64,000 bases of DNA, taken from NCBI RefSeq assembly GCF_017916505.1, contig NZ_JAFMSZ010000004.1:186001-250000 (forward strand), written 5' to 3'. How positions within the stretch are numbered: position 1 is the stretch's first letter; each line of letters opens with the position of its first letter. The DNA comes from Naasia sp. SYSU D00057 (lineage in GTDB: Bacteria > Actinomycetota > Actinomycetes > Actinomycetales > Microbacteriaceae). Positions 1 through 64,000 of the stretch are shown here, in pieces. The notes beneath the pieces were generated by a model. The model ran no database searches and was not told the DNA's origin. It saw only the letters and a program-made list of their open reading frames with translations. Made by a program: the position numbers and the translations under genes.

Positions 1-95
1 CGGCGACTGCCGCCGGCATCGTCTGCTTCGCGCTCAGCGGCATCGTCGTGCTGATCGGCGTCTACCTGATCGTCCCGGCGCTGCACGGCGGATGA
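1..95 (+). CDS. C-terminal tail of a membrane protein (5' end outside window)
   Basis: An open frame enters from the left edge (first full codon at base 3) and ends with TGA at 93-95. The 30 visible residues are mostly hydrophobic, with a core IVVLIGVYLIVPAL followed by HGG, so this looks like a last transmembrane helix. The stop overlaps the next start as ATGA, which suggests co-transcription and translational coupling. The family cannot be named from this fragment. Confidence 0.6.
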   Translation, partial: ATAAGIVCFALSGIVVLIGVYLIVPALHGG

Positions 96-1003
96 CCGAG
101 CTGCGGGCCGTCCGCTTCTCCCGATACGGGGGGCCGGAGGTGCTGCACTACGAGCCGGTCGACGACGCGCCGACCCCTGAGGGGCGGCTCCGGGTCCGCG
201 TCGAGGCCGCCGGCCTCAACGTCTACGACACCAAGCGCCGCAGCGGCGTTGCCGGCGGTGTGCGCTTCCCCGCCGGCAACGGCAGCGACTTCACCGGTGT
301 GGTCGAGGAGGTCGGCGACGGCGTGGCGGGCTGGGCGCCCGGCGACTCGGTCCTCGGGCACGCCAATTTCCGCGCACAGTCCGACGTGGTCCGCGTCCCC
401 GCGGCCGACGTGGTGCGGCGACCGCCCGGGATGGCGGTCGAGGTCGCCGGAGCACTCGACCTCTCCGCCCGGACCGCCGCCGATCTCGTCCGCGCCGCCG
501 GCATCGGGCCCGGCGACGTGGTCCTCGTGAGCGCGGCCGCCGGCGGCGTCGGCGTCGTGACGGCGCAGCTCGCGCGGATCGCGGGCGCGGTCGTGCTCGG
601 CACCGCGGGTGAGGCGAACGCCCGATTCCTCGAGTCGCTCGGCGTTCTCCCCGTCCCCTACGGACCGGGGCTGGGGGAGCGCGTCCGCCGGCTGGCTCCG
701 TCGGCGGTCACCGCGGTGCTCGACCTGCACGGCCGGGAGACGCTCGAGGCGGGCGTCGAGCTCGGCGTCGACGCTCGCCGCATCCTCACGATCGCGGACC
801 GGGAGGCGGCCGACGAGCTCGGAGTGAGTGGCCTCCCTCAGCAGCCCCCGGACCCGGCCGCGCTCGTCCGGGCGGTCGAGCTCGTCGCCGCAGGCGACCT
901 CGTCCTCCCGGTCGACAGCGTGTTCCCGGTCGCCGACGTCGCGGCGGCGTACCGGCACTTCGAGGGCCGCCACCTCCGTGGCAAGGTGGTCCTGCGCCTC
1001 TGA
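92..1003 (+). CDS. NAD(P)H:quinone reductase-like MDR oxidoreductase
   Basis: A 303-residue medium-chain dehydrogenase/reductase. The N-terminal half is a GroES-like fold (VRVEAAGLN). A Rossmann segment follows near residue 150 (VVLVSAAAGGVG), the AAxGGVG form typical of quinone oxidoreductases that bind NADPH. The Cys/His zinc ligands of alcohol dehydrogenases are absent, so it should be zinc-independent. The ATG overlaps the upstream stop by 4 bp, so it is probably the second gene of an operon. The substrate cannot be read from sequence; crotonyl-CoA reductase-like or zeta-crystallin-like activities are alternatives. Confidence 0.88.
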   Translation: MTELRAVRFSRYGGPEVLHYEPVDDAPTPEGRLRVRVEAAGLNVYDTKRRSGVAGGVRFPAGNGSDFTGVVEEVGDGVAGWAPGDSVLGHANFRAQSDVVRVPAADVVRRPPGMAVEVAGALDLSARTAADLVRAAGIGPGDVVLVSAAAGGVGVVTAQLARIAGAVVLGTAGEANARFLESLGVLPVPYGPGLGERVRRLAPSAVTAVLDLHGRETLEAGVELGVDARRILTIADREAADELGVSGLPQQPPDPAALVRAVELVAAGDLVLPVDSVFPVADVAAAYRHFEGRHLRGKVVLRL

Positions 1004-1037
1004 CGGGGCGTCGGCCGCAGGCGTGCGAGGAGGGGAC

Positions 1038-1859
1038 GTGGCATCGCTCCGGAACCGGGCCATGACCGCGGTCGAGGGGCTCGTCGGCGAGATCGAGCGA
1101 CTCGCGCCCGCGACCGTCCGCGACGAGGACGACGCGCTGCACGATCTGCGTGTGGCCATGCGGAAGCTGCGCAGCGTCCTGGCAGCGGCACGGCCCGCGT
1201 TCGGCCGCGTGGCCGCGGACCGACTCCGGGAAGCCGTCAAGGAGGTCGCGGGCGCCCTCGGCGACGCACGCGACGCCGAGGTGCTGCTCGACGGTCTGGC
1301 CGGCCTCGCCCGCGAGTTCCCGGACGTCGACCTCTCGGACCTCGTGGAGCGCCGGCGGACGGTCACCGCCGAGGCGAAGACGCGTGCCGCCGAGGTGCTG
1401 CGCTCCGAGGCCTTCGCGGACCTGATGGCCGATCTCCGCTCGCTCCGGGACGCTCCGCCGGATGGGAACTCGGCGAAAGGGACCGGCGGTGCCCTCGCGC
1501 GGGACCTGGCGCGGATGCGGCGCCGGATGGCGGCGGCCGACGCGACGGGACTCGCCGGAGGCGAGCGGGAGCGACGGCTGCACGAGGTGCGCAAGGCGGC
1601 CAAGCGCCTCCGCTACGACGCGGACCTCCTCGTGCCGGGTTCCGGCTCCGTCGCGGCGGTGGCCGAGCGGATGCAGGACGCCCTCGGCGAGCGGCGTGAC
1701 CTGCTCGCCGTCGCCGAGGAGCTCGAGCGAGGCGTCGCTTACCGCCGGGAGGCGGGGGACCCTGATCCCCGGCTCGGTTCCCTCGCCGCGCTGCTCGTCG
1801 AGCGTGCGGACGGCCGGCTGGGCGAGTACCGGGCGGCGGCAGCGGACCTTCCGGACTGA
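1038..1859 (+). CDS. CHAD domain protein
   Basis: A 273-residue helical protein. It carries the two conserved CHAD motifs: LHDLRVAMRKLRS near residue 35 and LHEVRKAAKRLRYDADLL near residue 180, each supplying a histidine and a basic patch. CHAD domains bind polyphosphate and are often linked to CYTH triphosphatases; no CYTH domain is present here. The frame is open further upstream, but the GTG at 1038 follows GAGGAGGGG (1027-1035) at a good distance and gives a normal CHAD start. It is the last gene before a strand change and lies 34 bp after the oxidoreductase. Confidence 0.85.
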   Translation: MASLRNRAMTAVEGLVGEIERLAPATVRDEDDALHDLRVAMRKLRSVLAAARPAFGRVAADRLREAVKEVAGALGDARDAEVLLDGLAGLAREFPDVDLSDLVERRRTVTAEAKTRAAEVLRSEAFADLMADLRSLRDAPPDGNSAKGTGGALARDLARMRRRMAAADATGLAGGERERRLHEVRKAAKRLRYDADLLVPGSGSVAAVAERMQDALGERRDLLAVAEELERGVAYRREAGDPDPRLGSLAALLVERADGRLGEYRAAAADLPD

Positions 1860-1871
1860 TCCTCGGACGGC

Positions 1872-2042
1872 TCAGATCGGGTTGGCGGTGTCGTCCTCGT
1901 CCGGGACGAGCGACGAGGGCAGCACGCCCATCCCGCGCGGATCGACGACCGGGGTTCCGGCCGCCCCTCCCCGGCCCTCGTCGGGCACGGCGCCCTCGGC
2001 GCTGACGTCCTCGTTCAGGTGCTCGGAGCTGCGATCGGTCAT
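1872..2042 (-). CDS. Small acidic hypothetical protein (56 aa)
   Basis: A complete short frame from ATG (2040-2042) to TGA (1872-1874). The product begins MTDRSSEHLNEDVSAEGAV, is acidic, and is rich in Asp, Glu, Gly and Pro with no membrane segment. Codon third positions are G/C-rich like neighbouring genes. It lies convergent to the CHAD gene and divergent from aspA, filling what would otherwise be a 230-bp gap. I do not recognise a family; it is probably cytoplasmic and disordered. Confidence 0.6.
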   Translation of the reverse strand: MTDRSSEHLNEDVSAEGAVPDEGRGGAAGTPVVDPRGMGVLPSSLVPDEDDTANPI

Positions 2043-2078
2043 GCCTGCACGCTACGCCTTCCGGCCAGGAAGGGGCGC

Positions 2079-2084
2079 TAGGGT
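2079..2084 (+). promoter_or_regulatory. -10 box of leaderless aspA transcript
   Basis: TAGGGT, 7 nt before the GTG start at 2092; no Shine-Dalgarno sequence. Confidence 0.6.
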
Positions 2085-2091
2085 CGGGAAC

Positions 2092-3570
2092 GTGGACGAC
2101 GACGCCGACGACACCCGAGCGGTGCGCACCGAGTTCGATTCGCTGGGAAGCGTCGAGGTCCCCGCCGACGCCTATTGGGGCATCCACACGGCGCGTGCGC
2201 TCGAGAACTTCCCGATCTCCCGGCGCCCCATCTCGGTCTACCCGCACTTCGTGCACGCCCTCGGCGCCGTGAAGCAGGCGGCGGCGCGGGCCAACGCCGA
2301 GCTCGGCGTCCTTCCGCCCGAGAAGGCGGCCCTCATCGACGCGGCGTGCGCCGACGTGCGAGCCGGGCTCCTCGACGAGCAGTTCGTGGTGGGGGTCGTG
2401 CAGGGCGGTGCCGGCACCAGCACCAACATGAACGCCAACGAGGTGATCGCGAACCGGGCCCTCGAGCTGGCCGGGCGGCCGAAGGGCGACTACGCCTTCC
2501 TGCACCCGCTCGACGACGTCAACCGCAGCCAGTCCACCAACGACGTCTACCCGACCGCGATCAAGGTCGCGCTGTGCATGGGCCTCGAGCAGCTCCTCGA
2601 CGAGCTGAACCAGCTCCGCCTCGCGTTCGCCTACAAGGGGCAGGAGTTCGCGCACATCCTCAAGGTGGGCCGCACCCAGCTGCAGGATGCGGTGCCCATG
2701 ACCCTCGGCCAGGAGTTCCGCAGCTTCGCCGTCACGCTCGGCGAGGACCACTCGCGGCTGCGCGAGACGATCCCGCTGCTCTACGAGCACAACCTGGGGG
2801 CGACGGCCATCGGGACCGGCATCACCGCCGACCCGGGCTACGGGCCCGCCGTCAACCGGCACCTGCGCGAGATCACCGGCTTCGACCACGTGACCGCCCA
2901 GGACCTCGTGGAGGCGACCGCCGACGCCGGGGTCTTCATGTCCCTGTCCGGCGCGCTCAAGCGCTCGGCGATCAAGCTGTCGAAGATCTGCAACGACCTG
3001 CGCCTGCTCTCCTCCGGCCCTCAGGCCGGCTTCGGCGAGATCAACCTGCCCGCGCGGCAGGCCGGGTCGTCGATCATGCCCGGCAAGGTGAACCCGGTCA
3101 TCCCCGAGGTCGTCAACCAGGTCGCGTTCTCCATCGCGGGTGCCGACGTCACCGTGACCATGGCGGCGGAGGCGGGGCAGCTCCAGCTCAACGCGTTCGA
3201 GCCGATCATCGCCCACTCGCTGCTGCAGAGCCTCAGCTGGCTCGAGAACGCCTGCCGCACCCTCCGGGTCAACTGCGTGGACGGGATCACGGCGAACGAG
3301 CGCCGGCTCGCCCAGATGGTGGGAGCGTCGGTCGGGATCGTCACCGCGCTCACCCCGTACATCGGCTACGCCGCGGCGGCCTCGCTCGCGAAGGAGGCCC
3401 TCAGCGGCCAGCGGGATGTCGCCGACCTCGTCGTCGAGTCGGGACTGCTCACCCGCGAGGAGGTGACCCGCCTGCTCGCGCTCGAGCGCCTGGCGGGGCA
3501 GCCCGCCACGATCGCGCCGCTCCCGGTGCTGCCGCCCGTGCAGCAGTTCCCGGCCCCCGCCGAGCGCTGA
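2092..3570 (+). CDS. aspA: Aspartate ammonia-lyase
   Basis: A 492-residue member of the fumarase/aspartase superfamily. It carries the signature GSSIMPGKVN near residue 325, followed by PVIPEVVNQVAF, the form seen in aspartases rather than class II fumarases (which read PTQCEA). NRSQSTNDVYPTA supplies further active-site residues. It should interconvert L-aspartate and fumarate plus ammonia as a cytoplasmic tetramer. The frame is open far upstream, but the GTG at 2092 directly behind a TANNNT box gives the expected family length. A fumarase annotation is possible but less likely. Confidence 0.88.
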   Translation: MDDDADDTRAVRTEFDSLGSVEVPADAYWGIHTARALENFPISRRPISVYPHFVHALGAVKQAAARANAELGVLPPEKAALIDAACADVRAGLLDEQFVVGVVQGGAGTSTNMNANEVIANRALELAGRPKGDYAFLHPLDDVNRSQSTNDVYPTAIKVALCMGLEQLLDELNQLRLAFAYKGQEFAHILKVGRTQLQDAVPMTLGQEFRSFAVTLGEDHSRLRETIPLLYEHNLGATAIGTGITADPGYGPAVNRHLREITGFDHVTAQDLVEATADAGVFMSLSGALKRSAIKLSKICNDLRLLSSGPQAGFGEINLPARQAGSSIMPGKVNPVIPEVVNQVAFSIAGADVTVTMAAEAGQLQLNAFEPIIAHSLLQSLSWLENACRTLRVNCVDGITANERRLAQMVGASVGIVTALTPYIGYAAAASLAKEALSGQRDVADLVVESGLLTREEVTRLLALERLAGQPATIAPLPVLPPVQQFPAPAER

Positions 3571-3585
3571 GCGCGGTGCCGGCCA

Positions 3586-3761
3586 CCCGGTGATCGAGGA
3601 GCCGCCGAAGGCGGCCCTTCCCCGGTGATTGAGCAGCCGCCGAAGGCGGCGTCTCGAAATCCCGCGAGCCGATCTCTGGACCGGACCACTGATGGTCGCG
3701 TTCGAGAACCGGTCGCGTGATTTTCGAGACGCTCGCTGCGCGAGCTCCTCAATCACCGGGG
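3586..3761. repeat. REP-like palindromic repeats between convergent gene ends
   Basis: Two direct copies start at 3586 and 3621 (CCCGGTGATYGAGSAG, then GCCGCC-GAA-GGCGGC). An inverted copy ends at 3761. The terminal arms CCCCGGTGATTGAG (3620-3633) and CTCAATCACCGGGG (3748-3761) are perfect complements. Inner arms GTCTCGAAAT (3651-3660) and ATTTTCGAGAC (3719-3729) also pair, with one extra T. Each unit has its own small hairpin (the right one GCTCGC-TGC-GCGAGC). This resembles the REP/BIME elements scattered in Microbacteriaceae genomes. It may also terminate aspA and the opposing gene. Confidence 0.75.
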
Positions 3762-3780
3762 AGGGTGCGGAGGGCGGGGC

Positions 3781-4632
3781 TCAGCTCCCCGAGGAGCCGG
3801 ACTTGCCGGCGGGGGCGACGCCGCCGGTGGGCTCGCCCTCACCTGCAGGGGTGTCGACGGCGGCGGGGCCGGCCTCGCCGATCGTCGCGGCGCGGACCTC
3901 GGAGGCGGTGCCCGCGGGCTCCTCGTCCGAGCCGAGCACGCCGGACTGCTCCGGCTCGTCGACGTCGTCGAGCGAGGCGAGGGCCTCGTCGCGTGCCTCG
4001 GCGGCGCTCCGGATGGCGGTCTCGCCGCGCTCCTTGATCTCGTCCGCGGTGCCGGTCATGCGGTCGCGCACGTCCGAGGCCCGGTCGTTGACTCGGTCGC
4101 GAACATCGGTGGCGCGGCCGCTCATGCGCTCGCGCACGTCGCTCGCCTTGCCGGACACCCGCTCGCGCACATCGCTCGCCTTCCCCGACATCCGCTCGCG
4201 CACGTCGCTCGCCGTGCCGCTGACGCGCTCGCGCACGCCGGACACCGTGCCGCTGACCCGCTCGCGCACGCCGGACGCGGCGCCGGTCACCTTGTCGGTC
4301 ACCTCGTGCGCGGTGCTGACCGCCTTCCCCGCGACGTCGCGCGCGGTGGTCACCGTCTTCTCGGCGACCTCGGACGTGAGGTGGGCGGCGCGGGAGGCGG
4401 CGTCGATCGCCGCCTCACCCGTCTTCGCGGCGGCGCCGGTGGCCGCCTCGCGGAGGACGGGCGCCTGCTCGCGGGCGTAGCGGAGGGCGTCCTCGCGCGC
4501 CTTCGTCACGCGCGGGTCGTGCCAGGCGCCGTCGGCGCGCTCCTTGAGCTGCAGGTAGCGCTCGCGGCCGGCTCGCGCCCCGAGGACGTAGCCGGCGGCG
4601 AGACCGGACATGAGGAGGAGTCGCAGGCGCAC
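3781..4632 (-). CDS. YtxH-like protein with hendecad repeats
   Basis: A 283-residue protein. The N-terminal segment MRLRLLLMSGLAAGYVLGARAGRE is a short membrane anchor of the YtxH type. Residues about 110-195 form seven or eight tandem 11-residue repeats of the pattern VRERVSGKASD, an amphipathic hendecad like those of LEA and apolipoprotein-like proteins. An acidic, Pro/Gly-rich tail follows. The GTG start (4630-4632) is 2 nt after the stop of the upstream YihY gene, with GAGGAGAG as ribosome site, so the two are co-translated. A stress-related membrane-surface role is inferred. Confidence 0.75.
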   Translation of the reverse strand: MRLRLLLMSGLAAGYVLGARAGRERYLQLKERADGAWHDPRVTKAREDALRYAREQAPVLREAATGAAAKTGEAAIDAASRAAHLTSEVAEKTVTTARDVAGKAVSTAHEVTDKVTGAASGVRERVSGTVSGVRERVSGTASDVRERMSGKASDVRERVSGKASDVRERMSGRATDVRDRVNDRASDVRDRMTGTADEIKERGETAIRSAAEARDEALASLDDVDEPEQSGVLGSDEEPAGTASEVRAATIGEAGPAAVDTPAGEGEPTGGVAPAGKSGSSGS

Positions 4633-4634
4633 CG

Positions 4635-5900
4635 TCAGCTCTCCTCGATGGGGTTGCCGGGGGTGGACTGGCGGGCGGTCCGCTCCTCCTCGGCGTTCTC
4701 GACGGAGTGCTCGGAGTCGGTGATGGGCTCGCCGGGGGTGGTGTAGTCGGCGTTTCCGGGACCCTTGAGATCGGGGTCCGCCGGCGTGGAGAAGTCCCCT
4801 TCGACTGCTCCTTCGTCGGGGATCTGGCGGTCGCGTTCGTTCATGGCGCTCAGCCTACGCCGGACGGCCTGGAGCGGAACGGGGAGGTTGACGGGAGGCA
4901 GACCGGCTGCCAGGAGCGCCTCGGACTGCTCCCGGATGGCCCGTCCCTCGGCCTCGTCGCGCGCGAGGGAGCGGGCGAGCACCAGGTTGCGGCTCGTGTC
5001 GCGCATGGGCACGCGGATGGTCGACTCGGACGGGATGCCGGCTCTCAGGTGGTGCACGCGGGTGAGCTCGGCGTCGAGGCCCGCGCCGAGCACGAGCACG
5101 AGGTTGCTGAGGAACAGCCAGAGCAGCACCACCACGGCGCCGCCCACCCAGCCGTAGAGCTCGTCGTAGTGGGCCAGGCCGACGATGTACAGCCAGAAGC
5201 CGCCGGTCCCGAGCGTCCAGCCGGCGAGCGCGAGCACGGCGCCGGCCGAGAACCAGGGCGCCGTCTCCCGGTCGACCGTCGGGGTGAAGTAGTAGAGCAT
5301 GGCGATGAGCGCGGCGGCGAGCAGGAGCAGCGCCGGCCAGCGCGCGACGTTCCAGAGGGTGAGCCACGGCTCACCGACGCCCGCGACCCGAGCAGCCGCC
5401 TCCGCCACGCGCGGAGTCGCGAAGAGGAGCAGCAGTGCGGCCGTCATGCCCACGGTGAGCAGCAGCGTGACGGCGAGCATCAGCGACCGGAACTTCCAGA
5501 TGCGCCGCCCCTCCTGCACGCCGTAGAGCGTGTTCACCGTCCGCCCGAACGCGGTGGTGTACGCCGACCCGGTCCAGAGCGTGAGCGCGAAGCCGACGAG
5601 GAAGGCGCCGCCCGGATTGTCCAGGTTCGTGAACTGCTCGAGCGGACGGCGGATCGTGTCCACGAGGTCGTTCGTGCCGATCTCGCCGACCACCTGCAGG
5701 ACGAAGTCGACGGCCCGGGAGCCGTCGACGACCGCGAGCGCCGACATGACGGCGAGCGCGGCGGGGAAGACGGTGAGGGCGGAGAAGAAGGTGAGGGACG
5801 CCGCGGAATCCCAGCCGCGGACGCGCGCGAAGGAGTGCCCGGTGCGCCGGATGGCGTAGGCCCAGTCGGAGCGTCCGACGATGCGGTGCCCGCGGCTCAC
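4635..5900 (-). CDS. YihY/virulence factor BrkB family membrane protein
   Basis: A 421-residue protein with about six transmembrane helices in residues 35-275. Family motifs include AASLTFFSALTVFPAAL near the N terminus and GWVGGAVVVLLWLFLSN near residue 250. The C-terminal 140 residues are hydrophilic and acidic. Despite its historical RNase BN name the family is not an RNase; its function is uncertain. The GTG start at 5898-5900 overlaps the ligD stop by 4 bp, so it is the middle gene of a ligD-yihY-ytxH operon. Confidence 0.85.
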   Translation of the reverse strand: MSRGHRIVGRSDWAYAIRRTGHSFARVRGWDSAASLTFFSALTVFPAALAVMSALAVVDGSRAVDFVLQVVGEIGTNDLVDTIRRPLEQFTNLDNPGGAFLVGFALTLWTGSAYTTAFGRTVNTLYGVQEGRRIWKFRSLMLAVTLLLTVGMTAALLLLFATPRVAEAAARVAGVGEPWLTLWNVARWPALLLLAAALIAMLYYFTPTVDRETAPWFSAGAVLALAGWTLGTGGFWLYIVGLAHYDELYGWVGGAVVVLLWLFLSNLVLVLGAGLDAELTRVHHLRAGIPSESTIRVPMRDTSRNLVLARSLARDEAEGRAIREQSEALLAAGLPPVNLPVPLQAVRRRLSAMNERDRQIPDEGAVEGDFSTPADPDLKGPGNADYTTPGEPITDSEHSVENAEEERTARQSTPGNPIEES

Positions 5901-8386
5901 GGGCGTTCCGGCACGACGTCGGCTGGCCCCTTGTCATCGCGCCAGCCGCGCCAGGAGGGCTGACGCAGCCGTCCGGGCCCGGTCCACTCGGCGAACTCGA
6001 CCTCGCCGACGAGCCGCGGCTCGACCCAGTGCGCGTCCCTGGCGTCGGCGCGCGGGATGTCGGTGAACGGGTTCTCGTCGCGCTCGAGCGGGGCGAGGCG
6101 TGCGGCGATCTCGGCGAGGCTGCGGCTCGTGAACCCGGTGCCCACCTTGCCGACGTAGCGCAGCGAGTCGCCCTCCGGGATGCCGAGCAGGAGGGAGCCG
6201 ATCGTGCCCTCCCGACCGCCCTGCCCGGGCCGCCAGCCGCCGATCACGACCTCCTGCGCGCTGTGGTGCTTGAGCTTCACCCAGGCCCCGGACCGCCGGC
6301 CCGGTGTGTAGGTCGACTCACGGCGCTTCGCGACCACGCCCTCGAGGCCGAGCGACCGGCTCGCCTCCATCGCCTCGTCGACGGTGCGCCCAGCACCCGA
6401 GAACTCCGGCGGCACCTGCACGACGCCGGCCGAGCGCACGATCTCGGCGAGGAGGCGGCGGCGCTCGTCGTACGGCTCGTCGAGCAGCGAGCGCCCGTCC
6501 GCCTCGAGCAGGTCGAACACCATCAGGTGCACGGGGACGCGGCGGCGTGCGCCCTCGATGTCCGCCGCGCCCACCAGGTTCATGCGCTGCTGCAGCAGCC
6601 CGAAGTCGGGCCTGCCGCCGCGGCCGATCGCGACGATCTCGCCGTCCAGCAGGGCGGTGCCGGCGCGGACGGCGGCGGGCACGTCCTGCAGCTCCGGGTA
6701 CGCGGCGGTCAGGTCGTTGCCGTTGCGGCTGACGAGCCGGACGGCGCCGCCCCGCACCTCGACGAGCGCGCGGATGCCGTCCCACTTCATCTCGTAGGCC
6801 CATCGGTCGCCGCCGCCGACCAGGCCGGGCTTGCCGAGGGTCGCGAGCATGGGGCCGCGCTCGAGCGCCGCCGAGACGACGTCCGCCGCCGGCGACCTTC
6901 TCGTCGTCGTGACCGGCCGCGCGGCGGCGGGAGCCGCGGGGGAGGCCGACCGGGGCCCGTGCTCGGGCTTCATGCGGTGCATCAGCCAGTTCTTCTCGTC
7001 GCCGCCGCGTCCGGTGCGCAGGAGCGCCACCCGCACCGGACCGCCGAGCGGGCCGTCGGGCCGTCCGTGCAGGGTCACGATGACCTCGTCGTCCCGCCAC
7101 TTCTCGAGGTCGTAGGTGCCCGCGTCCCAGATGGTGACCTCACCCGCGCCGTACTCGCCGGCGGGGATGCGGCCCTCGAAGGTGCCGTACTCGAGCGGAT
7201 GGTCCTCGGTGTGCACCGCGAGATGGTTCTCGGCGGGCGTCTCGGGGACCCCCTTCGGCACCGCCCAGGACACGAGGACGCCCTCGTTCTCGAGCCGGAA
7301 GTCGTAGTGCAGCCGTCTCGCGTGGTGCTCCTGGATGACGAAGCTGCGCCCGTCGGATGGGACGGCGGGATCCGCGGGCACCGGCTCGGGGGTCTTCGAC
7401 GCGTCGCGCATGCTCCGGTAGGTCGCGAGGCGGTCCCGTGCCTCCGGCGTCGACTCGAAGGTCGCCATCCGCTCGGGCGTCGGCTCGAGGACCCGGGCGG
7501 GGTCGAGGGCCGCGAGCAGATCGCCGTCCCGGGCGACGCGCTCCAGCACCTCCCGGAAGCCGAGGTGGGCGAGGCCCGGGTCGTCGAGCTCGGCCCAGGT
7601 GCGGGGCGCCGCCGCCGTCGGCTGCGCGCGCCCGCGGAGGGAGTAGGGCGCGATCGTGGTCTTGGCCGCGCTGTTCTGGCTCCAGTCCACGAGCACCTTG
7701 CCGAGCCGCAGCGACTTCTTCATGTCGCTGACCACGAGGTCCGGGTCGTCCGCCTCGAGCGCCCGCGCCAGCTCGTGCGCGAACGCGGAGATCTCCTCGC
7801 TCGAACGGGTCCCGTCGAGGTGCGCGTAGAGGTGGATGCCCTTGCTGCCGCTCGTGACCGGGAACGGTTCGAGCCCGACGCCCCGGAGGATCGGCCGGAT
7901 GCGGCGCGCGATCTCGGCGCACTCCGGCAGGCCGACTCCGGGGCCGGGATCGAGGTCGAGCACGAGCCGGTCGGGGTTGAGGGTCGCGCCCGTGGAGTCG
8001 AACTTCCACTGCGGCACGTGCAGCTCGAGCGACGACACCTGCGCCACCCAGGCGAGCGTCGCCCGGTCGTTGAGCAGCGGGTACTCGATCGTGTGCGACT
8101 TGTGGTGCTGGATGCGGCGGGGCACCCAGTCCGGCGCGCCGTCGTCGAGGTTCTTCTGGAAGAACACCTCGCCCGGCTTCTCCTCGGTGCCGACGCCGTT
8201 CACCCATCGCTTGCGGGTGAGCGCCCGGTCGCGGGTGTGGGGGATGAGCACGTCCGCGACCCGCGCGTAGTAGTCGAGGACCTCGGCCTTCGTCGTGCCG
8301 GTCTCGGGGTAGAGCACCTTGTCGAGGTTGGTGAGTCGCAGGCGCCGGCCGTCGACCACGACGGTGTCGCCGCTCGACCGGGCCAT
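5897..8386 (-). CDS. ligD: ATP-dependent DNA ligase D (POL-PE-LIG)
   Basis: An 829-residue NHEJ ligase in the mycobacterial domain order. The primase-polymerase domain (about 1-300) has catalytic Asp144/Asp146 in LVLDLDPGPG. The 3'-phosphoesterase domain (about 345-465) has HHARRLHYDFRLE. The ligase domain (about 515-815) has the adenylated Lys534 in YEMKWDGIRA. With Ku it repairs double-strand breaks and can fill and resect ends. The ATG follows a purine-rich AGGAAAGAGG. It is divergent from ku and heads an operon with the YihY gene (GTGA overlap). Confidence 0.97.
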   Translation of the reverse strand: MARSSGDTVVVDGRRLRLTNLDKVLYPETGTTKAEVLDYYARVADVLIPHTRDRALTRKRWVNGVGTEEKPGEVFFQKNLDDGAPDWVPRRIQHHKSHTIEYPLLNDRATLAWVAQVSSLELHVPQWKFDSTGATLNPDRLVLDLDPGPGVGLPECAEIARRIRPILRGVGLEPFPVTSGSKGIHLYAHLDGTRSSEEISAFAHELARALEADDPDLVVSDMKKSLRLGKVLVDWSQNSAAKTTIAPYSLRGRAQPTAAAPRTWAELDDPGLAHLGFREVLERVARDGDLLAALDPARVLEPTPERMATFESTPEARDRLATYRSMRDASKTPEPVPADPAVPSDGRSFVIQEHHARRLHYDFRLENEGVLVSWAVPKGVPETPAENHLAVHTEDHPLEYGTFEGRIPAGEYGAGEVTIWDAGTYDLEKWRDDEVIVTLHGRPDGPLGGPVRVALLRTGRGGDEKNWLMHRMKPEHGPRSASPAAPAAARPVTTTRRSPAADVVSAALERGPMLATLGKPGLVGGGDRWAYEMKWDGIRALVEVRGGAVRLVSRNGNDLTAAYPELQDVPAAVRAGTALLDGEIVAIGRGGRPDFGLLQQRMNLVGAADIEGARRRVPVHLMVFDLLEADGRSLLDEPYDERRRLLAEIVRSAGVVQVPPEFSGAGRTVDEAMEASRSLGLEGVVAKRRESTYTPGRRSGAWVKLKHHSAQEVVIGGWRPGQGGREGTIGSLLLGIPEGDSLRYVGKVGTGFTSRSLAEIAARLAPLERDENPFTDIPRADARDAHWVEPRLVGEVEFAEWTGPGRLRQPSWRGWRDDKGPADVVPERP

Positions 8387-8405
8387 CCCGCCTCTTTCCT
8401 CCCGA

Positions 8406-8435
8406 GCGGTAGGTGCTGCCGAACCGGGATGTCAA
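8406..8435 (-). promoter_or_regulatory. ligD promoter
   Basis: On the minus strand TTGACA (8435-8430) is followed after 18 nt by TACCGC (8411-8406), just upstream of the ligD ribosome site. The -35 is a perfect consensus and the -10 is partial. Confidence 0.55.
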
Positions 8436-8462
8436 CGCTACCCGTCGCCTGATCAAACGCGG

Positions 8463-8468
8463 AATACT
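8463..8468 (+). promoter_or_regulatory. -10 box of leaderless ku transcript
   Basis: AATACT, 6 nt before the ATG at 8475; it selects this start over upstream in-frame codons. Confidence 0.5.
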
Positions 8469-8474
8469 GGGTCC

Positions 8475-9347
8475 ATGAGGTCCATCTGGAAGGGCGCGAT
8501 CACGTTCGGCCTGGTCAACGTGCCGGTCAAGCTGTACAGCGCGACCGAGGACCACGACGTTCCCATGCATCAGGTCCACGACAAGGACGGCGGGCGCATC
8601 CGCTATCAGCGGATCTGCGAGATCGACGGCGAGGTCGTCGAGTACTCGCACATCCAGAAGGCGTACGACGACGGGGACCGCACCGTGGTGCTCACGCCGG
8701 ACGACCTGTCGTCGCTGCCGGTCGAGCAGAACCGCGAGATCGACGTCGTCGAGTTCGTGCCGAGCGACCAGGTGGACCCCATCATGTTCGAGCGCAGCTA
8801 CTACCTGGAGCCCGACTCGCGCTCGCCGAAGGCCTACGTGCTGCTGCGCCAGACGCTCGAGCAGACGGACCGCACCGCCATCGTGAAGTTCGCGATCCGC
8901 CAGCGCACCCGGCTCGCGGCGCTGCGGGTGCGCGGCGACGTGCTCGTGCTGCAGACGCTGCTCTGGGGCGACGAGGTGCGCGAGGCGAACTTCAAGTCGC
9001 TGAACGAGAAGGTCGACATCTCCGACAAGGAGCTCAAGATGTCGTCCTCGCTCGTCAAGAGCTTCGAGAGCGACTTCACGCCCGGCGACTTCGAGGACGA
9101 GTACCAGGCCCAGCTGAAGAAGCTGATCGAGGCGAAGCTCGAGCAGGGCGACGCGATCGACACCCAGGCCACGTTCGGCGAGGGCGGCGAGGAGGAGGGC
9201 GGCGAGGTCCTCGACCTCATGGAGGCCCTCCGCCGCAGCGTCGAGAAGAACCGCCAGGACCGCGGCGAGGGCGACAAGGCCGAGGCTCCTGCCGAGCCGG
9301 CGGAGGAGGAGGCCCCCGCCCCTCCGAAGAAGCGCAAGCGGGCCTAG
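8475..9347 (+). CDS. ku: Non-homologous end joining protein Ku
   Basis: A 290-residue bacterial Ku. The start MRSIWKGAITFGLVNVPVKLYSATE is highly conserved in the family, which fixes the ATG at 8475 although the frame is open earlier. The core beta-barrel and bridge span about 1-255. The last 35 residues are Glu/Ala/Pro-rich and end in a basic KKRKRA tail, as in Ku proteins that recruit LigD. It forms a homodimeric ring on DNA ends. It is divergent from ligD, and its stop overlaps the stop of the opposing membrane gene (CTAG at 9344-9347). Confidence 0.96.
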   Translation: MRSIWKGAITFGLVNVPVKLYSATEDHDVPMHQVHDKDGGRIRYQRICEIDGEVVEYSHIQKAYDDGDRTVVLTPDDLSSLPVEQNREIDVVEFVPSDQVDPIMFERSYYLEPDSRSPKAYVLLRQTLEQTDRTAIVKFAIRQRTRLAALRVRGDVLVLQTLLWGDEVREANFKSLNEKVDISDKELKMSSSLVKSFESDFTPGDFEDEYQAQLKKLIEAKLEQGDAIDTQATFGEGGEEEGGEVLDLMEALRRSVEKNRQDRGEGDKAEAPAEPAEEEAPAPPKKRKRA

Positions 9348-9850
9348 TCGCCGCCGCCCCGCGGCCGGTGCGAGAACGGCAGCGCGATCCACACGAGCAC
9401 CACGAGGATCGCGGTGACGATCCCGGCGACGACTCCGACGGCGCGGCCGAGCACGAAGTCGAAGATGAGCAGCACCACGCCGGTGACGAGCAGTCCGACG
9501 CAGAGGAGGATCCCCATCATCAGGCGGTCCGCGATCTTCACGACCGCGTCCTTCTTGCGCTTGCGGAACAGCGCCCGGTGCAGGCTGACCGGTCCGAGGC
9601 CCAGCGCCGTGCTGAGGGCCGCGAGGCCGACGAGCACCAGGTAGACGGCCACCTGGAAGTCGTCGAGGTCCGCGAACCGCGGCTGGAAGGCGAGCGTCAG
9701 CAGGAAGCCGGTGAGGATCTGGGTGCCCGTCTGGGTGACGCGCAGCTCCTGCAGCATCTCGTTCCAGTTGCGGTCGAGTCGCTCGTTCTCCGTCTCGTTG
9801 CGGCCGGAGTCGGTAGGCCTGCTGCGGCTGGTGCTCGCCTTGTCGGACAT
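9344..9850 (-). CDS. DUF6328 family four-helix membrane protein
   Basis: A 168-residue protein. It has a hydrophilic N terminus (about 35 residues, with NERLDRNWNEMLQELRVTQTGTQI leading into the first helix) and four predicted transmembrane helices grouped as two pairs, with a basic loop FRKRKKDAVVKIADR between. The pattern matches the DUF6328 family of actinobacterial inner-membrane proteins of unknown role. It is convergent with ku and shares its stop-codon bases. Confidence 0.75.
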   Translation of the reverse strand: MSDKASTSRSRPTDSGRNETENERLDRNWNEMLQELRVTQTGTQILTGFLLTLAFQPRFADLDDFQVAVYLVLVGLAALSTALGLGPVSLHRALFRKRKKDAVVKIADRLMMGILLCVGLLVTGVVLLIFDFVLGRAVGVVAGIVTAILVVLVWIALPFSHRPRGGGD

Positions 9851-9856
9851 GCCCCG

Positions 9857-9862
9857 ATGCTA
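9857..9862 (-). promoter_or_regulatory. -10 box of leaderless DUF6328 gene
   Basis: TAGCAT on the minus strand, 6 nt before the ATG at 9850. Confidence 0.55.
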
Positions 9863-9913
9863 GGCGGATCGGTCCGCGACGGGCGCGGCCTGGGCAGGGG
9901 CTTGCGGGCGACC

Positions 9914-9919
9914 TAGGCT
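9914..9919 (+). promoter_or_regulatory. -10 box of leaderless AhpD-like gene
   Basis: TAGGCT, 6 nt before the ATG at 9926. Confidence 0.6.
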
Positions 9920-9925
9920 GGCGCC

Positions 9926-10489
9926 ATGGCGTTCCTCCCCATCCCTCCCGCGGACGACCTCACGGATGAGGCGCGCTCGGCCAGGGCTCAGCTCCTCGAA
10001 TCCCGCGGCCGCGTCTCGAACGTCCGGGCCGCGCTGCTCGGCCACGTGCCGAGCTTCCGCGCCTACCTGGAGTGGTACACGCTGAAGGACGAGCTCGTGC
10101 CCGTGATCGGCGAGCTCGGAGTGGCGTTCCTGTCGCACGCCATCTCGGCGGAGAACGCCGACACGGCGTGCGCGCTGTTCTTCCGCCGGGTGCTGGAGGA
10201 GGCGGGCGAGGATCCGGAGGAGCCGCGCACCGAGCGCGACGCGCTGCTCGTCGAGTTCGGCCGGCAGCTCGCCCGCAGCCCGCACGGGCTCCCCGACGAG
10301 CTGTACGAGCGCGTCGCCGCCGCCTTCTCGGCGCCGCAGCGGGTTCAGCTGGTGGCCTTCGGCGGGCTCGTCGTCGCGATCAACGTCGTCAACACCGTCG
10401 GCCGAGTGCCGGTCGACGAGGAGCTGCACCCGTTCCGGGACACGGAGCCGGAGCTCGCCATGGACTCCCTGGAGTCCGGGGCCGAGTGA
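9926..10489 (+). CDS. AhpD-like (carboxymuconolactone decarboxylase fold) protein
   Basis: A 187-residue all-helical protein. The segment SHAISAENADTACALFFRRVLEEAG near residue 70 resembles the core helix of the AhpD/CMD fold. The CxxC redox pair of alkylhydroperoxidase AhpD is missing; only one Cys lies at that place. A peroxidase activity through the usual disulfide chemistry is therefore unlikely. The C-terminal ATACxx-like helix is replaced by LVAFGGLVVAINVVNTVGRVPVDEEL, common in the CMD group. Cytoplasmic; substrate unknown. Confidence 0.62.
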   Translation: MAFLPIPPADDLTDEARSARAQLLESRGRVSNVRAALLGHVPSFRAYLEWYTLKDELVPVIGELGVAFLSHAISAENADTACALFFRRVLEEAGEDPEEPRTERDALLVEFGRQLARSPHGLPDELYERVAAAFSAPQRVQLVAFGGLVVAINVVNTVGRVPVDEELHPFRDTEPELAMDSLESGAE

Positions 10490-10501
10490 CCCCGGCGCCG
10501 C

Positions 10502-10528
10502 TGGTCCGACCCGCCCGCGGTCGGATCA
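10502..10528. terminator. Hairpin between convergent genes
   Basis: Arms TGGTCCGACC (10502-10511) and GGTCGGATCA (10519-10528) pair over 10 bp with one G-U and a 7-nt loop. It has no T tract and could serve both genes. Confidence 0.5.
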
Positions 10529-10545
10529 GGGGCGCGGCGGACGGC

Positions 10546-10836
10546 TCAGCGGTGCGGCGACTCGTGCCAGCGCAGCCAGGAGACCGCGTGGAAGAGGGTC
10601 GGGTGCGAGCCGTCGAACGGCGGCACCGTGATGGACTCGTCGTGCCACGGGAACACGACGAACTCGAGCATTCCGGTGACGGGCGAGAATCGCGAGCGCA
10701 CGTAGCCCAGCGGCCGGGACACCCCCGGCTCCTCGACGATCCACTGGTCCTCGTCGATCTGCCGTGCGAACGGGTGATACGGGGTCGTCTGGTCGTACTG
10801 CTCGAGGGGACGCTCGACGGTACGGATGATGCTCAT
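10546..10836 (-). CDS. Hypothetical protein (96 aa)
   Basis: A 96-residue soluble protein beginning MSIIRTVERPLEQYDQTTPYH and rich in aromatic residues (FVVFPWHDES). The frame opens 15 codons earlier, but the inner ATG at 10836 has a GAGGGA ribosome site 6 nt upstream and is preferred. No membrane segment or known motif is visible. It stands alone between a convergent neighbour and a 342-bp gap. Function unknown. Confidence 0.65.
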   Translation of the reverse strand: MSIIRTVERPLEQYDQTTPYHPFARQIDEDQWIVEEPGVSRPLGYVRSRFSPVTGMLEFVVFPWHDESITVPPFDGSHPTLFHAVSWLRWHESPHR

Positions 10837-11178
10837 GGTTGCTCCCTCAACGGCCAAGCACATCGCCGTGCTGGCCACCAAGCTACGCCCGCGGAAAAGG
10901 GGTACGACTATGCATACAGGGATTTCACGGGTGCCAACAAGGGGCTAGCGGAGCCGCATCCGTTCGGGCTAGGGACTTAGGACCCCATCGATGGGAGCGC
11001 GGCCATGCCGCCCCATTCGGGGGACATTCGTACCCCGAACGCGAGCGTGCGCACGGTATTTGTACCCGACCCGAGCGCTCGCGCGGGCGCCTCCACCGGG
11101 GGATGTGCGCCCGAGCGGCGCCGATCCCGTGCTGTCAAGGCGACGAGCGGGGCCGCTCCCCGTCGCTAATCTGTGCCC
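10837..11178. other. 342-bp gap without a gene; imperfect direct repeat
   Basis: No credible coding frame. Bases 11026-11052 and 11058-11084 are imperfect direct repeats 32 bp apart, both built as ATTYGTACCC followed by GAGCG and GCGC elements. The right end carries the leaderless promoter of the PrsW gene and the left end the promoter of the 96-aa gene. The rest shows nothing I can name. Confidence 0.4.
11167..11172 (+). promoter_or_regulatory. -10 box of leaderless PrsW gene
   Basis: TAATCT. It abuts the GTG at 11173 and lies 6 nt before the ATG at 11179, which is why the ATG is chosen. Confidence 0.6.
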
Positions 11179-12348
11179 ATGACGCACCCCGCGCCCACCG
11201 CTCCGCCGGCCCCGGTCACCCCTCTTTGGCACGAACAGCAGTACCGCGGAGCCGGCACCGGCACCGTCGTGCTCGCCGCGATCGGCATCGCGCTCGGCGC
11301 GCTCCTGCTGCTCGGGGTGCTGGCCTACATGGTGCTCGGCTTCGGTCCCGCCGGCCTCCTGATCGCCGGCATCGCGGCGCTCATCCCGCTCGCCATCGTG
11401 CTGCTGACGATCCGCTGGATCGACCGCTGGGAGCCGGAACCCCGGTCGGCGCTGTGGTTCGCGTTCCTCTGGGGTGCGGGCGTCTCCGTGGCGGTCGCGC
11501 TGCTCGTCGATCTGACGCTGCAGATCTCCGCCTACGCCACCGGATCGGCGGGCGTCGGCGAGTTCGGGGGCGCGGTGATCCAGGCACCCATCGTCGAGGA
11601 GGGGGCGAAGGGCTTCGGCGTGCTGCTCATCCTCTGGGTGGCGCGGCGCTACTTCGACGGTCCGCTCGACGGGCTCGTCTACGCGGCCACGGTCGCGGGC
11701 GGGTTCGCGTTCACCGAGAACATCCTCTACTTCGGGCAGTCCCTCATCGAGGGCGGCACGGGGCAGCTGGCGGCCACCTTCGTCGTGCGGGGGCTGTTCT
11801 CGCCGTTCGCGCACGTGATGTTCACGAGCTGCACGGGCTTCGCGCTGGGGCTCGCCTCGCGGCTCACCGGTCCCGCCGGCGCCTTCGGCTTCTACCTGCT
11901 CGGGCTCATCCCGGCGGTGCTGCTGCACGCGCTCTGGAACGGCGCCTTCTACATCTTCTCGGACATCATCGCCTACTACGTCCTCGTGCAGGTGCCCCTG
12001 TTCCTCGGCGCGGTCGCCATCGTGATCGCGCTCCGGGTGCACGAGCGGAAGCTCACGCGGGCCCGCCTTGCCGAGTACGCGGCGGTCGGCTGGTTCACCC
12101 CCGGCGAGGTCGACCTGCTCGCCACCTCGGGCGGGCGGCGCCGGGCCCTCGAGTGGGCGCGCACCCACCCGGGCGGGGCGGGCGGCATCAGTCGCGTGGC
12201 CGCGATGAAGCGCTTCGTGCGGGACGCCACGCGGCTCGCGCACACCCGGCAGCGGCTGCTCGTCGGCCGCGCCCAGATCGGCTCGGCCCCGGACGAGCAG
12301 TCGCTGCTCGCGCGGATCAGCGACGACCGGCGGATCCTGCTGGCCTGA
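11179..12348 (+). CDS. PrsW family glutamic-type intramembrane protease
   Basis: A 389-residue membrane protein with about nine transmembrane helices in residues 25-295. PrsW hallmarks are present: IVEEGAKGFGVLL (the EExxK motif, near residue 137), FAFTENILYFG near 178, and HALWNGAFYI near 252 with the conserved histidine. PrsW proteases cut membrane proteins such as anti-sigma factors. The C-terminal 90 residues are cytoplasmic and Arg-rich. No sigma or anti-sigma gene is adjacent, so the substrate cannot be inferred from context. Confidence 0.9.
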   Translation: MTHPAPTAPPAPVTPLWHEQQYRGAGTGTVVLAAIGIALGALLLLGVLAYMVLGFGPAGLLIAGIAALIPLAIVLLTIRWIDRWEPEPRSALWFAFLWGAGVSVAVALLVDLTLQISAYATGSAGVGEFGGAVIQAPIVEEGAKGFGVLLILWVARRYFDGPLDGLVYAATVAGGFAFTENILYFGQSLIEGGTGQLAATFVVRGLFSPFAHVMFTSCTGFALGLASRLTGPAGAFGFYLLGLIPAVLLHALWNGAFYIFSDIIAYYVLVQVPLFLGAVAIVIALRVHERKLTRARLAEYAAVGWFTPGEVDLLATSGGRRRALEWARTHPGGAGGISRVAAMKRFVRDATRLAHTRQRLLVGRAQIGSAPDEQSLLARISDDRRILLA

Positions 12349-12354
12349 CGGTCC

Positions 12355-13089
12355 TCAGGCCGCGGGCAAGGCCAGGGGGAGCCGGAGCAGCAGTGCACCT
12401 CCCGAAGCCGTGCACGCGAGTGCGAGCAGGAGGAACAGGCCGACCCACGCGATGCCGGGCAGCCCGGCCACGCGGGACAGCTGGTCGGCGTCCGTCGTGC
12501 CGCGCCGGCCCCGGCCCTCCCGGCGGCGCGCGGACTGCAGCTCGCCGACCGTGCGGACGCCCCCGAGGAGCAGGAACGCGCTGACCGCCGTGGCCGCGAA
12601 GCCGTGCCATGCGGTGGGCGCCCACCAGGTGACCGCGAACACGGCGGCCCCTGCCACGAGCACCGACCACAGCCCGAACCAGTTGCGGATCTGGACGAGC
12701 ACGAGCACGACGAGCAGCAGCAGCGCCCACAGCGCGGCGGCTGCGTGGCCGATCCCGGTCAGCCAGGCGGTGCCGAGGCCGACGAGGGCGGGCGCAGGAT
12801 AGCCGGCGAGCAGGGTGAGGGCCATGCCGGGCCCGCGCGGGCGGCCGACGCTGACGGTCACGCCGGAGGTGTCCGAGTGCAGCCGGATGCCGCTCAGCCG
12901 GCGGCCGGTGACGGTCGCGGCGAAGCCGTGCCCGGCCTCGTGCACGATGGTGACCGCATGGCGGGAGTGCCGCCAGACGGGCGGAAGGACGGCGAGCACC
13001 GCGACCGCGAGTGCCACCCACAGGGGCAGCGCGTCGAGCGCGGGCGAGGGGGCGGTGACTCGCGCCCAGAGGTCGGCGAGTTGCTCCAC
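12355..13089 (-). CDS. M50-like zinc metalloprotease, membrane
   Basis: A 244-residue protein with about six transmembrane helices. The zinc-binding HEAGH motif sits near residue 50 in VTIVHEAGHGFAATVTGRR; with its glutamate it marks the M50B-like group found in Actinobacteria. The frame is open upstream, but the GTG at 13089 gives a start just before the first helix. It is convergent with the PrsW gene (6-bp gap) and divergent from the FKBP gene. Two unrelated intramembrane proteases thus lie side by side. Confidence 0.83.
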   Translation of the reverse strand: MEQLADLWARVTAPSPALDALPLWVALAVAVLAVLPPVWRHSRHAVTIVHEAGHGFAATVTGRRLSGIRLHSDTSGVTVSVGRPRGPGMALTLLAGYPAPALVGLGTAWLTGIGHAAAALWALLLLVVLVLVQIRNWFGLWSVLVAGAAVFAVTWWAPTAWHGFAATAVSAFLLLGGVRTVGELQSARRREGRGRRGTTDADQLSRVAGLPGIAWVGLFLLLALACTASGGALLLRLPLALPAA

Positions 13090-13115
13090 CCCGTCATTCT
13101 CGCTTGACTGGCGGT

Positions 13116-13487
13116 ATGACTGCCGCAGGCGAGAAGCCCGAGATCGAAGCCCCTGAGGGGCCCGCACCCGCCACCCTCGAGATCACCGACATCGTGGTGG
13201 GGGACGGCCCGGAGGCCGCCGCCCGCTCCACCGTCAACGTCCACTATCTGGGCGTCGAGTACGAGACCGGTGAGGAGTTCGACTCGTCCTGGAACCGCGG
13301 GCAGTCGATCAACTTCCCGCTCGCGAACCTGATCGCCGGCTGGCAGCAGGGCATCCCGGGCATGAAGGTGGGCGGCCGCCGCAAGCTGGTCGTCCCGCCG
13401 GCCCTCGCCTACGGTCCGGCCGGCGGCGGCCACCGCTTGAGCGGCAAGACCCTCATCTTCGTGATCGACCTCCTCGGCGTCTCCTGA
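13116..13487 (+). CDS. FKBP-type peptidyl-prolyl cis-trans isomerase
   Basis: A 123-residue single-domain FKBP. Motifs are VNVHYLGVEYETGEEFDSSW, then LIAGWQQGIPGMKVGGRRKLVVPPALAYG, and a terminal LIFVIDLLGVS. The active-site Tyr, Asp, Trp and Phe positions look intact, so isomerase activity is expected. No signal peptide is present, so it is cytoplasmic. A TTG four codons upstream is in frame, but the ATG at 13116 is the more usual start. A strong hairpin follows the stop. Confidence 0.92.
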   Translation: MTAAGEKPEIEAPEGPAPATLEITDIVVGDGPEAAARSTVNVHYLGVEYETGEEFDSSWNRGQSINFPLANLIAGWQQGIPGMKVGGRRKLVVPPALAYGPAGGGHRLSGKTLIFVIDLLGVS

Positions 13488-13509
13488 CCCCGACCCACCG
13501 CTGACCTGT

Positions 13510-13538
13510 AAGGCGCGCCCCCGCTCGGGGCGCGCCTT
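13510..13538 (+). terminator. Intrinsic terminator after the FKBP gene
   Basis: A perfect 12-bp stem, AAGGCGCGCCCC (13510-13521) with GGGGCGCGCCTT (13527-13538), and a 5-nt loop, 22 bp after the stop codon. Confidence 0.8.
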
Positions 13539-13556
13539 CCGCGTTCACGGGGGCGA

Positions 13557-13891
13557 GCTGGTGCACGCCCTTGCGGCGCGCCGCCGCGCCGTCAGCACAG
13601 GTCGGGCGCGCAGCGCCCGACTCGCCACCAGCAATCCCTACTCCGCCGTCGGACGGCGCGAAGCGCTCGTCCACTGGCGGCGGCTGACTTCCGCTGAAAC
13701 CGAGCGGTGGGCGGGGGCGTCCGCCGAGGCGAGTTTTGCGCGCCACGCTTGGCGCGCAACTGTCTGAGCAGCGGTGGACGCCCCCGCCCAGCGCGGTAGC
13801 GCCAAAGAAACGAGACAGGGCGCAAAAAAAGGAACTCGCCGTCCGGTGGCGGGGCGCTGCCTCCGACTCGATCCGGTCCGACGAGTTCCTT
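13557..13891. other. Nested inverted-repeat element in a 504-bp gene-free stretch
   Basis: Between the FKBP stop (13487) and the next gene (13992) lies a chain of inverted repeats. GCTGGTG/CACCAGC (13557-13563, 13626-13632) encloses GTCGGGCGC/GCGCCCGAC (13601-13609, 13613-13621). A 15-bp perfect pair (13708-13722, 13776-13790) encloses TTGCGCGCC/GGCGCGCAA (13736-13744, 13751-13759). AAGGAACTCG/CGAGTTCCTT (13829-13838, 13882-13891) closes a 43-nt loop. The open frames here on both strands are Arg/Pro-rich and judged spurious. It could be a non-autonomous mobile element or a structured RNA. Confidence 0.6.
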
Positions 13892-13979
13892 GTAGGTCTT
13901 CAGCATGCGCCCGAGGGAGCGGTGCGGCAAGTCGTCGCGACGCCCCAATCGGGCCCCGAAACGGGGTCGCGGCGGTGCG

Positions 13980-13985
13980 TAGGCT
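13980..13985 (+). promoter_or_regulatory. -10 box of leaderless aldo/keto reductase gene
   Basis: TAGGCT, 6 nt before the ATG at 13992. Confidence 0.6.
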
Positions 13986-13991
13986 GAACGC

Positions 13992-14825
13992 ATGACGGCT
14001 CCGGGCTCCTACTCCTTGAATGACGGCCTGTCGGTCCCGGTGATCGGGCTCGGCACATACGGCCTGCGGGGTGAGGAGGGGATCGCCGCGCTGGTGGCGG
14101 GCATCGAGGCGGGCTACCGGCTGCTGGACACCGCGTTCAACTACGGCAACGAGCGCGAGGTGGGGGAGGCGATCCGCCGTTCGGGGGTGCCGCGCGAGGA
14201 GTTCGTGGTGACGAGCAAGCTGCCGGGAGCCGCGCACGGCTTCGAGGAGACGCTGGCGTCGTTCGAGGAGTCGCGGGCGAGCCTGGGGCTCGACTACCTG
14301 GACCTGTACCTGATCCACTGGCCGCTCCCGAGGGTCGGCAAGTACGTGGACTCGTTCCGCGCGTTCGTGAAGCTGCGCGAGGACGGGCTGCTGCGCTCGG
14401 CCGGTGTGTCGAACTTCACGGAGGAGCACCTGCGGCGGGTGGCCGACGAGACGGGCGTCGTGCCGTCGGTGAACCAGGTGGAGTTGCACCCGTTCTTCCC
14501 GCAGGCCGATCTGCGGGCCGTGCACGAGCGGCTGGGTGTGCGCACGGAGAGCTGGAGTCCGCTCGGCAAGGGCTCGAACGTGTTCGAGTCTGAGCCGGTG
14601 CGGGCGGCTGCCGCGGCGCACGGGGTCACGCCGTCGCAGGTGGTGCTCCGCTGGCACATCCAGCTGGGGTCCATTCCGATCCCGAAGTCGGGGAACCGGG
14701 AGCGCCAGCGCGAGAACCTGGACGTGTTCGGGTTCGAGCTGACCGACGCCGAGGTGGCGGCGATCAGCGGGCTGGAGTCGGGGCGCCTGTGGGACGGCGA
14801 CCCGGACACCCACGAGGAGTTCTGA
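13992..14825 (+). CDS. Aldo/keto reductase (2,5-diketo-gluconate reductase-like)
   Basis: A 277-residue (alpha/beta)8-barrel NADPH-dependent reductase. The catalytic tetrad is complete: Asp and Tyr in RLLDTAFNYGNE, Lys in VVTSKLPG, His in YLDLYLIHWPLP. The C-terminal cofactor motif IPIPKSGNRERQREN is also present. It reduces carbonyl compounds in the cytoplasm; the natural substrate is not evident. This contrasts with the two His-lacking aldo/keto reductases at 35-37 kb. Confidence 0.9.
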   Translation: MTAPGSYSLNDGLSVPVIGLGTYGLRGEEGIAALVAGIEAGYRLLDTAFNYGNEREVGEAIRRSGVPREEFVVTSKLPGAAHGFEETLASFEESRASLGLDYLDLYLIHWPLPRVGKYVDSFRAFVKLREDGLLRSAGVSNFTEEHLRRVADETGVVPSVNQVELHPFFPQADLRAVHERLGVRTESWSPLGKGSNVFESEPVRAAAAAHGVTPSQVVLRWHIQLGSIPIPKSGNRERQRENLDVFGFELTDAEVAAISGLESGRLWDGDPDTHEEF

Positions 14826-14869
14826 ACGTGGCGGGAGGCGCCAGCGTCCGCCCCTCCGCGGGCTGAGCC

Positions 14870-15667
14870 GTGCCGTTCGCGCGGATGGGCGGCGGCCGGC
14901 TCGACCGCATCCACCTGGTCCAGCGGGCGCCGGGCACCTGGCAGCTGACGCAGCCGTTCACGTTCCTCGAGAAGGGGCGCCCCGAGTCGGAGCGGATCGT
15001 GATCCGTGCGCACGACGAGAGCCGCCCTGCGAAGGGGTCGAACGCGTCGGATCTCGCGTCGGTGCCGCCGTTCCTCTGGGGCCTCATCGCGAGTCACGGC
15101 CGGCAGACGGCGCCCGCGCTGCTGCACGACCAGCTGTGGTGGGAGGCACTGAACCCGGACGCCGACGTCTGGATCGCGCAGCGGCGGGAGGCGGACCGGC
15201 TGTTCGAGGTCTCGCTGCGGGAGTCGGGCAGCACTCCGCTGCGCACGAAGCTGCTCGTCGCGGCGGTCACCCTCGAGCGGTACTGGGGGCCGCGCCGCTG
15301 GCAGGCGGTCGCCATGGCGGTGCACACGGTCGCTGCGGTCGCCGCCATCTGGGCGGCCCTGCTCGGCGTCTTCGGCTGGTGGGGCGCCCTGGTCCTGCCG
15401 CTGCCCGCGATCAGCGTGCTGATCTGGGGCGCGGACGCTGCGGCGATCGGGGTCCTGATCTACGCCGGGGTGCTGTTCCTGCCGATCGGCGCGGTGGCGC
15501 TCCTCGGCGAGTACCTGCTGCACGTGCTCGAGCTGCTGGGCTGGGGACTCGGGAGGCGCAGGAGCGCGATGCCGAAGTCCGGCCCGCTCGGCCGCACCCG
15601 GCGGGCGAAGGTGCGGGCGCGGCGACGGGTGCGGGAGGCGGAGCAGGAGCGCGAGCGCGCATCCTGA
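14870..15667 (+). CDS. DUF1353 domain membrane protein
   Basis: A 265-residue protein. Residues 50-115 match the DUF1353 core (SDLASVPPFLWGLI, then PALLHDQLWW), a domain also found in phage-related proteins. Residues about 145-225 hold three hydrophobic helices, and the last 40 residues are strongly Arg-rich. The GTG at 14870 lies 45 bp after the reductase stop, so the two could share a transcript. No function is known for the domain. Confidence 0.72.
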   Translation: MPFARMGGGRLDRIHLVQRAPGTWQLTQPFTFLEKGRPESERIVIRAHDESRPAKGSNASDLASVPPFLWGLIASHGRQTAPALLHDQLWWEALNPDADVWIAQRREADRLFEVSLRESGSTPLRTKLLVAAVTLERYWGPRRWQAVAMAVHTVAAVAAIWAALLGVFGWWGALVLPLPAISVLIWGADAAAIGVLIYAGVLFLPIGAVALLGEYLLHVLELLGWGLGRRRSAMPKSGPLGRTRRAKVRARRRVREAEQERERAS

Positions 15668-15693
15668 TGCCGGTCCGGCAGGTGGCGGTGAGG

Positions 15694-15833
15694 TTCAGCA
15701 GGAAGCCCGCCGGCGTGTCTTCCTGCTGAGCCTCCTCGGCTCCTGCTGAAGCTCCGCGGCGCTTCCTGCGGAAGCCGACGGCTTCCTGCTGAAGGGGACG
15801 GCTTCCTGCTGAAGGGGTCGAGTTCCTGCCGAG
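15694..15833. repeat. Phased CCTGCTGAA array, locus A
   Basis: One TTCAGCAGG (15694-15702) faces six CCTGCTGAA-type copies starting at 15722, 15742, 15765, 15785, 15805 and 15825; those at 15765 and 15825 are variants. Centres are 28 bp apart at the orientation switch and then 20, 23, 20, 20 and 20 bp. It begins 27 bp after a stop codon, in a 324-bp gap between convergent genes, and has no coding frame of its own. Confidence 0.85.
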
Positions 15834-15871
15834 AGGACGGACCCACCGAGCCTGCGGTGGCCCTTAACGGA

Positions 15872-15920
15872 CTCGTCGCCCGGGGAGGCGGCTGAGCCTG
15901 TCTCTCTTCCGGGCGACGAG
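15872..15920. other. 12-bp perfect inverted repeat
   Basis: CTCGTCGCCCGG (15872-15883) and CCGGGCGACGAG (15909-15920) with a 25-nt loop, followed at once by a 7-bp palindrome GTCCGGG/CCCGGAC (15929-15945). Both lie between convergent genes. They may terminate transcription from either side or be a protein site. Confidence 0.5.
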
Positions 15921-15960
15921 CGCTGGGTGTCCGGGGATCCCGGACGGACGAGTGGTTCCA

Positions 15961-15978
15961 GGCTCCTCCGCGGGAGCC
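15961..15978 (-). terminator. Short hairpin after the FMN reductase gene
   Basis: GGCTCC and GGAGCC with a 6-nt loop, 14 bp beyond the minus-strand stop at 15992. A weak terminator candidate. Confidence 0.35.
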
Positions 15979-15991
15979 CGGAGCGCAAGCG

Positions 15992-16576
15992 TCAGACGGC
16001 GAGCACGGACTCCGGCTCGCGCACCGTCTTCATGGCACGGGTCCAGGACTCGAGCTGGTCGAACAGCGTCGCCGCGGCCGCCGCGTGCTGCGGGCCCGGG
16101 ACGAAGGAGTTGAAGTTCTCGAAGTCGGAGAACAGCGAGAAGTTGAGGCCCTGGCGGACGTGCGCGAGCTGGAGCTCGGACGCGATGCCGCGGAGGTGCT
16201 CGACGGCACGGGCGCCGCCGACGCTGCCGTACGCCACGAACGCGGCGGCCTTGTTGTTCCACTCGGTGTAGAGGTAGTCGATCGCGTTCTTGAGGACGCC
16301 CGACGTGCTGTGGTTGTACTCGGGGGTCACGAAGATGTAGCCGTCGTAGCCGGCGATCTTCTGCGCCCACGCCTGGGTGTGCTGGTTCGCGTACTGCGCC
16401 ATCGACGGCGGCATGGCCTCGTCGAGGTGGGGGAGCGGGAAGTCCGCGAGGTCGACGAGCTCGTAGGTGGCGGCGGTGCGGGTCGAGGCCTGCTCGAGGA
16501 CCCACTTGGCGACGGCCTCGCCGTTGCGGCCAGGACGGGTGCTGCCGAGGATGACGGCGATCTTCAGATCGGACAC
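15992..16576 (-). CDS. NAD(P)H-dependent FMN reductase
   Basis: A 194-residue flavodoxin-like reductase. The FMN phosphate loop is GSTRPGRNG near residue 10, and the second flavin motif is TPEYNHSTSGVLKNAIDYL near 75-95. It supplies reduced FMN or reduces quinones or azo compounds in the cytoplasm. The frame runs 15 codons further upstream, but GTG at 16576 with AGGAG 10 nt before it is the natural start. It is divergent from a MarR gene across a palindrome-rich 95-bp region, so it is the likely MarR target. Confidence 0.9.
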   Translation of the reverse strand: MSDLKIAVILGSTRPGRNGEAVAKWVLEQASTRTAATYELVDLADFPLPHLDEAMPPSMAQYANQHTQAWAQKIAGYDGYIFVTPEYNHSTSGVLKNAIDYLYTEWNNKAAAFVAYGSVGGARAVEHLRGIASELQLAHVRQGLNFSLFSDFENFNSFVPGPQHAAAAATLFDQLESWTRAMKTVREPESVLAV

Positions 16577-16605
16577 TTCTTCTCCTGTGTTCGGTTCGTC
16601 GATTG

Positions 16606-16655
16606 GATGACGTGTCATCATTATTTCCTAACTTGGTGACATGTCAACTTGACGG
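16606..16655. promoter_or_regulatory. MarR-type operators overlapping divergent promoters
   Basis: Three palindromes lie between the FMN reductase and MarR genes: GATGACGTGTCATC (16606-16619), TGACATGTCA (16637-16646) and GTCAACTTGAC (16643-16653, overlapping the second). On the minus strand TTGACA within the middle site, followed 16 nt later by AATAAT, forms a strong promoter for the reductase. On the plus strand the -35 place of the marR promoter falls in the same palindrome. Binding there would repress both genes. Confidence 0.75.
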
Positions 16656-16658
16656 GTG

Positions 16659-16664
16659 TACCGT
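16659..16664 (+). promoter_or_regulatory. -10 box of leaderless marR-type gene
   Basis: TACCGT, 7 nt before the ATG at 16672, just downstream of the operator palindromes. Confidence 0.5.
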
Positions 16665-16671
16665 GGTCGCC

Positions 16672-17187
16672 ATGAGCGAGGTGAGCGACATCAGCGAGGC
16701 GGACTGGTCCGTCTGGCGCTCGTTCGTCATGATGCGGCGGCAGCTCGACCGCGCCCTCGAGCACCGGCTCCAGGAGGACGCCGGCGTCTCCGGTCCCGAC
16801 TTCGAGATCCTGCTGCCGCTCTTCAAGGCGCCAGGCAACCAGCTGCGTGCCCGTGACCTCGTCGAGCTGCTCGGCTGGGAGAAGAGCCGCGTGTCCCACC
16901 AGGTGACGCGCATGGTCGCCCGCGGCCTCGTCGAGCGGCGGGAGTGTCCCACGGACCTCCGCGGCAGCTGGGTCACGCTTCTGCCGGACGGCCGCCGGGC
17001 CGTGCTGAACGCCTCCCGCGGCAATGCGACCGAGCTGCGCCGGCTCTTCTTCGACGTGCTGACCGACGAGGAGAAGGCCACGCTGGCGGCGCTCGCCGAG
17101 CGGGTCATCGAGCGCGTGAACCCGTCGTCGTGCGCGCGGGCCGACGAGATCCTCGGCGGCGAGCCGGAACGGGCCAACGCGTCCTGA
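16672..17187 (+). CDS. MarR family transcriptional regulator (redox/aromatic type)
   Basis: A 171-residue winged-helix regulator. The recognition region is LRARDLVELLGWEKSRVSHQVTRMVARGLVERRECPTDLRGSWVTLLPDGR, with the MarR wing near residues 85-100. Two Cys residues (DxCP-type ECPTD at the wing, and SSCARAD near the C terminus) could sense oxidants, which is speculation. It is divergent from the FMN reductase and probably autoregulates through the palindromes between them. Confidence 0.9.
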   Translation: MSEVSDISEADWSVWRSFVMMRRQLDRALEHRLQEDAGVSGPDFEILLPLFKAPGNQLRARDLVELLGWEKSRVSHQVTRMVARGLVERRECPTDLRGSWVTLLPDGRRAVLNASRGNATELRRLFFDVLTDEEKATLAALAERVIERVNPSSCARADEILGGEPERANAS

Positions 17188-17194
17188 ACCCGGG

Positions 17195-17200
17195 TAGACT
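17195..17200 (+). promoter_or_regulatory. -10 box upstream of helR
   Basis: TAGACT, about 65 nt before the GTG of helR, giving a 5' leader of roughly 55-60 nt. I do not see the inverted repeat of a rifamycin-associated element here. Confidence 0.45.
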
Positions 17201-17265
17201 CGTTCCCCGATTTCGCGCGGTGGACGGCAGTCCCTCCCGCGCACTTCCCGAGGCGGGGTGAGGGT

Positions 17266-19503
17266 GTGACCACCGATTCCAGGACCGCGGCGTCCGGCCA
17301 GTCCCGCGAGCTCGATCGCGAGCAGGCCTACCTGTCGCGGCTCTACGAGCGCCTGGACGCCGTGAAGGCCCAGGCCGCCGACGAGCTCGCGCGCGTGCGC
17401 CGTGCGCCGGCGGGGGGAACGCATCAGAACCGGTCGGAGCGCGACGCGATGGCGCGCATCTTCGAGGACCGGATCGCGCAGCTCCGCGAGGTCGACGACC
17501 GCCTCGCCTTCGGCCGGCTCGAGACCGAGCAGGGCGACCTCCGCTACATCGGCCGCATCGGTCTCCGGGACGAGGACCTGCAGCCGCTGCTGCTCGACTG
17601 GCGCGTCCCGCAGGCGAGCGCGTTCTACCAGGCGACGGCGGCGCAGCCCCTCGGGATCCGCGCCCGCCGCCATCTCAGCACCCAGGGTCGGGCGATCACC
17701 CGGATCGAGGACGAGGTCTTCGGCGAGGTCGACGTCGACGACGAGGAGCGGCAGCTCACGGGCGAGAGCGCCCTCATGGCCGCGCTCACCGCCCAGCGCA
17801 CCGGCCGGATGCAGGACATCGTCGGCACCATCCAGGCCGAGCAGGACCGCATCATCCGCTCCGAGCTGCGCGGCGTCCTCGTCGTCCAGGGCGGACCGGG
17901 CACCGGCAAGACCGCGGTCGCGCTGCACCGCGCCGCGTACCTGCTCTACACCTACCGTGAGCGGCTCGCGTCGTCGGGCCTCCTCGTCGTGGGCCCGTCC
18001 CGCAGCTTCCTGCAGTACATCGAGCAGGTGCTGCCCTCGCTCGGCGAGACCGGCGTCGTGCTCTCCAGCGTGGGACAGCTCTACCCGGGACTCGACACGC
18101 AGGAGGAGGACGCCCCGGCCGCGGCCGCGTTGAAGGGCTCCCTCCGCATGGCGGAGCTGCTGAAGCGCGCCGTGCACTCCCGCCAGGTGGTGCCCAAGGG
18201 AACGCAGGTCATCGAGATCAACGGCGAGCGGCTCGAGGTCGAGCCGGAGCTGATCGCCCGCGCCATCCGCCGCGCGCAGGACACCCGGAAGCCGCACAAC
18301 GAGGCGCGCGTCACCTTCGTCTCCGCCGCCCTCGCCGCCCTGACGGCGCAGCTCGCCGAGCAGCTGCGCGACGGCGGCGACACCGTCGAGGACGACGACC
18401 TGCGGATGCTGCGCGAGGACCTGCGCACCAGCCAGGAGGTGCGGGTGCTGCTCAACACCGCGTGGCTGCCGCTCACCCCGGAGAAGCTGCTCGGCGACCT
18501 CTACTCGCGGCCGTCCTGGCTCGCGTCGCTCACCCCGACCTGGCCCGCCGAGCGCCGAGCTCTGCTCGCCCGCCCGCGGGAGGCGCCGTTCACGGTCGCC
18601 GACGTGCCGCTGCTCGATGAGGCGGCCGAGCTCCTCGGCGAGGCCCCCAGCGCGTCCGGCGCCGCGGAGGCCGCGGCCCGCCGACAGCGCCAGCTGGACA
18701 TCGAGAACGCCGAGAACGCGATCCGCAACATGGGCGTCGAGGGGTTCGTCAGCGCGGAGTCGCTCGCGGACAACTTCACGGCGACCGGCCCGCGTCTCAC
18801 GGCGGCGGAGCGCGCGGTGACCGACCGCACCTGGACCTACGGGCACGTCGTGGTGGACGAGGCGCAGGAGCTCTCGCCCATGCAGTGGCGGCTGCTGCGC
18901 CGCCGGGCGCCGCTGCGGTCGTTCACGATCGTCGGTGACATCGCGCAGGCGAGCTCGCCGTCCGCCGCCTCGAACTGGGCGGACGCGGTCAAGCCGCTCA
19001 CGACCGACTTCACGCTCGAGGAGCTGACGGTCAACTACCGCACGCCCACCCAGATCGCGCAGCTCGCCGAGGCGGCGGCGCGCCAGCACGGGCTCGACGT
19101 CACGCCGTCCCGCTCCGTCCGCGACTCCGAGTGGGAGCCGCGGCGCGTCCGGGTGGCACCCGCCGAGGTCACCGGTGCGACGGTGCGGGCGGTCAGCTTC
19201 GACACCGCGATCGACGCCGGCGGCACCCTCGCGGTCATCGCGCCGGATGCTCGCGTCGCCGAGCTCTACGCGGCGCTCGCGCAGGAGTACGGCGCGGAGG
19301 CGGGACGCGGACTCGACACCCTCTCGCGGCGGATCACCGTGCTCGGCCCGCACACCGCGAAGGGGCTCGAGTTCGACTCCGTCGTGGTCGTCGACCCCGA
19401 GGGCATCGTCGCCGGTGAGCCGCGCGGCGCCAGCTCGCTCTACGTCGCGCTCACCCGCGCGACGCAGCGGCTCACGGTGATCCTGCCGGGCGAAGGGTCC
19501 TGA
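17266..19503 (+). CDS. helR: HelR-like RNA polymerase recycling ATPase
   Basis: A 745-residue UvrD/PcrA-related helicase-like protein. The N-terminal coiled coil (residues 15-60, with an ERLDAVKAQAADELARVR stretch) is the arm that HelD-type proteins insert into RNA polymerase. Walker A is GGPGTGKTAVALHRA near residue 209. Walker B is VVVDEAQELSPMQW near 528. The C-terminal motif VI region is SLYVALTRATQRL. HelR frees stalled RNA polymerase and gives rifampicin tolerance in some actinobacteria. The GTG follows GAGG within 10 nt. HelD is the alternative name. Confidence 0.85.
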   Translation: MTTDSRTAASGQSRELDREQAYLSRLYERLDAVKAQAADELARVRRAPAGGTHQNRSERDAMARIFEDRIAQLREVDDRLAFGRLETEQGDLRYIGRIGLRDEDLQPLLLDWRVPQASAFYQATAAQPLGIRARRHLSTQGRAITRIEDEVFGEVDVDDEERQLTGESALMAALTAQRTGRMQDIVGTIQAEQDRIIRSELRGVLVVQGGPGTGKTAVALHRAAYLLYTYRERLASSGLLVVGPSRSFLQYIEQVLPSLGETGVVLSSVGQLYPGLDTQEEDAPAAAALKGSLRMAELLKRAVHSRQVVPKGTQVIEINGERLEVEPELIARAIRRAQDTRKPHNEARVTFVSAALAALTAQLAEQLRDGGDTVEDDDLRMLREDLRTSQEVRVLLNTAWLPLTPEKLLGDLYSRPSWLASLTPTWPAERRALLARPREAPFTVADVPLLDEAAELLGEAPSASGAAEAAARRQRQLDIENAENAIRNMGVEGFVSAESLADNFTATGPRLTAAERAVTDRTWTYGHVVVDEAQELSPMQWRLLRRRAPLRSFTIVGDIAQASSPSAASNWADAVKPLTTDFTLEELTVNYRTPTQIAQLAEAAARQHGLDVTPSRSVRDSEWEPRRVRVAPAEVTGATVRAVSFDTAIDAGGTLAVIAPDARVAELYAALAQEYGAEAGRGLDTLSRRITVLGPHTAKGLEFDSVVVVDPEGIVAGEPRGASSLYVALTRATQRLTVILPGEGS

Positions 19504-19561
19504 TAACGCATTCGCGGGTGTCTCCGAGGGAGGGCGGAGGCAGGTGGCGCAGGATGGAGGG

Positions 19562-20044
19562 ATGTTCCGGCGCCATCCCCTCCTCAGCGTCGTCACGTTC
19601 GCCTACCTGGGGTTCGTCGGCTGGCTGACCCTGTCGCCCCAGCTGCCGGTGGGCGACGGCACGGACGGCTTCGTCTGGACGGTGCTCAGCCTGCTCGAGC
19701 GCATCCCCGGCACGCGCTGGATCGACTACGCCGACGTGGAGTTCGCCGCCAACATCGCGATGTTCTTCCCGGTCGGCATGTTCTTCGTGCTGCTCCTCGG
19801 TCGGGGCAAGTGGTGGATGGCGATGCTGCTCGGCTTCGCCCTGTCCGTCGCGATCGAGCTCGCGCAGCTGCTCGTCTTCACGACCCGAGTCGCCGACATC
19901 CGGGACGTGTGGTCGAACTCGACGGGCGCCGTGCTCGGCGCGCTCACGGTGCTGATCCTCACCGCCGCGAAGGCGCGGGAGCTGCGGCGGGAGGCGCGGG
20001 CACGCCGGGCGGCCGAGCGGCACCCGGTGGCGCTGCAGCGGTAG
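19562..20044 (+). CDS. VanZ-like family membrane protein
   Basis: A 160-residue protein with four to five hydrophobic helices. The VanZ motif is seen in ADVEFAANIAMFFPVGMFFVLL and in LAQLLVFTTRVADIRDVWSNSTGAVLG, and an Arg-rich tail follows. The family is linked to teicoplanin resistance by name only; its function is unclear. The ATG at 19562 has AGGA 7 nt upstream; a GTG at 19544 is an in-frame alternative. It follows helR by 58 bp and precedes apt by 38 bp. Confidence 0.85.
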   Translation: MFRRHPLLSVVTFAYLGFVGWLTLSPQLPVGDGTDGFVWTVLSLLERIPGTRWIDYADVEFAANIAMFFPVGMFFVLLLGRGKWWMAMLLGFALSVAIELAQLLVFTTRVADIRDVWSNSTGAVLGALTVLILTAAKARELRREARARRAAERHPVALQR

Positions 20045-20070
20045 CGGCGCCGGGGCCCGTGCCCACGCCG

Positions 20071-20076
20071 TAGGCT
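20071..20076 (+). promoter_or_regulatory. -10 box at apt start
   Basis: TAGGCT, 6 nt before the GTG at 20083. A GGAGG between them could also act as a ribosome site on a longer transcript. Confidence 0.5.
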
Positions 20077-20082
20077 GGAGGG

Positions 20083-20616
20083 GTGACGAGCGCCTCCGCA
20101 TCCGACCTGGTCCGCGCCCTCACCACGACGACCCCCGACTTCCCGACGCCGGGCATCCTCTTCCGCGACCTGTCGCCGGTGTTCGCCGACGGAGCCGCGT
20201 TCCGCACCGTCGTGGACGGGCTCGCCGAGCCGTTCGCGGGCGAGTTCGACGCGGTCGCCGGTGCCGAGGCGCGCGGCTTCCTCTTCGCGGCGGCCATGGC
20301 GCACGCGGCCGGCGTCGGCGTGCTGCCGCTGCGCAAGCCGGGCAAGCTGCCGCCGCCGGTGATCTCGGAGACCTACGACCTCGAGTACGGCTCGGCGGAG
20401 CTGCAGCTTCGCGACACCACTCCGCAGGGCCTGCGCGTGCTCCTCGTCGACGACGTGCTCGCCACGGGCGGCACGCTCGCCGCCGCTCGCCGCCTGCTCG
20501 AGAAGGCCGGCAACACGGTCGTCGGGGCGAGCGTCGTCATCGAGCTCGCGGCCCTCGGAGGTCGGGCGACGGTGCCGGGACTGCGGGTGGCCGCGCTCGA
20601 CGTCGTCCCCGACTGA
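20083..20616 (+). CDS. apt: Adenine phosphoribosyltransferase
   Basis: A 177-residue enzyme of purine salvage that makes AMP from adenine and PRPP. The PRPP-binding motif VLLVDDVLATGGT is near residue 123. The adenine-specific N-terminal segment TPGILFRDLSPVF and the loop GAEARGFLFAAAMA are present. Length is standard. In many actinobacteria apt lies next to relA/secDF; here its neighbours are a VanZ gene and a convergent siderophore gene. Confidence 0.95.
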   Translation: MTSASASDLVRALTTTTPDFPTPGILFRDLSPVFADGAAFRTVVDGLAEPFAGEFDAVAGAEARGFLFAAAMAHAAGVGVLPLRKPGKLPPPVISETYDLEYGSAELQLRDTTPQGLRVLLVDDVLATGGTLAAARRLLEKAGNTVVGASVVIELAALGGRATVPGLRVAALDVVPD

Positions 20617-20634
20617 CGCCCGCCCGCGTCAGTC
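20611..20634. terminator. Bidirectional terminator spanning both stop codons
   Basis: A perfect 9-bp stem GACTGACGC (20611-20619) / GCGTCAGTC (20626-20634) with a 6-nt loop. The left arm contains the apt stop and the right arm that of the opposing gene. Confidence 0.65.
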
Positions 20635-21387
20635 CTCGGGGTTCTCGGGGTCGAGCGGGGCGTGGTGGTCGAGGCCGGCCACGCCCTTCCGCCAGTAGCC
20701 GTCCACCTTCGCGCGGTCCTTGGCGAGCCCGCCGGCGCGGAGTGCCCGGCGGACCGGGATGAGCGCCGCCGCCTCGCCCGCCGCCCACACGTACGTCGCG
20801 GCGTCGATCGAGGGGCCCTCCAGGGCGGCGAGTGCGGCGTCCGCGCCCGTGGGGATCGCCGTGACCGTGACCCGGTTCCCGTACGCGAGCGGGTAGTCGA
20901 GCACGTCGGCGTGGTCGGACTGGACGAACGCGGTGACCTGCGCCTCCACGCCGACCGCGGCGACCCAGCGGCCGAGCGCGGGCAGCGCCGCCTCGTCGGC
21001 GAGCAGCACGTAGCTCTTCGCGCCGCTCGGCGGCATCCGCGAGCCGCGCGGACCCGCGACCACGAGCGGGTCGCCCGCCAGGGCGCCGCTCGCGAACCGG
21101 CTCGCGGGGCCGTCGTCGCCGTGCAGGACGAAGTCGAGCGAGAGCTCCAGCGCGTCCGCGTCGAAGGCGGCGGGTGTGTAGTCCCGGGAGATGCGCTCCC
21201 CGTTCGGCGAGGGGAAGAAGAGCTTCACGTGGTCCTCGGGACCGAGTGCCGAGAAGCCGGCGAGCTGGTCGCCGCCGACGGTGATCCTCGTGAGGGATGA
21301 GGTCAGCCGTTCCCGGCGCACCACCCGCAGCTCGCGGGCGGCGAGCTCGTGCCGGACGGTCTCGCGGGAGAAGGATGCTTCGCTCAT
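20629..21387 (-). CDS. Siderophore-interacting FAD-binding protein
   Basis: A 252-residue ferric-siderophore reductase of the SIP/ViuB type. The FAD-binding domain (about 15-130) has SRDYTPAAFDADALELSLDF and GDPLVVAGPRGS. The NAD(P)H-binding domain (about 130-240) has VLLADEAALPALGRW and YVWAAGEAAAL. The terminal motif DGYWRKGVAG is the family's typical YWR signature. It should release iron by reducing ferric siderophores in the cytoplasm. It lies 22 bp after the MarP gene start on the same strand, in reverse order, so it is transcribed ahead of marP. Confidence 0.92.
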   Translation of the reverse strand: MSEASFSRETVRHELAARELRVVRRERLTSSLTRITVGGDQLAGFSALGPEDHVKLFFPSPNGERISRDYTPAAFDADALELSLDFVLHGDDGPASRFASGALAGDPLVVAGPRGSRMPPSGAKSYVLLADEAALPALGRWVAAVGVEAQVTAFVQSDHADVLDYPLAYGNRVTVTAIPTGADAALAALEGPSIDAATYVWAAGEAAALIPVRRALRAGGLAKDRAKVDGYWRKGVAGLDHHAPLDPENPED

Positions 21388-21409
21388 GCGTCCATTCTTC
21401 CTGGCGCGC

Positions 21410-22591
21410 TCAGCCCCGCACGCACGCCCCGGGGGAGACCGGGTCCGCGAGGGCCGGCGCCTGCGACAGGACGGGGGAGAGCTCCTCCATCGTCATCGCG
21501 TAGCCGATGTTGGCGGTCGTGGCGCTCTTCGCGAAGACGAGGCCCGCGATGGCGCCGTCCGTGGTCAGGAGCGGACCGCCCGAGTTGCCCTGCTGCACGT
21601 CGGCGGCCAGCGTGTACACGCTGCGCGGGTTGTCGATGTCGCCGTAGATGTCGGCGACGTCGAAGGTCTGCACCGACATGACCTCGGCGCCCCTCGACGA
21701 GAACGGGCCGCCGAGCGGGTAGCCGTCGACGACCGCGTCGCTGCCCGCGGGAAGGGTGGGGGAGGTCTGCAGGGGCGGCGCGGCGAGCCCGTCGGCCGCG
21801 AGGACCGCGATGTCGTCCACCGGGTCGAAGTAGACGACGCGTCCCTCCGCGGTGCCGTCGTTCGGCGACTCGATCACCGGGGCCTCGACGCCGGAGACGA
21901 CGTGCGCGTTCGTCAGCACCCGACCCGGCGCGACGACGACGCCGCTGCCCGTCTGGCTCTGACCGCAGGAGAACGCGTTGCCCGTGATCCGCACGACCGA
22001 CCGGGAGGCGGCCTGCAGCCCGGGGCCGCCCGTGTCGACGTCGGGAAGCGCCGGGGGCTCGGACGCGGCGCCGAGCGCGTCCGCGATCCGCGGGATGCCG
22101 TCCTCGATGAGGAGGGAGCGCAGCTGGGCCATGGTGCTCTCGACCGGCGCCGGGGTCAGCGAGTCGATGGTGCGGAGGACGCTGGACTCGGCGAGCGAGC
22201 GGCTGAGGAACGGAACGCCGAGGGTGCCGACGCCCGATGCGACCATGGAGGTGACGAGCGCCGCGACGACGAGGGTGAGCGCCCCGCCGAGGATGCGGTC
22301 GACGAACCGGAACGGGCCGCGCGCGATCGTCGACGACACCAGCGCGCCGAGGGCGGCGCCGGCGCTGTTGCCGATCGCGATGAGGCCGACGACGAGGGCG
22401 ATGGACGCCGCGATCCGCCAGCCCGGGTCGGGCACGATGCCGGTGAGCACGGGCAGCAGCAGGATCCCCGCCACGCCGCCGGCGACCACCCCGGCGATCG
22501 GGAAGGCGCTGCGCAGCAGACCGGCGCGGAGCCCGTACAGCAGGTAGCCGAGCAGCAGCAGGGCCAGCAGCACGTCGAGGAGGAGCGTCAA
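21410..22591 (-). CDS. MarP-like membrane serine protease (CvpA + trypsin domains)
   Basis: A 393-residue protein. Residues 1-165 contain four transmembrane helices of the CvpA type. Residues 195-385 form a trypsin-like periplasmic domain with His230 (TNAHVV), Asp259/260 (DDIAVL) and Ser337 (QQGNSGGPLL). Two Cys in this domain may form a disulfide, as in mycobacterial MarP, which supports acid and oxidative stress survival. The TTG start at 22591 follows AAGGGA. Its own stop is upstream of the SIP gene on the minus strand, so marP is transcribed first and SIP follows 22 bp later. Confidence 0.88.
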   Translation of the reverse strand: MTLLLDVLLALLLLGYLLYGLRAGLLRSAFPIAGVVAGGVAGILLLPVLTGIVPDPGWRIAASIALVVGLIAIGNSAGAALGALVSSTIARGPFRFVDRILGGALTLVVAALVTSMVASGVGTLGVPFLSRSLAESSVLRTIDSLTPAPVESTMAQLRSLLIEDGIPRIADALGAASEPPALPDVDTGGPGLQAASRSVVRITGNAFSCGQSQTGSGVVVAPGRVLTNAHVVSGVEAPVIESPNDGTAEGRVVYFDPVDDIAVLAADGLAAPPLQTSPTLPAGSDAVVDGYPLGGPFSSRGAEVMSVQTFDVADIYGDIDNPRSVYTLAADVQQGNSGGPLLTTDGAIAGLVFAKSATTANIGYAMTMEELSPVLSQAPALADPVSPGACVRG

Positions 22592-22746
22592 CGTCCCTTC
22601 CCTCCTCGCCCGTCCGCCTACGAGCGGAGGTTACAGCCTGCCCCACGGGAGCCGGAGGAACGCCGAGAACGCGCGGGGGGTCGGGGAGGCGGCGCCTCTT
22701 CTCGGGAGCAGCGTGCGGGTGCAGCACGCAGGCCGGTTCGGCATCC

Positions 22747-22768
22747 CCGGGCCGTCGCGGCGGCCCGG
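22747..22768 (-). terminator. Hairpin after the MarR gene
   Basis: CCGGGCCG and CGGCCCGG, 6-nt loop, 20 bp beyond the stop at 22788. Confidence 0.5.
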
Positions 22769-22787
22769 ATACGCCGGAACGGCCCGG

Positions 22788-23267
22788 TCAGGCGCCCGGC
22801 TCCTCCAGGGGCACGCGCGCCGGGATGGGCGGGTCGACCGTGATCGTCGTCTCCAGCACCTGTGCGGCGCGCTCGAGGACGGCGATCTCCTCGTCGTCGA
22901 GCGACGAGAGCAGGACCGCGAGCTTGCGGGCGCGCGAGATGCGGGCGCGCTGCACCGCCTCCTGGCCCGCGGGCGTCGCGGTGAGCAGGGCGGCGCGGCC
23001 GTCGACGGGGTCGGGCGTCCGATCGACGAAGCCGTCGGTCTCCAGACCGCCGATGAGGCGCGTCATGCTGGGCGCCGTCACCGACTCGATGCGCGCGAGA
23101 TCGCCGGAGCGCAGCGGCCCGAGGTGCTCGATCGTGGAGAGCGCCGACAGCTGCGACTGGGTCAGGTCGCCGGCGCTCGAGCGGATGAGCCGGTTGAGGC
23201 GTCCGATCACGATGGCGAGGCGCGCCGCAACGTCGTCGCGGCCCGCGCTCTGGCTGTCCTCCGGCAC
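22788..23267 (-). CDS. MarR family transcriptional regulator
   Basis: A 159-residue winged-helix regulator. The helix-turn-helix is [41 protein letters not shown] near residues 52-92. It has no Cys residues, so it is not a thiol switch. GTG is the start, preceded by GGAGAGGAGA. It is divergent from rpsO by 253 bp and has no obvious operon partner, so its target and ligand are unknown. Confidence 0.88.
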
Positions 23268-23424
23268 CGCCGTCTCCTCTCCTACGGAACTGCGATCGCG
23301 CCCGAGTGTCCCACATCCGCCCGGCGGCCCGCACGATGTGCTGGAGGAAGGGGGGAAGGCCCGAACGGCCCGTCCGCCGCGCGAGAACAGCGGCCCGGCC
23401 CGTTCTGGCGGGGCGCCGCTCTGC

Positions 23425-23430
23425 TAAGCT
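23425..23430 (+). promoter_or_regulatory. Candidate -10 box of rpsO
   Basis: TAAGCT, about 90 nt before the rpsO start. No good -35 is visible 17 nt upstream. Confidence 0.4.
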
Positions 23431-23520
23431 TCTTCGGTTGCCGTTCGAACGGCCGCGGAGAAAGAGAGCTCGCACATCGGGTGACGGGCACCGCGCAACG
23501 AGAGGAAGGGGATCCCATCT

Positions 23521-23790
23521 ATGGCACTCGAAGCAGACGTCAAGAAGGCGATCATCGAAGAGTACGCGACGCACCCCGGTGACACCGGATCCCCTGAGGT
23601 CCAGGTCGCCATGCTGACCCGCCGGATCAAGGATCTGACGGAGCACCTCAAGGAGCACAAGCACGACCACCACTCGCGTCGTGGCCTGCTGCTCCTGGTC
23701 GGCCAGCGCCGCCGGCTGCTCGGGTACCTGCAGGACATCGACATCAACCGCTACCGGTCGCTGATCGAGCGTCTCGGCCTCCGCCGCTAG
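23521..23790 (+). CDS. rpsO: 30S ribosomal protein S15
   Basis: An 89-residue S15 of standard length. Family motifs are [23 protein letters not shown] near the N terminus and [23 protein letters not shown] in the rRNA-binding part. It binds the 16S rRNA central domain and may repress its own translation. A GAGAGGAAGGGG ribosome site precedes the ATG. A strong terminator follows, so rpsO is separate from pnp, which lies 9 kb downstream rather than adjacent as in many bacteria. Confidence 0.97.
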
Positions 23791-23833
23791 GGCGAGCCAC
23801 GCAGGCTCTTCGCTGACAACGCGAGCTTCTTCG

Positions 23834-23867
23834 GAACGGGCCGTCACCTTCGGGTGGCGGCCCGTTC
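23834..23867 (+). terminator. rpsO intrinsic terminator
   Basis: A 15-bp stem (23834-23848 with 23853-23867, one G-U) capped by a stable TTCG tetraloop. Confidence 0.85.
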
Positions 23868-23886
23868 TGCGTTCCCGGCACCGGAA

Positions 23887-23922
23887 CGACATCCGGCAAC
23901 GGTCTCCGGCTGCCGGATGTCG
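23887..23922 (-). terminator. Hairpin downstream of the minus-strand paralogue pair
   Basis: CGACATCCGGCA and TGCCGGATGTCG form a perfect 12-bp stem around a 12-nt loop, 29 bp after the stop at 23951. Confidence 0.65.
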
Positions 23923-23950
23923 CTCCGGTCGCCGCATGCCTTCGCCGCGA

Positions 23951-24766
23951 TCAGGCGGCGGAGGGCCGGGTGAGCGCCAGGTAGGAGATCGAGGCGGAGA
24001 CGGCGCGGATGATGAAGCGCTCGTCCTGGCGCCAGCGGGAGACGTCCGCGGCCAGCGACTCCGCGTCGGCGGCAGGGATGCCGGCGCCGATCTTCGCCGA
24101 CTGCCAGGACTCCCGGCAGGAGCCCTCGCCCTGGACCGCCACCTCCTCGGCGGCGTCGATGATCCGGGGAGCGGGGTTGCCGCTGATCAGCAGCGACTCG
24201 GCGGCGTCCGGGATGCGCGCGAGCACGTCCCGCAGGCAGCGGGTCAGAGCGTTCCGGTTGCCGGTCAGCGCCCCCTCGATGGTGGCGTCGAGCAGCAGCG
24301 GGCTCTGAGCGGCGAGGGATGCGGCGAGCTCGTCGTGGGCGAGCTTCGCGATCGTCAGAGTCGGGTCGATGACGGCGTGCACGTGCGACGGCGGCCGGGC
24401 CACGACGACGACGGCGCCGGGTGGCACGACGGGCGTGGGCGAGTCGACGAAGCGGAGGAACGAGCGCGACAGCGCGTCGGCCCAGTCCCTGTGCACGGCG
24501 ACCCCGGTGGGGGAGAGCAGGGTCCACACCGCCTCGGTGCCGTTGGCGATGAGGGTGGTCGTCCCGGCGGCGTCCGCGCAGACCACGAACTCGGCGACGG
24601 CCCGCGAGAACAGCCGGCCGTCGCTGTCGGCGGTGAGCCGCTGCGGGAACGCTCGAGGGCAGCCACGGTCCCGCTCGACCGCGGGCACCGGGTCCGGCTG
24701 GACGACCGAGAGCACCAGGAGCCCGGTCAGCAGCGCGGCGAGCACGGCGAGCACGCGGCGGATCAC
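23951..24766 (-). CDS. Secreted or membrane-anchored protein of unknown function, paralogue 2
   Basis: A 271-residue protein with an N-terminal hydrophobic helix (VLAVLAALLTGLLVLSVV) and an extracytoplasmic domain. It shares with the gene just upstream the pattern CPxxFP, CxDAAGxxTL, SRSFxxFVD, LTxAxLxHDxL and GxCxxSW, including four Cys that may form two disulfides. The GTG at 24766 overlaps the upstream stop as GTGA, so the two are co-translated. No known domain is recognised. Confidence 0.75.
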   Translation of the reverse strand: MIRRVLAVLAALLTGLLVLSVVQPDPVPAVERDRGCPRAFPQRLTADSDGRLFSRAVAEFVVCADAAGTTTLIANGTEAVWTLLSPTGVAVHRDWADALSRSFLRFVDSPTPVVPPGAVVVVARPPSHVHAVIDPTLTIAKLAHDELAASLAAQSPLLLDATIEGALTGNRNALTRCLRDVLARIPDAAESLLISGNPAPRIIDAAEEVAVQGEGSCRESWQSAKIGAGIPAADAESLAADVSRWRQDERFIIRAVSASISYLALTRPSAA

Positions 24767-25602
24767 GGACCCGCCTGCCACTCGAGGCGCCGGTAGGCGG
24801 TGGCCTGGTCCTCGGACAGCAGCCGCCGGTACATGCGCGCGGCGCCCTCGACCCGGATCGTGAACTCCTGGTCCTCGGCCCAGCCGAACGCGTCGTACGC
24901 GAACCCGGTGATGGAGCCCGACGGCATCCCGGACACGACCTGCGCCTCGAGCCAGCTCCTTCCGCAGAAGCCGTCGGCGAGATCCACCGAGCGGAGGGAT
25001 GACGCGAACGTCCCGGCCGGCTCGGCCGAGGTGAGGACCTCGCCCGCCGGCGGCAGGGCGTCGAGCACCGTCGTCAGGCAGGCCGAGAGCGCGCGCCGCG
25101 CGGCGCTCGGGCGCGGCGCGATCGCGGCATCGGCGAGGCCGCGCCCGTGGTCGAGCGCCCGCAGCAGCTGATCGTGCGTGAGCTGCGCGACGGTGAGCCG
25201 CGCGTCGACGCGGAGGCCGACCTCGGACGGCGAGCGCTGAGCGACGGCCGCCGCACCGCTCGGGATGGCGCCAGCGGGACCGCCGACCAGGTCGACGAAG
25301 GATCGCGTCGAGTCGCTCAGCCGCACGCGGATGGACCGCTGCGGGGGAGCCCCGTCGAGGACCCACACGGCCGGGCCCGTGTTGATCACGAGAGTGGAGG
25401 CGCCGGCGGCATCCGTGCAGATCCGGACGCCCGACGACCCGGCGCCCAGGCTGAGCGGCAGCACCGCGCGCGGGAACGGCTCGGGACAGCCCGATGGAGG
25501 GGTGTCGGCGGGCAGGCCGCGCGGCACTGCTGCGAGCGCCGCAAGGGTCGCCGCCGCGACGGCGATCCCCAGAGCGACCCGCAGCGATACCTGCCGTGCC
25601 AC
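24763..25602 (-). CDS. Secreted or membrane-anchored protein of unknown function, paralogue 1
   Basis: A 279-residue protein starting MARQVSLRVALGIAVAAATLAALAA in sense, that is, a basic stretch and one hydrophobic helix consistent with a signal anchor. The mature part has CPEPFPRA, ICTDAAGASTLV, STRSFVDLV, RLTVAQLTHDQLLRAL and GFCGRSWLEAQ, each with a counterpart in the following gene. The pair clearly arose by tandem duplication and has diverged widely. GTG start. Function unknown; a heterodimer at the cell surface is a guess. Confidence 0.75.
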   Translation of the reverse strand: MARQVSLRVALGIAVAAATLAALAAVPRGLPADTPPSGCPEPFPRAVLPLSLGAGSSGVRICTDAAGASTLVINTGPAVWVLDGAPPQRSIRVRLSDSTRSFVDLVGGPAGAIPSGAAAVAQRSPSEVGLRVDARLTVAQLTHDQLLRALDHGRGLADAAIAPRPSAARRALSACLTTVLDALPPAGEVLTSAEPAGTFASSLRSVDLADGFCGRSWLEAQVVSGMPSGSITGFAYDAFGWAEDQEFTIRVEGAARMYRRLLSEDQATAYRRLEWQAGP

Positions 25603-25725
25603 GCCGCACTCCTCCCGAGCCCGGAGACGTTGAAGGCGGACTCCCGGCTCGTGCCGGGGTCCGCCGAGCGATCACCGCGGGCGCTGTCTACAGCGTGAAC
25701 CTCCGTGCGACGGTTGCCAAGGGGA

Positions 25726-26133
25726 TCAGGCCGCGCGACCGAGGTTGCTCGAGTGCGGAGACCGGATGCGCGAGCCGGCCGGGATGTTGGAGTCGTGCGG
25801 AACGCGCGAGCCCGCGCCGATCGTGCTGCCCGCCCCGACCCGGGAGTGGCTGCCGATCTTGGCGCCCGGGCCGATCACGGAGCCGGCGCCCACGTGCACG
25901 TTGGCGCCGAGGATGGCCCCGCGGCCCACGATGGCGTCGCGCTCGATCCAGCTGCCCTCACCGATGAGCACATCGCGGTCGACGCGGGAGTCGGCCTCGA
26001 TGTACGCCGTGGGGGCGACATATGCGGTGGGGTCGGCCTTGGCCGTCATGGCGACGAGGCCGCGCCCGTTGGAGTGACGTCGGTACTTGAGGACGACCCC
26101 GCCGTCCTCGAACTCTTCGAATTGCTTTCCCAT
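25726..26133 (-). CDS. Hexapeptide-repeat (left-handed beta-helix) protein
   Basis: A 135-residue protein. From residue 30 onward it has tandem hexapeptides of the form [LIV]GxxxX (VLIGEGSWIERDAIVGRGAIL and onward), giving about six turns of a left-handed beta-helix as in gamma-carbonic anhydrases and acyltransferases. The metal-binding His triad of carbonic anhydrases is not evident, and no acyltransferase domain is attached. The ATG at 26133 is preferred to upstream in-frame codons because the product then begins at MGKQFEEFEDGGVVLKYRR, a compact leader. Confidence 0.75.
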   Translation of the reverse strand: MGKQFEEFEDGGVVLKYRRHSNGRGLVAMTAKADPTAYVAPTAYIEADSRVDRDVLIGEGSWIERDAIVGRGAILGANVHVGAGSVIGPGAKIGSHSRVGAGSTIGAGSRVPHDSNIPAGSRIRSPHSSNLGRAA

Positions 26134-26214
26134 CAGCGGGTACAACGGCTCTTGCGCTCGGAAGATTCCCGGGGCAGCAAGCGCTCGCGCCCCCGTTTCG
26201 TGTAGACCATCGGC

Positions 26215-26592
26215 ATGACTGCTTCGAGCGAATTGACGAGCTGGGTGGAGCGCTACCTGACCGCGTGGACGAGCAACGATCCGGACGACATCCGGGCGCT
26301 CTTCACCGAGGACGCGGAGTACCGCTACCACCCCTGGGACGACCCGGTCACCGGGCACGAGGCCATCGTGGCCAGCTGGCTGGAGAGCCAGGACGCGCCG
26401 GAGGACTGGACGTACGAGTGGCAGGCCGTCGCCGAGCAGGGCCCGACGCGCGTCGTGGACGGGCGAGCCGTCTACACGAGCGGGAACGTCTACCGCACGA
26501 TGTGGGTGGTCGAGCTCGGCGAGGACGGCCGCGCGTCCCGCTTCACCGAGTGGCCGATGACGGAGCCGACCGACCCGCCGACCGCCGCCTGA
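26215..26592 (+). CDS. SnoaL-like / NTF2-fold protein
   Basis: A 125-residue protein of the nuclear transport factor 2 fold. The N-terminal motif WVERYLTAWTSNDPDDIRALFTEDAEYRYHPWDDP and the closing beta strands (TMWVVELGEDGRASRFTEWPM) are typical of SnoaL-like polyketide cyclase relatives. A catalytic Asp/His pair may sit at EYRYHPWDD. The substrate is unknown. TAGACC lies 6 nt before the ATG, suggesting a leaderless message. Confidence 0.8.
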   Translation: MTASSELTSWVERYLTAWTSNDPDDIRALFTEDAEYRYHPWDDPVTGHEAIVASWLESQDAPEDWTYEWQAVAEQGPTRVVDGRAVYTSGNVYRTMWVVELGEDGRASRFTEWPMTEPTDPPTAA

Positions 26593-26654
26593 CCCTCCTG
26601 CGCCGGCCCCGTCAACCCCTGAGGCGTGCCGGGGAAGCGCCGAGGGGCGCGGGG

Positions 26655-26660
26655 TAGATT
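26655..26660 (+). promoter_or_regulatory. -10 box of leaderless 69-aa gene
   Basis: TAGATT, 6 nt before the ATG at 26667. Confidence 0.6.
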
Positions 26661-26666
26661 GCCGCC

Positions 26667-26876
26667 ATGGCGGACAACACCTATACGGCCACCCTCGCGC
26701 GCGGCGACTCCTCCGAGACCATCGAGCTCGAGCTCATCCAGGGCGCGCCGCAGCGGACCATCACCCGCAGCGTCGACGTCAACGGCGAGTCGGTGGACGA
26801 GGTGTGGGAGCTGGACCCGGACGGGCCCGACTACACCTACCGTCCCGGTGGCTACGAGGACCGCGCCTACTCCTGA
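26667..26876 (+). CDS. Small hypothetical protein (69 aa)
   Basis: A 69-residue acidic protein rich in beta-forming residues (TYTATLARGDSSETIELEL at the start). It has no signal, Cys or membrane segment. A TANNNT box at the right distance and a normal third-position G/C bias support a real gene. Its last 10 bp overlap the 3' end of the convergent hydrolase gene. Function unknown. Confidence 0.7.
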   Translation: MADNTYTATLARGDSSETIELELIQGAPQRTITRSVDVNGESVDEVWELDPDGPDYTYRPGGYEDRAYS

Positions 26877-27640
26877 GCCGCAGCCGGGGGCACCGTGTCG
26901 GGCGTGATCGCGCTCGCCGGTGGAGTCCCCTCGGCACGCTCTCTGGCGGCGGCGGACTGCGGCCTGCCCTGCGCCGCCCGATCGACGGCGTCGAGCAGCT
27001 CGCGCGTCCCGAAGATCCGGAAGTGGCCGGACGCCTTGAGCAGCACATTGGTGGCGCCGTCGAGGCGGCTGCCGCCCGGGATGTGCGGGTCGAAGGTTCC
27101 CCAGATCGACGTGATCCGCGCGTTGACCTCGAGGTGCTCGCGGAGCATCCGCAGCGTCGTGTCGGTGGGGGAGAAGTCCCGGATGGAGCGCATCAGAACG
27201 TAGCGCGCGTACACCGACCCGGAGAACGGCGTCGAGATCGCGATCATCCGCTCGATCCGCGACTCCGGGTCGCAGCGCAGCATCGTGTACTTGCCGATCA
27301 GGCCGCCCTTGCTGTGCGCGACGACGAGCACGTTCCGGAGGTCGTTCTCCGCCAGGTACGCCGCGACCAGGTCCGCGCTCGACCGGATGGACGCGGTGTT
27401 CCAGCCGAGGGTCGTCACCACGTGCACGGGATGACCGCGGTCGCGGAGCAGGTCGGCGACGGGGCGCATGAACTGCCACGTCTCGTAGATGCCGGGCAGC
27501 AGCAGCACCGGCTGGCGGGTCGCCCCCTCCCGCCGGTACGTGCTCGGGTCGATCCGGAAGAGGAACCCCTGCACCTGCCAGTACCCGACGTAGAGGTAGT
27601 CGAGCAGCCAGAACCAGCCGTTCCCCAGCAGCCGGATCAT
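26867..27640 (-). CDS. Alpha/beta hydrolase (lipase-like)
   Basis: A 257-residue protein. A hydrophobic N terminus (WFWLLDYLYVGYW) is followed by an alpha/beta-hydrolase core with the oxyanion segment LLLPGIYETW and a nucleophile elbow AHSKGG near residue 120, which matches the GxSxG class with Ala at the first position. The last 40 residues are Ala/Pro-rich. The ATG overlaps the stop of the preceding hydrolase as ATGA. It resembles triacylglycerol lipases and PGAP1-like enzymes. Confidence 0.82.
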   Translation of the reverse strand: MIRLLGNGWFWLLDYLYVGYWQVQGFLFRIDPSTYRREGATRQPVLLLPGIYETWQFMRPVADLLRDRGHPVHVVTTLGWNTASIRSSADLVAAYLAENDLRNVLVVAHSKGGLIGKYTMLRCDPESRIERMIAISTPFSGSVYARYVLMRSIRDFSPTDTTLRMLREHLEVNARITSIWGTFDPHIPGGSRLDGATNVLLKASGHFRIFGTRELLDAVDRAAQGRPQSAAARERAEGTPPASAITPDTVPPAAAQE

Positions 27641-28407
27641 CGCGGTTCCAGCCCCGGCTCCCGGACCTTCGCGAGCCCCACGATGGCGTCGACCACCTCG
27701 TCGGTCGCCGTGTACATCACGACGTGTCCCTTCCGCGGCACCTCGACGAAGCGCGCGGCGGGGATCGCCTCCGCGAGGCGCTCTGCCCACCAGCGGCGCG
27801 AGATGGGGTCGCGCTCGCCGCGCACCACGACCGTCTCCGCGGTCACCCGGCGCACCGCGTCCTCCGTGCGGTAGGAGAGCATCGCGGGCAGCGTGGCGGC
27901 GTACCAGCGGACGCCCGTCCGGAGGTAGTCGCTCAGCACCGCGACGTTCGACGGCGGCGTCTCGAAGAAGAGGCAGTCCTGGAGCAGCCGGAGCCCCTGC
28001 CGCACCGCGCTGCGCTCGCGCGGGTCGACGACCGTGCCCATGAGCACCAGCCGGCGGAAGAGGTCGGGATGCTGCAGCGACGCCTCCACGACGATCTGCG
28101 TGCCCATGGAGTGGCCGACGAGCACCGGATCCGCCACGTCGGCGTCGATCAGATAGGTGGAGAGGATGTCCGCGAACTCGCCGATCGACATCGGCGACTC
28201 GGGCCGCGGCGCCCGTCCCATGCCGGGCAGCTCGACGACGTGCACGCCGCCCGTCCGGGCGAGCGCGCGCGCGAGGCGGTGGTAGTAGCTCGTGCCGACC
28301 CCGATGCCGTGCACGAGCACGAACTGCGGCCCTTCATCCGCGCCGAGGCGCTTGACGAGCATCGTGCGGCCCTCGTGCTTGAATTCCGACACGGTCCGCC
28401 AGTGCAT
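27637..28407 (-). CDS. Alpha/beta hydrolase
   Basis: A 256-residue alpha/beta-hydrolase. FVLVHGIGVGTSYY supplies the oxyanion hole, VGHSMGTQ the nucleophile Ser near residue 100, VVVRGERDPIS the acid, and PRKGHVV the His. It is translationally coupled to the following lipase-like gene, so two distinct hydrolases are made together. The substrate is unknown; haloperoxidase-like or esterase activity is possible. Confidence 0.88.
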   Translation of the reverse strand: MHWRTVSEFKHEGRTMLVKRLGADEGPQFVLVHGIGVGTSYYHRLARALARTGGVHVVELPGMGRAPRPESPMSIGEFADILSTYLIDADVADPVLVGHSMGTQIVVEASLQHPDLFRRLVLMGTVVDPRERSAVRQGLRLLQDCLFFETPPSNVAVLSDYLRTGVRWYAATLPAMLSYRTEDAVRRVTAETVVVRGERDPISRRWWAERLAEAIPAARFVEVPRKGHVVMYTATDEVVDAIVGLAKVREPGLEPR

Positions 28408-28413
28408 GGCACG

Positions 28414-28419
28414 AGCCTA
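28414..28419 (-). promoter_or_regulatory. -10 box of the leaderless hydrolase operon
   Basis: TAGGCT on the minus strand, 6 nt before the ATG at 28407. Confidence 0.6.
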
Positions 28420-28454
28420 GGCGGGTGACCCTGCGCGGGACCGGTGGGGGGAAG

Positions 28455-29309
28455 ATGACGGGGATCCGGTTGCGCACGGGCGCGCCACGGCGTATGGCGG
28501 CGCCCGCGCCACCGGCGCCGCCCCCGACGCTGCGCTCGCGGGAGCCCGGGTACGCCGCCGTCGAGGAGTGCCTCGCGGCGCACGTCGCGGCACCGCGGCG
28601 CTCGTGGATCGAGCGGCTGCTCGGCATCGTGCCGCTCCGCGCGGAGGCGCACGCGCACCGCGAGCAGGCCCTGCTCGAGCGCGGGGTGGGCGCACTCCTC
28701 ACCCGGCTGCCCGCCGACTGGACGGTGCTGCACTCGGTGCCGCTGCCGGGCGGCGTGGTGCCGCACCTGGTTCTCGGCCCCGCCGGTGTGTACGCGATCT
28801 TCCCGCAGGCGGCCGTCGACGCCTCCGTGTGGGTGTCTGCCGACCTGATCGCGGTCGATGGGGCCTCGTCCGACGCCCTGCTGCGCGCCGAGGCGGCGGT
28901 GACCGGCATCGAGCAGTGCCTCGGCCCGGTGCTCGTGCCCGGGGTCGCCGTCGCCTCTGTCGTGGTGTTCCGGGAGCCCAAGCGCATCGTCGTCCGCACT
29001 CCGGCGCGCGCCGCGAAGGTGCTCGACGCGGCCGAGCTGGTGCCGTGGCTGCGGTCGCTGCCGGAGCTGTGCTCCGCCCTCCTCGTCGATCGGCTGGCCG
29101 ACGCAGCCGAGCTGCCGACCACCTGGCTGCCCGAGGGCGCCGAGACCCTCCGGCACGCGCTCCGATGGGAGCGGCTCGAGGCCGAGCTCGCGCAGGCCGA
29201 GGTCCGACGCCGGCGCGGCCTCCCCATCCTGCTCGCGACGGCCGTCGTGCTCTCCGCCGCGACGTTCACGGGTCTCGCCCTGCTGCTTCCCGCGGTTCTC
29301 CCCGGCTAG
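28455..29309 (+). CDS. NERD-like domain protein with C-terminal membrane anchor
   Basis: A 284-residue protein. Residues 80-200 match the nuclease-related (NERD) pattern: ALLERGVGALLTRLP, a hydrophobic VLHSVPLPGG, HLVLGPAGVYAIFP, and VVVFREPKR. The catalytic acidic residues of true nucleases cannot be confirmed by eye. A single C-terminal helix (LATAVVLSAATFTGLALLLPAV) anchors it. The ATG at 28455 follows GGGGGGAAG; a GTG at 28425 is an alternative. Confidence 0.65.
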   Translation: MTGIRLRTGAPRRMAAPAPPAPPPTLRSREPGYAAVEECLAAHVAAPRRSWIERLLGIVPLRAEAHAHREQALLERGVGALLTRLPADWTVLHSVPLPGGVVPHLVLGPAGVYAIFPQAAVDASVWVSADLIAVDGASSDALLRAEAAVTGIEQCLGPVLVPGVAVASVVVFREPKRIVVRTPARAAKVLDAAELVPWLRSLPELCSALLVDRLADAAELPTTWLPEGAETLRHALRWERLEAELAQAEVRRRRGLPILLATAVVLSAATFTGLALLLPAVLPG

Positions 29310-29312
29310 CCT
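29307..29312 (+). promoter_or_regulatory. -10 box of leaderless 139-aa gene
   Basis: TAGCCT overlaps the upstream stop codon and lies 6 nt before the ATG at 29319; it excludes the in-frame start at 29313. Confidence 0.6.
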
Positions 29313-29318
29313 GTGCAC

Positions 29319-29738
29319 ATGGCATGGTTTCGGCGGCAGGACCCGGGGGACTTCCCGAAGAGCGACGCCGGCAGCGGCTCGCTGAACGACTACCGCTTCG
29401 ACCTGACGCCGAAGAACCGGCGGGTCCGCATCCGGCTCGCCGGCAGTGACCCGCACCAGGACCTGCTCCGCGACCTCGTCGGCGTCGAGGGCGTGACGAC
29501 GGCCGGCGGCCAGCGCACGATCGAGGAGGAGCGCTCGGACGCGCCCATCCAGGTGCGGCTGTTCGTCGAGCGCCGCATCGTCGGCCCGGTCGGCACGGTT
29601 CCCCGCGGGCTGGAGCCGCCCGTCCTCGACGCGCTCGGCCGTCTGGAGAAGTCGGGCAAGCCGGCGCGCATCCCCGTCGAGGTGCTCGAGACGAAGAACG
29701 GCGTGCGCGTCGAGCTGCTCGTCGGCGAGACCCTCTGA
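29319..29738 (+). CDS. Hypothetical protein (139 aa)
   Basis: A 139-residue soluble protein beginning MAWFRRQDPGDFPKSDAGSG, with an alternating beta pattern (RRVRIRLAGSD, then APIQVRLFVERRIVGPVG). It has no Cys and no membrane segment. A HIRAN-like or nucleic-acid-related fold is possible from the RLAGSDPHQDLLRDLVG stretch but not certain. It lies 9 bp after the NERD-type gene. Confidence 0.65.
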   Translation: MAWFRRQDPGDFPKSDAGSGSLNDYRFDLTPKNRRVRIRLAGSDPHQDLLRDLVGVEGVTTAGGQRTIEEERSDAPIQVRLFVERRIVGPVGTVPRGLEPPVLDALGRLEKSGKPARIPVEVLETKNGVRVELLVGETL

Positions 29739-29839
29739 CGCCTCGCCGGAAAACGGCGTCCGCAGCTCGGGAATAACGACTGCACCGGGTCTGTTTGAGC
29801 ACTCGATCGATGCAAACGCATCGAGCGAGGAAGGGCATC

Positions 29840-30964
29840 ATGCAGTTCGGCATCTTCACCGTCGGGGACGTCACCACCGACCCCACCACCGGTCGCGCAC
29901 CCACCGAGGGTGAGCGCATCAAGGCGATCCTCACGATCGCCCAGAAGGCGGAGGAGGTCGGACTCGACGTCTTCGCGCTCGGCGAGCACCACAACCCTCC
30001 GTTCATCCCGTCCTCGCCGACCACGATGCTCGGCTACATCGCCGCCAAGACCGAGCGGCTGATCCTGTCGACGAGCACGACGCTCATCACCACGAACGAC
30101 CCGGTGAAGATCGCCGAGGACTTCGCGACGCTGCAGCACGTCTCCGACGGGCGCACCGACGTGATGCTCGGCCGTGGCAACACCGGCCCCGTCTACCCCT
30201 GGTTCGGCAAGGACATCCGCCAGGGCATCCCGCTCGCCATCGAGAACTACGCGCTGCTGCACAAGCTGTGGCGCGAGGACGTCGTCAACTGGAGCGGCAA
30301 GTTCCGCACCCCGCTGCAGGGCTTCACCGCCACGCCCCGCCCGCTCGACGACGTGCCGCCGTTCGTCTGGCACGGCTCCATCCGCTCCCCGGAGATCGCC
30401 GAGCAGGCCGCCTTCTACGGTGACGGCTTCTTCGCCAACAACATCTTCTGGCCGAAGGAGCACTATATGCAGCTCATCGGCTTCTACCGCCAGCGCTTCG
30501 AGCACTACGGGCACGGCACCGCCGAGCAGGCGATCGTCGGGCTCGGCGGCCAGGCGTTCATGCGCAAGAACTCGCAGGACGCGGTCGACGAGTTCCGTCC
30601 CTACTTCGACCAGGCGCCGGTCTACGGCAACGGACCCTCGCTCGAGGACTTCACCGCGCAGACACCGCTGACCGTCGGCAGCCCCCAGCAGGTCATCGAC
30701 CGCTACGCCGCCATGCGCGAGCACTTCGGCGACTACCAGCGCCAGCTGTTCCTCATGGACCACGCCGGCCTGCCGCTCAAGGTCGTGCTCGAGCAGCTCG
30801 ACCTGCTCGGCGAGGAGGTTGTCCCGGTGCTCCGCAAGGAGCTCGCGAAGGACCGCCCCGCGTCGGTGCCGGACGCCCCGACCCACCAGTCGCTGCTCGA
30901 GAAGAAGCGCGCCGCGGAGCAGGCCGGGCAGGCCGTTGCCGCCGCCGCCGAGTCGGCCCGATAG
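29840..30964 (+). CDS. LLM class flavin-dependent oxidoreductase
   Basis: A 374-residue luciferase-like monooxygenase. It starts MQFGIFTVGD and carries the family motifs VFALGEHHNPPFIPSSPTTML, LGRGNTGPVYPWFG and FVWHGSIRSPEIAEQAAFYGDGFF. It uses FMNH2 from a partner reductase, which is encoded 10 bp downstream, so the pair forms a two-component system. The ATG follows GAGGAAGGGC; a small CGATGC/GCATCG hairpin (29808-29823) precedes that site. Confidence 0.9.
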   Translation: MQFGIFTVGDVTTDPTTGRAPTEGERIKAILTIAQKAEEVGLDVFALGEHHNPPFIPSSPTTMLGYIAAKTERLILSTSTTLITTNDPVKIAEDFATLQHVSDGRTDVMLGRGNTGPVYPWFGKDIRQGIPLAIENYALLHKLWREDVVNWSGKFRTPLQGFTATPRPLDDVPPFVWHGSIRSPEIAEQAAFYGDGFFANNIFWPKEHYMQLIGFYRQRFEHYGHGTAEQAIVGLGGQAFMRKNSQDAVDEFRPYFDQAPVYGNGPSLEDFTAQTPLTVGSPQQVIDRYAAMREHFGDYQRQLFLMDHAGLPLKVVLEQLDLLGEEVVPVLRKELAKDRPASVPDAPTHQSLLEKKRAAEQAGQAVAAAAESAR

Positions 30965-30974
30965 GAGGGGCGCC

Positions 30975-31601
30975 ATGACCACCCGCACCCTCGCCGTCGT
31001 GTCCGCCGGGCTCAGCAAGCCCTCGTCCACGCGTATGCTGGCCGACCGCCTCGCCGAGGCGACCGCCGCCCGCCTTCGGGAGACCGGGGACGACGTGTCC
31101 GTCGAGTTCGTGGAGCTCCGCGACCTCGCGCAGGACATCACCAACAATCTCCTCACCGGCTTCCCGAGCGTCCGCCTCGGCGAAGCGATCGAGAAGGTGA
31201 CGTCCGCCGACGGGCTCATCGCCGTGACGCCGATCTTCAGCGCCAGCTACAGCGGCCTGTTCAAGTCGTTCTTCGACGTGCTCGAGCCGGGCGCGATCGC
31301 CGAGCTCCCGGTGCTGATGGGCGCAACGGGCGGAACCGCCCGGCACTCGCTCGCGATCGACTTCGCGCTGCGCCCGCTGTTCGCCTACCTGCATGCCGAC
31401 GCCGCGACCACCGGGGTGTTCGCTGCGACGGACGACTGGGGCGACGCCGACGACGCGGTGAAGCCGCTGCCGGAGCGCATCGACCGTGCGGCCGCCGAGT
31501 TCGCGGAGAGGGTCCGCCGCTCCACTCGCACGGCGTCGCTCCGCGACCCGTTCGCCCTGCCCTCGGGCTTCGACCCGACGGGCGTCGGCGGCATCCAGTA
31601 G
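30975..31601 (+). CDS. FMN reductase (CE1758 family)
   Basis: A 208-residue flavodoxin-fold reductase with an N-terminal phosphate loop (SAGLSKPSSTRMLADRLAEA) and ITPIFSASYSGLFKSFFDVLE-like second motif near residue 85. This subfamily is almost always beside an LLM monooxygenase, as here (10 bp after its stop, with AGGAGGGG before the ATG). It supplies reduced flavin to that enzyme. A strong terminator follows. Confidence 0.9.
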   Translation: MTTRTLAVVSAGLSKPSSTRMLADRLAEATAARLRETGDDVSVEFVELRDLAQDITNNLLTGFPSVRLGEAIEKVTSADGLIAVTPIFSASYSGLFKSFFDVLEPGAIAELPVLMGATGGTARHSLAIDFALRPLFAYLHADAATTGVFAATDDWGDADDAVKPLPERIDRAAAEFAERVRRSTRTASLRDPFALPSGFDPTGVGGIQ

Positions 31602-31614
31602 CCGGAACAGTGCG

Positions 31615-31646
31615 AGCGGGGCGCAGGGGAGACCCTGCGCCCCGCT
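31615..31646 (+). terminator. Terminator of the LLM/FMN-reductase operon
   Basis: A perfect 14-bp stem AGCGGGGCGCAGGG / CCCTGCGCCCCGCT with a GAGA loop, 13 bp after the stop. Confidence 0.85.
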
Positions 31647-31739
31647 TCCGCGATGTGCGGTGCCGAGGTGCCCGATGCGGCGCCGGGTGACGGCTGCACC
31701 GGGCACTTCCCGCTGCAACGGGCGCGTCGCACTCGGACG

Positions 31740-31745
31740 TAGGGT
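31740..31745 (+). promoter_or_regulatory. -10 box of leaderless FUSC-like gene
   Basis: TAGGGT, 7 nt before the ATG at 31753; GGAGGA in between would allow initiation on a longer transcript as well. Confidence 0.5.
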
Positions 31746-31752
31746 CGGAGGA

Positions 31753-32826
31753 ATGGGGATCAGGGACGGGCTGCGGCGCCTGATCGAGGTGCGGCCGTCG
31801 CCCCGGCGGTGGCCGATCGCCACGGGCGCCGCGATCGCGCTCGCCGTGCCCGCTCTCGCGTTCACGCTCGCCGGAGAGCCGGCCCTCGGACTCGTCGCCT
31901 CGAACGGCGCGTTCCTCACCCTCCACCTCGGCGACCGGCCGGCCGCACAGCGGGCCCGCCGGCTGCCGTTCGTCGCCGCCGGGCTCTTCGCCGGCGCCGC
32001 GCTGGCCGCTCTCGCCGCGCCGGTTCCCGTGCTCGGCACGCTCGTGCTCGCCGGGATCGCTCTCGCCGCCGCCGTGCTCACCCTCGGCTACCGCGCCGGC
32101 CCTCCCGGCAGCGTCTTCTTCGTCATGGTGCCGGGCATCATCGGGTCGCTCGTCGCGCCGCGCTCGCTCGGCGGCGCGGGGGACGACCCGCTCGTGGTGC
32201 TCGGGGTGCTCGCGGTCGGGCTCGCGTTCGCGTACCTCGTCGTGCTCGCCCCGCTCGCGCTGCCGGCCGTCCGAGCCCGATCACGGGACGCGGGTCCGCC
32301 CGCCCCGCTGCGCTTCGCCCTGACCGACGAGTCTCGCATCGTCCTCGCCCGCGTCGCCGTCGCGATCGTCCTCGCCACCGCGGTGAGCATTCCGCTCGGC
32401 CTGCACCGCAGCTACTGGGTGCTCGTCACCGTCGTCGCCGTGCTGCAGAGCGGCGTCCTCCGCCGGCTGACCGCGCTGCGCGCCACGCACCGGATCCTCG
32501 GCACCGTCCTCGGGGCCGGCATCTTCCTCGTGCTCGCCCTCGCCGGACCGGACGGCGTGCTGCTCGTCCTCGCGCTCGCCGCCCTCCAGTACGTCGTCGA
32601 GCTGCTCGTCGTGCGGCACTACGGGCTCGCGCTCGTCTTCATCACCCCGCTCGCGCTCCTCGTCGCGGCTCGCGCGCCGGGCACGGATGCGCCCGGCCTG
32701 GCCGCCGAGCGGATCGTCGACACCGGCATGGGCGCCGCCATCGCGGTTCTCGTGCTCGCCGTCGAGTTCGCGCTGGAGCGGCGCGCCGCTCGGACGGGGG
32801 CTGACGGGCACGCCCCCCTGAGTTAG
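31753..32826 (+). CDS. FUSC family / aromatic-acid exporter-like membrane protein
   Basis: A 357-residue protein with about ten transmembrane helices in two similar halves. The second half contains the FUSC-type stretch SYWVLVTVVAVLQSG followed by RATHRILGTVLGAGIFL, the segment conserved in FUSC/YccS-like and aromatic acid exporter proteins. The soluble domain of larger family members is missing. Export of organic acids is inferred from the family only. Confidence 0.8.
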   Translation: MGIRDGLRRLIEVRPSPRRWPIATGAAIALAVPALAFTLAGEPALGLVASNGAFLTLHLGDRPAAQRARRLPFVAAGLFAGAALAALAAPVPVLGTLVLAGIALAAAVLTLGYRAGPPGSVFFVMVPGIIGSLVAPRSLGGAGDDPLVVLGVLAVGLAFAYLVVLAPLALPAVRARSRDAGPPAPLRFALTDESRIVLARVAVAIVLATAVSIPLGLHRSYWVLVTVVAVLQSGVLRRLTALRATHRILGTVLGAGIFLVLALAGPDGVLLVLALAALQYVVELLVVRHYGLALVFITPLALLVAARAPGTDAPGLAAERIVDTGMGAAIAVLVLAVEFALERRAARTGADGHAPLS

Positions 32827-32829
32827 AAT
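32801..32829 (+). promoter_or_regulatory. pnp promoter
   Basis: CTGACG (32801-32806), 17 nt, TAGAAT (32824-32829). It lies at the 3' end of the preceding gene and gives a leader of about 185 nt. Confidence 0.6.
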
Positions 32830-32869
32830 GCACGAGGCGCCCGTCCGCGAAAGGACCGGGCACCACCGG

Positions 32870-32990
32870 AGCAGATCGGCAGGAAGCTGGTCGTTAGTGG
32901 TGGGTTTCCGTGCAGGGGCACGGCGGCTTTCTACTGATGACCAGAAGCCCGACCTGGGCTTGCCACGCTCCTTCCTGCTGTCCTGTCTGC
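32870..32990 (+). ncRNA. Structured pnp leader (Actino-pnp-like RNA)
   Basis: The 5' leader of pnp folds well by eye. CTGGTCGTTAGT (32887-32898) pairs with ACTGATGACCAG (32933-32944), two G-U. Inside it CCGTGC-AGGG-GCACGG (32909-32924) forms a hairpin. AAGCCC/GGGCTT (32945-32961) follows. A conserved Actino-pnp RNA motif upstream of actinobacterial pnp genes is established; I match it by position and layout, not by covariance search. It may allow RNase cleavage and autoregulation by PNPase. Confidence 0.65.
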
Positions 32991-33010
32991 TCCTTCCCCG
33001 CACGGAAGGA
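32991..33010 (+). promoter_or_regulatory. Hairpin sequestering the pnp ribosome site
   Basis: TCCTTCC (32991-32997) is perfectly complementary to GGAAGGA (33004-33010), the presumed Shine-Dalgarno of pnp, with a 6-nt loop. Formation would block translation of pnp. Confidence 0.6.
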
Positions 33011-33020
33011 ATGTGACCTC

Positions 33021-35264
33021 TTGGAAGGTCCAGAGATCAAGTTCGCCGAGGCCGTTCTCGACAACGGCAAGTTCGGCACCCGCACCATCCGGTTCGAGAC
33101 CGGCCGCCTCGCCCAGCAGGCGCAGGGCTCGGCCGTCGCGTACCTCGACGAGGAGACGATGCTCCTCTCGGCCACCAGCATCAGCAAGCAGCCGAAGGAC
33201 CAGTTCGACTTCTTCCCGCTGACCGTCGACGTCGAGGAGCGCTCCTACGCCGCCGGCAAGATCCCCGGCTCGTTCTTCCGGCGTGAGGGCCGCCCCTCCA
33301 CCGAGGCGATCCTCGTCTGCCGCCTCATCGACCGGCCGCTGCGCCCGTCGTTCGTCGACGGCCTCCGCAACGAGGTCCAGATCGTCATCACGGTCCTCTC
33401 GATCGCGCCCGACGAGTTCTACGACGCCCTCGCCATCAACGCGGCGAGCATGTCGAGCCAGCTCTCCGGCGTGCCGTTCGACGGCCCCATCGCCGGTGTG
33501 CGCCTCGCGTTCATCGACGACCAGTGGGTCGCGTTCCCGAAGGCGTCGCAGCTTGAGCGCGCCGTCTTCGACCTGACCGTCGCCGGCCGTGTCGTGACCG
33601 ACGCGTCGGGTGCGGAGGACGTCGCGATCATGATGGTCGAGGCCGAGGCGACCGAGGGCTCGTGGGCCCTCATCCAGGGCGGGGCCACCAAGCCCAGCGA
33701 GGACGTCGTCGCGCAGGGCCTCGAGGCGGCGAAGCCGTTCCTCAAGCAGCTCGTCGACGCGCAGGCCTCGCTCGCCGCGCAGGCGGCGAAGGAGGTCCGC
33801 GAGTACCCGGTCTTCCTGCCCTACTCCGATGAGGCGTTCGCGGCCGTCGCCGCGCTCGCCGAGGAGGAGCTCACCTCGATCTACCAGATCGCGGGCAAGG
33901 TCGAGCGCCAGAACGCCGACGACGCCCTCAAGGAGCGCGTCAAGGCGCAGATCGCGGAGAAGGTCGAGGCCGGCGAGCTCGGCGCCGACCTCCTCGGTCA
34001 GATCAGCGCGGCGTACAAGGCCGTCACCAAGAAGGTCGTCCGCGGCCGGATCCTCCGCGAGGGCGTCCGCATGGACGGCCGCGGCCTCGCCGACATCCGC
34101 CCGCTCGACGCCGAGGTCGCGGTCATCCCGCGCGTCCACGGCTCCGCGATCTTCCAGCGCGGCGAGACGCAGATCCTCGGCGTCACCACGCTGAACATGC
34201 TCAAGATGGAGCAGCAGATCGACTCGCTGTCGCCCGTCACCAGCAAGCGCTACCTGCACCACTACAACTTCCCGCCCTACTCGACCGGTGAGACCGGCCG
34301 CGTCGGGTCGCCGAAGCGTCGCGAGATCGGGCACGGCTTCCTCGCCGAGCGCGCCCTCGTGCCGGTGCTGCCCTCCCGCGAGGAGTTCCCCTACGCGATC
34401 CGCCAGGTGTCCGAGGCTCTCGGCTCCAACGGCTCGACGTCGATGGGCTCCGTCTGCGCATCCACCCTCGCGCTGCTCAACGCCGGTGTGCCGCTGCGCG
34501 CCCCGGTCGCGGGCATCGCGATGGGCCTCGTCTCCGACACGGTCGACGGCGAGACCCGCTACGCGGCGCTGACCGACATTCTGGGCGCCGAGGACGCTCT
34601 CGGCGACATGGACTTCAAGGTCGCCGGCACGAGCGACTTCGTCACCGCGATCCAGCTCGACACCAAGCTGTCCGGCCTCCCGTCGAGCGTGCTCCAGGGC
34701 GCGCTGACGCAGGCCAAGGAGGCGCGCACGGCGATCCTCGCGGTGCTGAACGCGGCGATCGACGGCCCGGACGAGATGGCGCCGACCGCCCCGCGCGTGA
34801 TCAGCGTGCAGATCCCGGTCGACAAGATCGGCGAGCTGATCGGTCCCAAGGGCAAGACGATCAACCAGATCCAGGACGACACCGGCGCCGACATCTCCAT
34901 CGAGGAGGACGGCACCGTCTACATCGGGGCGACGGACGGCGAGTCCGCGGAGGCGGCGCGCAGCGCGGTCAACGCGATCGCCAACCCGCACAACCCCGAG
35001 GTCGGCGAGCGGTTCCTCGGGACCGTCGTCAAGCTGGCCGCGTTCGGCGCGTTCGTCTCGCTCATGCCCGGCCGCGACGGCCTGCTGCACATCTCCGAGG
35101 TGCGCAAGCTCGCCGGCGGCAAGCGGGTCGAGAACGTCGAGGATGTCCTCGGTGTCGGCCAGAAGATCCAGGTCGAGATCACCAAGGTGGACGACCGCGG
35201 CAAGCTGTCGCTCGCCCCGGTGATCGAGGAGGCCGCCGAGTCGGAGCCCGCCGCGGCGATCTGA
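33021..35264 (+). CDS. pnp: Polyribonucleotide nucleotidyltransferase
   Basis: A 747-residue PNPase that degrades RNA phosphorolytically from the 3' end. It has two RNase PH domains (about 1-230 and 325-560), a KH domain (about 590-650, with [14 protein letters not shown]) and an S1 domain (about 665-735, with [15 protein letters not shown]). The frame is open much further upstream, but the family start is [15 protein letters not shown]. This makes TTG at 33021 the start, 10 nt after GGAAGGA. It lies close to rnj on the map, so both main RNases of the window are on the plus strand. Confidence 0.97.
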
Positions 35265-35280
35265 TTCCGGTCCCATCCAC

Positions 35281-35311
35281 AAGGCCCGTCCCGCGAAGCG
35301 GGGCGGGCCTT
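35281..35311 (+). terminator. pnp terminator
   Basis: AAGGCCCGTCCCGC / GCGGGGCGGGCCTT (14 bp, one G-U), 3-nt loop, 16 bp after the stop. Confidence 0.8.
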
Positions 35312-35399
35312 CGCCGTTGCCGTGCCTCCCTTCGGGGGCGCGGGTGGGGGAGCTGACCCCATACACTCGCACGAGGGACCCCATCGAGAAGGAGGCGCG

Positions 35400-36341
35400 A
35401 TGAGCCCTGTGGCCCCCGCGCCGCTGCGCCGTCAGATCGGCACCACCGGTGTCGGCGTGTTCCCGTACGGCATCGACGGATCCGTCTTCGGCTGGACCGC
35501 CGGCTTCGAGGCGGCGATCGACGTGCTCGACGAGTTCCACGGCGCCGGCGGCACGCTGATCAGCACCGCCGACCACTACGCCGGCGGCCGCAGCGAGGTC
35601 ATGATCGGAGCCTGGCTGGCGCGGCACCCGCAGCGCGAGCAGGTCGTGGTCGCGACCAAGATCGGCCGTCACCCCGATGCTCCGGGACTCCGTGCGGGCA
35701 GCATCGGCGCCGCTGTCGCGGCGTCGCTCGAGCGGCTCCGCACCGACTACATCGACCTGCTCTCCTTCGACGGCGACCACCCGGAGACGCCCCTCGAGGA
35801 GAGCCTCACGGCGGTCGCCGAGCTGATGGCCGCGGGCCGGGTGCGGCACCTCTCGGTGTCCGACTTCTCCGGCGCCCGCCTTCTCGAGGCCCGGCGGGTC
35901 GCGGCGTCCCTCGGGCTGCCCGCTCCCCAGGCGGTGTTCGCCGAGTACAACCTCATGGAGCGCAAGCGCTACGAGACCGAGCTGGCGCCGATCGTCGCGA
36001 GCGAGCAGCTGGGCGCGGTCGCGCGCCTGCCCCTCGCGAGCGGCTACCTGCGCGGCGACTTCCGCACCCGGGACGACCTGCCGAGCTCCCCGATGTTCGC
36101 CGGGGCGCTTCGGTACGTCGGCCGCCGGGGCAACAAGGTGCTGGAGGCCCTCGAGACCATCTCGCACGAGGTGGGGGAGAACATCGGCAGGGTCGCGATC
36201 GCCTGGATCCTCAGCCGTCCCGGCATCGCCGCCGTCGTCGTCCGGGCGAAGGACGGGCCCGCGCTGCTCGACCAGCTGCCGTCCGTCGAGCTCATGCTCA
36301 CCCGCCACCAGCTGGCGATGCTCGACCGCGTCACCGCCTGA
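35400..36341 (+). CDS. Aldo/keto reductase-like protein lacking the catalytic His
   Basis: A 313-residue AKR barrel. Asp and Tyr (STADHYAGGRSE) and Lys (VVVATKIGRH) of the tetrad are present. The usual His in the YxDLYxxHxxD motif is replaced: the segment reads YIDLLSFDGDHPETPLEE, which puts Asp at the His position. A GAAGGAGG ribosome site precedes the ATG. A similar protein with the same kind of change follows. Altered specificity or a non-catalytic role is possible. Confidence 0.8.
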   Translation: MSPVAPAPLRRQIGTTGVGVFPYGIDGSVFGWTAGFEAAIDVLDEFHGAGGTLISTADHYAGGRSEVMIGAWLARHPQREQVVVATKIGRHPDAPGLRAGSIGAAVAASLERLRTDYIDLLSFDGDHPETPLEESLTAVAELMAAGRVRHLSVSDFSGARLLEARRVAASLGLPAPQAVFAEYNLMERKRYETELAPIVASEQLGAVARLPLASGYLRGDFRTRDDLPSSPMFAGALRYVGRRGNKVLEALETISHEVGENIGRVAIAWILSRPGIAAVVVRAKDGPALLDQLPSVELMLTRHQLAMLDRVTA

Positions 36342-36424
36342 GCTTTGCGCGAAACCCCTGATGCCCGCCTGAACTGGGGGTGCTGATGGCCGAAGGTCCC
36401 GGCCGTCGTCCGGTTCGCGGCCCG

Positions 36425-36430
36425 TAGACT
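36425..36430 (+). promoter_or_regulatory. -10 box of second His-less AKR gene
   Basis: TAGACT, with a 5' leader of about 50 nt that contains GGACGGAGGGG before the GTG start. Confidence 0.45.
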
Positions 36431-36487
36431 CGCCTTCTGCGAGCGTCTGCGCGTCCCGCGCGGACCTGTCGGGACGGAGGGGCGCCT

Positions 36488-37696
36488 GTGACGGACGACC
36501 GCGCCCCGCGCCCCGACGCGGACCACCGCCCGGAGCGCCGGGAGGACCCCGGCAACCGCACTCTGCAGGTTCCGCTCTGGGACTGGCCGGCCGAGGCCGA
36601 GCACGAGCAGACCGCCGCGCCGGTGGCCCCGCAGCCGTCGCCCGTCGCCGTCGAGGTGCGCGAGGTCGAGCCCGCGGTCGACGAGGCGCTCACCGTCATC
36701 GCCGGCTCGCTGGCGGAGATGGCGGCCACCGAGACCCGTCCGCTCCTCGACCCGCCGGAGCGCCGGCCCCGCCTGCGGCGGATCGGCGACACCGACCTCG
36801 CCGTGTTCCCCGTCGTCCTCGGCGGCAGCACCTTCGGATGGACGGCGAGCGCGGACGCGACAGCCGGCATCCTCGACGCCTACGTCGACGCGGGCGGCAA
36901 CGCGATCGACACCGCCGACTCCTACTCCGCCGGCCGCAGCGAGACCCTCGTCGGCGCCTGGCTCCGCTCCCGCCGCAACCGCGACCGGATCGTGCTCTCG
37001 ACGAAGATCTCCGGCAGCGCGGAGAACCCGGGCCTGTCCGCCCAGAGCATCGTCCGCTCGGCCGAGGCGTCCCTCACCCGGCTCGGCGTCGACTCGGTCG
37101 ACCTCCTCGTCTTCGCCGCCGACGACCCGAGCGTCCCCCTCGAGGAGAGCCTCACCGCCGCGGACTCGCTGCTGCGCAGCGGCAAGGTCCGGCACCTCGC
37201 CGCATCCGCGTTCTCCCCGGAGCGCCTCATGGAGGCCCGCATCACCTCGGGGCAGCTGATCCTGCCCCGGTTCGCCGGCATCCAGGCGCACTACAACCTG
37301 CTGCACCGCGAGGAGTTCGAGCACCGGCTGTTCCCGGTCGCGAAGGCGCAGGGTCTCGCGGTGCTGCCCTACGTCGCCCTCGCGAACGGCTTCCTGTCCG
37401 GCAAGTACCGGTCGAGGAGCGGCCGGGGAGCCGACGCCCACTCCCGGTCCGCGCTCATCGAGCAGCACCTCACGAAGCGCGGCTTCCGCGTGCTGTCGGC
37501 CCTCGACGAGGTGGCGCAGCAGCAGGGCGTCGCTCCGGCGACCGTCGCCCTCGCCTGGCTGCTCACGAAGCCGCTCGTCACCGCGCCGGTCGCGAGCGCG
37601 AGCAGGCCCGAGCAGGTCGCCGACCTCGTCGCGGCCGCCGAGGTGCACCTCACGCGCTCGCAGGTCGCCGCTCTCGACCGCGCCTCCGAGCACTGA
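36488..37696 (+). CDS. Aldo/keto reductase-like protein with N-terminal extension, lacking the catalytic His
   Basis: A 402-residue protein. Residues 1-95 are a Pro/Glu/Ala-rich extension without known domain. The AKR barrel follows (RRIGDTDLAVFPVVLGGSTFGW). Tyr (DTADSYSAGRSE) and Lys (IVLSTKISG) are kept, but the His-containing strand reads VDLLVFAADDPSVPLEE, with Ala at the His position. It is related to the gene 146 bp upstream. The extension could be regulatory or mediate partner binding. Confidence 0.8.
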   Translation: MTDDRAPRPDADHRPERREDPGNRTLQVPLWDWPAEAEHEQTAAPVAPQPSPVAVEVREVEPAVDEALTVIAGSLAEMAATETRPLLDPPERRPRLRRIGDTDLAVFPVVLGGSTFGWTASADATAGILDAYVDAGGNAIDTADSYSAGRSETLVGAWLRSRRNRDRIVLSTKISGSAENPGLSAQSIVRSAEASLTRLGVDSVDLLVFAADDPSVPLEESLTAADSLLRSGKVRHLAASAFSPERLMEARITSGQLILPRFAGIQAHYNLLHREEFEHRLFPVAKAQGLAVLPYVALANGFLSGKYRSRSGRGADAHSRSALIEQHLTKRGFRVLSALDEVAQQQGVAPATVALAWLLTKPLVTAPVASASRPEQVADLVAAAEVHLTRSQVAALDRASEH

Positions 37697-37759
37697 CGGC
37701 GAGGGCGGATCTGCGGAGCGTCTCGCCCGGCGGATCAGCTCGATCGAGGCGGGGATCGC

Positions 37760-38217
37760 TTCAGCAGGAACGCAAGGCATTCAGCAGGCGAAACCTGACC
37801 GCCGGCTACTGCTGAGGCGGGTTTGTTCCTGCTGAACCAGGGTCCCAATCAGGCCCGGTGCCTGCTGAGCCCGCCCCGTGCCTGCTGAGCCCGCCCGGTG
37901 CCTGCTGAAGCCCGCCCGGCGCTTGCTGAGCCCGGCCGGCGCCTGCTGAGCCCGCCCCGTGCCTGCTGAGCCGGCCCGGCGCCTGCTGAGCCCGCCCCGT
38001 GCCTGCTGAGCCCGCCCGGTGCCTTCTGAGCCGGCCCGGTGCCTGCTGAGCCGGCCGGCGCGCAGGCGACAAGCCCTTCAGCAGGCATCCGGGGCGTTCA
38101 GCAGGAAGAATCGGCCCTGCCGTCACTGCTGAAGGCGTTCGGTGCCTGCTGAACCGAGCCCGATCACCGCTGAACCCGGCCCGATCGCCTGCTGAACCCA
38201 GCCCGATCACCGCCGAA
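37760..38217. repeat. Phased CCTGCTGAA arrays, locus B (two units)
   Basis: This 578-bp gap between convergent genes holds two units. Unit 1 has TTCAGCAGG at 37760 and 37780, then twelve CCTGCTGAA-type copies from 37808 to 38042, mostly exactly 20 bp apart and embedded in a tandem GC-rich 20-mer. Unit 2 has TTCAGCAGG at 38077 and 38097, then five copies at 38125, 38145, 38166, 38188 and 38209. Both orientation switches are exactly 28 bp centre to centre. Degenerate copies continue to about 38275. A long minus-strand frame through it is only translated repeat. Confidence 0.9.
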
Positions 38218-38274
38218 CCCAGCCCTTCCTCGGACCCGCCGCAACTCGTGCTGAGAGCCCTCAGCGGAGAGCGT

Positions 38275-38889
38275 TCAGCCGAGCGCCTCGCGGAGCACGC
38301 GCTCGGCGGCGCGGGTGAGCGCGGAGGTCGCCGCGATCGGGTCGCCGGCGTAGCCGCCCGCCATCGCGCCGTCCCGCAGCAGGTAGAGCTCGTCGGCCGC
38401 CGCGCCCGGCGTCGGATGGCCGACGCGCTCGAGGAGCGACTCCAGGAAGGAGGTGAACCAGTCGCGGTGCGCGACGATCGCGCGGCGGACGGGGTGAGCC
38501 GGATCCGGGAACTCGGCCGCCGCGTTGATGAACGGGCAGCCACGGAAGTCGAGGCGATTGGTGTCGGAGATGATCGTGTCGACCAGCGTGCGCAGCGTCG
38601 CGGCCGGGTCCGGAGCGGTGCGCTCGAGCTCGGTGAGCGACTCGCGGATCTGCCGGTCGCGTCCCACGATGTACTCGAGGATGAGCGTGTCCTTCGACCC
38701 GTACTGCTTGTAGAAGGTGGCCTTCGTGACGCCCGCCTCGGCGATGATCCGGTCGATGCCGACCATGTTGATGCCCTCGGCGTAGAAGAGCTCGTCGGCC
38801 ACTTCGAGCAGGCGGACCTTCGCCGCAGAGGGGCGCCGGGCGGCTGGGATGGGGGCGTCAGCCGCCACGGCGTCTCTCTTCCTGGCCAT
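38275..38889 (-). CDS. TetR family transcriptional regulator
   Basis: A 204-residue regulator. The N-terminal helix-turn-helix is LLEVADELFYAEGINMVGIDRIIAEAGVTKATFYKQYGSKDTLI in sense, near residues 25-68, and a ligand domain follows. Two ATG codons (38901 and 38889) are possible; neither has a clear ribosome site and the frame is open far upstream. I take 38889 because the product then begins MARKRDAV. A 14-bp palindrome 150 bp upstream is its likely operator. Its target may be the divergent M16 gene or itself. Confidence 0.85.
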   Translation of the reverse strand: MARKRDAVAADAPIPAARRPSAAKVRLLEVADELFYAEGINMVGIDRIIAEAGVTKATFYKQYGSKDTLILEYIVGRDRQIRESLTELERTAPDPAATLRTLVDTIISDTNRLDFRGCPFINAAAEFPDPAHPVRRAIVAHRDWFTSFLESLLERVGHPTPGAAADELYLLRDGAMAGGYAGDPIAATSALTRAAERVLREALG

Positions 38890-38971
38890 AGGGGTGGCCA
38901 TCGCGCCCGGGCACAGAGCACCGGGCGACGAGGGACCGCACGGCTTGGGGAGAGCCGGGCGATCCGCGCGA

Positions 38972-38994
38972 AACCAGGGTGGGGAGCCCTGGTT
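38972..38994 (-). other. Hairpin in the TetR gene leader
   Basis: AACCAGGG and CCCTGGTT, perfect 8-bp stem with a 7-nt loop, between the presumed promoter and the start codon. Confidence 0.4.
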
Positions 38995-39017
38995 GATCCG
39001 GGGGGATCGTGAGTCCG

Positions 39018-39050
39018 AATGTAGCAGAGCAGGGGGACAGACCAGTCTGT
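39018..39050 (-). promoter_or_regulatory. TetR-type operator and promoter
   Basis: ACAGACCAGTCTGT (39037-39050) is a palindrome with 6-bp arms. On the minus strand a -10-like TACATT (39023-39018) lies one spacer downstream, so the palindrome covers the -35 position. Autorepression by the TetR protein is the simplest reading. It is also 65 bp from the plus-strand M16 promoter. Confidence 0.65.
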
Positions 39051-39113
39051 TTGTCCTCATTTCGACCCACCCCAGTTCGGGTGGCCTGCCGAGCCGGGTT
39101 TCGAGCGGTGACG

Positions 39114-39119
39114 TAGGGT
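39114..39119 (+). promoter_or_regulatory. -10 box of leaderless M16 gene
   Basis: TAGGGT, 7 nt before the ATG at 39127; it argues against the in-frame GTG at 39118. Confidence 0.6.
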
Positions 39120-39126
39120 GGAATCG

Positions 39127-40485
39127 ATGTCCGGCGCGGTCGCTCTTCCCCTCGACGAGCGCGAACTCTCCCTCTCCCTCGACGGCTCCAGGATGCGCCG
39201 CAGCATCCTCCCTTCCGGCATCCGGGTGCTCTCCGAGCAGGTGGCGGGGGCGCGCAGCGCGACCGTCGGCTTCTGGGTGCCGGTCGGCTCGCGCGACGAG
39301 GGACCCGAGGCGCTCGGCTCCACCCACTTCCTCGAGCACCTGCTGTTCAAGGGCACCGAGCGGCGCAGCGCGCTCGACATCGCGGTGGCCTTCGACTCCG
39401 TCGGCGGCGAGCACAACGCGGCGACCGCCAAGGAGTACACCTGCTACTACGCCAAGGTCCGCAGTCAGGACCTGGGCATGGCCGTCGACGTCCTCGCCGA
39501 CATGGTGGCCGCGTCCGTGCTCGACGCCGAGGAGTTCGAGCTCGAGCGGGGCGTCATCCTCGACGAGCTGGCGATGGCGGAGGACGACCCCGCCGACGTG
39601 GCGAACGAGCGGCTCTTCGAAGCGGTCCTCGGGCACCACCCCCTGGGCCGGCCGATCGGCGGCAGCCCGGCGACGATCGAGCGGGCCACCCGCGACAGCG
39701 TCGCCGTCCACTACCGCGAGGCCTACCGTCCGTCCCGGCTCGTCGTGACGGCGGCCGGGGGAGTGGACCACGACGAGCTGATCCGCGGCGTCGAGCTGGG
39801 CCTTCGCGATGCGGGCTGGAACCTCGAAGACGAGGCGGCGCCCGAGGCCCGCCGCCCCGCCGACCCGGCCCCGCTGGTCCGGGGCGCGGCGCGCACCATC
39901 GTCGAGCGCCCCCTCGAGCAGACGCACCTCCTCCTCGGCGTGCCCGCGCTCGTCGCGGACGACGACCGGCGCGCGGCCCTCGCGGTGCTGAACGCCATCC
40001 TCGGCGGCGGGATGTCGTCCCGCCTCTTCCAGGAGGTGCGCGAGAAGCGCGGCCTCGCCTACTCGGTCTACTCGTTCGCCACGTCCTTCTCCGACGCGGG
40101 ACTGTTCGGGCTCTACGCCGCGACCGCGCCCCAGCACACCGGGACGGTCGCCGAGCTGCTCCTCCGCGAGTTCGCCGGACTCGCCGAGCGCGGCGTGGCC
40201 GGCGACGAGCTGCGCCGCGCCGTCGGGCAGCTGGCCGGGTCCTCCGCGCTCGCGCTCGAGGACTCGGACGTGCGGATGTCGCGGCTGGCGCGCGCCGAGA
40301 TCGGCACCGGCGAGTTCATCGATCTCGACGAGCAGGTCCGCCGCTACGAGGCGGTCACCGCGGACGGCGTCCAGGAGCTCGCCGCCGAGCTCCTCGCCCG
40401 CCCGCGCTCGGTCACCGCCGTCGGCAGCGCCGACCGGCAGCAGCTGGACGCCGCCCTCGCCGCGGCCGAGCCGGTGTCCGCCTGA
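39127..40485 (+). CDS. M16 family zinc metallopeptidase
   Basis: A 452-residue pitrilysin/insulinase-type peptidase. The inverted zinc motif HFLEHLLFKGT (HxxEH) is near residue 72, and the distal glutamate lies in ERLFEAVLGHHPLGRPIGG near 155. The second domain includes GMSSRLFQEVREKRGLAYSVYSF. It is a soluble cytoplasmic enzyme of peptide turnover. Its place between pnp and dapB is common in actinobacteria. The downstream phosphatase gene follows after 25 bp, so an operon is likely. Confidence 0.92.
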   Translation: MSGAVALPLDERELSLSLDGSRMRRSILPSGIRVLSEQVAGARSATVGFWVPVGSRDEGPEALGSTHFLEHLLFKGTERRSALDIAVAFDSVGGEHNAATAKEYTCYYAKVRSQDLGMAVDVLADMVAASVLDAEEFELERGVILDELAMAEDDPADVANERLFEAVLGHHPLGRPIGGSPATIERATRDSVAVHYREAYRPSRLVVTAAGGVDHDELIRGVELGLRDAGWNLEDEAAPEARRPADPAPLVRGAARTIVERPLEQTHLLLGVPALVADDDRRAALAVLNAILGGGMSSRLFQEVREKRGLAYSVYSFATSFSDAGLFGLYAATAPQHTGTVAELLLREFAGLAERGVAGDELRRAVGQLAGSSALALEDSDVRMSRLARAEIGTGEFIDLDEQVRRYEAVTADGVQELAAELLARPRSVTAVGSADRQQLDAALAAAEPVSA

Positions 40486-40510
40486 TGCGCGCTCCACGAA
40501 AGGGACGATG

Positions 40511-41113
40511 ATGTCTCACTACCTCTACCTGGTCCGGCACGGCGAGCAGCAGGACGCCGAGCACGGCATGCCGGACGGCCCCCTGTCGGGTCGCGGCCGC
40601 CGGCAGGCCGAGCTGATCGCCCACCGCCTCAGCGGCGTCCCGTTCAGCGGCGCCTGGCACTCCCCGCTGCGGCGCGCGGAGGAGACCGCCCAGGTGTTCT
40701 CCGAGCTGATGCCGGCGCTCCAGCCGGAGCCCTCCGCCCTCCTGTTCGACTGCGTCCCGTCCGGGCCGAGCCCCGACATGCCGCACGCGTTCGAGTCCTG
40801 GTTCCACTCGGTGACCGAGGCGCAGATCGAGGCGGGCCGCGCCCAGATGGCCGATGCTGTCTCCGAGTGGTTCTCCCCTGGCCGCGGCGAGCGGCACGAG
40901 CTGCTAATCACCCACAACTTCGTGATCGCCTGGTTCGTCCGCCACGTCTTCGACGCCCCCGAGTGGCGCTGGCTCGGCGTGAACCAGGCCAACTGCGGCC
41001 TGACGATCATCCGCGTGCGCTCGGCGAAGCCGCCCGTGCTCGTCGCCCACAACGACCTCGCCCACCTTCCGGTGGAGCTCCGCACCGGTCTCCCGGAACA
41101 GCAGCCGGTTTGA
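40511..41113 (+). CDS. Histidine phosphatase family protein
   Basis: A 200-residue phosphoglycerate mutase-like phosphatase. The catalytic motif LVRHGEQQ is at the N terminus, and the second His is in LLITHNFVIAWF near residue 138. Two ATG codons are adjacent (40508, 40511); the second has better spacing to AAAGGGA. Length and motifs fit a general phosphatase rather than a glycolytic mutase. The substrate is not evident. Confidence 0.88.
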   Translation: MSHYLYLVRHGEQQDAEHGMPDGPLSGRGRRQAELIAHRLSGVPFSGAWHSPLRRAEETAQVFSELMPALQPEPSALLFDCVPSGPSPDMPHAFESWFHSVTEAQIEAGRAQMADAVSEWFSPGRGERHELLITHNFVIAWFVRHVFDAPEWRWLGVNQANCGLTIIRVRSAKPPVLVAHNDLAHLPVELRTGLPEQQPV

Positions 41114-41136
41114 GTTCCGGGCGCCCCGCTGCTGCG

Positions 41137-41206
41137 CCGAGTGCTGCCTCGAACACCGGATGCGGCCCGGGCAACGGGCGCATTCGGTGCCGCAGGGCGC
41201 ACTCGG
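41137..41206. repeat. Inverted quartet of CCGARTGC motifs
   Basis: CCGAGTGC (41137) and CCGGATGC (41156) face GCATTCGG (41180) and GCACTCGG (41199). Centres are spaced 19, 24 and 19 bp, a symmetric layout. It lies directly before the CCTGCTGAA array of locus C and uses a different motif. Confidence 0.55.
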
Positions 41207-41214
41207 CGACGAGC

Positions 41215-41291
41215 TTCAGCAGGAGCCGGGCCCATCCAGCAGGCGGATAGCCGCCGCTTCTGCCTGCTGGACCTCCTCCGTGCCTGCTGAA
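41215..41291. repeat. Phased CCTGCTGAA array, locus C
   Basis: TTCAGCAGG (41215) and TCCAGCAGG (41235) face CCTGCTGGA (41263) and CCTGCTGAA (41283). Spacings are 20, 28 and 20 bp, the smallest symmetric example. It lies in the 221-bp gap before dapB and ends 32 bp before the dapB promoter. Confidence 0.85.
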
Positions 41292-41322
41292 CGCGAGAGG
41301 AAGAGGGCGACGGGCCGATTGC

Positions 41323-41328
41323 TAGGGT
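41323..41328 (+). promoter_or_regulatory. -10 box of leaderless dapB
   Basis: TAGGGT, 6 nt before the GTG at 41335. Confidence 0.6.
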
Positions 41329-41334
41329 TGGCAC

Positions 41335-42153
41335 GTGGAGACAGCGCCCATCACCCGCGTCGCGATCGCCGGGGCGACGGGACGGATGGGCTCCCTCGCC
41401 GCTCGGCTCGTCGAGGCGACGGACGGCTTCGAGCTCGCCGCGCGGCTCGACTCCCGGACGGGCCTCGAGGCGATGGACGACGCCGACCTCCTCGTCGACT
41501 TCACGCTGCCGCAGGTGTCGCCTTCCATCGTCGAGCACGCCGTCGCCGCCGGGCTTCCGGCCGTCGTCGGAACCTCGGGATGGTCGAGCGAGCGCATCGA
41601 CGGCCTCCGCCGGCGGGTCGGCGACGGACCGGGGGTGCTGATCGTCCCCAACTTCTCGGTCGGCTCCGTGCTCGCCACCGCCTTCGCCGCGATGGCGGCC
41701 CGCTTCTTCGACTCGATCGAGATCGTGGAGGCCCACCACGCCGGGAAGGTCGACTCGCCGTCAGGCACCGCGGTGCGCACCGCCGAGCTGATCGCCGCCG
41801 CCCGCGCCGACCTGGGACCGGTCGCCGCTCCGCACGCCGACCAGCGAGCGAGGGGCCAGCAGGTCGGCAGCGTGCCCGTCCACTCGCTGCGCCTCGCCGG
41901 TGTGGTCGCCCAGCAGGACGTGCACTTCGGCGGCACGGGCGAGGTGCTCACGCTCACCCACCAGACGGTGGACTCGTCCGCCTACGAGGCCGGCCTGCTG
42001 CTCGCGCTGCGCGCGGTCCCGCGCCTGCGCGGAGTGAGCATCGGACTCGACACCCTCCTCGATCTGCGGCTCGTGCCGCCCGCCCGCTCCGCGGCCGGCC
42101 CGGTCGCGGATGGCGGGATCTCGGGCCAGGCCGCGACCGCCACCTCCGCGTGA
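41335..42153 (+). CDS. dapB: 4-hydroxy-tetrahydrodipicolinate reductase
   Basis: A 272-residue enzyme of diaminopimelate/lysine synthesis. The nucleotide motif is VAIAGATGRMGS near residues 9-20, VVGTSGWS the second strand, and the catalytic/substrate motif is EAHHAGKVDSPSGTA near 135-149. The last 25 residues are an Ala/Gly-rich tail beyond the normal end. It follows DapA in the pathway, whose gene lies 4 kb downstream. The stop overlaps the next start (GTGA). Confidence 0.95.
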   Translation: METAPITRVAIAGATGRMGSLAARLVEATDGFELAARLDSRTGLEAMDDADLLVDFTLPQVSPSIVEHAVAAGLPAVVGTSGWSSERIDGLRRRVGDGPGVLIVPNFSVGSVLATAFAAMAARFFDSIEIVEAHHAGKVDSPSGTAVRTAELIAAARADLGPVAAPHADQRARGQQVGSVPVHSLRLAGVVAQQDVHFGGTGEVLTLTHQTVDSSAYEAGLLLALRAVPRLRGVSIGLDTLLDLRLVPPARSAAGPVADGGISGQAATATSA

Positions 42154-42626
42154 GCGCCGACCCGCCCCGCCGCCGGCTCCCGCCCGGCCTGGTCGGCGCG
42201 GGGCTGATGGCCTTCCTCCTCGTGCTCTACCTGGCGGTGGCCGGGCAGCGCGCGGTGCTGTTCATGCTGTCCGGCGAGCCGGTGGCCGTCGCGATCGGGG
42301 TCGCCCTCGCGGTGCTGCCGATCCTCGGCTTCTGGCTGCTCGGCCGCGAGCTGCTGTTCGCCGCCACCGCGCAGCGGCTCGCCGACCGGCTCGCGGAGGA
42401 GGGGGCGCTGCCGAAGGACGACCTGCCGCGCCTGCCGAGCGGGCGGCCGCAGCGGAGCGCCGCGGACGCCGCGTTCCCGCCGTACCGGGAGGCCGTCGAG
42501 CGCGCGCCGGACGACTGGCGCGCGTGGTTCCGCCTCGGCCTCGCCTACGACGCCGCCGGGGACCGGAAGCGCGGCCGGGACGCGGTGCGGGAGGCGATCC
42601 GCCTCGAGCGGAGTCAGCGGGCGTAG
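42150..42626 (+). CDS. Two-helix membrane protein with TPR-like tail
   Basis: A 158-residue protein. Two hydrophobic helices (LVGAGLMAFLLVLYLAVAG, and a second one of VAIGVALAVLPILGFWLLG type) span residues 12-65. The tail FPPYREAVERAPDDWRAWFRLGLAYDAAGDRKRGRDAVREAIRLE reads as one tetratricopeptide repeat. It is coupled to dapB by a GTGA overlap. Its 3' end overlaps the convergent epimerase gene by 13 bp. This gene follows dapB in related genomes as far as I recall, which is not checked. Confidence 0.8.
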   Translation: MSADPPRRRLPPGLVGAGLMAFLLVLYLAVAGQRAVLFMLSGEPVAVAIGVALAVLPILGFWLLGRELLFAATAQRLADRLAEEGALPKDDLPRLPSGRPQRSAADAAFPPYREAVERAPDDWRAWFRLGLAYDAAGDRKRGRDAVREAIRLERSQRA

Positions 42627-43663
42627 GCGTCGATGCCGGCGTCGCTCGTCGCGTCGCGGAAGGTGAACCCGTCCGCCAGCAGCTTCCCGGCCAGCACCTT
42701 CTGATCGGCGAGCAGCAGCTCACCCGCCGCATCCTGCAGGGCGAGCTTCAGGATCGGCTCGGGCGCCCGGATTGCGAACGGACGGCGCAGGTCCTTCGCC
42801 AGGCGCCTGCCGAGCTGCTCCATCGTCGCGGGCTGCGGGCCGACCAGGTTCACCGGACCCGACAGCGTCGACGTGAGCAGGTGCACGATCGCGGCGGCCT
42901 CGTCGTGCAGCCCGATCCACGGCCAGTACTGCTGTCCGCTGCCGATCGGACCGCCGCCGCCGACGCGGGTGAGCAGCCGCAGCGGCGACAGCGCCCCGTG
43001 CGGCCCGAGGACGACGCCGGTGCGGAGGAGCACGGTGCGCGTCACATCCGGGCCGAGCAGCGCGGCGGCCTCCCAGTCGGCCACCACGTCGGCGAGGAAG
43101 CCCTCCCCGCGCGGCGACTCCTCGGTCAGCTCCTCGCCGGGCCTGCTGCCGTAGATGCCGACCGCGCTCGCGCTGAGGAACACGGCGGGCGGGCGGGAGG
43201 CCATCGACATGGCCTCGACCAGGGCGCGGGTGGAGTTGATGCGGGAGCTGCGGATCTGCCGCTTCCAGCCCGGCGTCCACGGCACGCGGCTGAGCGACGC
43301 GCCCGAGAGGTTGATGACGGCGTCGACCGTCTCGAGCACGCGGAAGTCGAGGATCTTCGCGTCCGGCGCCCACGTGAACTCGTTCGGACCGGAGGGTGCG
43401 CGGCGCACCAGCTTGAGCACGGTGTGGCCCTGCGCCTCCAGCTGCCGGCGCACCTCGGTGCCGATCATGCCGCTGGCGCCCGAGATCAGCACCCGGAGCG
43501 GCTCGCCCTTCCGCAGCACGCGGCGCTCCGCCGGCTTGGGGGCGGGCTTGTCGGGGGCCGTCGGCCGGCCGCCGGGCGCCACCGTCGGCCTCGCCGCGGG
43601 GGTGGGCTTGGCCGCACGCGCCGGCTTCGCGGAAGGGACGGGAACGCGCTTCGGGGCGGCCAT
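42614..43663 (-). CDS. TIGR01777-type NAD(P)-dependent epimerase/SDR
   Basis: A 349-residue protein. The first 50 residues are Ala/Pro/Lys-rich and look disordered. A Rossmann core then begins (LRVLISGASGMIGTEVRRQL) with family motifs INLSGASLSRVPWTPGWKRQI, SASAVGIYGSRPGEEL and WPWIGLHDEAAAIVHLL. The active-site YxxxK is not in the usual form in this family. It is related to SDR39U1 and cell-division-linked SulA-like YfcH. The substrate is unknown. Confidence 0.88.
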   Translation of the reverse strand: MAAPKRVPVPSAKPARAAKPTPAARPTVAPGGRPTAPDKPAPKPAERRVLRKGEPLRVLISGASGMIGTEVRRQLEAQGHTVLKLVRRAPSGPNEFTWAPDAKILDFRVLETVDAVINLSGASLSRVPWTPGWKRQIRSSRINSTRALVEAMSMASRPPAVFLSASAVGIYGSRPGEELTEESPRGEGFLADVVADWEAAALLGPDVTRTVLLRTGVVLGPHGALSPLRLLTRVGGGGPIGSGQQYWPWIGLHDEAAAIVHLLTSTLSGPVNLVGPQPATMEQLGRRLAKDLRRPFAIRAPEPILKLALQDAAGELLLADQKVLAGKLLADGFTFRDATSDAGIDAYAR

Positions 43664-43669
43664 GGGGCA

Positions 43670-43675
43670 AGCCTA
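43670..43675 (-). promoter_or_regulatory. -10 box of leaderless TIGR01777 gene
   Basis: TAGGCT on the minus strand, 6 nt before the ATG at 43663. This confirms the long N-terminal tail as translated. Confidence 0.6.
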
Positions 43676-43784
43676 GGGTGCGCGCCCCCGTCCGATGGGA
43701 GGAGCCCGTCTGTGAGCCCGTTGCAAGGATGGCGGGGTCGTCGGGGGTGGCGAGCCGCGCCCCATGCCCTCGCGCTGTCGTCGG

Positions 43785-43790
43785 TAGGGT
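43785..43790 (+). promoter_or_regulatory. -10 box of leaderless thyX
   Basis: TAGGGT, 6 nt before the GTG at 43797. Confidence 0.65.
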
Positions 43791-43796
43791 GAAGCC

Positions 43797-44552
43797 GTGG
43801 CCGCGACCGAGACGCCGAACGAACAGCCTCCCATCCAGTTCCGCAGCGACGTGACCGTCGAGCTCGTGCGGCACAGTGCACAGGACTCCGATGTCGTCTT
43901 CGCAGCCCGGGTCTCGACCCAGGGCGAGAAGACCCTCGACGCAGCGCAGTCGGGCGAGGACGCATCCGAGAAGCGCGACAAGGGGCTCATCAACTACCTG
44001 ATGCGCGACCGGCACGGCACCCCCTTCGAACACAACTCGCTCACCTTCTACGTGCAGGCGCCGCTGTTCGTGTTCCGCGAGTTCCAGCGCCACCGCATCG
44101 CCTCCTACAACGAGGAGTCGGGCCGCTACCGCGAGCTGCGTCCCGTCTTCTACGTGCCCGGCGACCAGCGCAACCTGGTGCAGACCGGCCGGCCCGGCTC
44201 CTACGAGTACGTGCCCGGCACCCCGGAGATGACGGAGCTCGTCCAGCGGGAGGCGCGGGGGTCGTCGACCCGTGCCTACGAGTCCTACCAGCGGATGCTG
44301 CAGGCCGGAGTCGCCCGCGAGGTCGCCCGCATCGTGCTGCCGCTGAACCTCTACTCGTCCATGTACGTCACGATGAACGCCCGGTCGCTGATGAACTTCC
44401 TGTCGCTGCGCACCAAGCGCGACGACGCGAAGTTCCCGTCCTTCCCGCAGCGCGAGATCGAGATGGTGGCCGAGCAGATGGAGGAGCTGTGGCAGCCCCT
44501 CATGCCGATGACGGCCGCCGCATTCGACGCCAACGGCCGCGTCGCCCCCTGA
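43797..44552 (+). CDS. thyX: FAD-dependent thymidylate synthase
   Basis: A 251-residue ThyX, which makes dTMP from dUMP with FAD and methylene-tetrahydrofolate. The signature RHRxxSxNExSxR is present as RHRIASYNEESGR at residues 98-110. The C-terminal LPLNLYSSMYVTMNARSLMNFLSLR supplies the nucleophile Ser and Arg ligands. It lies between dapB and dapA, the order seen in mycobacteria. The next gene starts 19 bp downstream. Confidence 0.96.
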   Translation: MAATETPNEQPPIQFRSDVTVELVRHSAQDSDVVFAARVSTQGEKTLDAAQSGEDASEKRDKGLINYLMRDRHGTPFEHNSLTFYVQAPLFVFREFQRHRIASYNEESGRYRELRPVFYVPGDQRNLVQTGRPGSYEYVPGTPEMTELVQREARGSSTRAYESYQRMLQAGVAREVARIVLPLNLYSSMYVTMNARSLMNFLSLRTKRDDAKFPSFPQREIEMVAEQMEELWQPLMPMTAAAFDANGRVAP

Positions 44553-44571
44553 CCGGGACGGCGCCCATCCG

Positions 44572-45336
44572 ATGACGCTGCGCGGTCGAGCCCTGATCAC
44601 CGGCGCGACGGCGGGCATCGGCGCGGAGTTCGCGCGCCAGCTGGCCGGGCGCGGGCATGACCTCGTGCTCGTCGCCCGGAACCGGGAGCGGCTCGAGGCG
44701 CTCGCCGCCGAACTGCGATCCGCGCACGACGTCGACGTCGAGGTTCTGCCCGCCGACCTGTCCCGGCGGGCCGACGTCGAGGCGGTCGAGCGGCGGCTCG
44801 CGGACCCCGCGGGACCGGTCGGGATGCTCGTCAACAACGCCGGCTACGGGCTGCGGCAGTCGTTCGAGGACAACCCGGTGGGGGAGGAGCAGGAGCTCCT
44901 CGACGTACTCGTCACCGCGCCCATGCGGCTCTGCCACGGGGCACTGAACGCCATGCTGCCGCGGCGGGAGGGCACGATCCTCAACGTGTCGAGCGTCGCC
45001 GCGTACACGCCCCGCGGCACCTACGGCGCCTCGAAGGCGTGGGTGCTGTCGTTCAGCCGGTGGGCGAACCTCACGTACCGGCGCCGCGGCGTCACCGTCA
45101 CCGCGATTGCGCCGGGCTTCGTGCACACCGAGTTCCACGATCGGATGCGCGTCTCGAAGGGCGGCGTCCCGGCGGTCCTCTGGCTCGACCCGCCCTACGT
45201 CGTGCGGAAGGCGCTGCGCGCCGCCGACCGCGGCCGGGCGGTCACCGTGCCGAGCCTCCGCTACAAGCTCCTCGTGGCGCTCGCGCACGTCGTGCCCCCG
45301 ACCCTCGCGTCGAAGGGGTCACTCTCCGCCCGCTGA
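44572..45336 (+). CDS. Short-chain dehydrogenase/reductase
   Basis: A 254-residue SDR. The cofactor motif is TGATAGIGAEFARQLAGRG (TGxxxGIG). The NNAG motif is VNNAGYG, catalytic Ser is in NVSSVAAYTP, and YGASKAW supplies Tyr and Lys. It is probably NADP-dependent. The position between thyX and dapA suggests a shared transcript but no shared pathway. Confidence 0.9.
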   Translation: MTLRGRALITGATAGIGAEFARQLAGRGHDLVLVARNRERLEALAAELRSAHDVDVEVLPADLSRRADVEAVERRLADPAGPVGMLVNNAGYGLRQSFEDNPVGEEQELLDVLVTAPMRLCHGALNAMLPRREGTILNVSSVAAYTPRGTYGASKAWVLSFSRWANLTYRRRGVTVTAIAPGFVHTEFHDRMRVSKGGVPAVLWLDPPYVVRKALRAADRGRAVTVPSLRYKLLVALAHVVPPTLASKGSLSAR

Positions 45337-45383
45337 GGCAGGCGCCGAGGCGGCCCGGTCGGAGGAAGGGGGCGGGCTCCCGA

Positions 45384-45389
45384 TACCCT
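45384..45389 (+). promoter_or_regulatory. -10 box of leaderless dapA
   Basis: TACCCT, 7 nt before the GTG at 45397. Confidence 0.6.
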
Positions 45390-45396
45390 TGAGCAC

Positions 45397-46374
45397 GTGC
45401 AGGTGCAGGACAATCCCTTCGGCCAGGTGCTCGTGGCCCTGGTCACCCCGTTCACGACCGACGGCGAAGTGGACTGGCCCGGCGTCGAGAAGCACATGAA
45501 CGACGTGATCGAGGCGGGTGCCGACGGCATCGTCGTCACCGGCACCACCGGTGAGACGAGCACCCTGACCGACCCGGAGAAGGTCCGCCTCGTCGAGGTC
45601 GGCAAGGATGTGGCGGCCGGCCGCGCGAAGATCATCACCGGCGGCGGCTCGAACGAGACCGCGCACGCGATCGAGCTCTACCGGAAGAGCGAGAAGGCGG
45701 GCGCCGACGGCGTCATGATCGTGACGCCGTACTACAACAAGCCGACCCAGGCGGGCATCCTCACCCACTTCCGGCTGATCGCGGACGCCACCGACCTGCC
45801 GGTGATCCTCTACGACATCCCCGGGCGGACCGGCGTGCCGATCAAGTACGAGACGATCCTCCGCGCGGCGAAGCACCCGAACATCCTCGGTGTGAAGGAC
45901 GCGAAGGGCGACCTCAGCGAAGTCAGCCGGGTGCTCAACCAGACCGACCTCATCTACTTCGCGGGCGATGACGCGAACGCGCTGCCGACCCTCGCGATCG
46001 GCGGCAGCGGCCTCATCGGCGTCACCGCGAACATCGCGCCGGCCCCGTACCGGACGATGGTGGACGCCGTGAACAGCGGCGACCTGCACACGGCGACCGC
46101 CGCGCACATGGCGCTCGAGCCCCTCGTGCGCGCCGTCATGACGCATGTGCCGGGCACCGTCGCGACGAAGTACATCCTGCACGGCCTCGGCCGCATCGGC
46201 TCGCCGCGCGTGCGGCTGCCCCTCGTCGGTCCCGAGGAGTTCGAGGCCGCCCAGATCGAGGACGAGATCTCCCTCGTCAAGGACGTCCCCGGCGTCAGCT
46301 TCAAGAACTTCCGCCCCGACCGCAACGCCGCCGCCGGCGGCGCCCTGCCCAAGGTCGCGGGCACCACCCGATAG
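45397..46374 (+). CDS. dapA: 4-hydroxy-tetrahydrodipicolinate synthase
   Basis: A 325-residue class I aldolase that condenses pyruvate with aspartate semialdehyde, the first committed step to diaminopimelate. The Schiff-base Lys167 is in ILGVKDAKGD, the Tyr in ILYDIPGRTG and the TGTTGE loop near residue 48. About 25 residues at the C terminus extend past the barrel. It sits just upstream of rnj with a 53-bp gap, a widespread pairing in actinobacteria. Confidence 0.96.
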   Translation: MQVQDNPFGQVLVALVTPFTTDGEVDWPGVEKHMNDVIEAGADGIVVTGTTGETSTLTDPEKVRLVEVGKDVAAGRAKIITGGGSNETAHAIELYRKSEKAGADGVMIVTPYYNKPTQAGILTHFRLIADATDLPVILYDIPGRTGVPIKYETILRAAKHPNILGVKDAKGDLSEVSRVLNQTDLIYFAGDDANALPTLAIGGSGLIGVTANIAPAPYRTMVDAVNSGDLHTATAAHMALEPLVRAVMTHVPGTVATKYILHGLGRIGSPRVRLPLVGPEEFEAAQIEDEISLVKDVPGVSFKNFRPDRNAAAGGALPKVAGTTR

Positions 46375-46427
46375 AACTCGACCGCGCCGCCACGAGGCGG
46401 TCCATCCCGAAGCCTCAAGGAGCGCAC

Positions 46428-48104
46428 ATGCAAGACCAGGTGGCGGAGCCTCCCGTCCTTCCCCCCGGAACCCTCCGGGTCCTCCCGCTCGGCGGCCTCG
46501 GCGAGGTCGGCCGCAACATGACGGTGTTCGAGTTCGGCGGCAAGCTGCTAATCGTCGACGCGGGCGTGCTGTTCCCCGACGTCGACCAGCCGGGCGTGGA
46601 CCTGATCCTCCCCGACTTCGCGCCCATCCGGGACCGCCTCGACGACGTGCTCGGCATCGTGCTCACGCACGGCCACGAGGACCACATCGGCGCGGTGCCC
46701 TACCTGCTGCGCCTGCGCCAGGACATCCCGCTGATCGGCTCCGCGCTCACGCTCGCCCTCATCGAGGCGAAGCTGAAGGAGCACCGGATCAGCCCCTACA
46801 GCCTCACCGTCGCGGAGGGGCGGACGGAGGAACTCGGGCCGTTCTCGCTCGAGTTCGTCGCCGTCAACCACTCCATCCCGGACGCCCTCGCCGTCGCGAT
46901 CACGACGAAGGCCGGCACCGTCCTGCACACGGGCGACTTCAAGATGGACCAGCTGCCGCTCGACGGCCGCCTCACCGACCTGCGCGCGTTCGCCCGCCTG
47001 GGGGAGAAGGGCGTCGACCTCTTCCTCGCCGACTCGACGAACGCCGATGTGCCGGGGTTCACGCCGCTCGAGCGCTCCATCGGCCCCGTCCTCGAGCAGG
47101 TCATCGCCTCCGCGCCGCGCCGCGTCATCGTCGCGAGCTTCTCCAGCCACGTGCACCGCGTGCAGCAGGTGCTCGACGCCGCGGCCGCGCACGGCCGCAA
47201 GGTCGCGCTCATCGGCCGCAGCATGGTGCGCAACATGGGCATCGCCGAGCAGCTCGGCTACCTCAGGGTGCCGGACGGCGTGCTCATCGACCAGAAGAAG
47301 GCCGCCGACCTGCAGGACAACCAGATCGTCTACATGTCGACCGGGTCGCAGGGCGAGCCGATGGCCGTCCTCGCGCGCATGGCGAACCTGGAGCACGCGA
47401 TCGAGATCGGCGAGGACGACACGGTGATCCTCGCCTCGAGCCTCATCCCCGGCAACGAGAACGCCGTCTACCGGGTCATCAACGGCCTGACGAAGCTCGG
47501 CGCCAAGGTCGTGCACAAGGGCAACGCGAAGGTGCACGTCTCCGGCCACGCCGCGGCCGGCGAGCTGCTCTACTGCTACAACATCCTCAAGCCGAAGAAC
47601 GTGCTGCCGGTGCACGGCGAGGTCCGTCACCTGGTCGCCAACGCGCAGCTCGCCGTCGACTCGGGCGTCCCCGAGGAGAACGCGATCATCGCCGAGAACG
47701 GCACGGTCGTCGATCTGCGCGACGGAGTCGCCCGCGTGGTCGGGCAGCTCGACATCGGCTACGTCTACGTGGACGGCTCCTCCGTGGGTGAGATCAGCGA
47801 CGCCGACCTCAAGGACCGCCGCATCCTCGCCGAGGAGGGCTTCATCTCGATCTTCGCGGTCGTCGACACCCTCACCGGGCGCATCGTCGCCGGCCCGCAC
47901 CTGCACGCCCGAGGCTTCGCCGAGGACGACGCGGTGTTCGACGCCGTCGTGCCGAAGATCCGGAAGGCGCTGCTCGAGGCCGCCGAGAACGGCACTCGGG
48001 ACATCCACGCGCTGTCCCAGGTCGTCCGCCGCACGGTCGGACGCTGGGTCAACACGCAGCACCGCCGGCGGCCGATGATCGTGCCGATCGTCATCGAGGG
48101 CTGA
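46428..48104 (+). CDS. rnj: Ribonuclease J
   Basis: A 558-residue metallo-beta-lactamase/beta-CASP RNase with 5'-3' exo- and endonuclease activity. The zinc motif HGHEDHIG is at residues 81-88, a further ligand is in GDFKMDQ near 168, and beta-CASP motifs include FSSHVHRVQQ and SGHAAAGEL. The C-terminal dimerisation domain is present. An AAGGAG ribosome site precedes the ATG. With PNPase it forms the core of RNA decay. Confidence 0.95.
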   Translation: MQDQVAEPPVLPPGTLRVLPLGGLGEVGRNMTVFEFGGKLLIVDAGVLFPDVDQPGVDLILPDFAPIRDRLDDVLGIVLTHGHEDHIGAVPYLLRLRQDIPLIGSALTLALIEAKLKEHRISPYSLTVAEGRTEELGPFSLEFVAVNHSIPDALAVAITTKAGTVLHTGDFKMDQLPLDGRLTDLRAFARLGEKGVDLFLADSTNADVPGFTPLERSIGPVLEQVIASAPRRVIVASFSSHVHRVQQVLDAAAAHGRKVALIGRSMVRNMGIAEQLGYLRVPDGVLIDQKKAADLQDNQIVYMSTGSQGEPMAVLARMANLEHAIEIGEDDTVILASSLIPGNENAVYRVINGLTKLGAKVVHKGNAKVHVSGHAAAGELLYCYNILKPKNVLPVHGEVRHLVANAQLAVDSGVPEENAIIAENGTVVDLRDGVARVVGQLDIGYVYVDGSSVGEISDADLKDRRILAEEGFISIFAVVDTLTGRIVAGPHLHARGFAEDDAVFDAVVPKIRKALLEAAENGTRDIHALSQVVRRTVGRWVNTQHRRRPMIVPIVIEG

Positions 48105-48182
48105 CCCCGGGCACGCCTCGGGCGGAACCTCCTTCGGCCGCACGTCGCGACTGCGCAGGGTCCGCCTCGCGGCTCCCGGCGA

Positions 48183-48200
48183 GTCATCCGCGAGGATGAC
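48183..48200. other. Small palindrome after rnj
   Basis: GTCATCC and GGATGAC with a 4-nt centre, in the 172-bp gap before the export operon. It may be a weak terminator or an operator; nothing else is evident in the gap. Confidence 0.35.
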
Positions 48201-48276
48201 GCGGCCCGCGCCCCCGCGCCCCTAGCCTGAGGCTCGCGCGGCGCCTCCGGCGCGCCGGCAGGCGTGAGGGGGGCGC

Positions 48277-49299
48277 GTGGGCGTCGCACGGAGATGGGTG
48301 TTCCCGATCCTTCGGATCGTGGTGTTCGCGGTCATCGCGGTGGCGCTCGTGAAGCTCGCGTTCTTCGCCGACGGCGGGGACGCCGACGCGGGAGCGGTGC
48401 CGACCGGGTCGATCGTGGACCCGCAGATCGCGGTGGCGCGGGGGTCGATCGTCAACGACGTCACCGTGGACGCGACGGTCTCCGCGGACCCGGCCCTCCC
48501 GGTGCGCGCGAACGCCGTCGGCACGGTCGACGAGGTCTTCCTCCAGCAGGGCGCGACCGTCTCCCAGGGCGACAAGATCTACGACATCAAGGTGGAGACG
48601 CCGCAGGACCCGGTCGAAGGCGTCGACGCCGAGGGCAACCCGACGGTGACCCAGCCGAAGCCGAAGGTCACCTTCGTGAAGGTGCTCGCGCCCTCGAACG
48701 GCGTCCTCAGCTCGCTGACCGTGCTGCCCGGCCAGGCCGTCGCCATCGGCGACACGACCGGGCAGGTCGCTCCGCCCACCTTCTCCGTGTCGGGCTCGCT
48801 CAGCCCGCAGCAGCAGTACCGGCTCCTCGACCGGCCCACCGAGGCAACCGTCACGATCGCCGGCGGACCGGCGCCGTTCACCTGCACGGGCCTCAGCATC
48901 ACGGCCCCGCTGCAGGGCGAGGGCGGGGAGGAGGGTGCTCCCGCCCCCGGCGCCACCGTCCGCTGCGCCGTGCCCGCCGACGTCACCGTCTTCTCCGGCC
49001 TGACGGCCACCATCACGATCCCCGCCGGCCAGGCGGACGACGTCCTCGTCGTGCCGACCACCGCCGTGGAGGGCGGTTCCCAGACGGGCGTCGTCTACGT
49101 CGCACTGCCCGAAGGCGGATCCGAGCCGCGGGACGTGACGCTCGGTCTGACCGACGGATCGATGGTCGAGGTCACGGGCGGCGTGGAGGAGGGGGAGATG
49201 CTCCTCCAGTTCACACCGGGCGCCGAGACGCCGATCGACCCGGGCTGCACCGACCTCGGCAACGGCGAGGTCGTCTGCGACGGCGGGCTCGCCTCGTGA
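48277..49299 (+). CDS. Efflux periplasmic adaptor-like protein (MacA/HlyD type)
   Basis: A 340-residue protein. One N-terminal helix (FPILRIVVFAVIAVALVKLAFF) anchors it outside the membrane. A lipoyl/biotinyl hairpin (NAVGTVDEVFLQQGATVSQGD, then VLAPSNGVLSSLTVLPGQAVAIG) and a beta-barrel with VLVVPTTAVEGG follow, as in membrane-fusion proteins. It heads a three-gene operon with an ATPase and a permease, both joined by GTGA overlaps. The GTG follows GTGAGGGGGG. Gram-positive cells use such proteins with MacB-like transporters. Confidence 0.88.
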   Translation: MGVARRWVFPILRIVVFAVIAVALVKLAFFADGGDADAGAVPTGSIVDPQIAVARGSIVNDVTVDATVSADPALPVRANAVGTVDEVFLQQGATVSQGDKIYDIKVETPQDPVEGVDAEGNPTVTQPKPKVTFVKVLAPSNGVLSSLTVLPGQAVAIGDTTGQVAPPTFSVSGSLSPQQQYRLLDRPTEATVTIAGGPAPFTCTGLSITAPLQGEGGEEGAPAPGATVRCAVPADVTVFSGLTATITIPAGQADDVLVVPTTAVEGGSQTGVVYVALPEGGSEPRDVTLGLTDGSMVEVTGGVEEGEMLLQFTPGAETPIDPGCTDLGNGEVVCDGGLAS

Positions 49300-49985
49300 G
49301 CATCCTCCGCCTCGAGCAGGTGTCGCGATCCGTGCCCCTGCCGGACGGCGGCCGGCTGACGATCCTCTCCGGCGTCGACCTCGAGGTCGGCGACGGGGAC
49401 CGGGTGTCGGTCGTCGGCCGGTCAGGATCGGGCAAGTCGACACTGCTCAACATCCTCGGCCTCATCGACGCGCCCACGACGGGCGAGGTGCACTTCGAGG
49501 AAGTTCCCGCCCGCACCTTCTCGGGCGCGGGCCGGGACCGGCTCCGTGGCCGCAAGATCGGCTTCGTGTTCCAGCAGTTCAATCTGCTGCCCCGGCGCAG
49601 CGCGCTCGAGAACGTGCTGACGCCGCTGCTCTACGACGGCGGCCGCGACTTCTGGCGGCGCCGCGCCATCGCGACCCGGATGCTCGAGAGCGTCGGCCTC
49701 GGCCACCGGCTCGACTCCCCGCCGGAGCGGCTGTCCGGCGGCGAGCAGCAGCGCGTCGCCATCGCCCGAGCACTCGTCCGCCGTCCGCGCCTCATCCTCG
49801 CCGACGAGCCGACCGGCGCCCTCGACCTCGAGACGGGCGGCAGCGTCATGGAGCTCCTCGAGCAGGTCGCCGACGAGACGGATGCCGCGCTCGTCACCAT
49901 CACGCACGACCCGAACATCGCCGCCCGCGCGAGCCGCCACTACCGCCTGGAGGGCGGCGCCCTGGCGCCCGCCGTCGTCGCGTGA
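49296..49985 (+). CDS. ABC transporter ATP-binding protein (MacB/LolD type)
   Basis: A 229-residue ATPase. Walker A is VVGRSGSGKSTLLN near residues 38-51, the Q loop is VFQQFNLLP, the signature is LSGGEQQRVAIARA near 147, Walker B is LILADEPTGALD, and the H loop is VTITHD. The subtype with NLLPRRSALENV belongs to the exporters of the lipoprotein/macrolide group. It is translationally coupled on both sides. Confidence 0.93.
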   Translation: MSILRLEQVSRSVPLPDGGRLTILSGVDLEVGDGDRVSVVGRSGSGKSTLLNILGLIDAPTTGEVHFEEVPARTFSGAGRDRLRGRKIGFVFQQFNLLPRRSALENVLTPLLYDGGRDFWRRRAIATRMLESVGLGHRLDSPPERLSGGEQQRVAIARALVRRPRLILADEPTGALDLETGGSVMELLEQVADETDAALVTITHDPNIAARASRHYRLEGGALAPAVVA

Positions 49986-51217
49986 CAGGCGCCCTGTCCC
50001 GCTTCCTCACCGGCCTCGTCGGCGCGGTCGTCGAGGCGTGGGCCGAGCTGCGGGTGCACCGCGGCCGCGTGCTGCTGTCGCTGATCGGCGTCGGGGTCGC
50101 GGTCTGCGCCCTCACCGCCGTCGTCGCCGCCGGCGCCATCGCCGAGCAGGCGCTGCGCGAGGTCAGCGAGCGGGGCGGCGGACGCGCCGCGACGCTGTCG
50201 CTCAGCTCCTGGACCGACGACGGCACCCCCGTCGCCGCCGACGACCTCCGCACCGCCTTCCGCACGGCCGTCGACCGGTACGGCATCGACTACGCGTCGG
50301 AGCACGGCTGGGGTGAGAACCGCGTCCGGTTCCCCGACGGCATCACCGCCGTCCCCGCCGAGCTCGTCGACGTGCCCTTCGGCGAGATGCACCGCGTCGA
50401 CGTGATCGAAGGCGGCTGGTTCACCGCCGCCGACGAGCGGCGGATGGCGCCGGCGCTGGTCGTCAACGAGCGCTTCTGGGAGCGGCTCGGCTCCCCGGAC
50501 CTGCGGACCCACCCCACGGTGACCATCGCCGCCCCCGCCGGGGACGTGACCGCGGTGGTCGTCGGCGTCACGCCGTCGCCCACGTGGGACCAGGCGCCGA
50601 GCTCGTTCCTGCTCGCCTCGCAGGCCGCCGCGCTGCGCGGGCCGGACGCCGACGCGATGTACGGCACGCCCAACTTCGAGATGTGGGTGCCGCCGGACAT
50701 CGCCGAGCAGCTCATCGGCCGGCTCAGCGCCGACATCGGCGGGCAGCTCGGCGAGGGGGTGCACGTCGACGTGTTCCGCAACGACTTCGCGGAGCAGAAC
50801 GCGAGCTCGATCGAGCAGATGCAGCTCATCGTCGGCGGGATCGCCGTCGTCGTTCTCCTGCTCGGCGCCCTCGGCCTCGTCAACATCGCGCTCGTCACGG
50901 TGCGCACGCGGATCCGCGAGATCGGCATCCGGCGCACCTTCGGGGCCACCGGCGGCCGCATCTTCTTCTCGGTGATGATGGAGAGCGTCGTGGCGACGGT
51001 CGCGGCGGGGGTCGTCGGCGTGATGCTGGCGGTGCTGCTCGTGAAGAACCCGATCACCACCGATCTCATCGGCCAGGGGGTCGCCGACGTGCCGCCGTTC
51101 CCCATGGAGGCGGCGGGCGCGGGGCTCCTCGCGGCGACGATCGTGGGCGCTCTCGCGGGGCTCGTGCCCGCCCTCGTGGCGGTGCGGGTGAAGGTGATCG
51201 ACGCCCTCCGCTACTGA
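49982..51217 (+). CDS. ABC transporter permease (MacB-like, FtsX domain)
   Basis: A 411-residue permease. One helix near residue 30 is followed by a large extracytoplasmic MacB periplasmic core domain (about 55-270). The FtsX-type domain with three helices (from VGGIAVVVLLLGALGLVNIALVTV in sense) ends the protein. The coupling-helix motif RTRIREIGIRRTFGATGGRIF is typical. With the two preceding genes it forms a complete MacAB-like exporter; cargo may be a peptide, an antibiotic or a lipoprotein. Confidence 0.92.
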   Translation: MTGALSRFLTGLVGAVVEAWAELRVHRGRVLLSLIGVGVAVCALTAVVAAGAIAEQALREVSERGGGRAATLSLSSWTDDGTPVAADDLRTAFRTAVDRYGIDYASEHGWGENRVRFPDGITAVPAELVDVPFGEMHRVDVIEGGWFTAADERRMAPALVVNERFWERLGSPDLRTHPTVTIAAPAGDVTAVVVGVTPSPTWDQAPSSFLLASQAAALRGPDADAMYGTPNFEMWVPPDIAEQLIGRLSADIGGQLGEGVHVDVFRNDFAEQNASSIEQMQLIVGGIAVVVLLLGALGLVNIALVTVRTRIREIGIRRTFGATGGRIFFSVMMESVVATVAAGVVGVMLAVLLVKNPITTDLIGQGVADVPPFPMEAAGAGLLAATIVGALAGLVPALVAVRVKVIDALRY

Positions 51218-51254
51218 CGCGCCCCCGACGGGACGCAGCGGTCCCATCCGGTCC

Positions 51255-51260
51255 TAGAAT
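51255..51260 (+). promoter_or_regulatory. -10 box of leaderless GNAT gene
   Basis: TAGAAT, 6 nt before the ATG at 51267. Confidence 0.65.
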
Positions 51261-51266
51261 TCCCGC

Positions 51267-51758
51267 ATGACGGGCTACCGCATCCGCGAGGCGGGTCCGG
51301 CGGACGCCCTGGCGCTGACCGAGGCGCTCGTCGAGGCCGCCAACTGGAGCGCCGTCGACCTGCGCCCCCGGGTGCAGGTACTCGCCGATCCGGTCCGGCG
51401 CCGGTACATCGCCGGCTGGCAGCGGCCCGGCGACGCGGGCTTCCTCGCGACCGACGCGACGGGGGAGCCGATCGGCGCCGGCTGGTACCGGCTGTTCGCC
51501 GCCGATCGCCCCGGCCTCGGCTACGTCGCGACGGGGGTGCCGGAGTTGACCCTCGGCGTCCGCCCGGTGTGGCGGGCCCAGGGCGTGGGACGCGCCCTGC
51601 TGCAGGCGCTCCTCGACCGCGCGCGGCGGGACGGATATCCGCGTGTCGGCCTCAGCGTCGAGCGCGGCAACTTCGCGCAGCGCCTCTACGCCAGCGAGGG
51701 CTTCGTCACGGTCGAGACGCGTGGGGTCGCGGACGTCATGGTGCGCTCCTCGCGCTGA
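51267..51758 (+). CDS. GNAT family N-acetyltransferase
   Basis: A 163-residue acetyl-CoA-dependent acetyltransferase. Motif A is LTLGVRPVWRAQGVGRALLQALLDRAR near residues 92-118, with the CoA loop QGVGRA, and motif B follows (VGLSVERGNFAQRLYASEGFV). The acceptor is unknown. It has its own promoter and is separate from the export operon. Confidence 0.9.
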   Translation: MTGYRIREAGPADALALTEALVEAANWSAVDLRPRVQVLADPVRRRYIAGWQRPGDAGFLATDATGEPIGAGWYRLFAADRPGLGYVATGVPELTLGVRPVWRAQGVGRALLQALLDRARRDGYPRVGLSVERGNFAQRLYASEGFVTVETRGVADVMVRSSR

Positions 51759-51847
51759 CGCGCTGCCGGACGCCCATCGCCGTTGACTGCGCGTCCGGGG
51801 GGCGCTCTGCCCTGGCGCACCGACGGAGTTGCGGCCACACTCCGCGC

Positions 51848-52654
51848 ATGGCGACGCTGACGAGATCGGTGCTGGCCCTCGGGGCGCTCCTGCCCGCCCT
51901 GCTGCTCGCGGGGTGCGGGGCGGGCTCTCAGTCGCCGCCCGACCCCATAATCGGGCCATCGGTGCCGGTCGAGCCGCCCGCGTCAGTCGCGCCGACCGCG
52001 CCTCCCGAGCCCTCCCCGACCGCCGCCGCCGAGCCGCCCCCTCCCGCCGAGCCGTCCCCGACCGAGAGCCCCGCTGACACGACTCCGTCCGCCACTCCCG
52101 GGGAACCGCCCCCGCTGCGCGACCTGGTGCTGTCACCGGACGGACTCGACACGCTGGTGATGGGGGAGCCGATCGACAGCACCCTTGTCGAGTGGGACCC
52201 GCAGGGCTGCCGGACGCCGGAGAACCAGCACCTCTATCCCGAGAACCACCCGGAGTGGGGACGGTGGGAGGCGCGCTATCCCGAGGTCGAGATCCGGGGC
52301 GGTTTCTCGGCACCCCCGTTCGCCGTCGCCGTCGACCCCGAGGGGAACCTCGCGCACCTGACAATCGCATCGCCCGCCATCCGCACGGCCGAGGGAGTCG
52401 GCCTCGCATCGACGAGGGGCGAGGTGCTGGCGGCGTATCCCGCGGCCGTCGCCGAAGCCGGCGGCTGGGGCACCGCCTACGGCGTCGACGGGGAGCGAGG
52501 ACGCCTCGTCTTCGAGGTGGCGGACGACCCCACCGCCCACGGCGTCGCGGAGGGCGTGGTGTGGGACGTCCGTGTCGAGTCGCTCGAGTGGCCGTTGCGG
52601 TCGATCAGCGGCACCGATGTCGGCGGCATCCGCTGCCCGGGCAGCGAGACCTAG
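51848..52654 (+). CDS. Secreted lipoprotein of unknown function
   Basis: A 268-residue protein with a type II signal peptide and lipobox LLLAGC, so the Cys near residue 23 is lipidated. A Pro/Ser/Thr/Glu-rich linker spans residues 30-90. A globular domain follows (LVMGEPIDS, then YPEVEIRGGFSAPPFAVAV), with repeated Asp/Glu-Gly turns. It resembles other actinobacterial lipoproteins of unknown role. The ATG at 51848 is chosen because it precedes the signal peptide; the frame is open earlier. Confidence 0.8.
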   Translation: MATLTRSVLALGALLPALLLAGCGAGSQSPPDPIIGPSVPVEPPASVAPTAPPEPSPTAAAEPPPPAEPSPTESPADTTPSATPGEPPPLRDLVLSPDGLDTLVMGEPIDSTLVEWDPQGCRTPENQHLYPENHPEWGRWEARYPEVEIRGGFSAPPFAVAVDPEGNLAHLTIASPAIRTAEGVGLASTRGEVLAAYPAAVAEAGGWGTAYGVDGERGRLVFEVADDPTAHGVAEGVVWDVRVESLEWPLRSISGTDVGGIRCPGSET

Positions 52655-52737
52655 CCCGCAGGTGTCGGGATGCGACACGGTTCCTGGCGCGCGGTCCGCG
52701 TCCGAGCGGGGGCGCCGCGCCGCACTCCGCAGGACTT

Positions 52738-52799
52738 CCTGCATCCAGCAGGAGGAAGCGGCTCGGAAAGTCCTGCTGAATGCGGAAAGTCCTGCTGAC
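52738..52799. repeat. Phased CCTGCTGAA array, locus D
   Basis: TCCAGCAGG (52744) faces CCTGCTGAA (52772) and CCTGCTGAC (52791). Spacings are 28 and 19 bp. A degenerate CCTGCATCC overlaps the first copy at 52738. It is the smallest locus and lies 84 bp after a stop, in the 240-bp gap before ftsK. Confidence 0.75.
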
Positions 52800-52881
52800 C
52801 GCCGGGGATTGTCGCCGACCGTTCCCCGAACGGGCGCAGCCGCCGCGCGCGTGTCACCGGGGGTGTGACGGGGGCCGGACG

Positions 52882-52887
52882 TAGGGT
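52882..52887 (+). promoter_or_regulatory. -10 box of leaderless ftsK
   Basis: TAGGGT, 7 nt before the ATG at 52895. Confidence 0.6.
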
Positions 52888-52894
52888 GGGCGGC

Positions 52895-55699
52895 ATGGCT
52901 GGAGGCACCAGGACGACGAGCCGTGCCCGCACGACGGCGACCCGCAGTGCGGGAGCGAAGCCACGCAGCCGCACGTCGACGACGCAGCGGACCAAGAAGT
53001 ATCCCGTCATCCAGGAGGAGCAGGGGCTTCTCGCCAAGGCGTGGATGGGCCTCGCGCACGCGACCGGCGCCACCTTCAGGGCCCTCGGTCCCGAGAAGCT
53101 CGCGAAGGAGGAGCGGCGCGACGGCGTGCCGTTCCTGCTCTTCGTGCTCGCGGTTACCGGCGCCGTCGTCGAGTGGTTCTTCGTCGGAGAGCCCGTCGCC
53201 ATGACCCTCGACGCCTGGACGTTCGGCGGGCTCTTCGGCCGGGTCGCCTTCGCGCTGCCCGTCGTCCTCTTCATCTTCGCGATCTGGCTCTTCCGGCACC
53301 CGAGCTCGGTGGAGGACAACGGCCGGATCGGGATCGGCCTCGCCATCCTCCTCGTGTCCGTCGCGGGCATCTGCTACCTCTGGTCCGGCACGCCGGCGCC
53401 GAGTGACGGCATCGACGCGATCGCCCTGGGCGGCGGCGTCTTCGGCTGGCTGACCGGCGCTCCGCTCGCCTGGCTCATCACGCCCGTGGGAGCGACCCTC
53501 GTCTTCGGGCTCCTCGCGCTGCTCTCCCTCTTCATCATCACGAAGACGCCCCCGACCCACGTCGCCGACCGCCTCCGCCAGCTCTACGCCTACCTGTTCG
53601 GCGCCGAGACCGAGGAGGAGGCCCCGCCGGCGAAGGCGACGGGCAAGCGCGGCAGCAAGGACACGGCGGCGACGAGCACGCTCGACGACCTCTTCTCGCC
53701 CGACGACGAGCCGGTCGACCCCGAGAGCCTGCCCTGGTGGCGCCGCAACAAGACCAAGCGGGAGGCCGACCGCGCCTTCGACACCCCGATCGTGGAGCAG
53801 TCGTTCACCGACGTGCTCGGCGTCGCCGGGGAGCCCCCGGCGGCCGCGACGGGCACCGCGCCCGGAGCGGTGCAGCCGCCGGACGACAGCGCCGACTTCG
53901 GCATCGAGCTCCTCGAGGACATGCTGAAGAAGGGCGACACGGCGCCCGTCACCCCGATCACGCCGAACGCGAATGCAACCGAGGTGATCCAGCCGGTTCC
54001 GGCCGCGGTCGGGCCGATCGCGCCGGAGGCCGAGCCCGAGGCGGAGGCCGAGCCCGAGTTCGCGACGCCGATCCCGTCCGGGCCCTACCGGCTCCCGCCG
54101 ATGGGCTCCCTCACCCCGGGCGAGCCCGCGAAGACGCGGTCCGAGGCGAACGACCAGATGATCGCCGCCATCACCGGCGTGCTCACCCAGTTCTCGGTCG
54201 ACGCGAAGGTCACCGGCTTCTCCCGCGGTCCGACAGTCACCCGGTACGAGGTCGAGCTCGGGCACGGCGTGAAGGTCGAGAAGGTCATCGCGCTCGAGAA
54301 GAACATCGCCTACGCGGTGGCCTCCAACGAGGTGCGCATCCTCTCGCCCATCCCGGGCAAGAGCGCCATCGGCGTCGAGATCCCGAACCCGGACCGTGAG
54401 ACCGTCGCCCTCGCCGACGTGCTGCGCTCCGCGGCCGCGCTGAAGAGCAAGCACCCGATGACGATCGGCGTCGGCAAGGACGTCGAGGGCGGCTTCGTCG
54501 TCGCGAACCTCGCGAAGATGCCGCACCTCCTGGTCGCCGGCTCCACCGGCTCGGGAAAGTCGAGCTTCGTCAACTCGATGATCACGTCCCTGCTCATGCG
54601 GGCGACGCCGTCCGAGGTGCGCATGGTCCTCGTCGACCCGAAGCGCGTCGAGCTCACCGCCTACGCCGGCGTCCCGCACCTCATCACGCCCATCATCACG
54701 AACCCCAAGAAGGCGGCCGAGGCGCTGCAGTGGGTCGTGAAGGAGATGGACATGCGCTACGACGACCTCGCGTCGTTCGGGTTCAAGCACATCGACGACT
54801 TCAACGCCGCCGTCGTGGCGGGCGAGATCATCCTCCCCGCCGGCAGCGAGCGCGTGCTCAAGCCGTACCCCTACCTGCTCGTCGTGGTCGACGAGCTCGC
54901 CGACCTCATGATGGTCGCGCCGCGCGACGTCGAGGACTCGATCGTTCGCATCACGCAGCTCGCCCGCGCGTCCGGCATTCACCTGGTGCTCGCGACGCAG
55001 CGCCCGAGCGTCAACGTCGTCACCGGTCTGATCAAGGCCAACGTGCCGTCGCGGCTCGCGTTCGCGGTGACGAGCGTCACCGACTCGCGCGTCATCCTCG
55101 ACCAGCCGGGCGCCGACAAGCTCATCGGCCAGGGTGACGGCCTCTTCCTGCCGATGGGCGCCTCGAAGGCCATCCGCACGCAGGGCGCGTGGGTGACCGA
55201 GGCCGAGATCGCGAAGGTCGTCGAGCACTGCACGATGCAGGGCCGCCCCGAGTACCGGCAGGACGTCGCCGCCGTCGTCGAGCGCAAGGAGATCGACGCC
55301 GACATCGGAGACGACCTCGACCTGCTCCTGCAGGCCACCGAGCTCGTCGTGACCACCCAGTTCGGCTCCACGTCGATGCTGCAGCGCAAGCTGCGCGTCG
55401 GGTTCGCGAAGGCCGGCCGGCTCATGGACCTCCTCGAGTCGCGCGAGGTCGTCGGCCCCTCCGAGGGATCGAAGGCCCGCGACGTCCTCGTCACGGTCGA
55501 GCAGCTGCCCGGCGTGCTGGCGAAGATGCGCGGCGAGGAGCCCGGCGGAGCGCCGTCGGCCGTCCAGATGCCGCTCGACGGATCGGGCCCCTCCGGCCGC
55601 GGTCCCGCATCCGACCCGGTGGAGGACCAGTTCGCCGGCTATGAGGTCGTCGACGCGTCCGAGTCCGAGGACGCCTGGGGCCTCACCGGCCGCGACTGA
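52895..55699 (+). CDS. ftsK: FtsK/SpoIIIE DNA translocase
   Basis: A 934-residue septal DNA pump. A basic N-terminal stretch (Arg/Thr-rich, residues 1-40) precedes four transmembrane helices (about 75-225). An acidic linker with Pro/Ala stretches reaches residue 400. The motor follows with Walker [14 protein letters not shown] near 548 and Walker [12 protein letters not shown] near 665. The gamma winged-helix that reads KOPS-type sites ends the protein ([23 protein letters not shown]). It is the first gene of the recA-proximal block. Confidence 0.97.
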
Positions 55700-55856
55700 C
55701 GCTCCGCGGGCAGCGGGTTGCCGCTGACGTGGGACAGCGCGACCTCGACCGTTGCGGGGGCGGGACACCACCGCGGGCGGGGGCATCGCCGGCTTCGGCG
55801 GTACCATTCAACGGACGGCTCCTCTTCGAGGCGGCCCGGGTGGCAGGGGAGTGGGA

Positions 55857-56588
55857 GTGGCTCGGAACCACGGCGGCGCAGCCTCGAGCACGTCGCGGGA
55901 GCGCGCACGGCGGGCCACGGTCCGCGCTCGCGCCAGCTATGCGCGCGGCCAGGCGAAGGTCGTCGAGCGGGCCCGCGGCCGCGTCGTCCAGAAGGGCGAG
56001 GGCAAGGCCAGCGACGGCAACGTCGCCAACATCATCACCGTCGTCCGCATCCTCTTCGCCCCCGTCTTCCTGTGGCTGCTGCTGGCCGACGACGGGCGCG
56101 GCGGCACCCTCCGCTGGATCGCGGCCGCGCTGTTCATCGTCGGCATCGCCACCGACGGCGTCGACGGCCTGCTCGCCCGCCGCCGCAACCTGGTCACCAA
56201 CGTCGGCATCATGCTCGACCCGATCGCCGACAAGGTGCTCATCGGCGGCGCCCTCGTCGCGCTGTCGCTGCTCGGCGAGCTGCCCTGGTGGGTGACCGCC
56301 CTCATCCTCGTCCGCGAGATCGGCATCACCGTCTTCCGGTTCAGCGTCCTCCGCGACCGTGTCATCCCGGCGTCCCGTGGCGGGAAGCTGAAGACCGTCA
56401 TCCAGTCGGTCGCCATCTCGTACCTGCTCACGCCGCTGCCGGCCCTCGCCGACTCGCTCGGGTTCGACGCAGCCGTGCCGTGGATCGTCGGCACGGGCGT
56501 CGTCCTCATCGTCCTCGCCGTCATCCTCACCGTCGTCACCGGCCTCGACTACCTCTGGCAGGCGCGGCAGCAGAACCGGCGCCGGTGA
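55857..56588 (+). CDS. pgsA: CDP-diacylglycerol-glycerol-3-phosphate 3-phosphatidyltransferase
   Basis: A 243-residue membrane enzyme that makes phosphatidylglycerophosphate. The CDP-alcohol motif DG(x)2AR(x)8G(x)3D(x)3D is complete in DGVDGLLARRRNLVTNVG and on to LDPIADK. About five helices follow NIITVVRILFAP. The first 50 residues are a basic Arg/Ala-rich extension. GTG at 55857 is chosen for its purine-rich AGGGGAGTGGGA; an earlier start at 55752 in frame cannot be excluded. The stop overlaps the next gene. Confidence 0.9.
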   Translation: MARNHGGAASSTSRERARRATVRARASYARGQAKVVERARGRVVQKGEGKASDGNVANIITVVRILFAPVFLWLLLADDGRGGTLRWIAAALFIVGIATDGVDGLLARRRNLVTNVGIMLDPIADKVLIGGALVALSLLGELPWWVTALILVREIGITVFRFSVLRDRVIPASRGGKLKTVIQSVAISYLLTPLPALADSLGFDAAVPWIVGTGVVLIVLAVILTVVTGLDYLWQARQQNRRR

Positions 56589-57049
56589 CCCGCGCCGAGA
56601 CCCTGCTCGCCGCCCTCGCCGCGCGGGGCCTCACCCTGGCCGTCGCCGAGTCCCTCACGGGTGGTCTCCTCGCCGACGCCCTGGTCCGCGTGCCCGGCGC
56701 CTCCTCGGTGTTCCGGGGAGGGATCGTCTCGTACGCCACCGACCTCAAGGCGACGATCCTCGGCGTCGACGCCACGCTGCTTCTCGAGCACGGCGCGGTG
56801 CACCCCGAGGTGGCGCGGCAGATGGCCGAGGGCGTCCGCCGCGTGTGCGGCGCCGATGTCGGCCTCGCCACCACGGGCGTCGCAGGGCCCGACCCGCAGG
56901 ACGGGCATGCGCCCGGCGAGGTGTTCGTCGCCGCCGCCACCGACTCGGGCACCGTCGTCGTCCCCCTGACGCTGTCCGGAGACCGGGCCGCCATCCGCGC
57001 CGCCGCAGTGGAGGCCGTGCTCGACCTGGCCGCCGACGCTCCCGGTTGA
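56585..57049 (+). CDS. CinA C-terminal domain protein (nicotinamide mononucleotide deamidase-like)
   Basis: A 154-residue protein that matches only the PncC half of CinA: LAVAESLTGGLLADALVRVPGASSVFRGGIVSY, then TGVAGPDPQDGHAPGEVFVA. The N-terminal MoaB-like domain of full-length CinA is absent, as in many actinobacteria and in E. coli PncC. It should deamidate NMN in pyridine nucleotide recycling. GTG start inside the pgsA stop (GTGA). Confidence 0.9.
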   Translation: MTRAETLLAALAARGLTLAVAESLTGGLLADALVRVPGASSVFRGGIVSYATDLKATILGVDATLLLEHGAVHPEVARQMAEGVRRVCGADVGLATTGVAGPDPQDGHAPGEVFVAAATDSGTVVVPLTLSGDRAAIRAAAVEAVLDLAADAPG

Positions 57050-57194
57050 GCCGGAATAGCGCAGGTTCCGGGAAGGTTATGTCTTATGTGCTCACAAGCA
57101 ACACACAACGCGTCTCAGTAGGGTGTGAGGCACGGTCGGGGTATGGTTCCCCCACCACCCGCAATCACGAGGCAACGCACAGTAGGGAGGGACA

Positions 57195-57530
57195 GTGGTT
57201 CTAGTTCGTCAGGAGCTTGGCGACGTTCTGCGCGACTTCCGTCTGCAGAAGGGACGCACCCTCCGGCAGGTGGCCAGCAAGGCGAGTGTCGCCCTCGGTT
57301 ATCTCAGCGAGGTCGAGCGCGGCCAGAAGGAGGCCTCCTCCGAGATCCTCGCTTCGGTCGCGGATGCGCTCGACACCCCCATCTCGGTCATCATGCGCGA
57401 GGTCGGCGACCGCCTGGCCGTCATCGAAGGCATCGACGTCATCCCGGACACCGTTCCGGCCGACCTCAGCGAGCGGTTCGGCAACGACTCGTTCGCGAAG
57501 GACCTCGACGCGGACCTCGTCGCCCGCTGA
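57195..57530 (+). CDS. clgR: XRE family regulator (ClgR-like)
   Basis: A 111-residue helix-turn-helix protein. The DNA-binding domain is VLRDFRLQKGRTLRQVASKASVALGYLSEVERGQKEASSEILASVADAL in sense, residues 11-60. Its position between pgsA/cinA and recA matches ClgR of mycobacteria and corynebacteria, the activator of clp protease genes. The C terminus (NDSFAKDLDADLVAR) lacks the Ala-Ala end that makes ClgR a Clp substrate in some species. Candidate -10 boxes TAGGGT (57119) and TATGGT (57142) lie upstream. Confidence 0.82.
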   Translation: MVLVRQELGDVLRDFRLQKGRTLRQVASKASVALGYLSEVERGQKEASSEILASVADALDTPISVIMREVGDRLAVIEGIDVIPDTVPADLSERFGNDSFAKDLDADLVAR

Positions 57531-57546
57531 CGGGCGCACGTCCACT

Positions 57547-57574
57547 CGAACGCCCCGCTCCGGCGGGGCGTTCG
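57547..57574 (+). terminator. clgR terminator
   Basis: A perfect 12-bp stem CGAACGCCCCGC / GCGGGGCGTTCG with a TCCG loop, 17 bp after the stop. Confidence 0.85.
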
Positions 57575-57634
57575 CCGTTTCCGGGGGCGGTTCGGGGACG
57601 TTCCGGGGCCCTCCGAGCGCCCCGATGTGATTGA

Positions 57635-57640
57635 TAGCGT
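57635..57640 (+). promoter_or_regulatory. -10 box of leaderless DUF3046 gene
   Basis: TAGCGT, 6 nt before the ATG at 57647. Confidence 0.6.
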
Positions 57641-57646
57641 GGCGGG

Positions 57647-57868
57647 ATGCGACTGAGCGAGTTCCAATTCGCGGTCGCCGAGGAGTTCGGCGACGCGTAC
57701 GGACGCGCGCTCGTCCGCGAGCTCGTGATCGACGAGCTCGGCGGGCTCACCCCTGAGCAGGCCCTCGCCGCCGGGCGCCGTCCCGGCGAGGTGTGGACGG
57801 CTCTCTGCAAGGCCGCCGGAGTGCCCCGTGAGCGCTGGCACGGGCGGGGCCGACCGGCGGTCGGATAG
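57647..57868 (+). CDS. DUF3046 domain protein
   Basis: A 73-residue protein with the DUF3046 pattern [19 protein letters not shown], then VLTxL-like [23 protein letters not shown] and a PRERWHGRG end. It is a small helical domain found next to recA throughout Actinobacteria (Rv2738c in M. tuberculosis); its function is unknown. It reads into the region with the LexA-type box. Confidence 0.9.
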
Positions 57869-57892
57869 CCTCCGCGACACGCCGCCGCGCTC

Positions 57893-57908
57893 TCGAAGAT
57901 ACCTTCGA
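57893..57908 (+). promoter_or_regulatory. LexA-type SOS box of recA
   Basis: TCGAAG, ATAC, CTTCGA: a 16-bp palindrome close to the actinobacterial consensus TCGAAC-N4-GTTCGA. It is 196 bp before the recA ATG and 8 bp before a -10 box TAGTGT (57916-57921), so bound LexA would cover the -35 region. Confidence 0.8.
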
Positions 57909-57915
57909 AGAGTCG

Positions 57916-57921
57916 TAGTGT
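57916..57921 (+). promoter_or_regulatory. -10 box of recA
   Basis: TAGTGT. It implies a 5' leader of about 175 nt for recA, in which I see no further element. Confidence 0.5.
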
Positions 57922-58103
57922 CCTTCACAGGTGACCGAGCAGGGGAATCCTCCACCGGAAGCGCCCCTCCGACCGCGATGTCGGAGGCCGCGTCTACCGT
58001 CGGAGACAGCCGGCGAGAACACCGAAAGAGCCTTGTCGCACCGGACCGCGCCGGACGCGGGCGACAGCCTATAGGCCGCCATTTTCGACATTCAGGAGAT
58101 CCC

Positions 58104-59183
58104 ATGCCCTCACCCGCAGACCGCGAGAAGGCCCTCGAGACCGCCCTCGCCCAGATCGATCGCCAGTTCGGCAAGGGCTCCGTCATGCGCCTCGGCACCG
58201 AGGAGCGCGCGCCGATCGAGATCATCCCCACCGGGTCCATCGCGCTCGACGTCGCGCTCGGCATCGGCGGTCTTCCGCGCGGCCGCATCGTCGAGATCTA
58301 CGGCCCGGAGTCGTCCGGAAAGACGACCCTCACGCTCCACGCGATCGCGAACGCGCAGCGCAAGGGCGGCATCGCCGCGTTCATCGACGCGGAGCACGCG
58401 CTCGACCCGGAGTACGCGAAGAAGCTCGGCGTCGACATCGACTCCCTCCTCGTCTCCCAGCCCGACACCGGTGAGCAGGCGCTCGAGATCGCGGACATGC
58501 TCGTCCGCTCCGGCTCGATCGACCTGGTCGTCATCGACTCCGTCGCGGCGCTCGTGCCCCGCGCCGAGCTCGAGGGCGACATGGGCGACTCGCACGTCGG
58601 CCTCCAGGCCCGCCTCATGTCGCAGGCGCTGCGCAAGCTGACCGGTGGTCTCAACCAGACGAAGACCACCGCCATCTTCATCAACCAGCTCCGCGAGAAG
58701 GTCGGCGTCTTCTTCGGAAGCCCCGAGACCACCGCGGGCGGCAAGGCGCTCAAGTTCTACGCGTCGGTCCGCCTCGACATCCGCCGCATCGAGACGCTGA
58801 AGGACGGCACGGACGCGGTCGGCAACCGCACCCGCGTCAAGGTGGTCAAGAACAAGATGGCGCCGCCGTTCAAGCAGGCCGAGTTCGACATCCTCTACGG
58901 CGTCGGCATCAGCCGCGAGGGCAGCCTCATCGACTTCGGTGTGGAGCACAACATCGTCAAGAAGTCGGGTGCCTGGTACACCTACGACGGCGACCAGCTC
59001 GGCCAGGGCAAGGAGAACGCCCGCAACTTCCTGCTCAACAATCCGGATATCGCCAACGAGATCGAGAAGAAGATCCTCGTGAAGCTCGGCGTTCTCAAGG
59101 CGCCGGGCGAGGCCGGTACCGCCGCCGAGACGGCCGGTCCCGTGCCGATCCAGCAGAAGATGGCCGCCCGCAAGGGCGCCTGA
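58104..59183 (+). CDS. recA: Recombinase RecA
   Basis: A 359-residue RecA of normal length without intein. Walker A is GPESSGKT at residues 67-74, Walker B is [10 protein letters not shown] near 140, and loop L2 includes [21 protein letters not shown]. It drives strand exchange and LexA cleavage. CAGGAG (58093-58098) is the ribosome site, which fixes the ATG at 58104 against an open upstream frame. recX follows after 1 bp. Confidence 0.99.
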
Positions 59184-59184
59184 C

Positions 59185-59967
59185 GTGCCGCCCGTTTCGG
59201 GCGACGCCCAATGGGTCGCCCCGGTCGTTCCGCTCTTCGGGCGGGACGACCGGGGGCGTCCAGCGGACGCTCCGCCGAAGCAGCAGGCTGAGCAGGAGCA
59301 GGAGCAGGACTCCGGCGAGGCATCGCCTCCGTTCTTGTCACCGGCCCCGGTGCGCGCTCCGATCACCTTCGCCGGCATGTTCCCGTCGGAAGCCGCCGAG
59401 TCCGCCGAGACTGACCGATCCCCGGCTGACCGGTCCGCCGAGCCGCGGGAGGCAACTGCGGACGAGACCCACGCCGCCGGCCGGTCTGACCGGGCCGCCG
59501 AGCGCGCTGCTCGCCGCGCACAGAACGTCAGCGTCTCGGCGCTCGCCCGGCGCGGCATGTCTGTCGCCGAGCTCCGCGACACGCTCGCCCAGCGCGGCAT
59601 CGACTCCGAGGACGCGGAGGCGGAGATCGAGCGCCTCGTCGAGAGTCGCTACCTCGACGACGTCCGGCTCGCCGAGTCGGTCGTGCGCACTGAGACCGAG
59701 CGCAAAGGCAAGGGCCGCTCCGCCGTGGTCGCCGAGCTGCGCCGCCGCAAAGTGGCGGACGAGGCCATCGAGGCCGCGCTCGAGGAGATCGACGACGAGG
59801 AGGAGCGGGAGCTCGCCGTCGCCGTCGCCCGGAAGCGGGCCCGCCAGCTGACGAGCTACGACGAGCAGACGGCCCGTCGCCGGCTCGCGGGCTTCCTGCA
59901 GCGGCGCGGCTTCTCCGGCTCCGTGCTGCAGCACGCGCTGGACGCCGCCCTCCGCCCCGAGGACTGA
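59185..59967 (+). CDS. recX: Regulatory protein RecX with long N-terminal extension
   Basis: A 260-residue protein. The RecX helical repeats occupy residues 115-260 ([22 protein letters not shown], then [16 protein letters not shown] and [14 protein letters not shown]). The first 105 residues are Gln/Glu/Pro/Ala-rich and not part of the family core. GTG lies 1 nt after the recA stop, so translation is coupled. RecX caps and inhibits RecA filaments. A start near residue 105 would give a normal-sized RecX but lacks a good site. Confidence 0.88.
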
Positions 59968-59994
59968 CCTGGCCCGAACGGCGGGCCGATGAGG

Positions 59995-60538
59995 CTCAGC
60001 AGGGACTGAACCGGGCTCCAGCAGGCAGGAGTGGCTCCAGCAGGAACGGGGAAGCTTTCAGCAGGAACGGAGTCAGGTTCGTCAGGCGCGGCGTGGCTTC
60101 AGCAGGAACGGAGCCGGGTTCAGCAGGCACGGGGTGGCTCCACCAGGAACGGAGTCAGGTTCAGCAGGCACGGAGTGGCTCCAGCAGGCGTCGCAGGCCC
60201 GGTTTTGCCTGCTGAACCCCTCGGGTGCCTGCTGAACGGGTGGAAGTCCCTGCTCGGTCAGCTGCCACGGGCCGGGCGGACGCATACCCTGCCCAGAAGT
60301 CGGCACGGCCCTGCTTCAGCAGGCACTCAACCGGGCTCAGCAGGCACGAAGCGGCTTCAGCAGGCACCAGGGGCCCGGTTTTGCCTGCTGAAGCCCTCGG
60401 ATGCCTGCTGAACCCAGCGAATCTGCCTGCTGAAGCGCTCCGAAGCCGGCGGAACCTGACCGGACGTGCCTGCCGAAGACCTCGGTGCCTGCCGAAGGCC
60501 TCGAGTGCCTGCTGAACCCAGCGCGAGTTCCGGCTGAA
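59995..60538. repeat. Phased CCTGCTGAA arrays, locus E (two units)
   Basis: This 660-bp gap between recX and miaB is the largest locus. Unit 1 has ten TTCAGCAGG-type copies (59995, 60017, 60036, 60057, 60078, 60098, 60119, 60139, 60160, 60180), spaced 19-22 bp with a mean near 20.6, then three CCTGCTGAA-type copies (60208, 60228, 60249). Unit 2 has three (60315, 60336, 60356), then seven (60384, 60404, 60426, 60469, 60488, 60508, 60530). Both switches are exactly 28 bp centre to centre. A 21-bp segment is identical at 60196 and 60372. Confidence 0.9.
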
Positions 60539-60613
60539 CCCGCCTCGCCGTCGCGGCCGCGGCATCCCGAGGGCGCGCAGACCGCCGGACGGATGGGCCG
60601 CCGCGCCGCGACG

Positions 60614-60619
60614 TACACT
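60614..60619 (+). promoter_or_regulatory. -10 box of miaB
   Basis: TACACT, 8 nt before the GTG at 60628; it argues against the TTG at 60619. Confidence 0.55.
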
Positions 60620-60627
60620 TGCCGATC

Positions 60628-62148
60628 GTGAGCATGACCGCCGAACGGATCGAGACCGCGGACGCCGTCCGCCCGCGCACCTACGAGGTCCGCACCTACG
60701 GCTGTCAGATGAACGTGCACGACTCCGAGCGGCTGAGCGGATCGCTCGAGGCCGCCGGCTACGTCCGCGCCGACGGGGTCGAGCCGGACGTCGTCGTCAT
60801 CAACACCTGCGCCGTCCGCGAGAACGCGGACAACAAGCTCTACGGCAACCTCGGCCACCTCGCCTCCATCAAGCGGGGGCACGCGGGCATGCAGATCGCC
60901 GTCGGCGGCTGCCTCGCGCAGAAGGACAAGAACGTCATCCTCGAGAAGGCGCCCTGGGTCGACGTCGTCTTCGGCACGCACAACATGGGCTCGCTGCCGA
61001 GCCTCCTCGAGCGCGCCCGGCACAACGGCGAGGCCCAGCTCGAGATCCTCGAGTCGCTCGAGGTCTTCCCGTCGACGCTGCCCACCAAGCGGGAGTCCAC
61101 CTACAGCGGCTGGGTCTCCATCTCGGTCGGCTGCAACAACACCTGCACCTTCTGCATCGTCCCGACGCTGCGCGGCAAGGAGAAGGACCGCCGGCCGGGC
61201 GAGATCCTCGCCGAGGTGCAGGCGCTCGTCGACGACGGCGCCATCGAGGTCACGCTGCTCGGCCAGAACGTCAACTCCTACGGGGTGGAGTTCGGCGACC
61301 GCCAGGCGTTCGGCAAGCTGCTGCGCGCCGCCGGTGCCATCGAGGGCCTGCAGCGCATCCGCTTCACCAGTCCGCACCCTGCGGCGTTCACCGACGACGT
61401 CATCGACGCGATGGCGGAGACGCCGTCCGTCATGCCGCAGCTGCACATGCCGCTCCAGTCCGGCTCCGACCGCATCCTCAAGGCGATGCGCCGCTCCTAC
61501 CGGTCGGAGCGCTTCCTCGGCATCCTCGACCGGGTCCGCGCTCGCATCCCGGACGCCGCCATCAGCACCGACATCATCGTCGGCTTCCCGGGGGAGACCG
61601 AGGAGGACTTCCAGGACACCCTGCGGGTCGTCGAGCAGGCACGCTTCGCGTCCGCCTTCACGTTCCAGTACTCCATCCGCCCCGGCACCCCGGCCGCGAG
61701 CATGCCCGACCAGCTGCCCAAGGCCGTCGTGCAGGAGCGCTACGAGCGCCTCGTCGAGCTGCAGGAGCGCATCTCCTGGGAGGAGAACCTGCGCCAGGTC
61801 GGGCGTCGGGTCGAGGTGCTCGTCTCCACCGGCGAGGGGCGCAAGGACGGCACCACGCACCGGCTCAGCGGGCGGGCCCGCGACAGCCGGCTCGTGCACT
61901 TCGAGGTGCCCGCCGGATCGCCGGTGCCGCGCCCCGGCGACCTCGTCGACGTGACGATCACGCACGCCGCGCCGTTCCACCTGCTGGCCGACGACCCGAC
62001 GGGCGCGCCGCTCGCGATCACCGCCACCCGCGCCGGCGACGCGTGGGATCGCGCGGAGGCCGAGTCCTGCGGGATGCCCGCGGCCGACGCGCCCGCGACG
62101 CGCGGTCCGGTCTCGCTCGGCCTGCCGAGCCTCCGCATCGGACGGTGA
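60628..62148 (+). CDS. miaB: tRNA-2-methylthio-N6-dimethylallyladenosine synthase
   Basis: A 506-residue radical SAM methylthiotransferase acting on A37 of tRNA. The N-terminal UPF0004 domain has Cys in [23 protein letters not shown] and GGCLAQ. The radical SAM cluster is [12 protein letters not shown] (CxxxCxxC) near residue 170. A TRAM domain closes the protein. It acts after MiaA, encoded next with a GTGA overlap. GTG at 60628 is preferred; ATG at 60634 is possible. Confidence 0.96.
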
Positions 62149-63077
62149 CCGCCGACCTCGTCGCGGTCGTCGGCCCGACGGGAACGGGCAAGACGGCGCT
62201 CTCGCTCGACATCGCCGAGGCGCTCAGGGCGGCGGGCCGGCGGGCCGAGATCGTCAACGCGGACGCCATGCAGCTCTACCGCGGCATGGACATCGGCACG
62301 GCGAAGCTGCCGCCCACGGAGCGTCGCGGCATCCCGCACCACCTCTTCGACGTGCTCGACGTGACCGAGACGTCGACGGTCGCCGACTACCAGCGCGACG
62401 CGCGCGCCGCCGTCGACGAGATCCAGGCGCGGGGCGGAGTGCCGATCCTCGTCGGCGGCTCGGGGCTCTACCTCTCCGCGGTCCTCCACGACTTCCGATT
62501 CCCCGGCACCGACGCCGCGGTGCGGCAGCGGCTCGAGGCGGAGCTCGCCGAGCAGGGGAGCGGCGCGATGTGGCAGCGCCTGCGCGTGAGCGACCCGGAC
62601 GCCGCGGCCTCCATCGACCCCGGCAACGGGCGCCGCGTCGTGCGGGCGCTCGAGGTGATCGAGATCACCGGGCTGCCCTATTCGGCGAGCCTGCCGGACG
62701 AGTCGCTGCAGTGGCGGCCCGCCCGGGTGCTCCTCCTCGACGTGCCCGACGAGCGCCGTCCCGAGCTCAAGGAGCGGCTGGCCGTACGGGCCCGGACGAT
62801 GTTCGACGAGGGCCTCCTCGACGAGGTGCGGGGGCTCCTCACAGTGGGCCTCGAGCGCGGCACCACCGCCCGCCGGGCCATCGGCTACGCCCAGGCCGTC
62901 GACGTCCTGCAGGGGCGGCGCGAGCTGCCCGAGGCGATCGAGGAGACGATCCAGCTCACCTGGCGCTACGTGCGCCGTCAGCGGTCCTGGTTCGCCCGCT
63001 GGGGCGAGGCCGTGCGGCTCGAGGCGGGCGGCCCGGACGTGCTCGGCCGGGCACTCGACGCCGTCGCGCGCGAATAG
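62145..63077 (+). CDS. miaA: tRNA dimethylallyltransferase
   Basis: A 310-residue enzyme that prenylates A37 of tRNA, giving the substrate of MiaB. The P loop is [13 protein letters not shown] near residues 8-20, then [18 protein letters not shown] and the RRAIGYAQ stretch near 245. The GTG is inside the miaB stop, so the two are coupled. The frame is open upstream within miaB, but this start gives the standard length. Confidence 0.96.
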
Positions 63078-63080
63078 GGT
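63075..63080 (+). promoter_or_regulatory. -10 box of leaderless dapF
   Basis: TAGGGT begins with the TAG stop of miaA and lies 7 nt before the ATG at 63088. Confidence 0.6.
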
Positions 63081-63087
63081 TGAGGCC

Positions 63088-63963
63088 ATGACGAGGATCG
63101 CCTTCACCAAGGGGCACGGCACCGGCAACGACTTCGTGCTGATCGCCGACCCCGAGGGCGAGCTGGACCTCAGCCCGGAGCAGGTGGCCGCCATCTGCGA
63201 CCGCCACTTCGGTGTCGGCGCCGACGGCATCCTCCGCGCCGTGCGCTCCCGCAGCATCGGCGCGGGCGCCGCGGCCCTCGCCGAGGAGCCGCGCGCCGAG
63301 TGGTTCATGGACTACCGGAACGCCGACGGCAGCATCGCCGAGATGTGCGGCAACGGAATCCGCGTCTTCACCCGCTTCCTGCTGGACGAGGGGCACGCCG
63401 TGCTGCACGAGGGGAGCACCCTCCCCATCGGCACCCGGGGCGGCGTCCGCGACCTGCAGCGCGCCGGCATCGGCTTCTCGGTCGACCTCGGCCGCTGGCG
63501 CCTGCAGCCGGGGGAGACGCTCGTCTCCGTGCGCGACCTGCCCGTCGCGCGCCCCGGCGTCGGCATCACCCTCCCCAACCCGCACATCGTCATCGCGGTC
63601 GCCGACGAGGCAGAGCTCGCGGGCGCCGACCTGACGGTCGCCCCGACGCTCGACCCCAACCCCGCGGAGGGCGCGAACGTCGAGCTCGTCCTGCCCCGCG
63701 AGCCGCTCGTCCGCGACGGGGTCGGTCGCATCCGCATGCGCGTGCACGAGCGCGGCAGCGGCGAGACCCTCTCCTGCGGCACGGGGGCGGCTGCCGCCGC
63801 CCTCGCGACCCGCCACTGGGCGGGCGTGGGCGCCCCGAACGTCTGGCGTCTGGAGGTGCCGGGCGGCGTCCTCGGCGTCCGGATGTTCCCCACTCAGGAT
63901 GGCGAGCACGTCGCCCTCAGCGGCCCCGCCGACCTCGTGTTCTCGGGGGAGCTCGAGGTCTAG
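63088..63963 (+). CDS. dapF: Diaminopimelate epimerase
   Basis: A 291-residue racemase that converts LL- to meso-diaminopimelate for peptidoglycan and lysine. The two catalytic Cys are Cys87 ([11 protein letters not shown]) and Cys230 ([11 protein letters not shown]). The GTGNDFV motif opens the protein. It follows miaA as in mycobacteria. Its stop lies 37 bp before the window end; nothing further is visible. Confidence 0.97.
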
Positions 63964-64000
63964 CCTCCGCTCGGCGCGGGCGAAACGTCGTGCCCGCGGG

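What the first reader, a model, noticed from the sequence alone, without database searches (positions are those of the whole stretch)
13488..13991. 504-bp gene-free stretch made of nested inverted repeats
After a clear terminator, four further inverted-repeat systems follow, including a 15-bp perfect pair (13708-13722, 13776-13790) with a 9-bp hairpin inside, a 9-bp hairpin at 13601-13621 inside a 7-bp pair, and a 10-bp pair closing a 43-nt loop at 13829-13891. The pattern is too regular for chance in a 500-bp piece. It resembles a MITE-like element or a large structured RNA. Frames on both strands (for example minus 13592-13993) are Arg/Pro-rich and would be annotated as hypothetical proteins by mistake.
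Basis: partly seen in the sequence, partly recalled or inferred. Interest (0 to 1): 0.6.

Follow-up and report, generated by a model that had tools for sequence, protein, structure and literature searches.

The report
Dispersed nested hairpin beside small RNA
This gene-free stretch contains one copy of a scattered, hairpin-shaped DNA repeat, whose stems differ between copies while a small unpaired core stays nearly the same even in a distant bacterial phylum, next to a separate candidate small-RNA gene.

Summary
The inverted repeats are real and far beyond chance, but the 504 bp are several things. (1) FKBP terminator, 13510-13538. (2) Two plainer hairpins, 13601-13621 and 13643-13684. (3) Element A, 13704-13794: a repeat with 8 copies found in this Naasia genome and 2-6 in three other Naasia species. 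It has a ~20-bp outer stem, an asymmetric core (minus strand CTCAGACAG / AACTCG) and an inner hairpin. Both stems differ between copies, nearly always with Watson-Crick pairing kept. The same core with unrelated stems occurs in three other Actinomycetota families and in Omnitrophota; no Rfam, plasmid, phage or viral-contig search found it. Copies lie mostly at gene 3' ends, often between convergent genes; at some of these sites relatives have plain terminators, at others nothing. (4) Candidate sRNA gene B, minus strand 13824-13895: promoter-like boxes, covarying terminator stem and invariant loop in 8 of 9 Naasia genomes. Wobble pairs are rare in A and stem changes can come in blocks, so its pairing is probably kept in DNA (template switching) rather than as classical RNA covariation. 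I read A as a new type of dispersed extragenic palindrome of gene ends. What spreads it is unknown; the REP transposase family (Y1) is absent from all 9 Naasia genomes searched.

The parts
13510..13538 (+). Intrinsic-terminator hairpin of the FKBP gene (12-bp stem AAGGCGCGCCCC/GGGGCGCGCCTT)
   Evidence: absent at the orthologous place in G004
13601..13621 (.). Plain 9-bp hairpin GTCGGGCGC-GCA-GCGCCCGAC; also present in G004, just after the FKBP stop
13643..13684 (.). Weaker nested hairpin
   Evidence: z -2.4
13704..13794 (-). Element A, whole: dispersed nested palindrome, core read on the minus strand
13772..13794 (-). Element A, outer stem P1, 5' arm in core orientation
13760..13768 (-). Element A core, 5' strand CTCAGACAG
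13736..13759 (-). Element A inner hairpin P2 (TTGCGCGCCA / TGGCGCGCAA)
13728..13735 (-). Element A core, 3' strand AACTCGCC
13704..13726 (-). Element A, outer stem P1, 3' arm in core orientation
13902..13930 (-). Promoter-like boxes of candidate sRNA B: TTGCCG (13930-13925), 17-nt spacer, CATGCT (13907-13902)
   Evidence: compared by eye with 7 relatives
13824..13895 (-). Candidate sRNA B (start near 13895 inferred from the -10-like box): long terminator stem AAGGAACTCGTCG/CGGCGAGTTCCTT around a loop containing CGGAGGCANCGCCCCG, then a T run
13104..13487 (+). FKBP-type peptidyl-prolyl isomerase gene
   Evidence: PF00254, E 1.2e-21
13992..14825 (+). Aldo/keto reductase gene
   Evidence: PF00248, E 9.7e-46

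Best explanation
The stretch is a composite gene-end region. Its odd part, element A (13704-13794), is one copy of a dispersed extragenic palindrome of an architecture I did not find described: outer stem P1 (about 20-25 bp), asymmetric unpaired core CTCRGACA(G)/AACTCG, inner hairpin P2. SHOWN: it is multicopy; its core is shared between two phyla while P1 and P2 are not; stems are almost purely Watson-Crick; copies lie mostly at gene 3' ends, more than half between convergent genes; at some occupied sites relatives carry plain terminators or hairpins, at others nothing. INFERRED: a palindromic unit (core, P2 and inner P1) is added at gene ends, in some cases in place of or inside the hairpin already there, so copies have their own outer arms. 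Replication template switching between arms then keeps them identical and sometimes inverts the core. The hairpin probably serves as, or backs up, a two-way transcription stop. The constant core is probably the recognition site of an unknown protein (a mobilising recombinase or a structure-binding factor). Beside it, B (minus strand) is a separate candidate small-RNA gene with its own promoter-like boxes and terminator.
For: Multicopy: 6 places in the own genome by BLAST, itself included, 8 by core pattern; in other Naasia 6 in G006, 2 in G004, 5 in G007 by covariance model, one more in G007, one diverged copy in G003. Cross-phylum: 11 matches in 8 of 384 Omnitrophota genomes, 0 reversed-pattern controls; 8 of the 11 pass the automatic stem filter. 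In other Actinomycetota families G839 (15 matches, 10 listed), G684 (4, of which 3 pass the filter), G875 (6) and others. Chance control: 16 viral-contig pattern hits, 0 pass the filter. Pairing on 16 aligned copies: 28 of 32 pairs change on both sides, score 0.595 against 0.164 shuffled and at most 0.155 slid. DNA-level stems: P2 561 Watson-Crick, 2 G.T, 4 A.C; P1 1376, 19, 55 (58 copies, three judged false included). A 7-bp block differs on both arms at one site, L216 v L241; core inverted between G839 (L204) and G684 (L253) at one site. P2 identical but P1 unrelated in two copies 300 bp apart in G060. Position: upstream gene sense in 46 of 54; convergent 32, tandem sense 14, tandem antisense 5, divergent 3. 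Relatives at occupied sites: nrdD, hairpin of 7-13 bp followed by T-rich sequence in six species; L205 site, 13-bp hairpin and L204 site, 16-bp hairpin in G609.
Against: No mobilising enzyme was found, and no clean empty site with near-identical flanks. At the L207 and L209 sites G609 has only 8-bp hairpins, which 26 of 170 shuffles reach; at four E. lenta-type sites (L191, L215, L216, L218) the element-free relatives measured (G800 at all four, G893 at L191, G673 at L216) have none over 7 bp; at guaA the element-free Naasia have inverted repeats of 6, 8, 11, 12 and 13 bp against 14-24 where A or its variant is present. So lodging in a pre-existing long hairpin is not the rule shown. In the window both neighbours already have terminators. 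After P1 there is no clear T run (mean 2.4 T per 10 nt in 44 Actinomycetota copies, 3.6 in 11 Omnitrophota). Core constancy is partly built into the pattern searches: among copies met by synteny several vary (CTCGGACAG, CTCAAACAG/AACTG, CTCGGCAG). P1 has more A.C than G.T on the core strand (50 v 15), which could mean constraint on a folded opposite strand. GC-rich stems may lower wobble counts by composition.
Confidence: 0.5

Rival explanations
1. Element A is a structured RNA motif (protein-binding or regulatory) in 3' untranslated regions: the unpaired core is conserved for binding and the stems covary under selection for RNA pairing.
For: Conserved loop with covarying stems is the classical RNA signature; tandem-gene copies are mostly sense to the upstream gene (14 v 5); copies follow tRNA genes in L003, L011 and L055 and what I read by eye as rnpB (L006, L127).
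Against: Few wobble pairs: 21 of 2163 stem positions in A against 8 of 199 in the neighbouring RNA candidate B (Fisher p 0.002 with 198, not independent); A.C exceeds G.T on the core strand; block change and inversion at single sites; some copies lie after a complete terminator (by eye); 0 Rfam matches at gathering score.
Confidence: 0.22
2. Element A is a REP-type element or MITE mobilised by a known transposase (RAYT/Y1 or a DDE enzyme recognising its ends).
For: Small, palindromic, extragenic, multicopy, irregular stem as in E. coli REPs; a RAYT-like open frame lies in the same 8-kb Omnitrophota locus L038 (recognised by eye).
Against: Y1_Tnp PF01797 in 0 of 9 Naasia genomes, while it rings in 5 of 14 control genomes; GTAG or CGTC near an end in only 6 and 12 of 55 copies, about chance by my estimate; the ends are the variable part.
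Confidence: 0.1
3. Ordinary gene-end hairpins that share a core by descent and occasional transfer: long hairpins evolve by template switching, and the core is a slowly changing loop; no dedicated mobility.
For: Sites are gene 3' ends, some with plain terminators in relatives; orthologous copies are inherited; template switching makes and repairs perfect stems (PMC8794818, PMC8604942).
Against: Same core in two phyla with unrelated stems, and several near-identical inner units at unlinked loci of one genome, need spreading or constraint beyond descent at a site.
Confidence: 0.18

Closest known systems
REP elements (GTAG/CGTC-tagged extragenic palindromes) with RAYT transposases
   Same: Short extragenic palindromes, multicopy, irregular stem important in some; proposed roles in termination and mRNA ends (PMC3733652, PMC8266576, passages read)
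   Different: No GTAG/CGTC tag, about 90 bp against 20-50, no Y1 transposase in Naasia, stems not conserved between copies, constant part is an internal asymmetric loop shared between phyla
Quasi-palindrome template-switch products
   Same: Arm homogenisation, block compensatory changes and spacer inversion are what template switching yields (PMC8794818 abstract and start of introduction; PMC8604942 passages)
   Different: Template switching alone explains neither the shared core nor the multiplication of copies
Bidirectional intrinsic terminators
   Same: Position after stop codons and between convergent genes; terminators at some of the same sites in relatives
   Different: No clear T run, sometimes follows a complete terminator, and contains the core and P2
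Small RNAs of Actinobacteria such as 6C (for part B; recalled)
   Same: Small, own promoter-like boxes, C-rich conserved loop
   Different: No Rfam family matches; seen only in Naasia among the 60 genomes (own genome included)

Membership tests
REP element | GTAG or CGTC tetranucleotide at one end | tested here: not met
   6 of 55 (GTAG) and 12 of 55 (CGTC) copies within about 10 nt of either end, any strand; about chance level by my estimate
REP element | RAYT / Y1 tyrosine transposase in the genome | tested here: not met
   PF01797 in 0 of 9 Naasia genomes; rings in 5 of 14 control genomes. Not tested in the other families or Omnitrophota
REP element | 20-50 nt palindrome, extragenic, multicopy | tested here: inconclusive
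   Extragenic and multicopy, but about 90 bp
MITE | Conserved terminal inverted repeats | tested here: not met
   Outer arms are the most variable part
MITE | Target-site duplication | tested here: inconclusive
   None seen by eye in flanks printed; no close empty site available
Rfam RNA family | Match at gathering score | tested here: not met
   0 matches for the window, for 5 and for 12 element loci; nothing relevant up to E 5 in 13400-14050
Structured cis-RNA (element A) | Wobble-tolerant covariation | tested here: not met
   G.T 21, A.C 59 of 2163 stem positions on the core strand
Small RNA gene (B) | Promoter, terminator and covarying fold | tested here: met
   -10-like CANNCT in 8 of 8, -35-like TTGNCN in 7 of 8 (TTGCAC in G001), by eye; T-rich end; 8 of 25 pairs changed on both sides, 14 cells against 4.7 shuffled. 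Promoter activity not tested
Small RNA gene (B) | Expression | not testable with these tools
   No RNA-seq available

The most novel reading that the evidence does not exclude
A new class of mobile DNA hairpin that multiplies by inserting its tip (core plus P2) into gene-end hairpins, using an unknown structure-specific recombinase that reads the asymmetric core CTCAGACAG/AACTCG; outer stems come from the target or are made on insertion, and are then kept perfect by template switching, giving Russian-doll palindromes shared between bacterial phyla.
Probability: 0.22. Interest if true: 0.85.

Novelty: new variant of a known kind. Interest (0 to 1): 0.6.

Why it matters
Dispersed palindromes are common, but families are usually recognised by conserved arms. 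This one escapes sequence searches because its arms differ between copies and only about 15 unpaired bases are nearly constant; searching for core plus pairing uncovered it in two phyla. If a protein reads the core, it defines a new mobile or gene-end system; if not, it is a natural case of stems being kept paired at DNA level while a loop is held fixed, which warns against taking compensatory changes as proof of RNA structure.

Tried and rejected
Rfam for the window, for element loci and at relaxed E: nothing relevant. RAYT as mobiliser: absent from 9 Naasia genomes. Viral, plasmid and phage origin: strict core 0 viral contigs, relaxed core 16 contigs, none passing the stem filter, E. lenta-type core 0; plasmids and phages were searched only with one 57-base E. 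lenta-type copy, no match. Pre-existing target palindromes: see the Against line; 9 of the 10 sites in the query could be compared (L217 not). Omnitrophota relatives of G060 were too diverged to compare sites. Chance hits L050 and L052, and L171, L188 and L214, were dropped before the 55-copy counts; the sums include the last three. E. lenta-type copies other than L218, and the tRNA-Leu copy of L055, do not pass the filter and are not in those counts. Orthologous copies are counted separately, so counts are not independent. Papers: searches found no description of this core (open PMC library only; terms in those calls). Read: passages of PMC3733652, PMC8266576 and PMC8604942; abstract and start of introduction of PMC8794818; others only as listings.

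Full report
SETTING. The window lies in G000:C16:186001-250000. Two same-genus genomes, G004 and G006, have contig lengths equal to Naasia sp. SYSU D00948 and Naasia aerilata, so I take this to be a Naasia genome; that Naasia is in Microbacteriaceae is recalled. The stretch lies between an FKBP isomerase (PF00254) and an aldo/keto reductase (PF00248), both on the plus strand; the three frames tested inside it match no Pfam family.

OBSERVATION. The quoted repeats were found where stated; the inner hairpin is 10 bp rather than 9. The fold is far beyond shuffles (z -6.0, 0 of 100), with element A the strongest piece (z -7.2, 0 of 200).

COMPOSITE NATURE. BLAST of the 504 bases against the own genome gave, besides itself, five other places, all within query bases 206-331, i.e. 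element A. In the 60 genomes (own included), bases about 206-331 and about 331-501 were matched at separate places, except in G004, where one match spans 215-500; weaker short matches to other parts also occur. The 331-501 part is a single-copy minus-strand unit, B. Comparison with G004 shows A and B at the same site there, the FKBP terminator 13510-13538 missing, and hairpin 13601-13621 kept.

ELEMENT A, ANATOMY. Aligned copies (14 Naasia, 2 Omnitrophota) show constant CAGNCAG-type and AACTCGCC strands, with P1 and P2 different between copies. For a named structure of 32 pairs, 28 have changes on both sides, 89.3% of cells pair, and the covariation score is 0.595 against 0.164 in shuffles and at most 0.155 when slid. 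The copies are related, so these numbers are not probabilities, and the copies were gathered by similarity or by the core.

ELEMENT A, DISTRIBUTION. Strict core over the genome collection (84,980 species by the tool's description): eight stretches, six in Naasia and two in Omnitrophota; the two Omnitrophota ones have long outer stems of unrelated sequence. A looser core in 384 Omnitrophota genomes: 11 matches in 8 genomes, 0 in reversed controls. Eight of the 11 pass the automatic stem filter, one (after a tRNA-Leu gene) does not pass but looks structured, two are chance. In 120 Microbacteriaceae: 2 genomes, both Naasia, the only two Naasia drawn. In 396 Actinomycetota: 33 genomes match a still looser pattern; besides G000, nine have palindromic P2 by inspection (G839, G684, G609 of f35; G875, G705, G673, G893, G587 of f42; G772 of f25), the rest look like chance; reversed controls gave single scattered hits. 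G875 is one contig of 3,632,260 bases, which I recall as the size of Eggerthella lenta DSM 2243; no call names it. In Naasia by covariance model: G000, G004, G006 and G007 have it; G001, G002, G003, G005 and G008 gave none, though synteny shows a diverged copy in G003.

ELEMENT A, STEMS. Over the 58 copies passing the filter (three judged false are included in these sums): P1 1376 Watson-Crick, 19 G.T, 55 A.C, 121 other, 24 gaps; P2 561, 2, 4, 25, 13. B has about 8 wobble cells of 199 (Fisher p 0.002, not independent, and GC-rich stems may lower wobble). On the core strand A.C exceeds G.T in P1 (50 v 15 in 55 copies; 40 v 15 without ten shared ones, p 0.001; not independent). Orthologous copies show a 7-bp block different on both arms (L216 v L241), unrelated P1 around nearly the same P2 (L209 v L252), and the core inverted at one site (L204 v L253). 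In Omnitrophota G060 two copies 300 bp apart share an identical P2 but have unrelated P1. These are expected marks of template switching (arm homogenisation, spacer inversion, multibase compensatory change: PMC8604942 passages; PMC8794818 abstract).

ELEMENT A, POSITION. For 55 copies (54 with an upstream gene found): upstream gene sense in 46; pairs convergent 32, tandem sense 14, tandem antisense 5, divergent 3, one without upstream gene (genes called by a simple frame test). RNA genes were not called, so of the eight 'antisense' ones L003 and L011 follow tRNA genes and L001 and L009 follow B. In convergent pairs orientation says nothing; in tandem pairs it leans to sense. Nine sites were compared with relatives. 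nrdD (PF13597): A in G839 and G684, a variant in G609, and plain hairpins of 7-13 bp followed by T-rich sequence in six other species. L205 site: 13-bp hairpin in G609, nothing in G684. L204 site: A in both G839 and G684 (inverted), a 16-bp hairpin in G609. L207 and L209 sites: 8-bp hairpins in G609, which 26 of 170 shuffles reach; in G684 the L207 site has a similar outer stem around a different insert (by eye) and the L209 site has A. pheS (by eye): A in G875, G893 and G673, operon or nothing in others, except a variant in G705. L191, L215, L216: A also in G673 (L191) and G893 (L216), a degenerate look-alike in G893 (L215), no hairpin over 7 bp in the element-free G800. At guaA (by eye), element-free Naasia have inverted repeats of 6-13 bp against 14-24 bp where A or its variant is present. 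Neighbours examined by Pfam are ordinary metabolic and housekeeping families, no transposase (8 proteins).

PART B. Eight Naasia genomes carry it; G005, 68% complete, shows no match. By eye it has CANNCT in 8 of 8 and TTGNCN in 7 of 8 (TTGCAC in G001), 17-18 nt apart (coordinates), a loop with many invariant columns, a T-rich end, and a stem in which 8 of 25 pairs change on both sides (14 cells against 4.7 +/- 1.9 shuffled, at most 3 when slid). The number of further pair types is not above shuffles (188 of 500). I read it as a small RNA of about 70-75 nt on the minus strand, divergent from the reductase gene. That its C-rich loop pairs with targets is inference.

MECHANISM AND LIMITS. Multiplicity of A within genomes and its presence in two phyla are shown; how it spreads is not. 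The constant core in unrelated stems argues for a reader protein. Whether outer arms come from earlier terminators (nrdD, L205, L204 and perhaps L207) or are made on insertion (guaA and the E. lenta-type sites, where relatives show no long palindrome) is open.

Noticed in passing
window 41133-41209: One copy of another palindromic repeat (about 70 bp, CACCGAGTGCGCCC...GGGCGCACTCGGTG, each arm itself a doubled unit), listed at many places in this genome and few in other Naasia.
   Followed up: partly
window 13824-13895 (minus strand): Candidate small RNA gene found in 8 of 9 Naasia genomes, without a match in Rfam.
   Followed up: yes
L222 (G684), site of L207: A different nested insert (TACGCGGGACTGCGCTGCGCGGAAGATCCCGCTTA) sits inside a similar outer stem; more than one such tip family may exist.
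   Followed up: no
L055:1475-1558 (Omnitrophota G063): Core plus P2 letter-for-letter equal to an Actinomycetota copy (G875:C1:2460328) over the 33 bases shown: recent transfer or MAG contamination.
   Followed up: no
L203 (G839): Two elements in opposite orientation, cores about 70 bp apart, between two genes.
   Followed up: no
L154 (G060): Another copy with a very short P2 (GCGGCTGTCGCCG) in the held stretch around the two G060 copies of L059.
   Followed up: no
L229, L255, L189: Longer P2 with further palindromic sequence inside, by eye three-level hairpins.
   Followed up: partly
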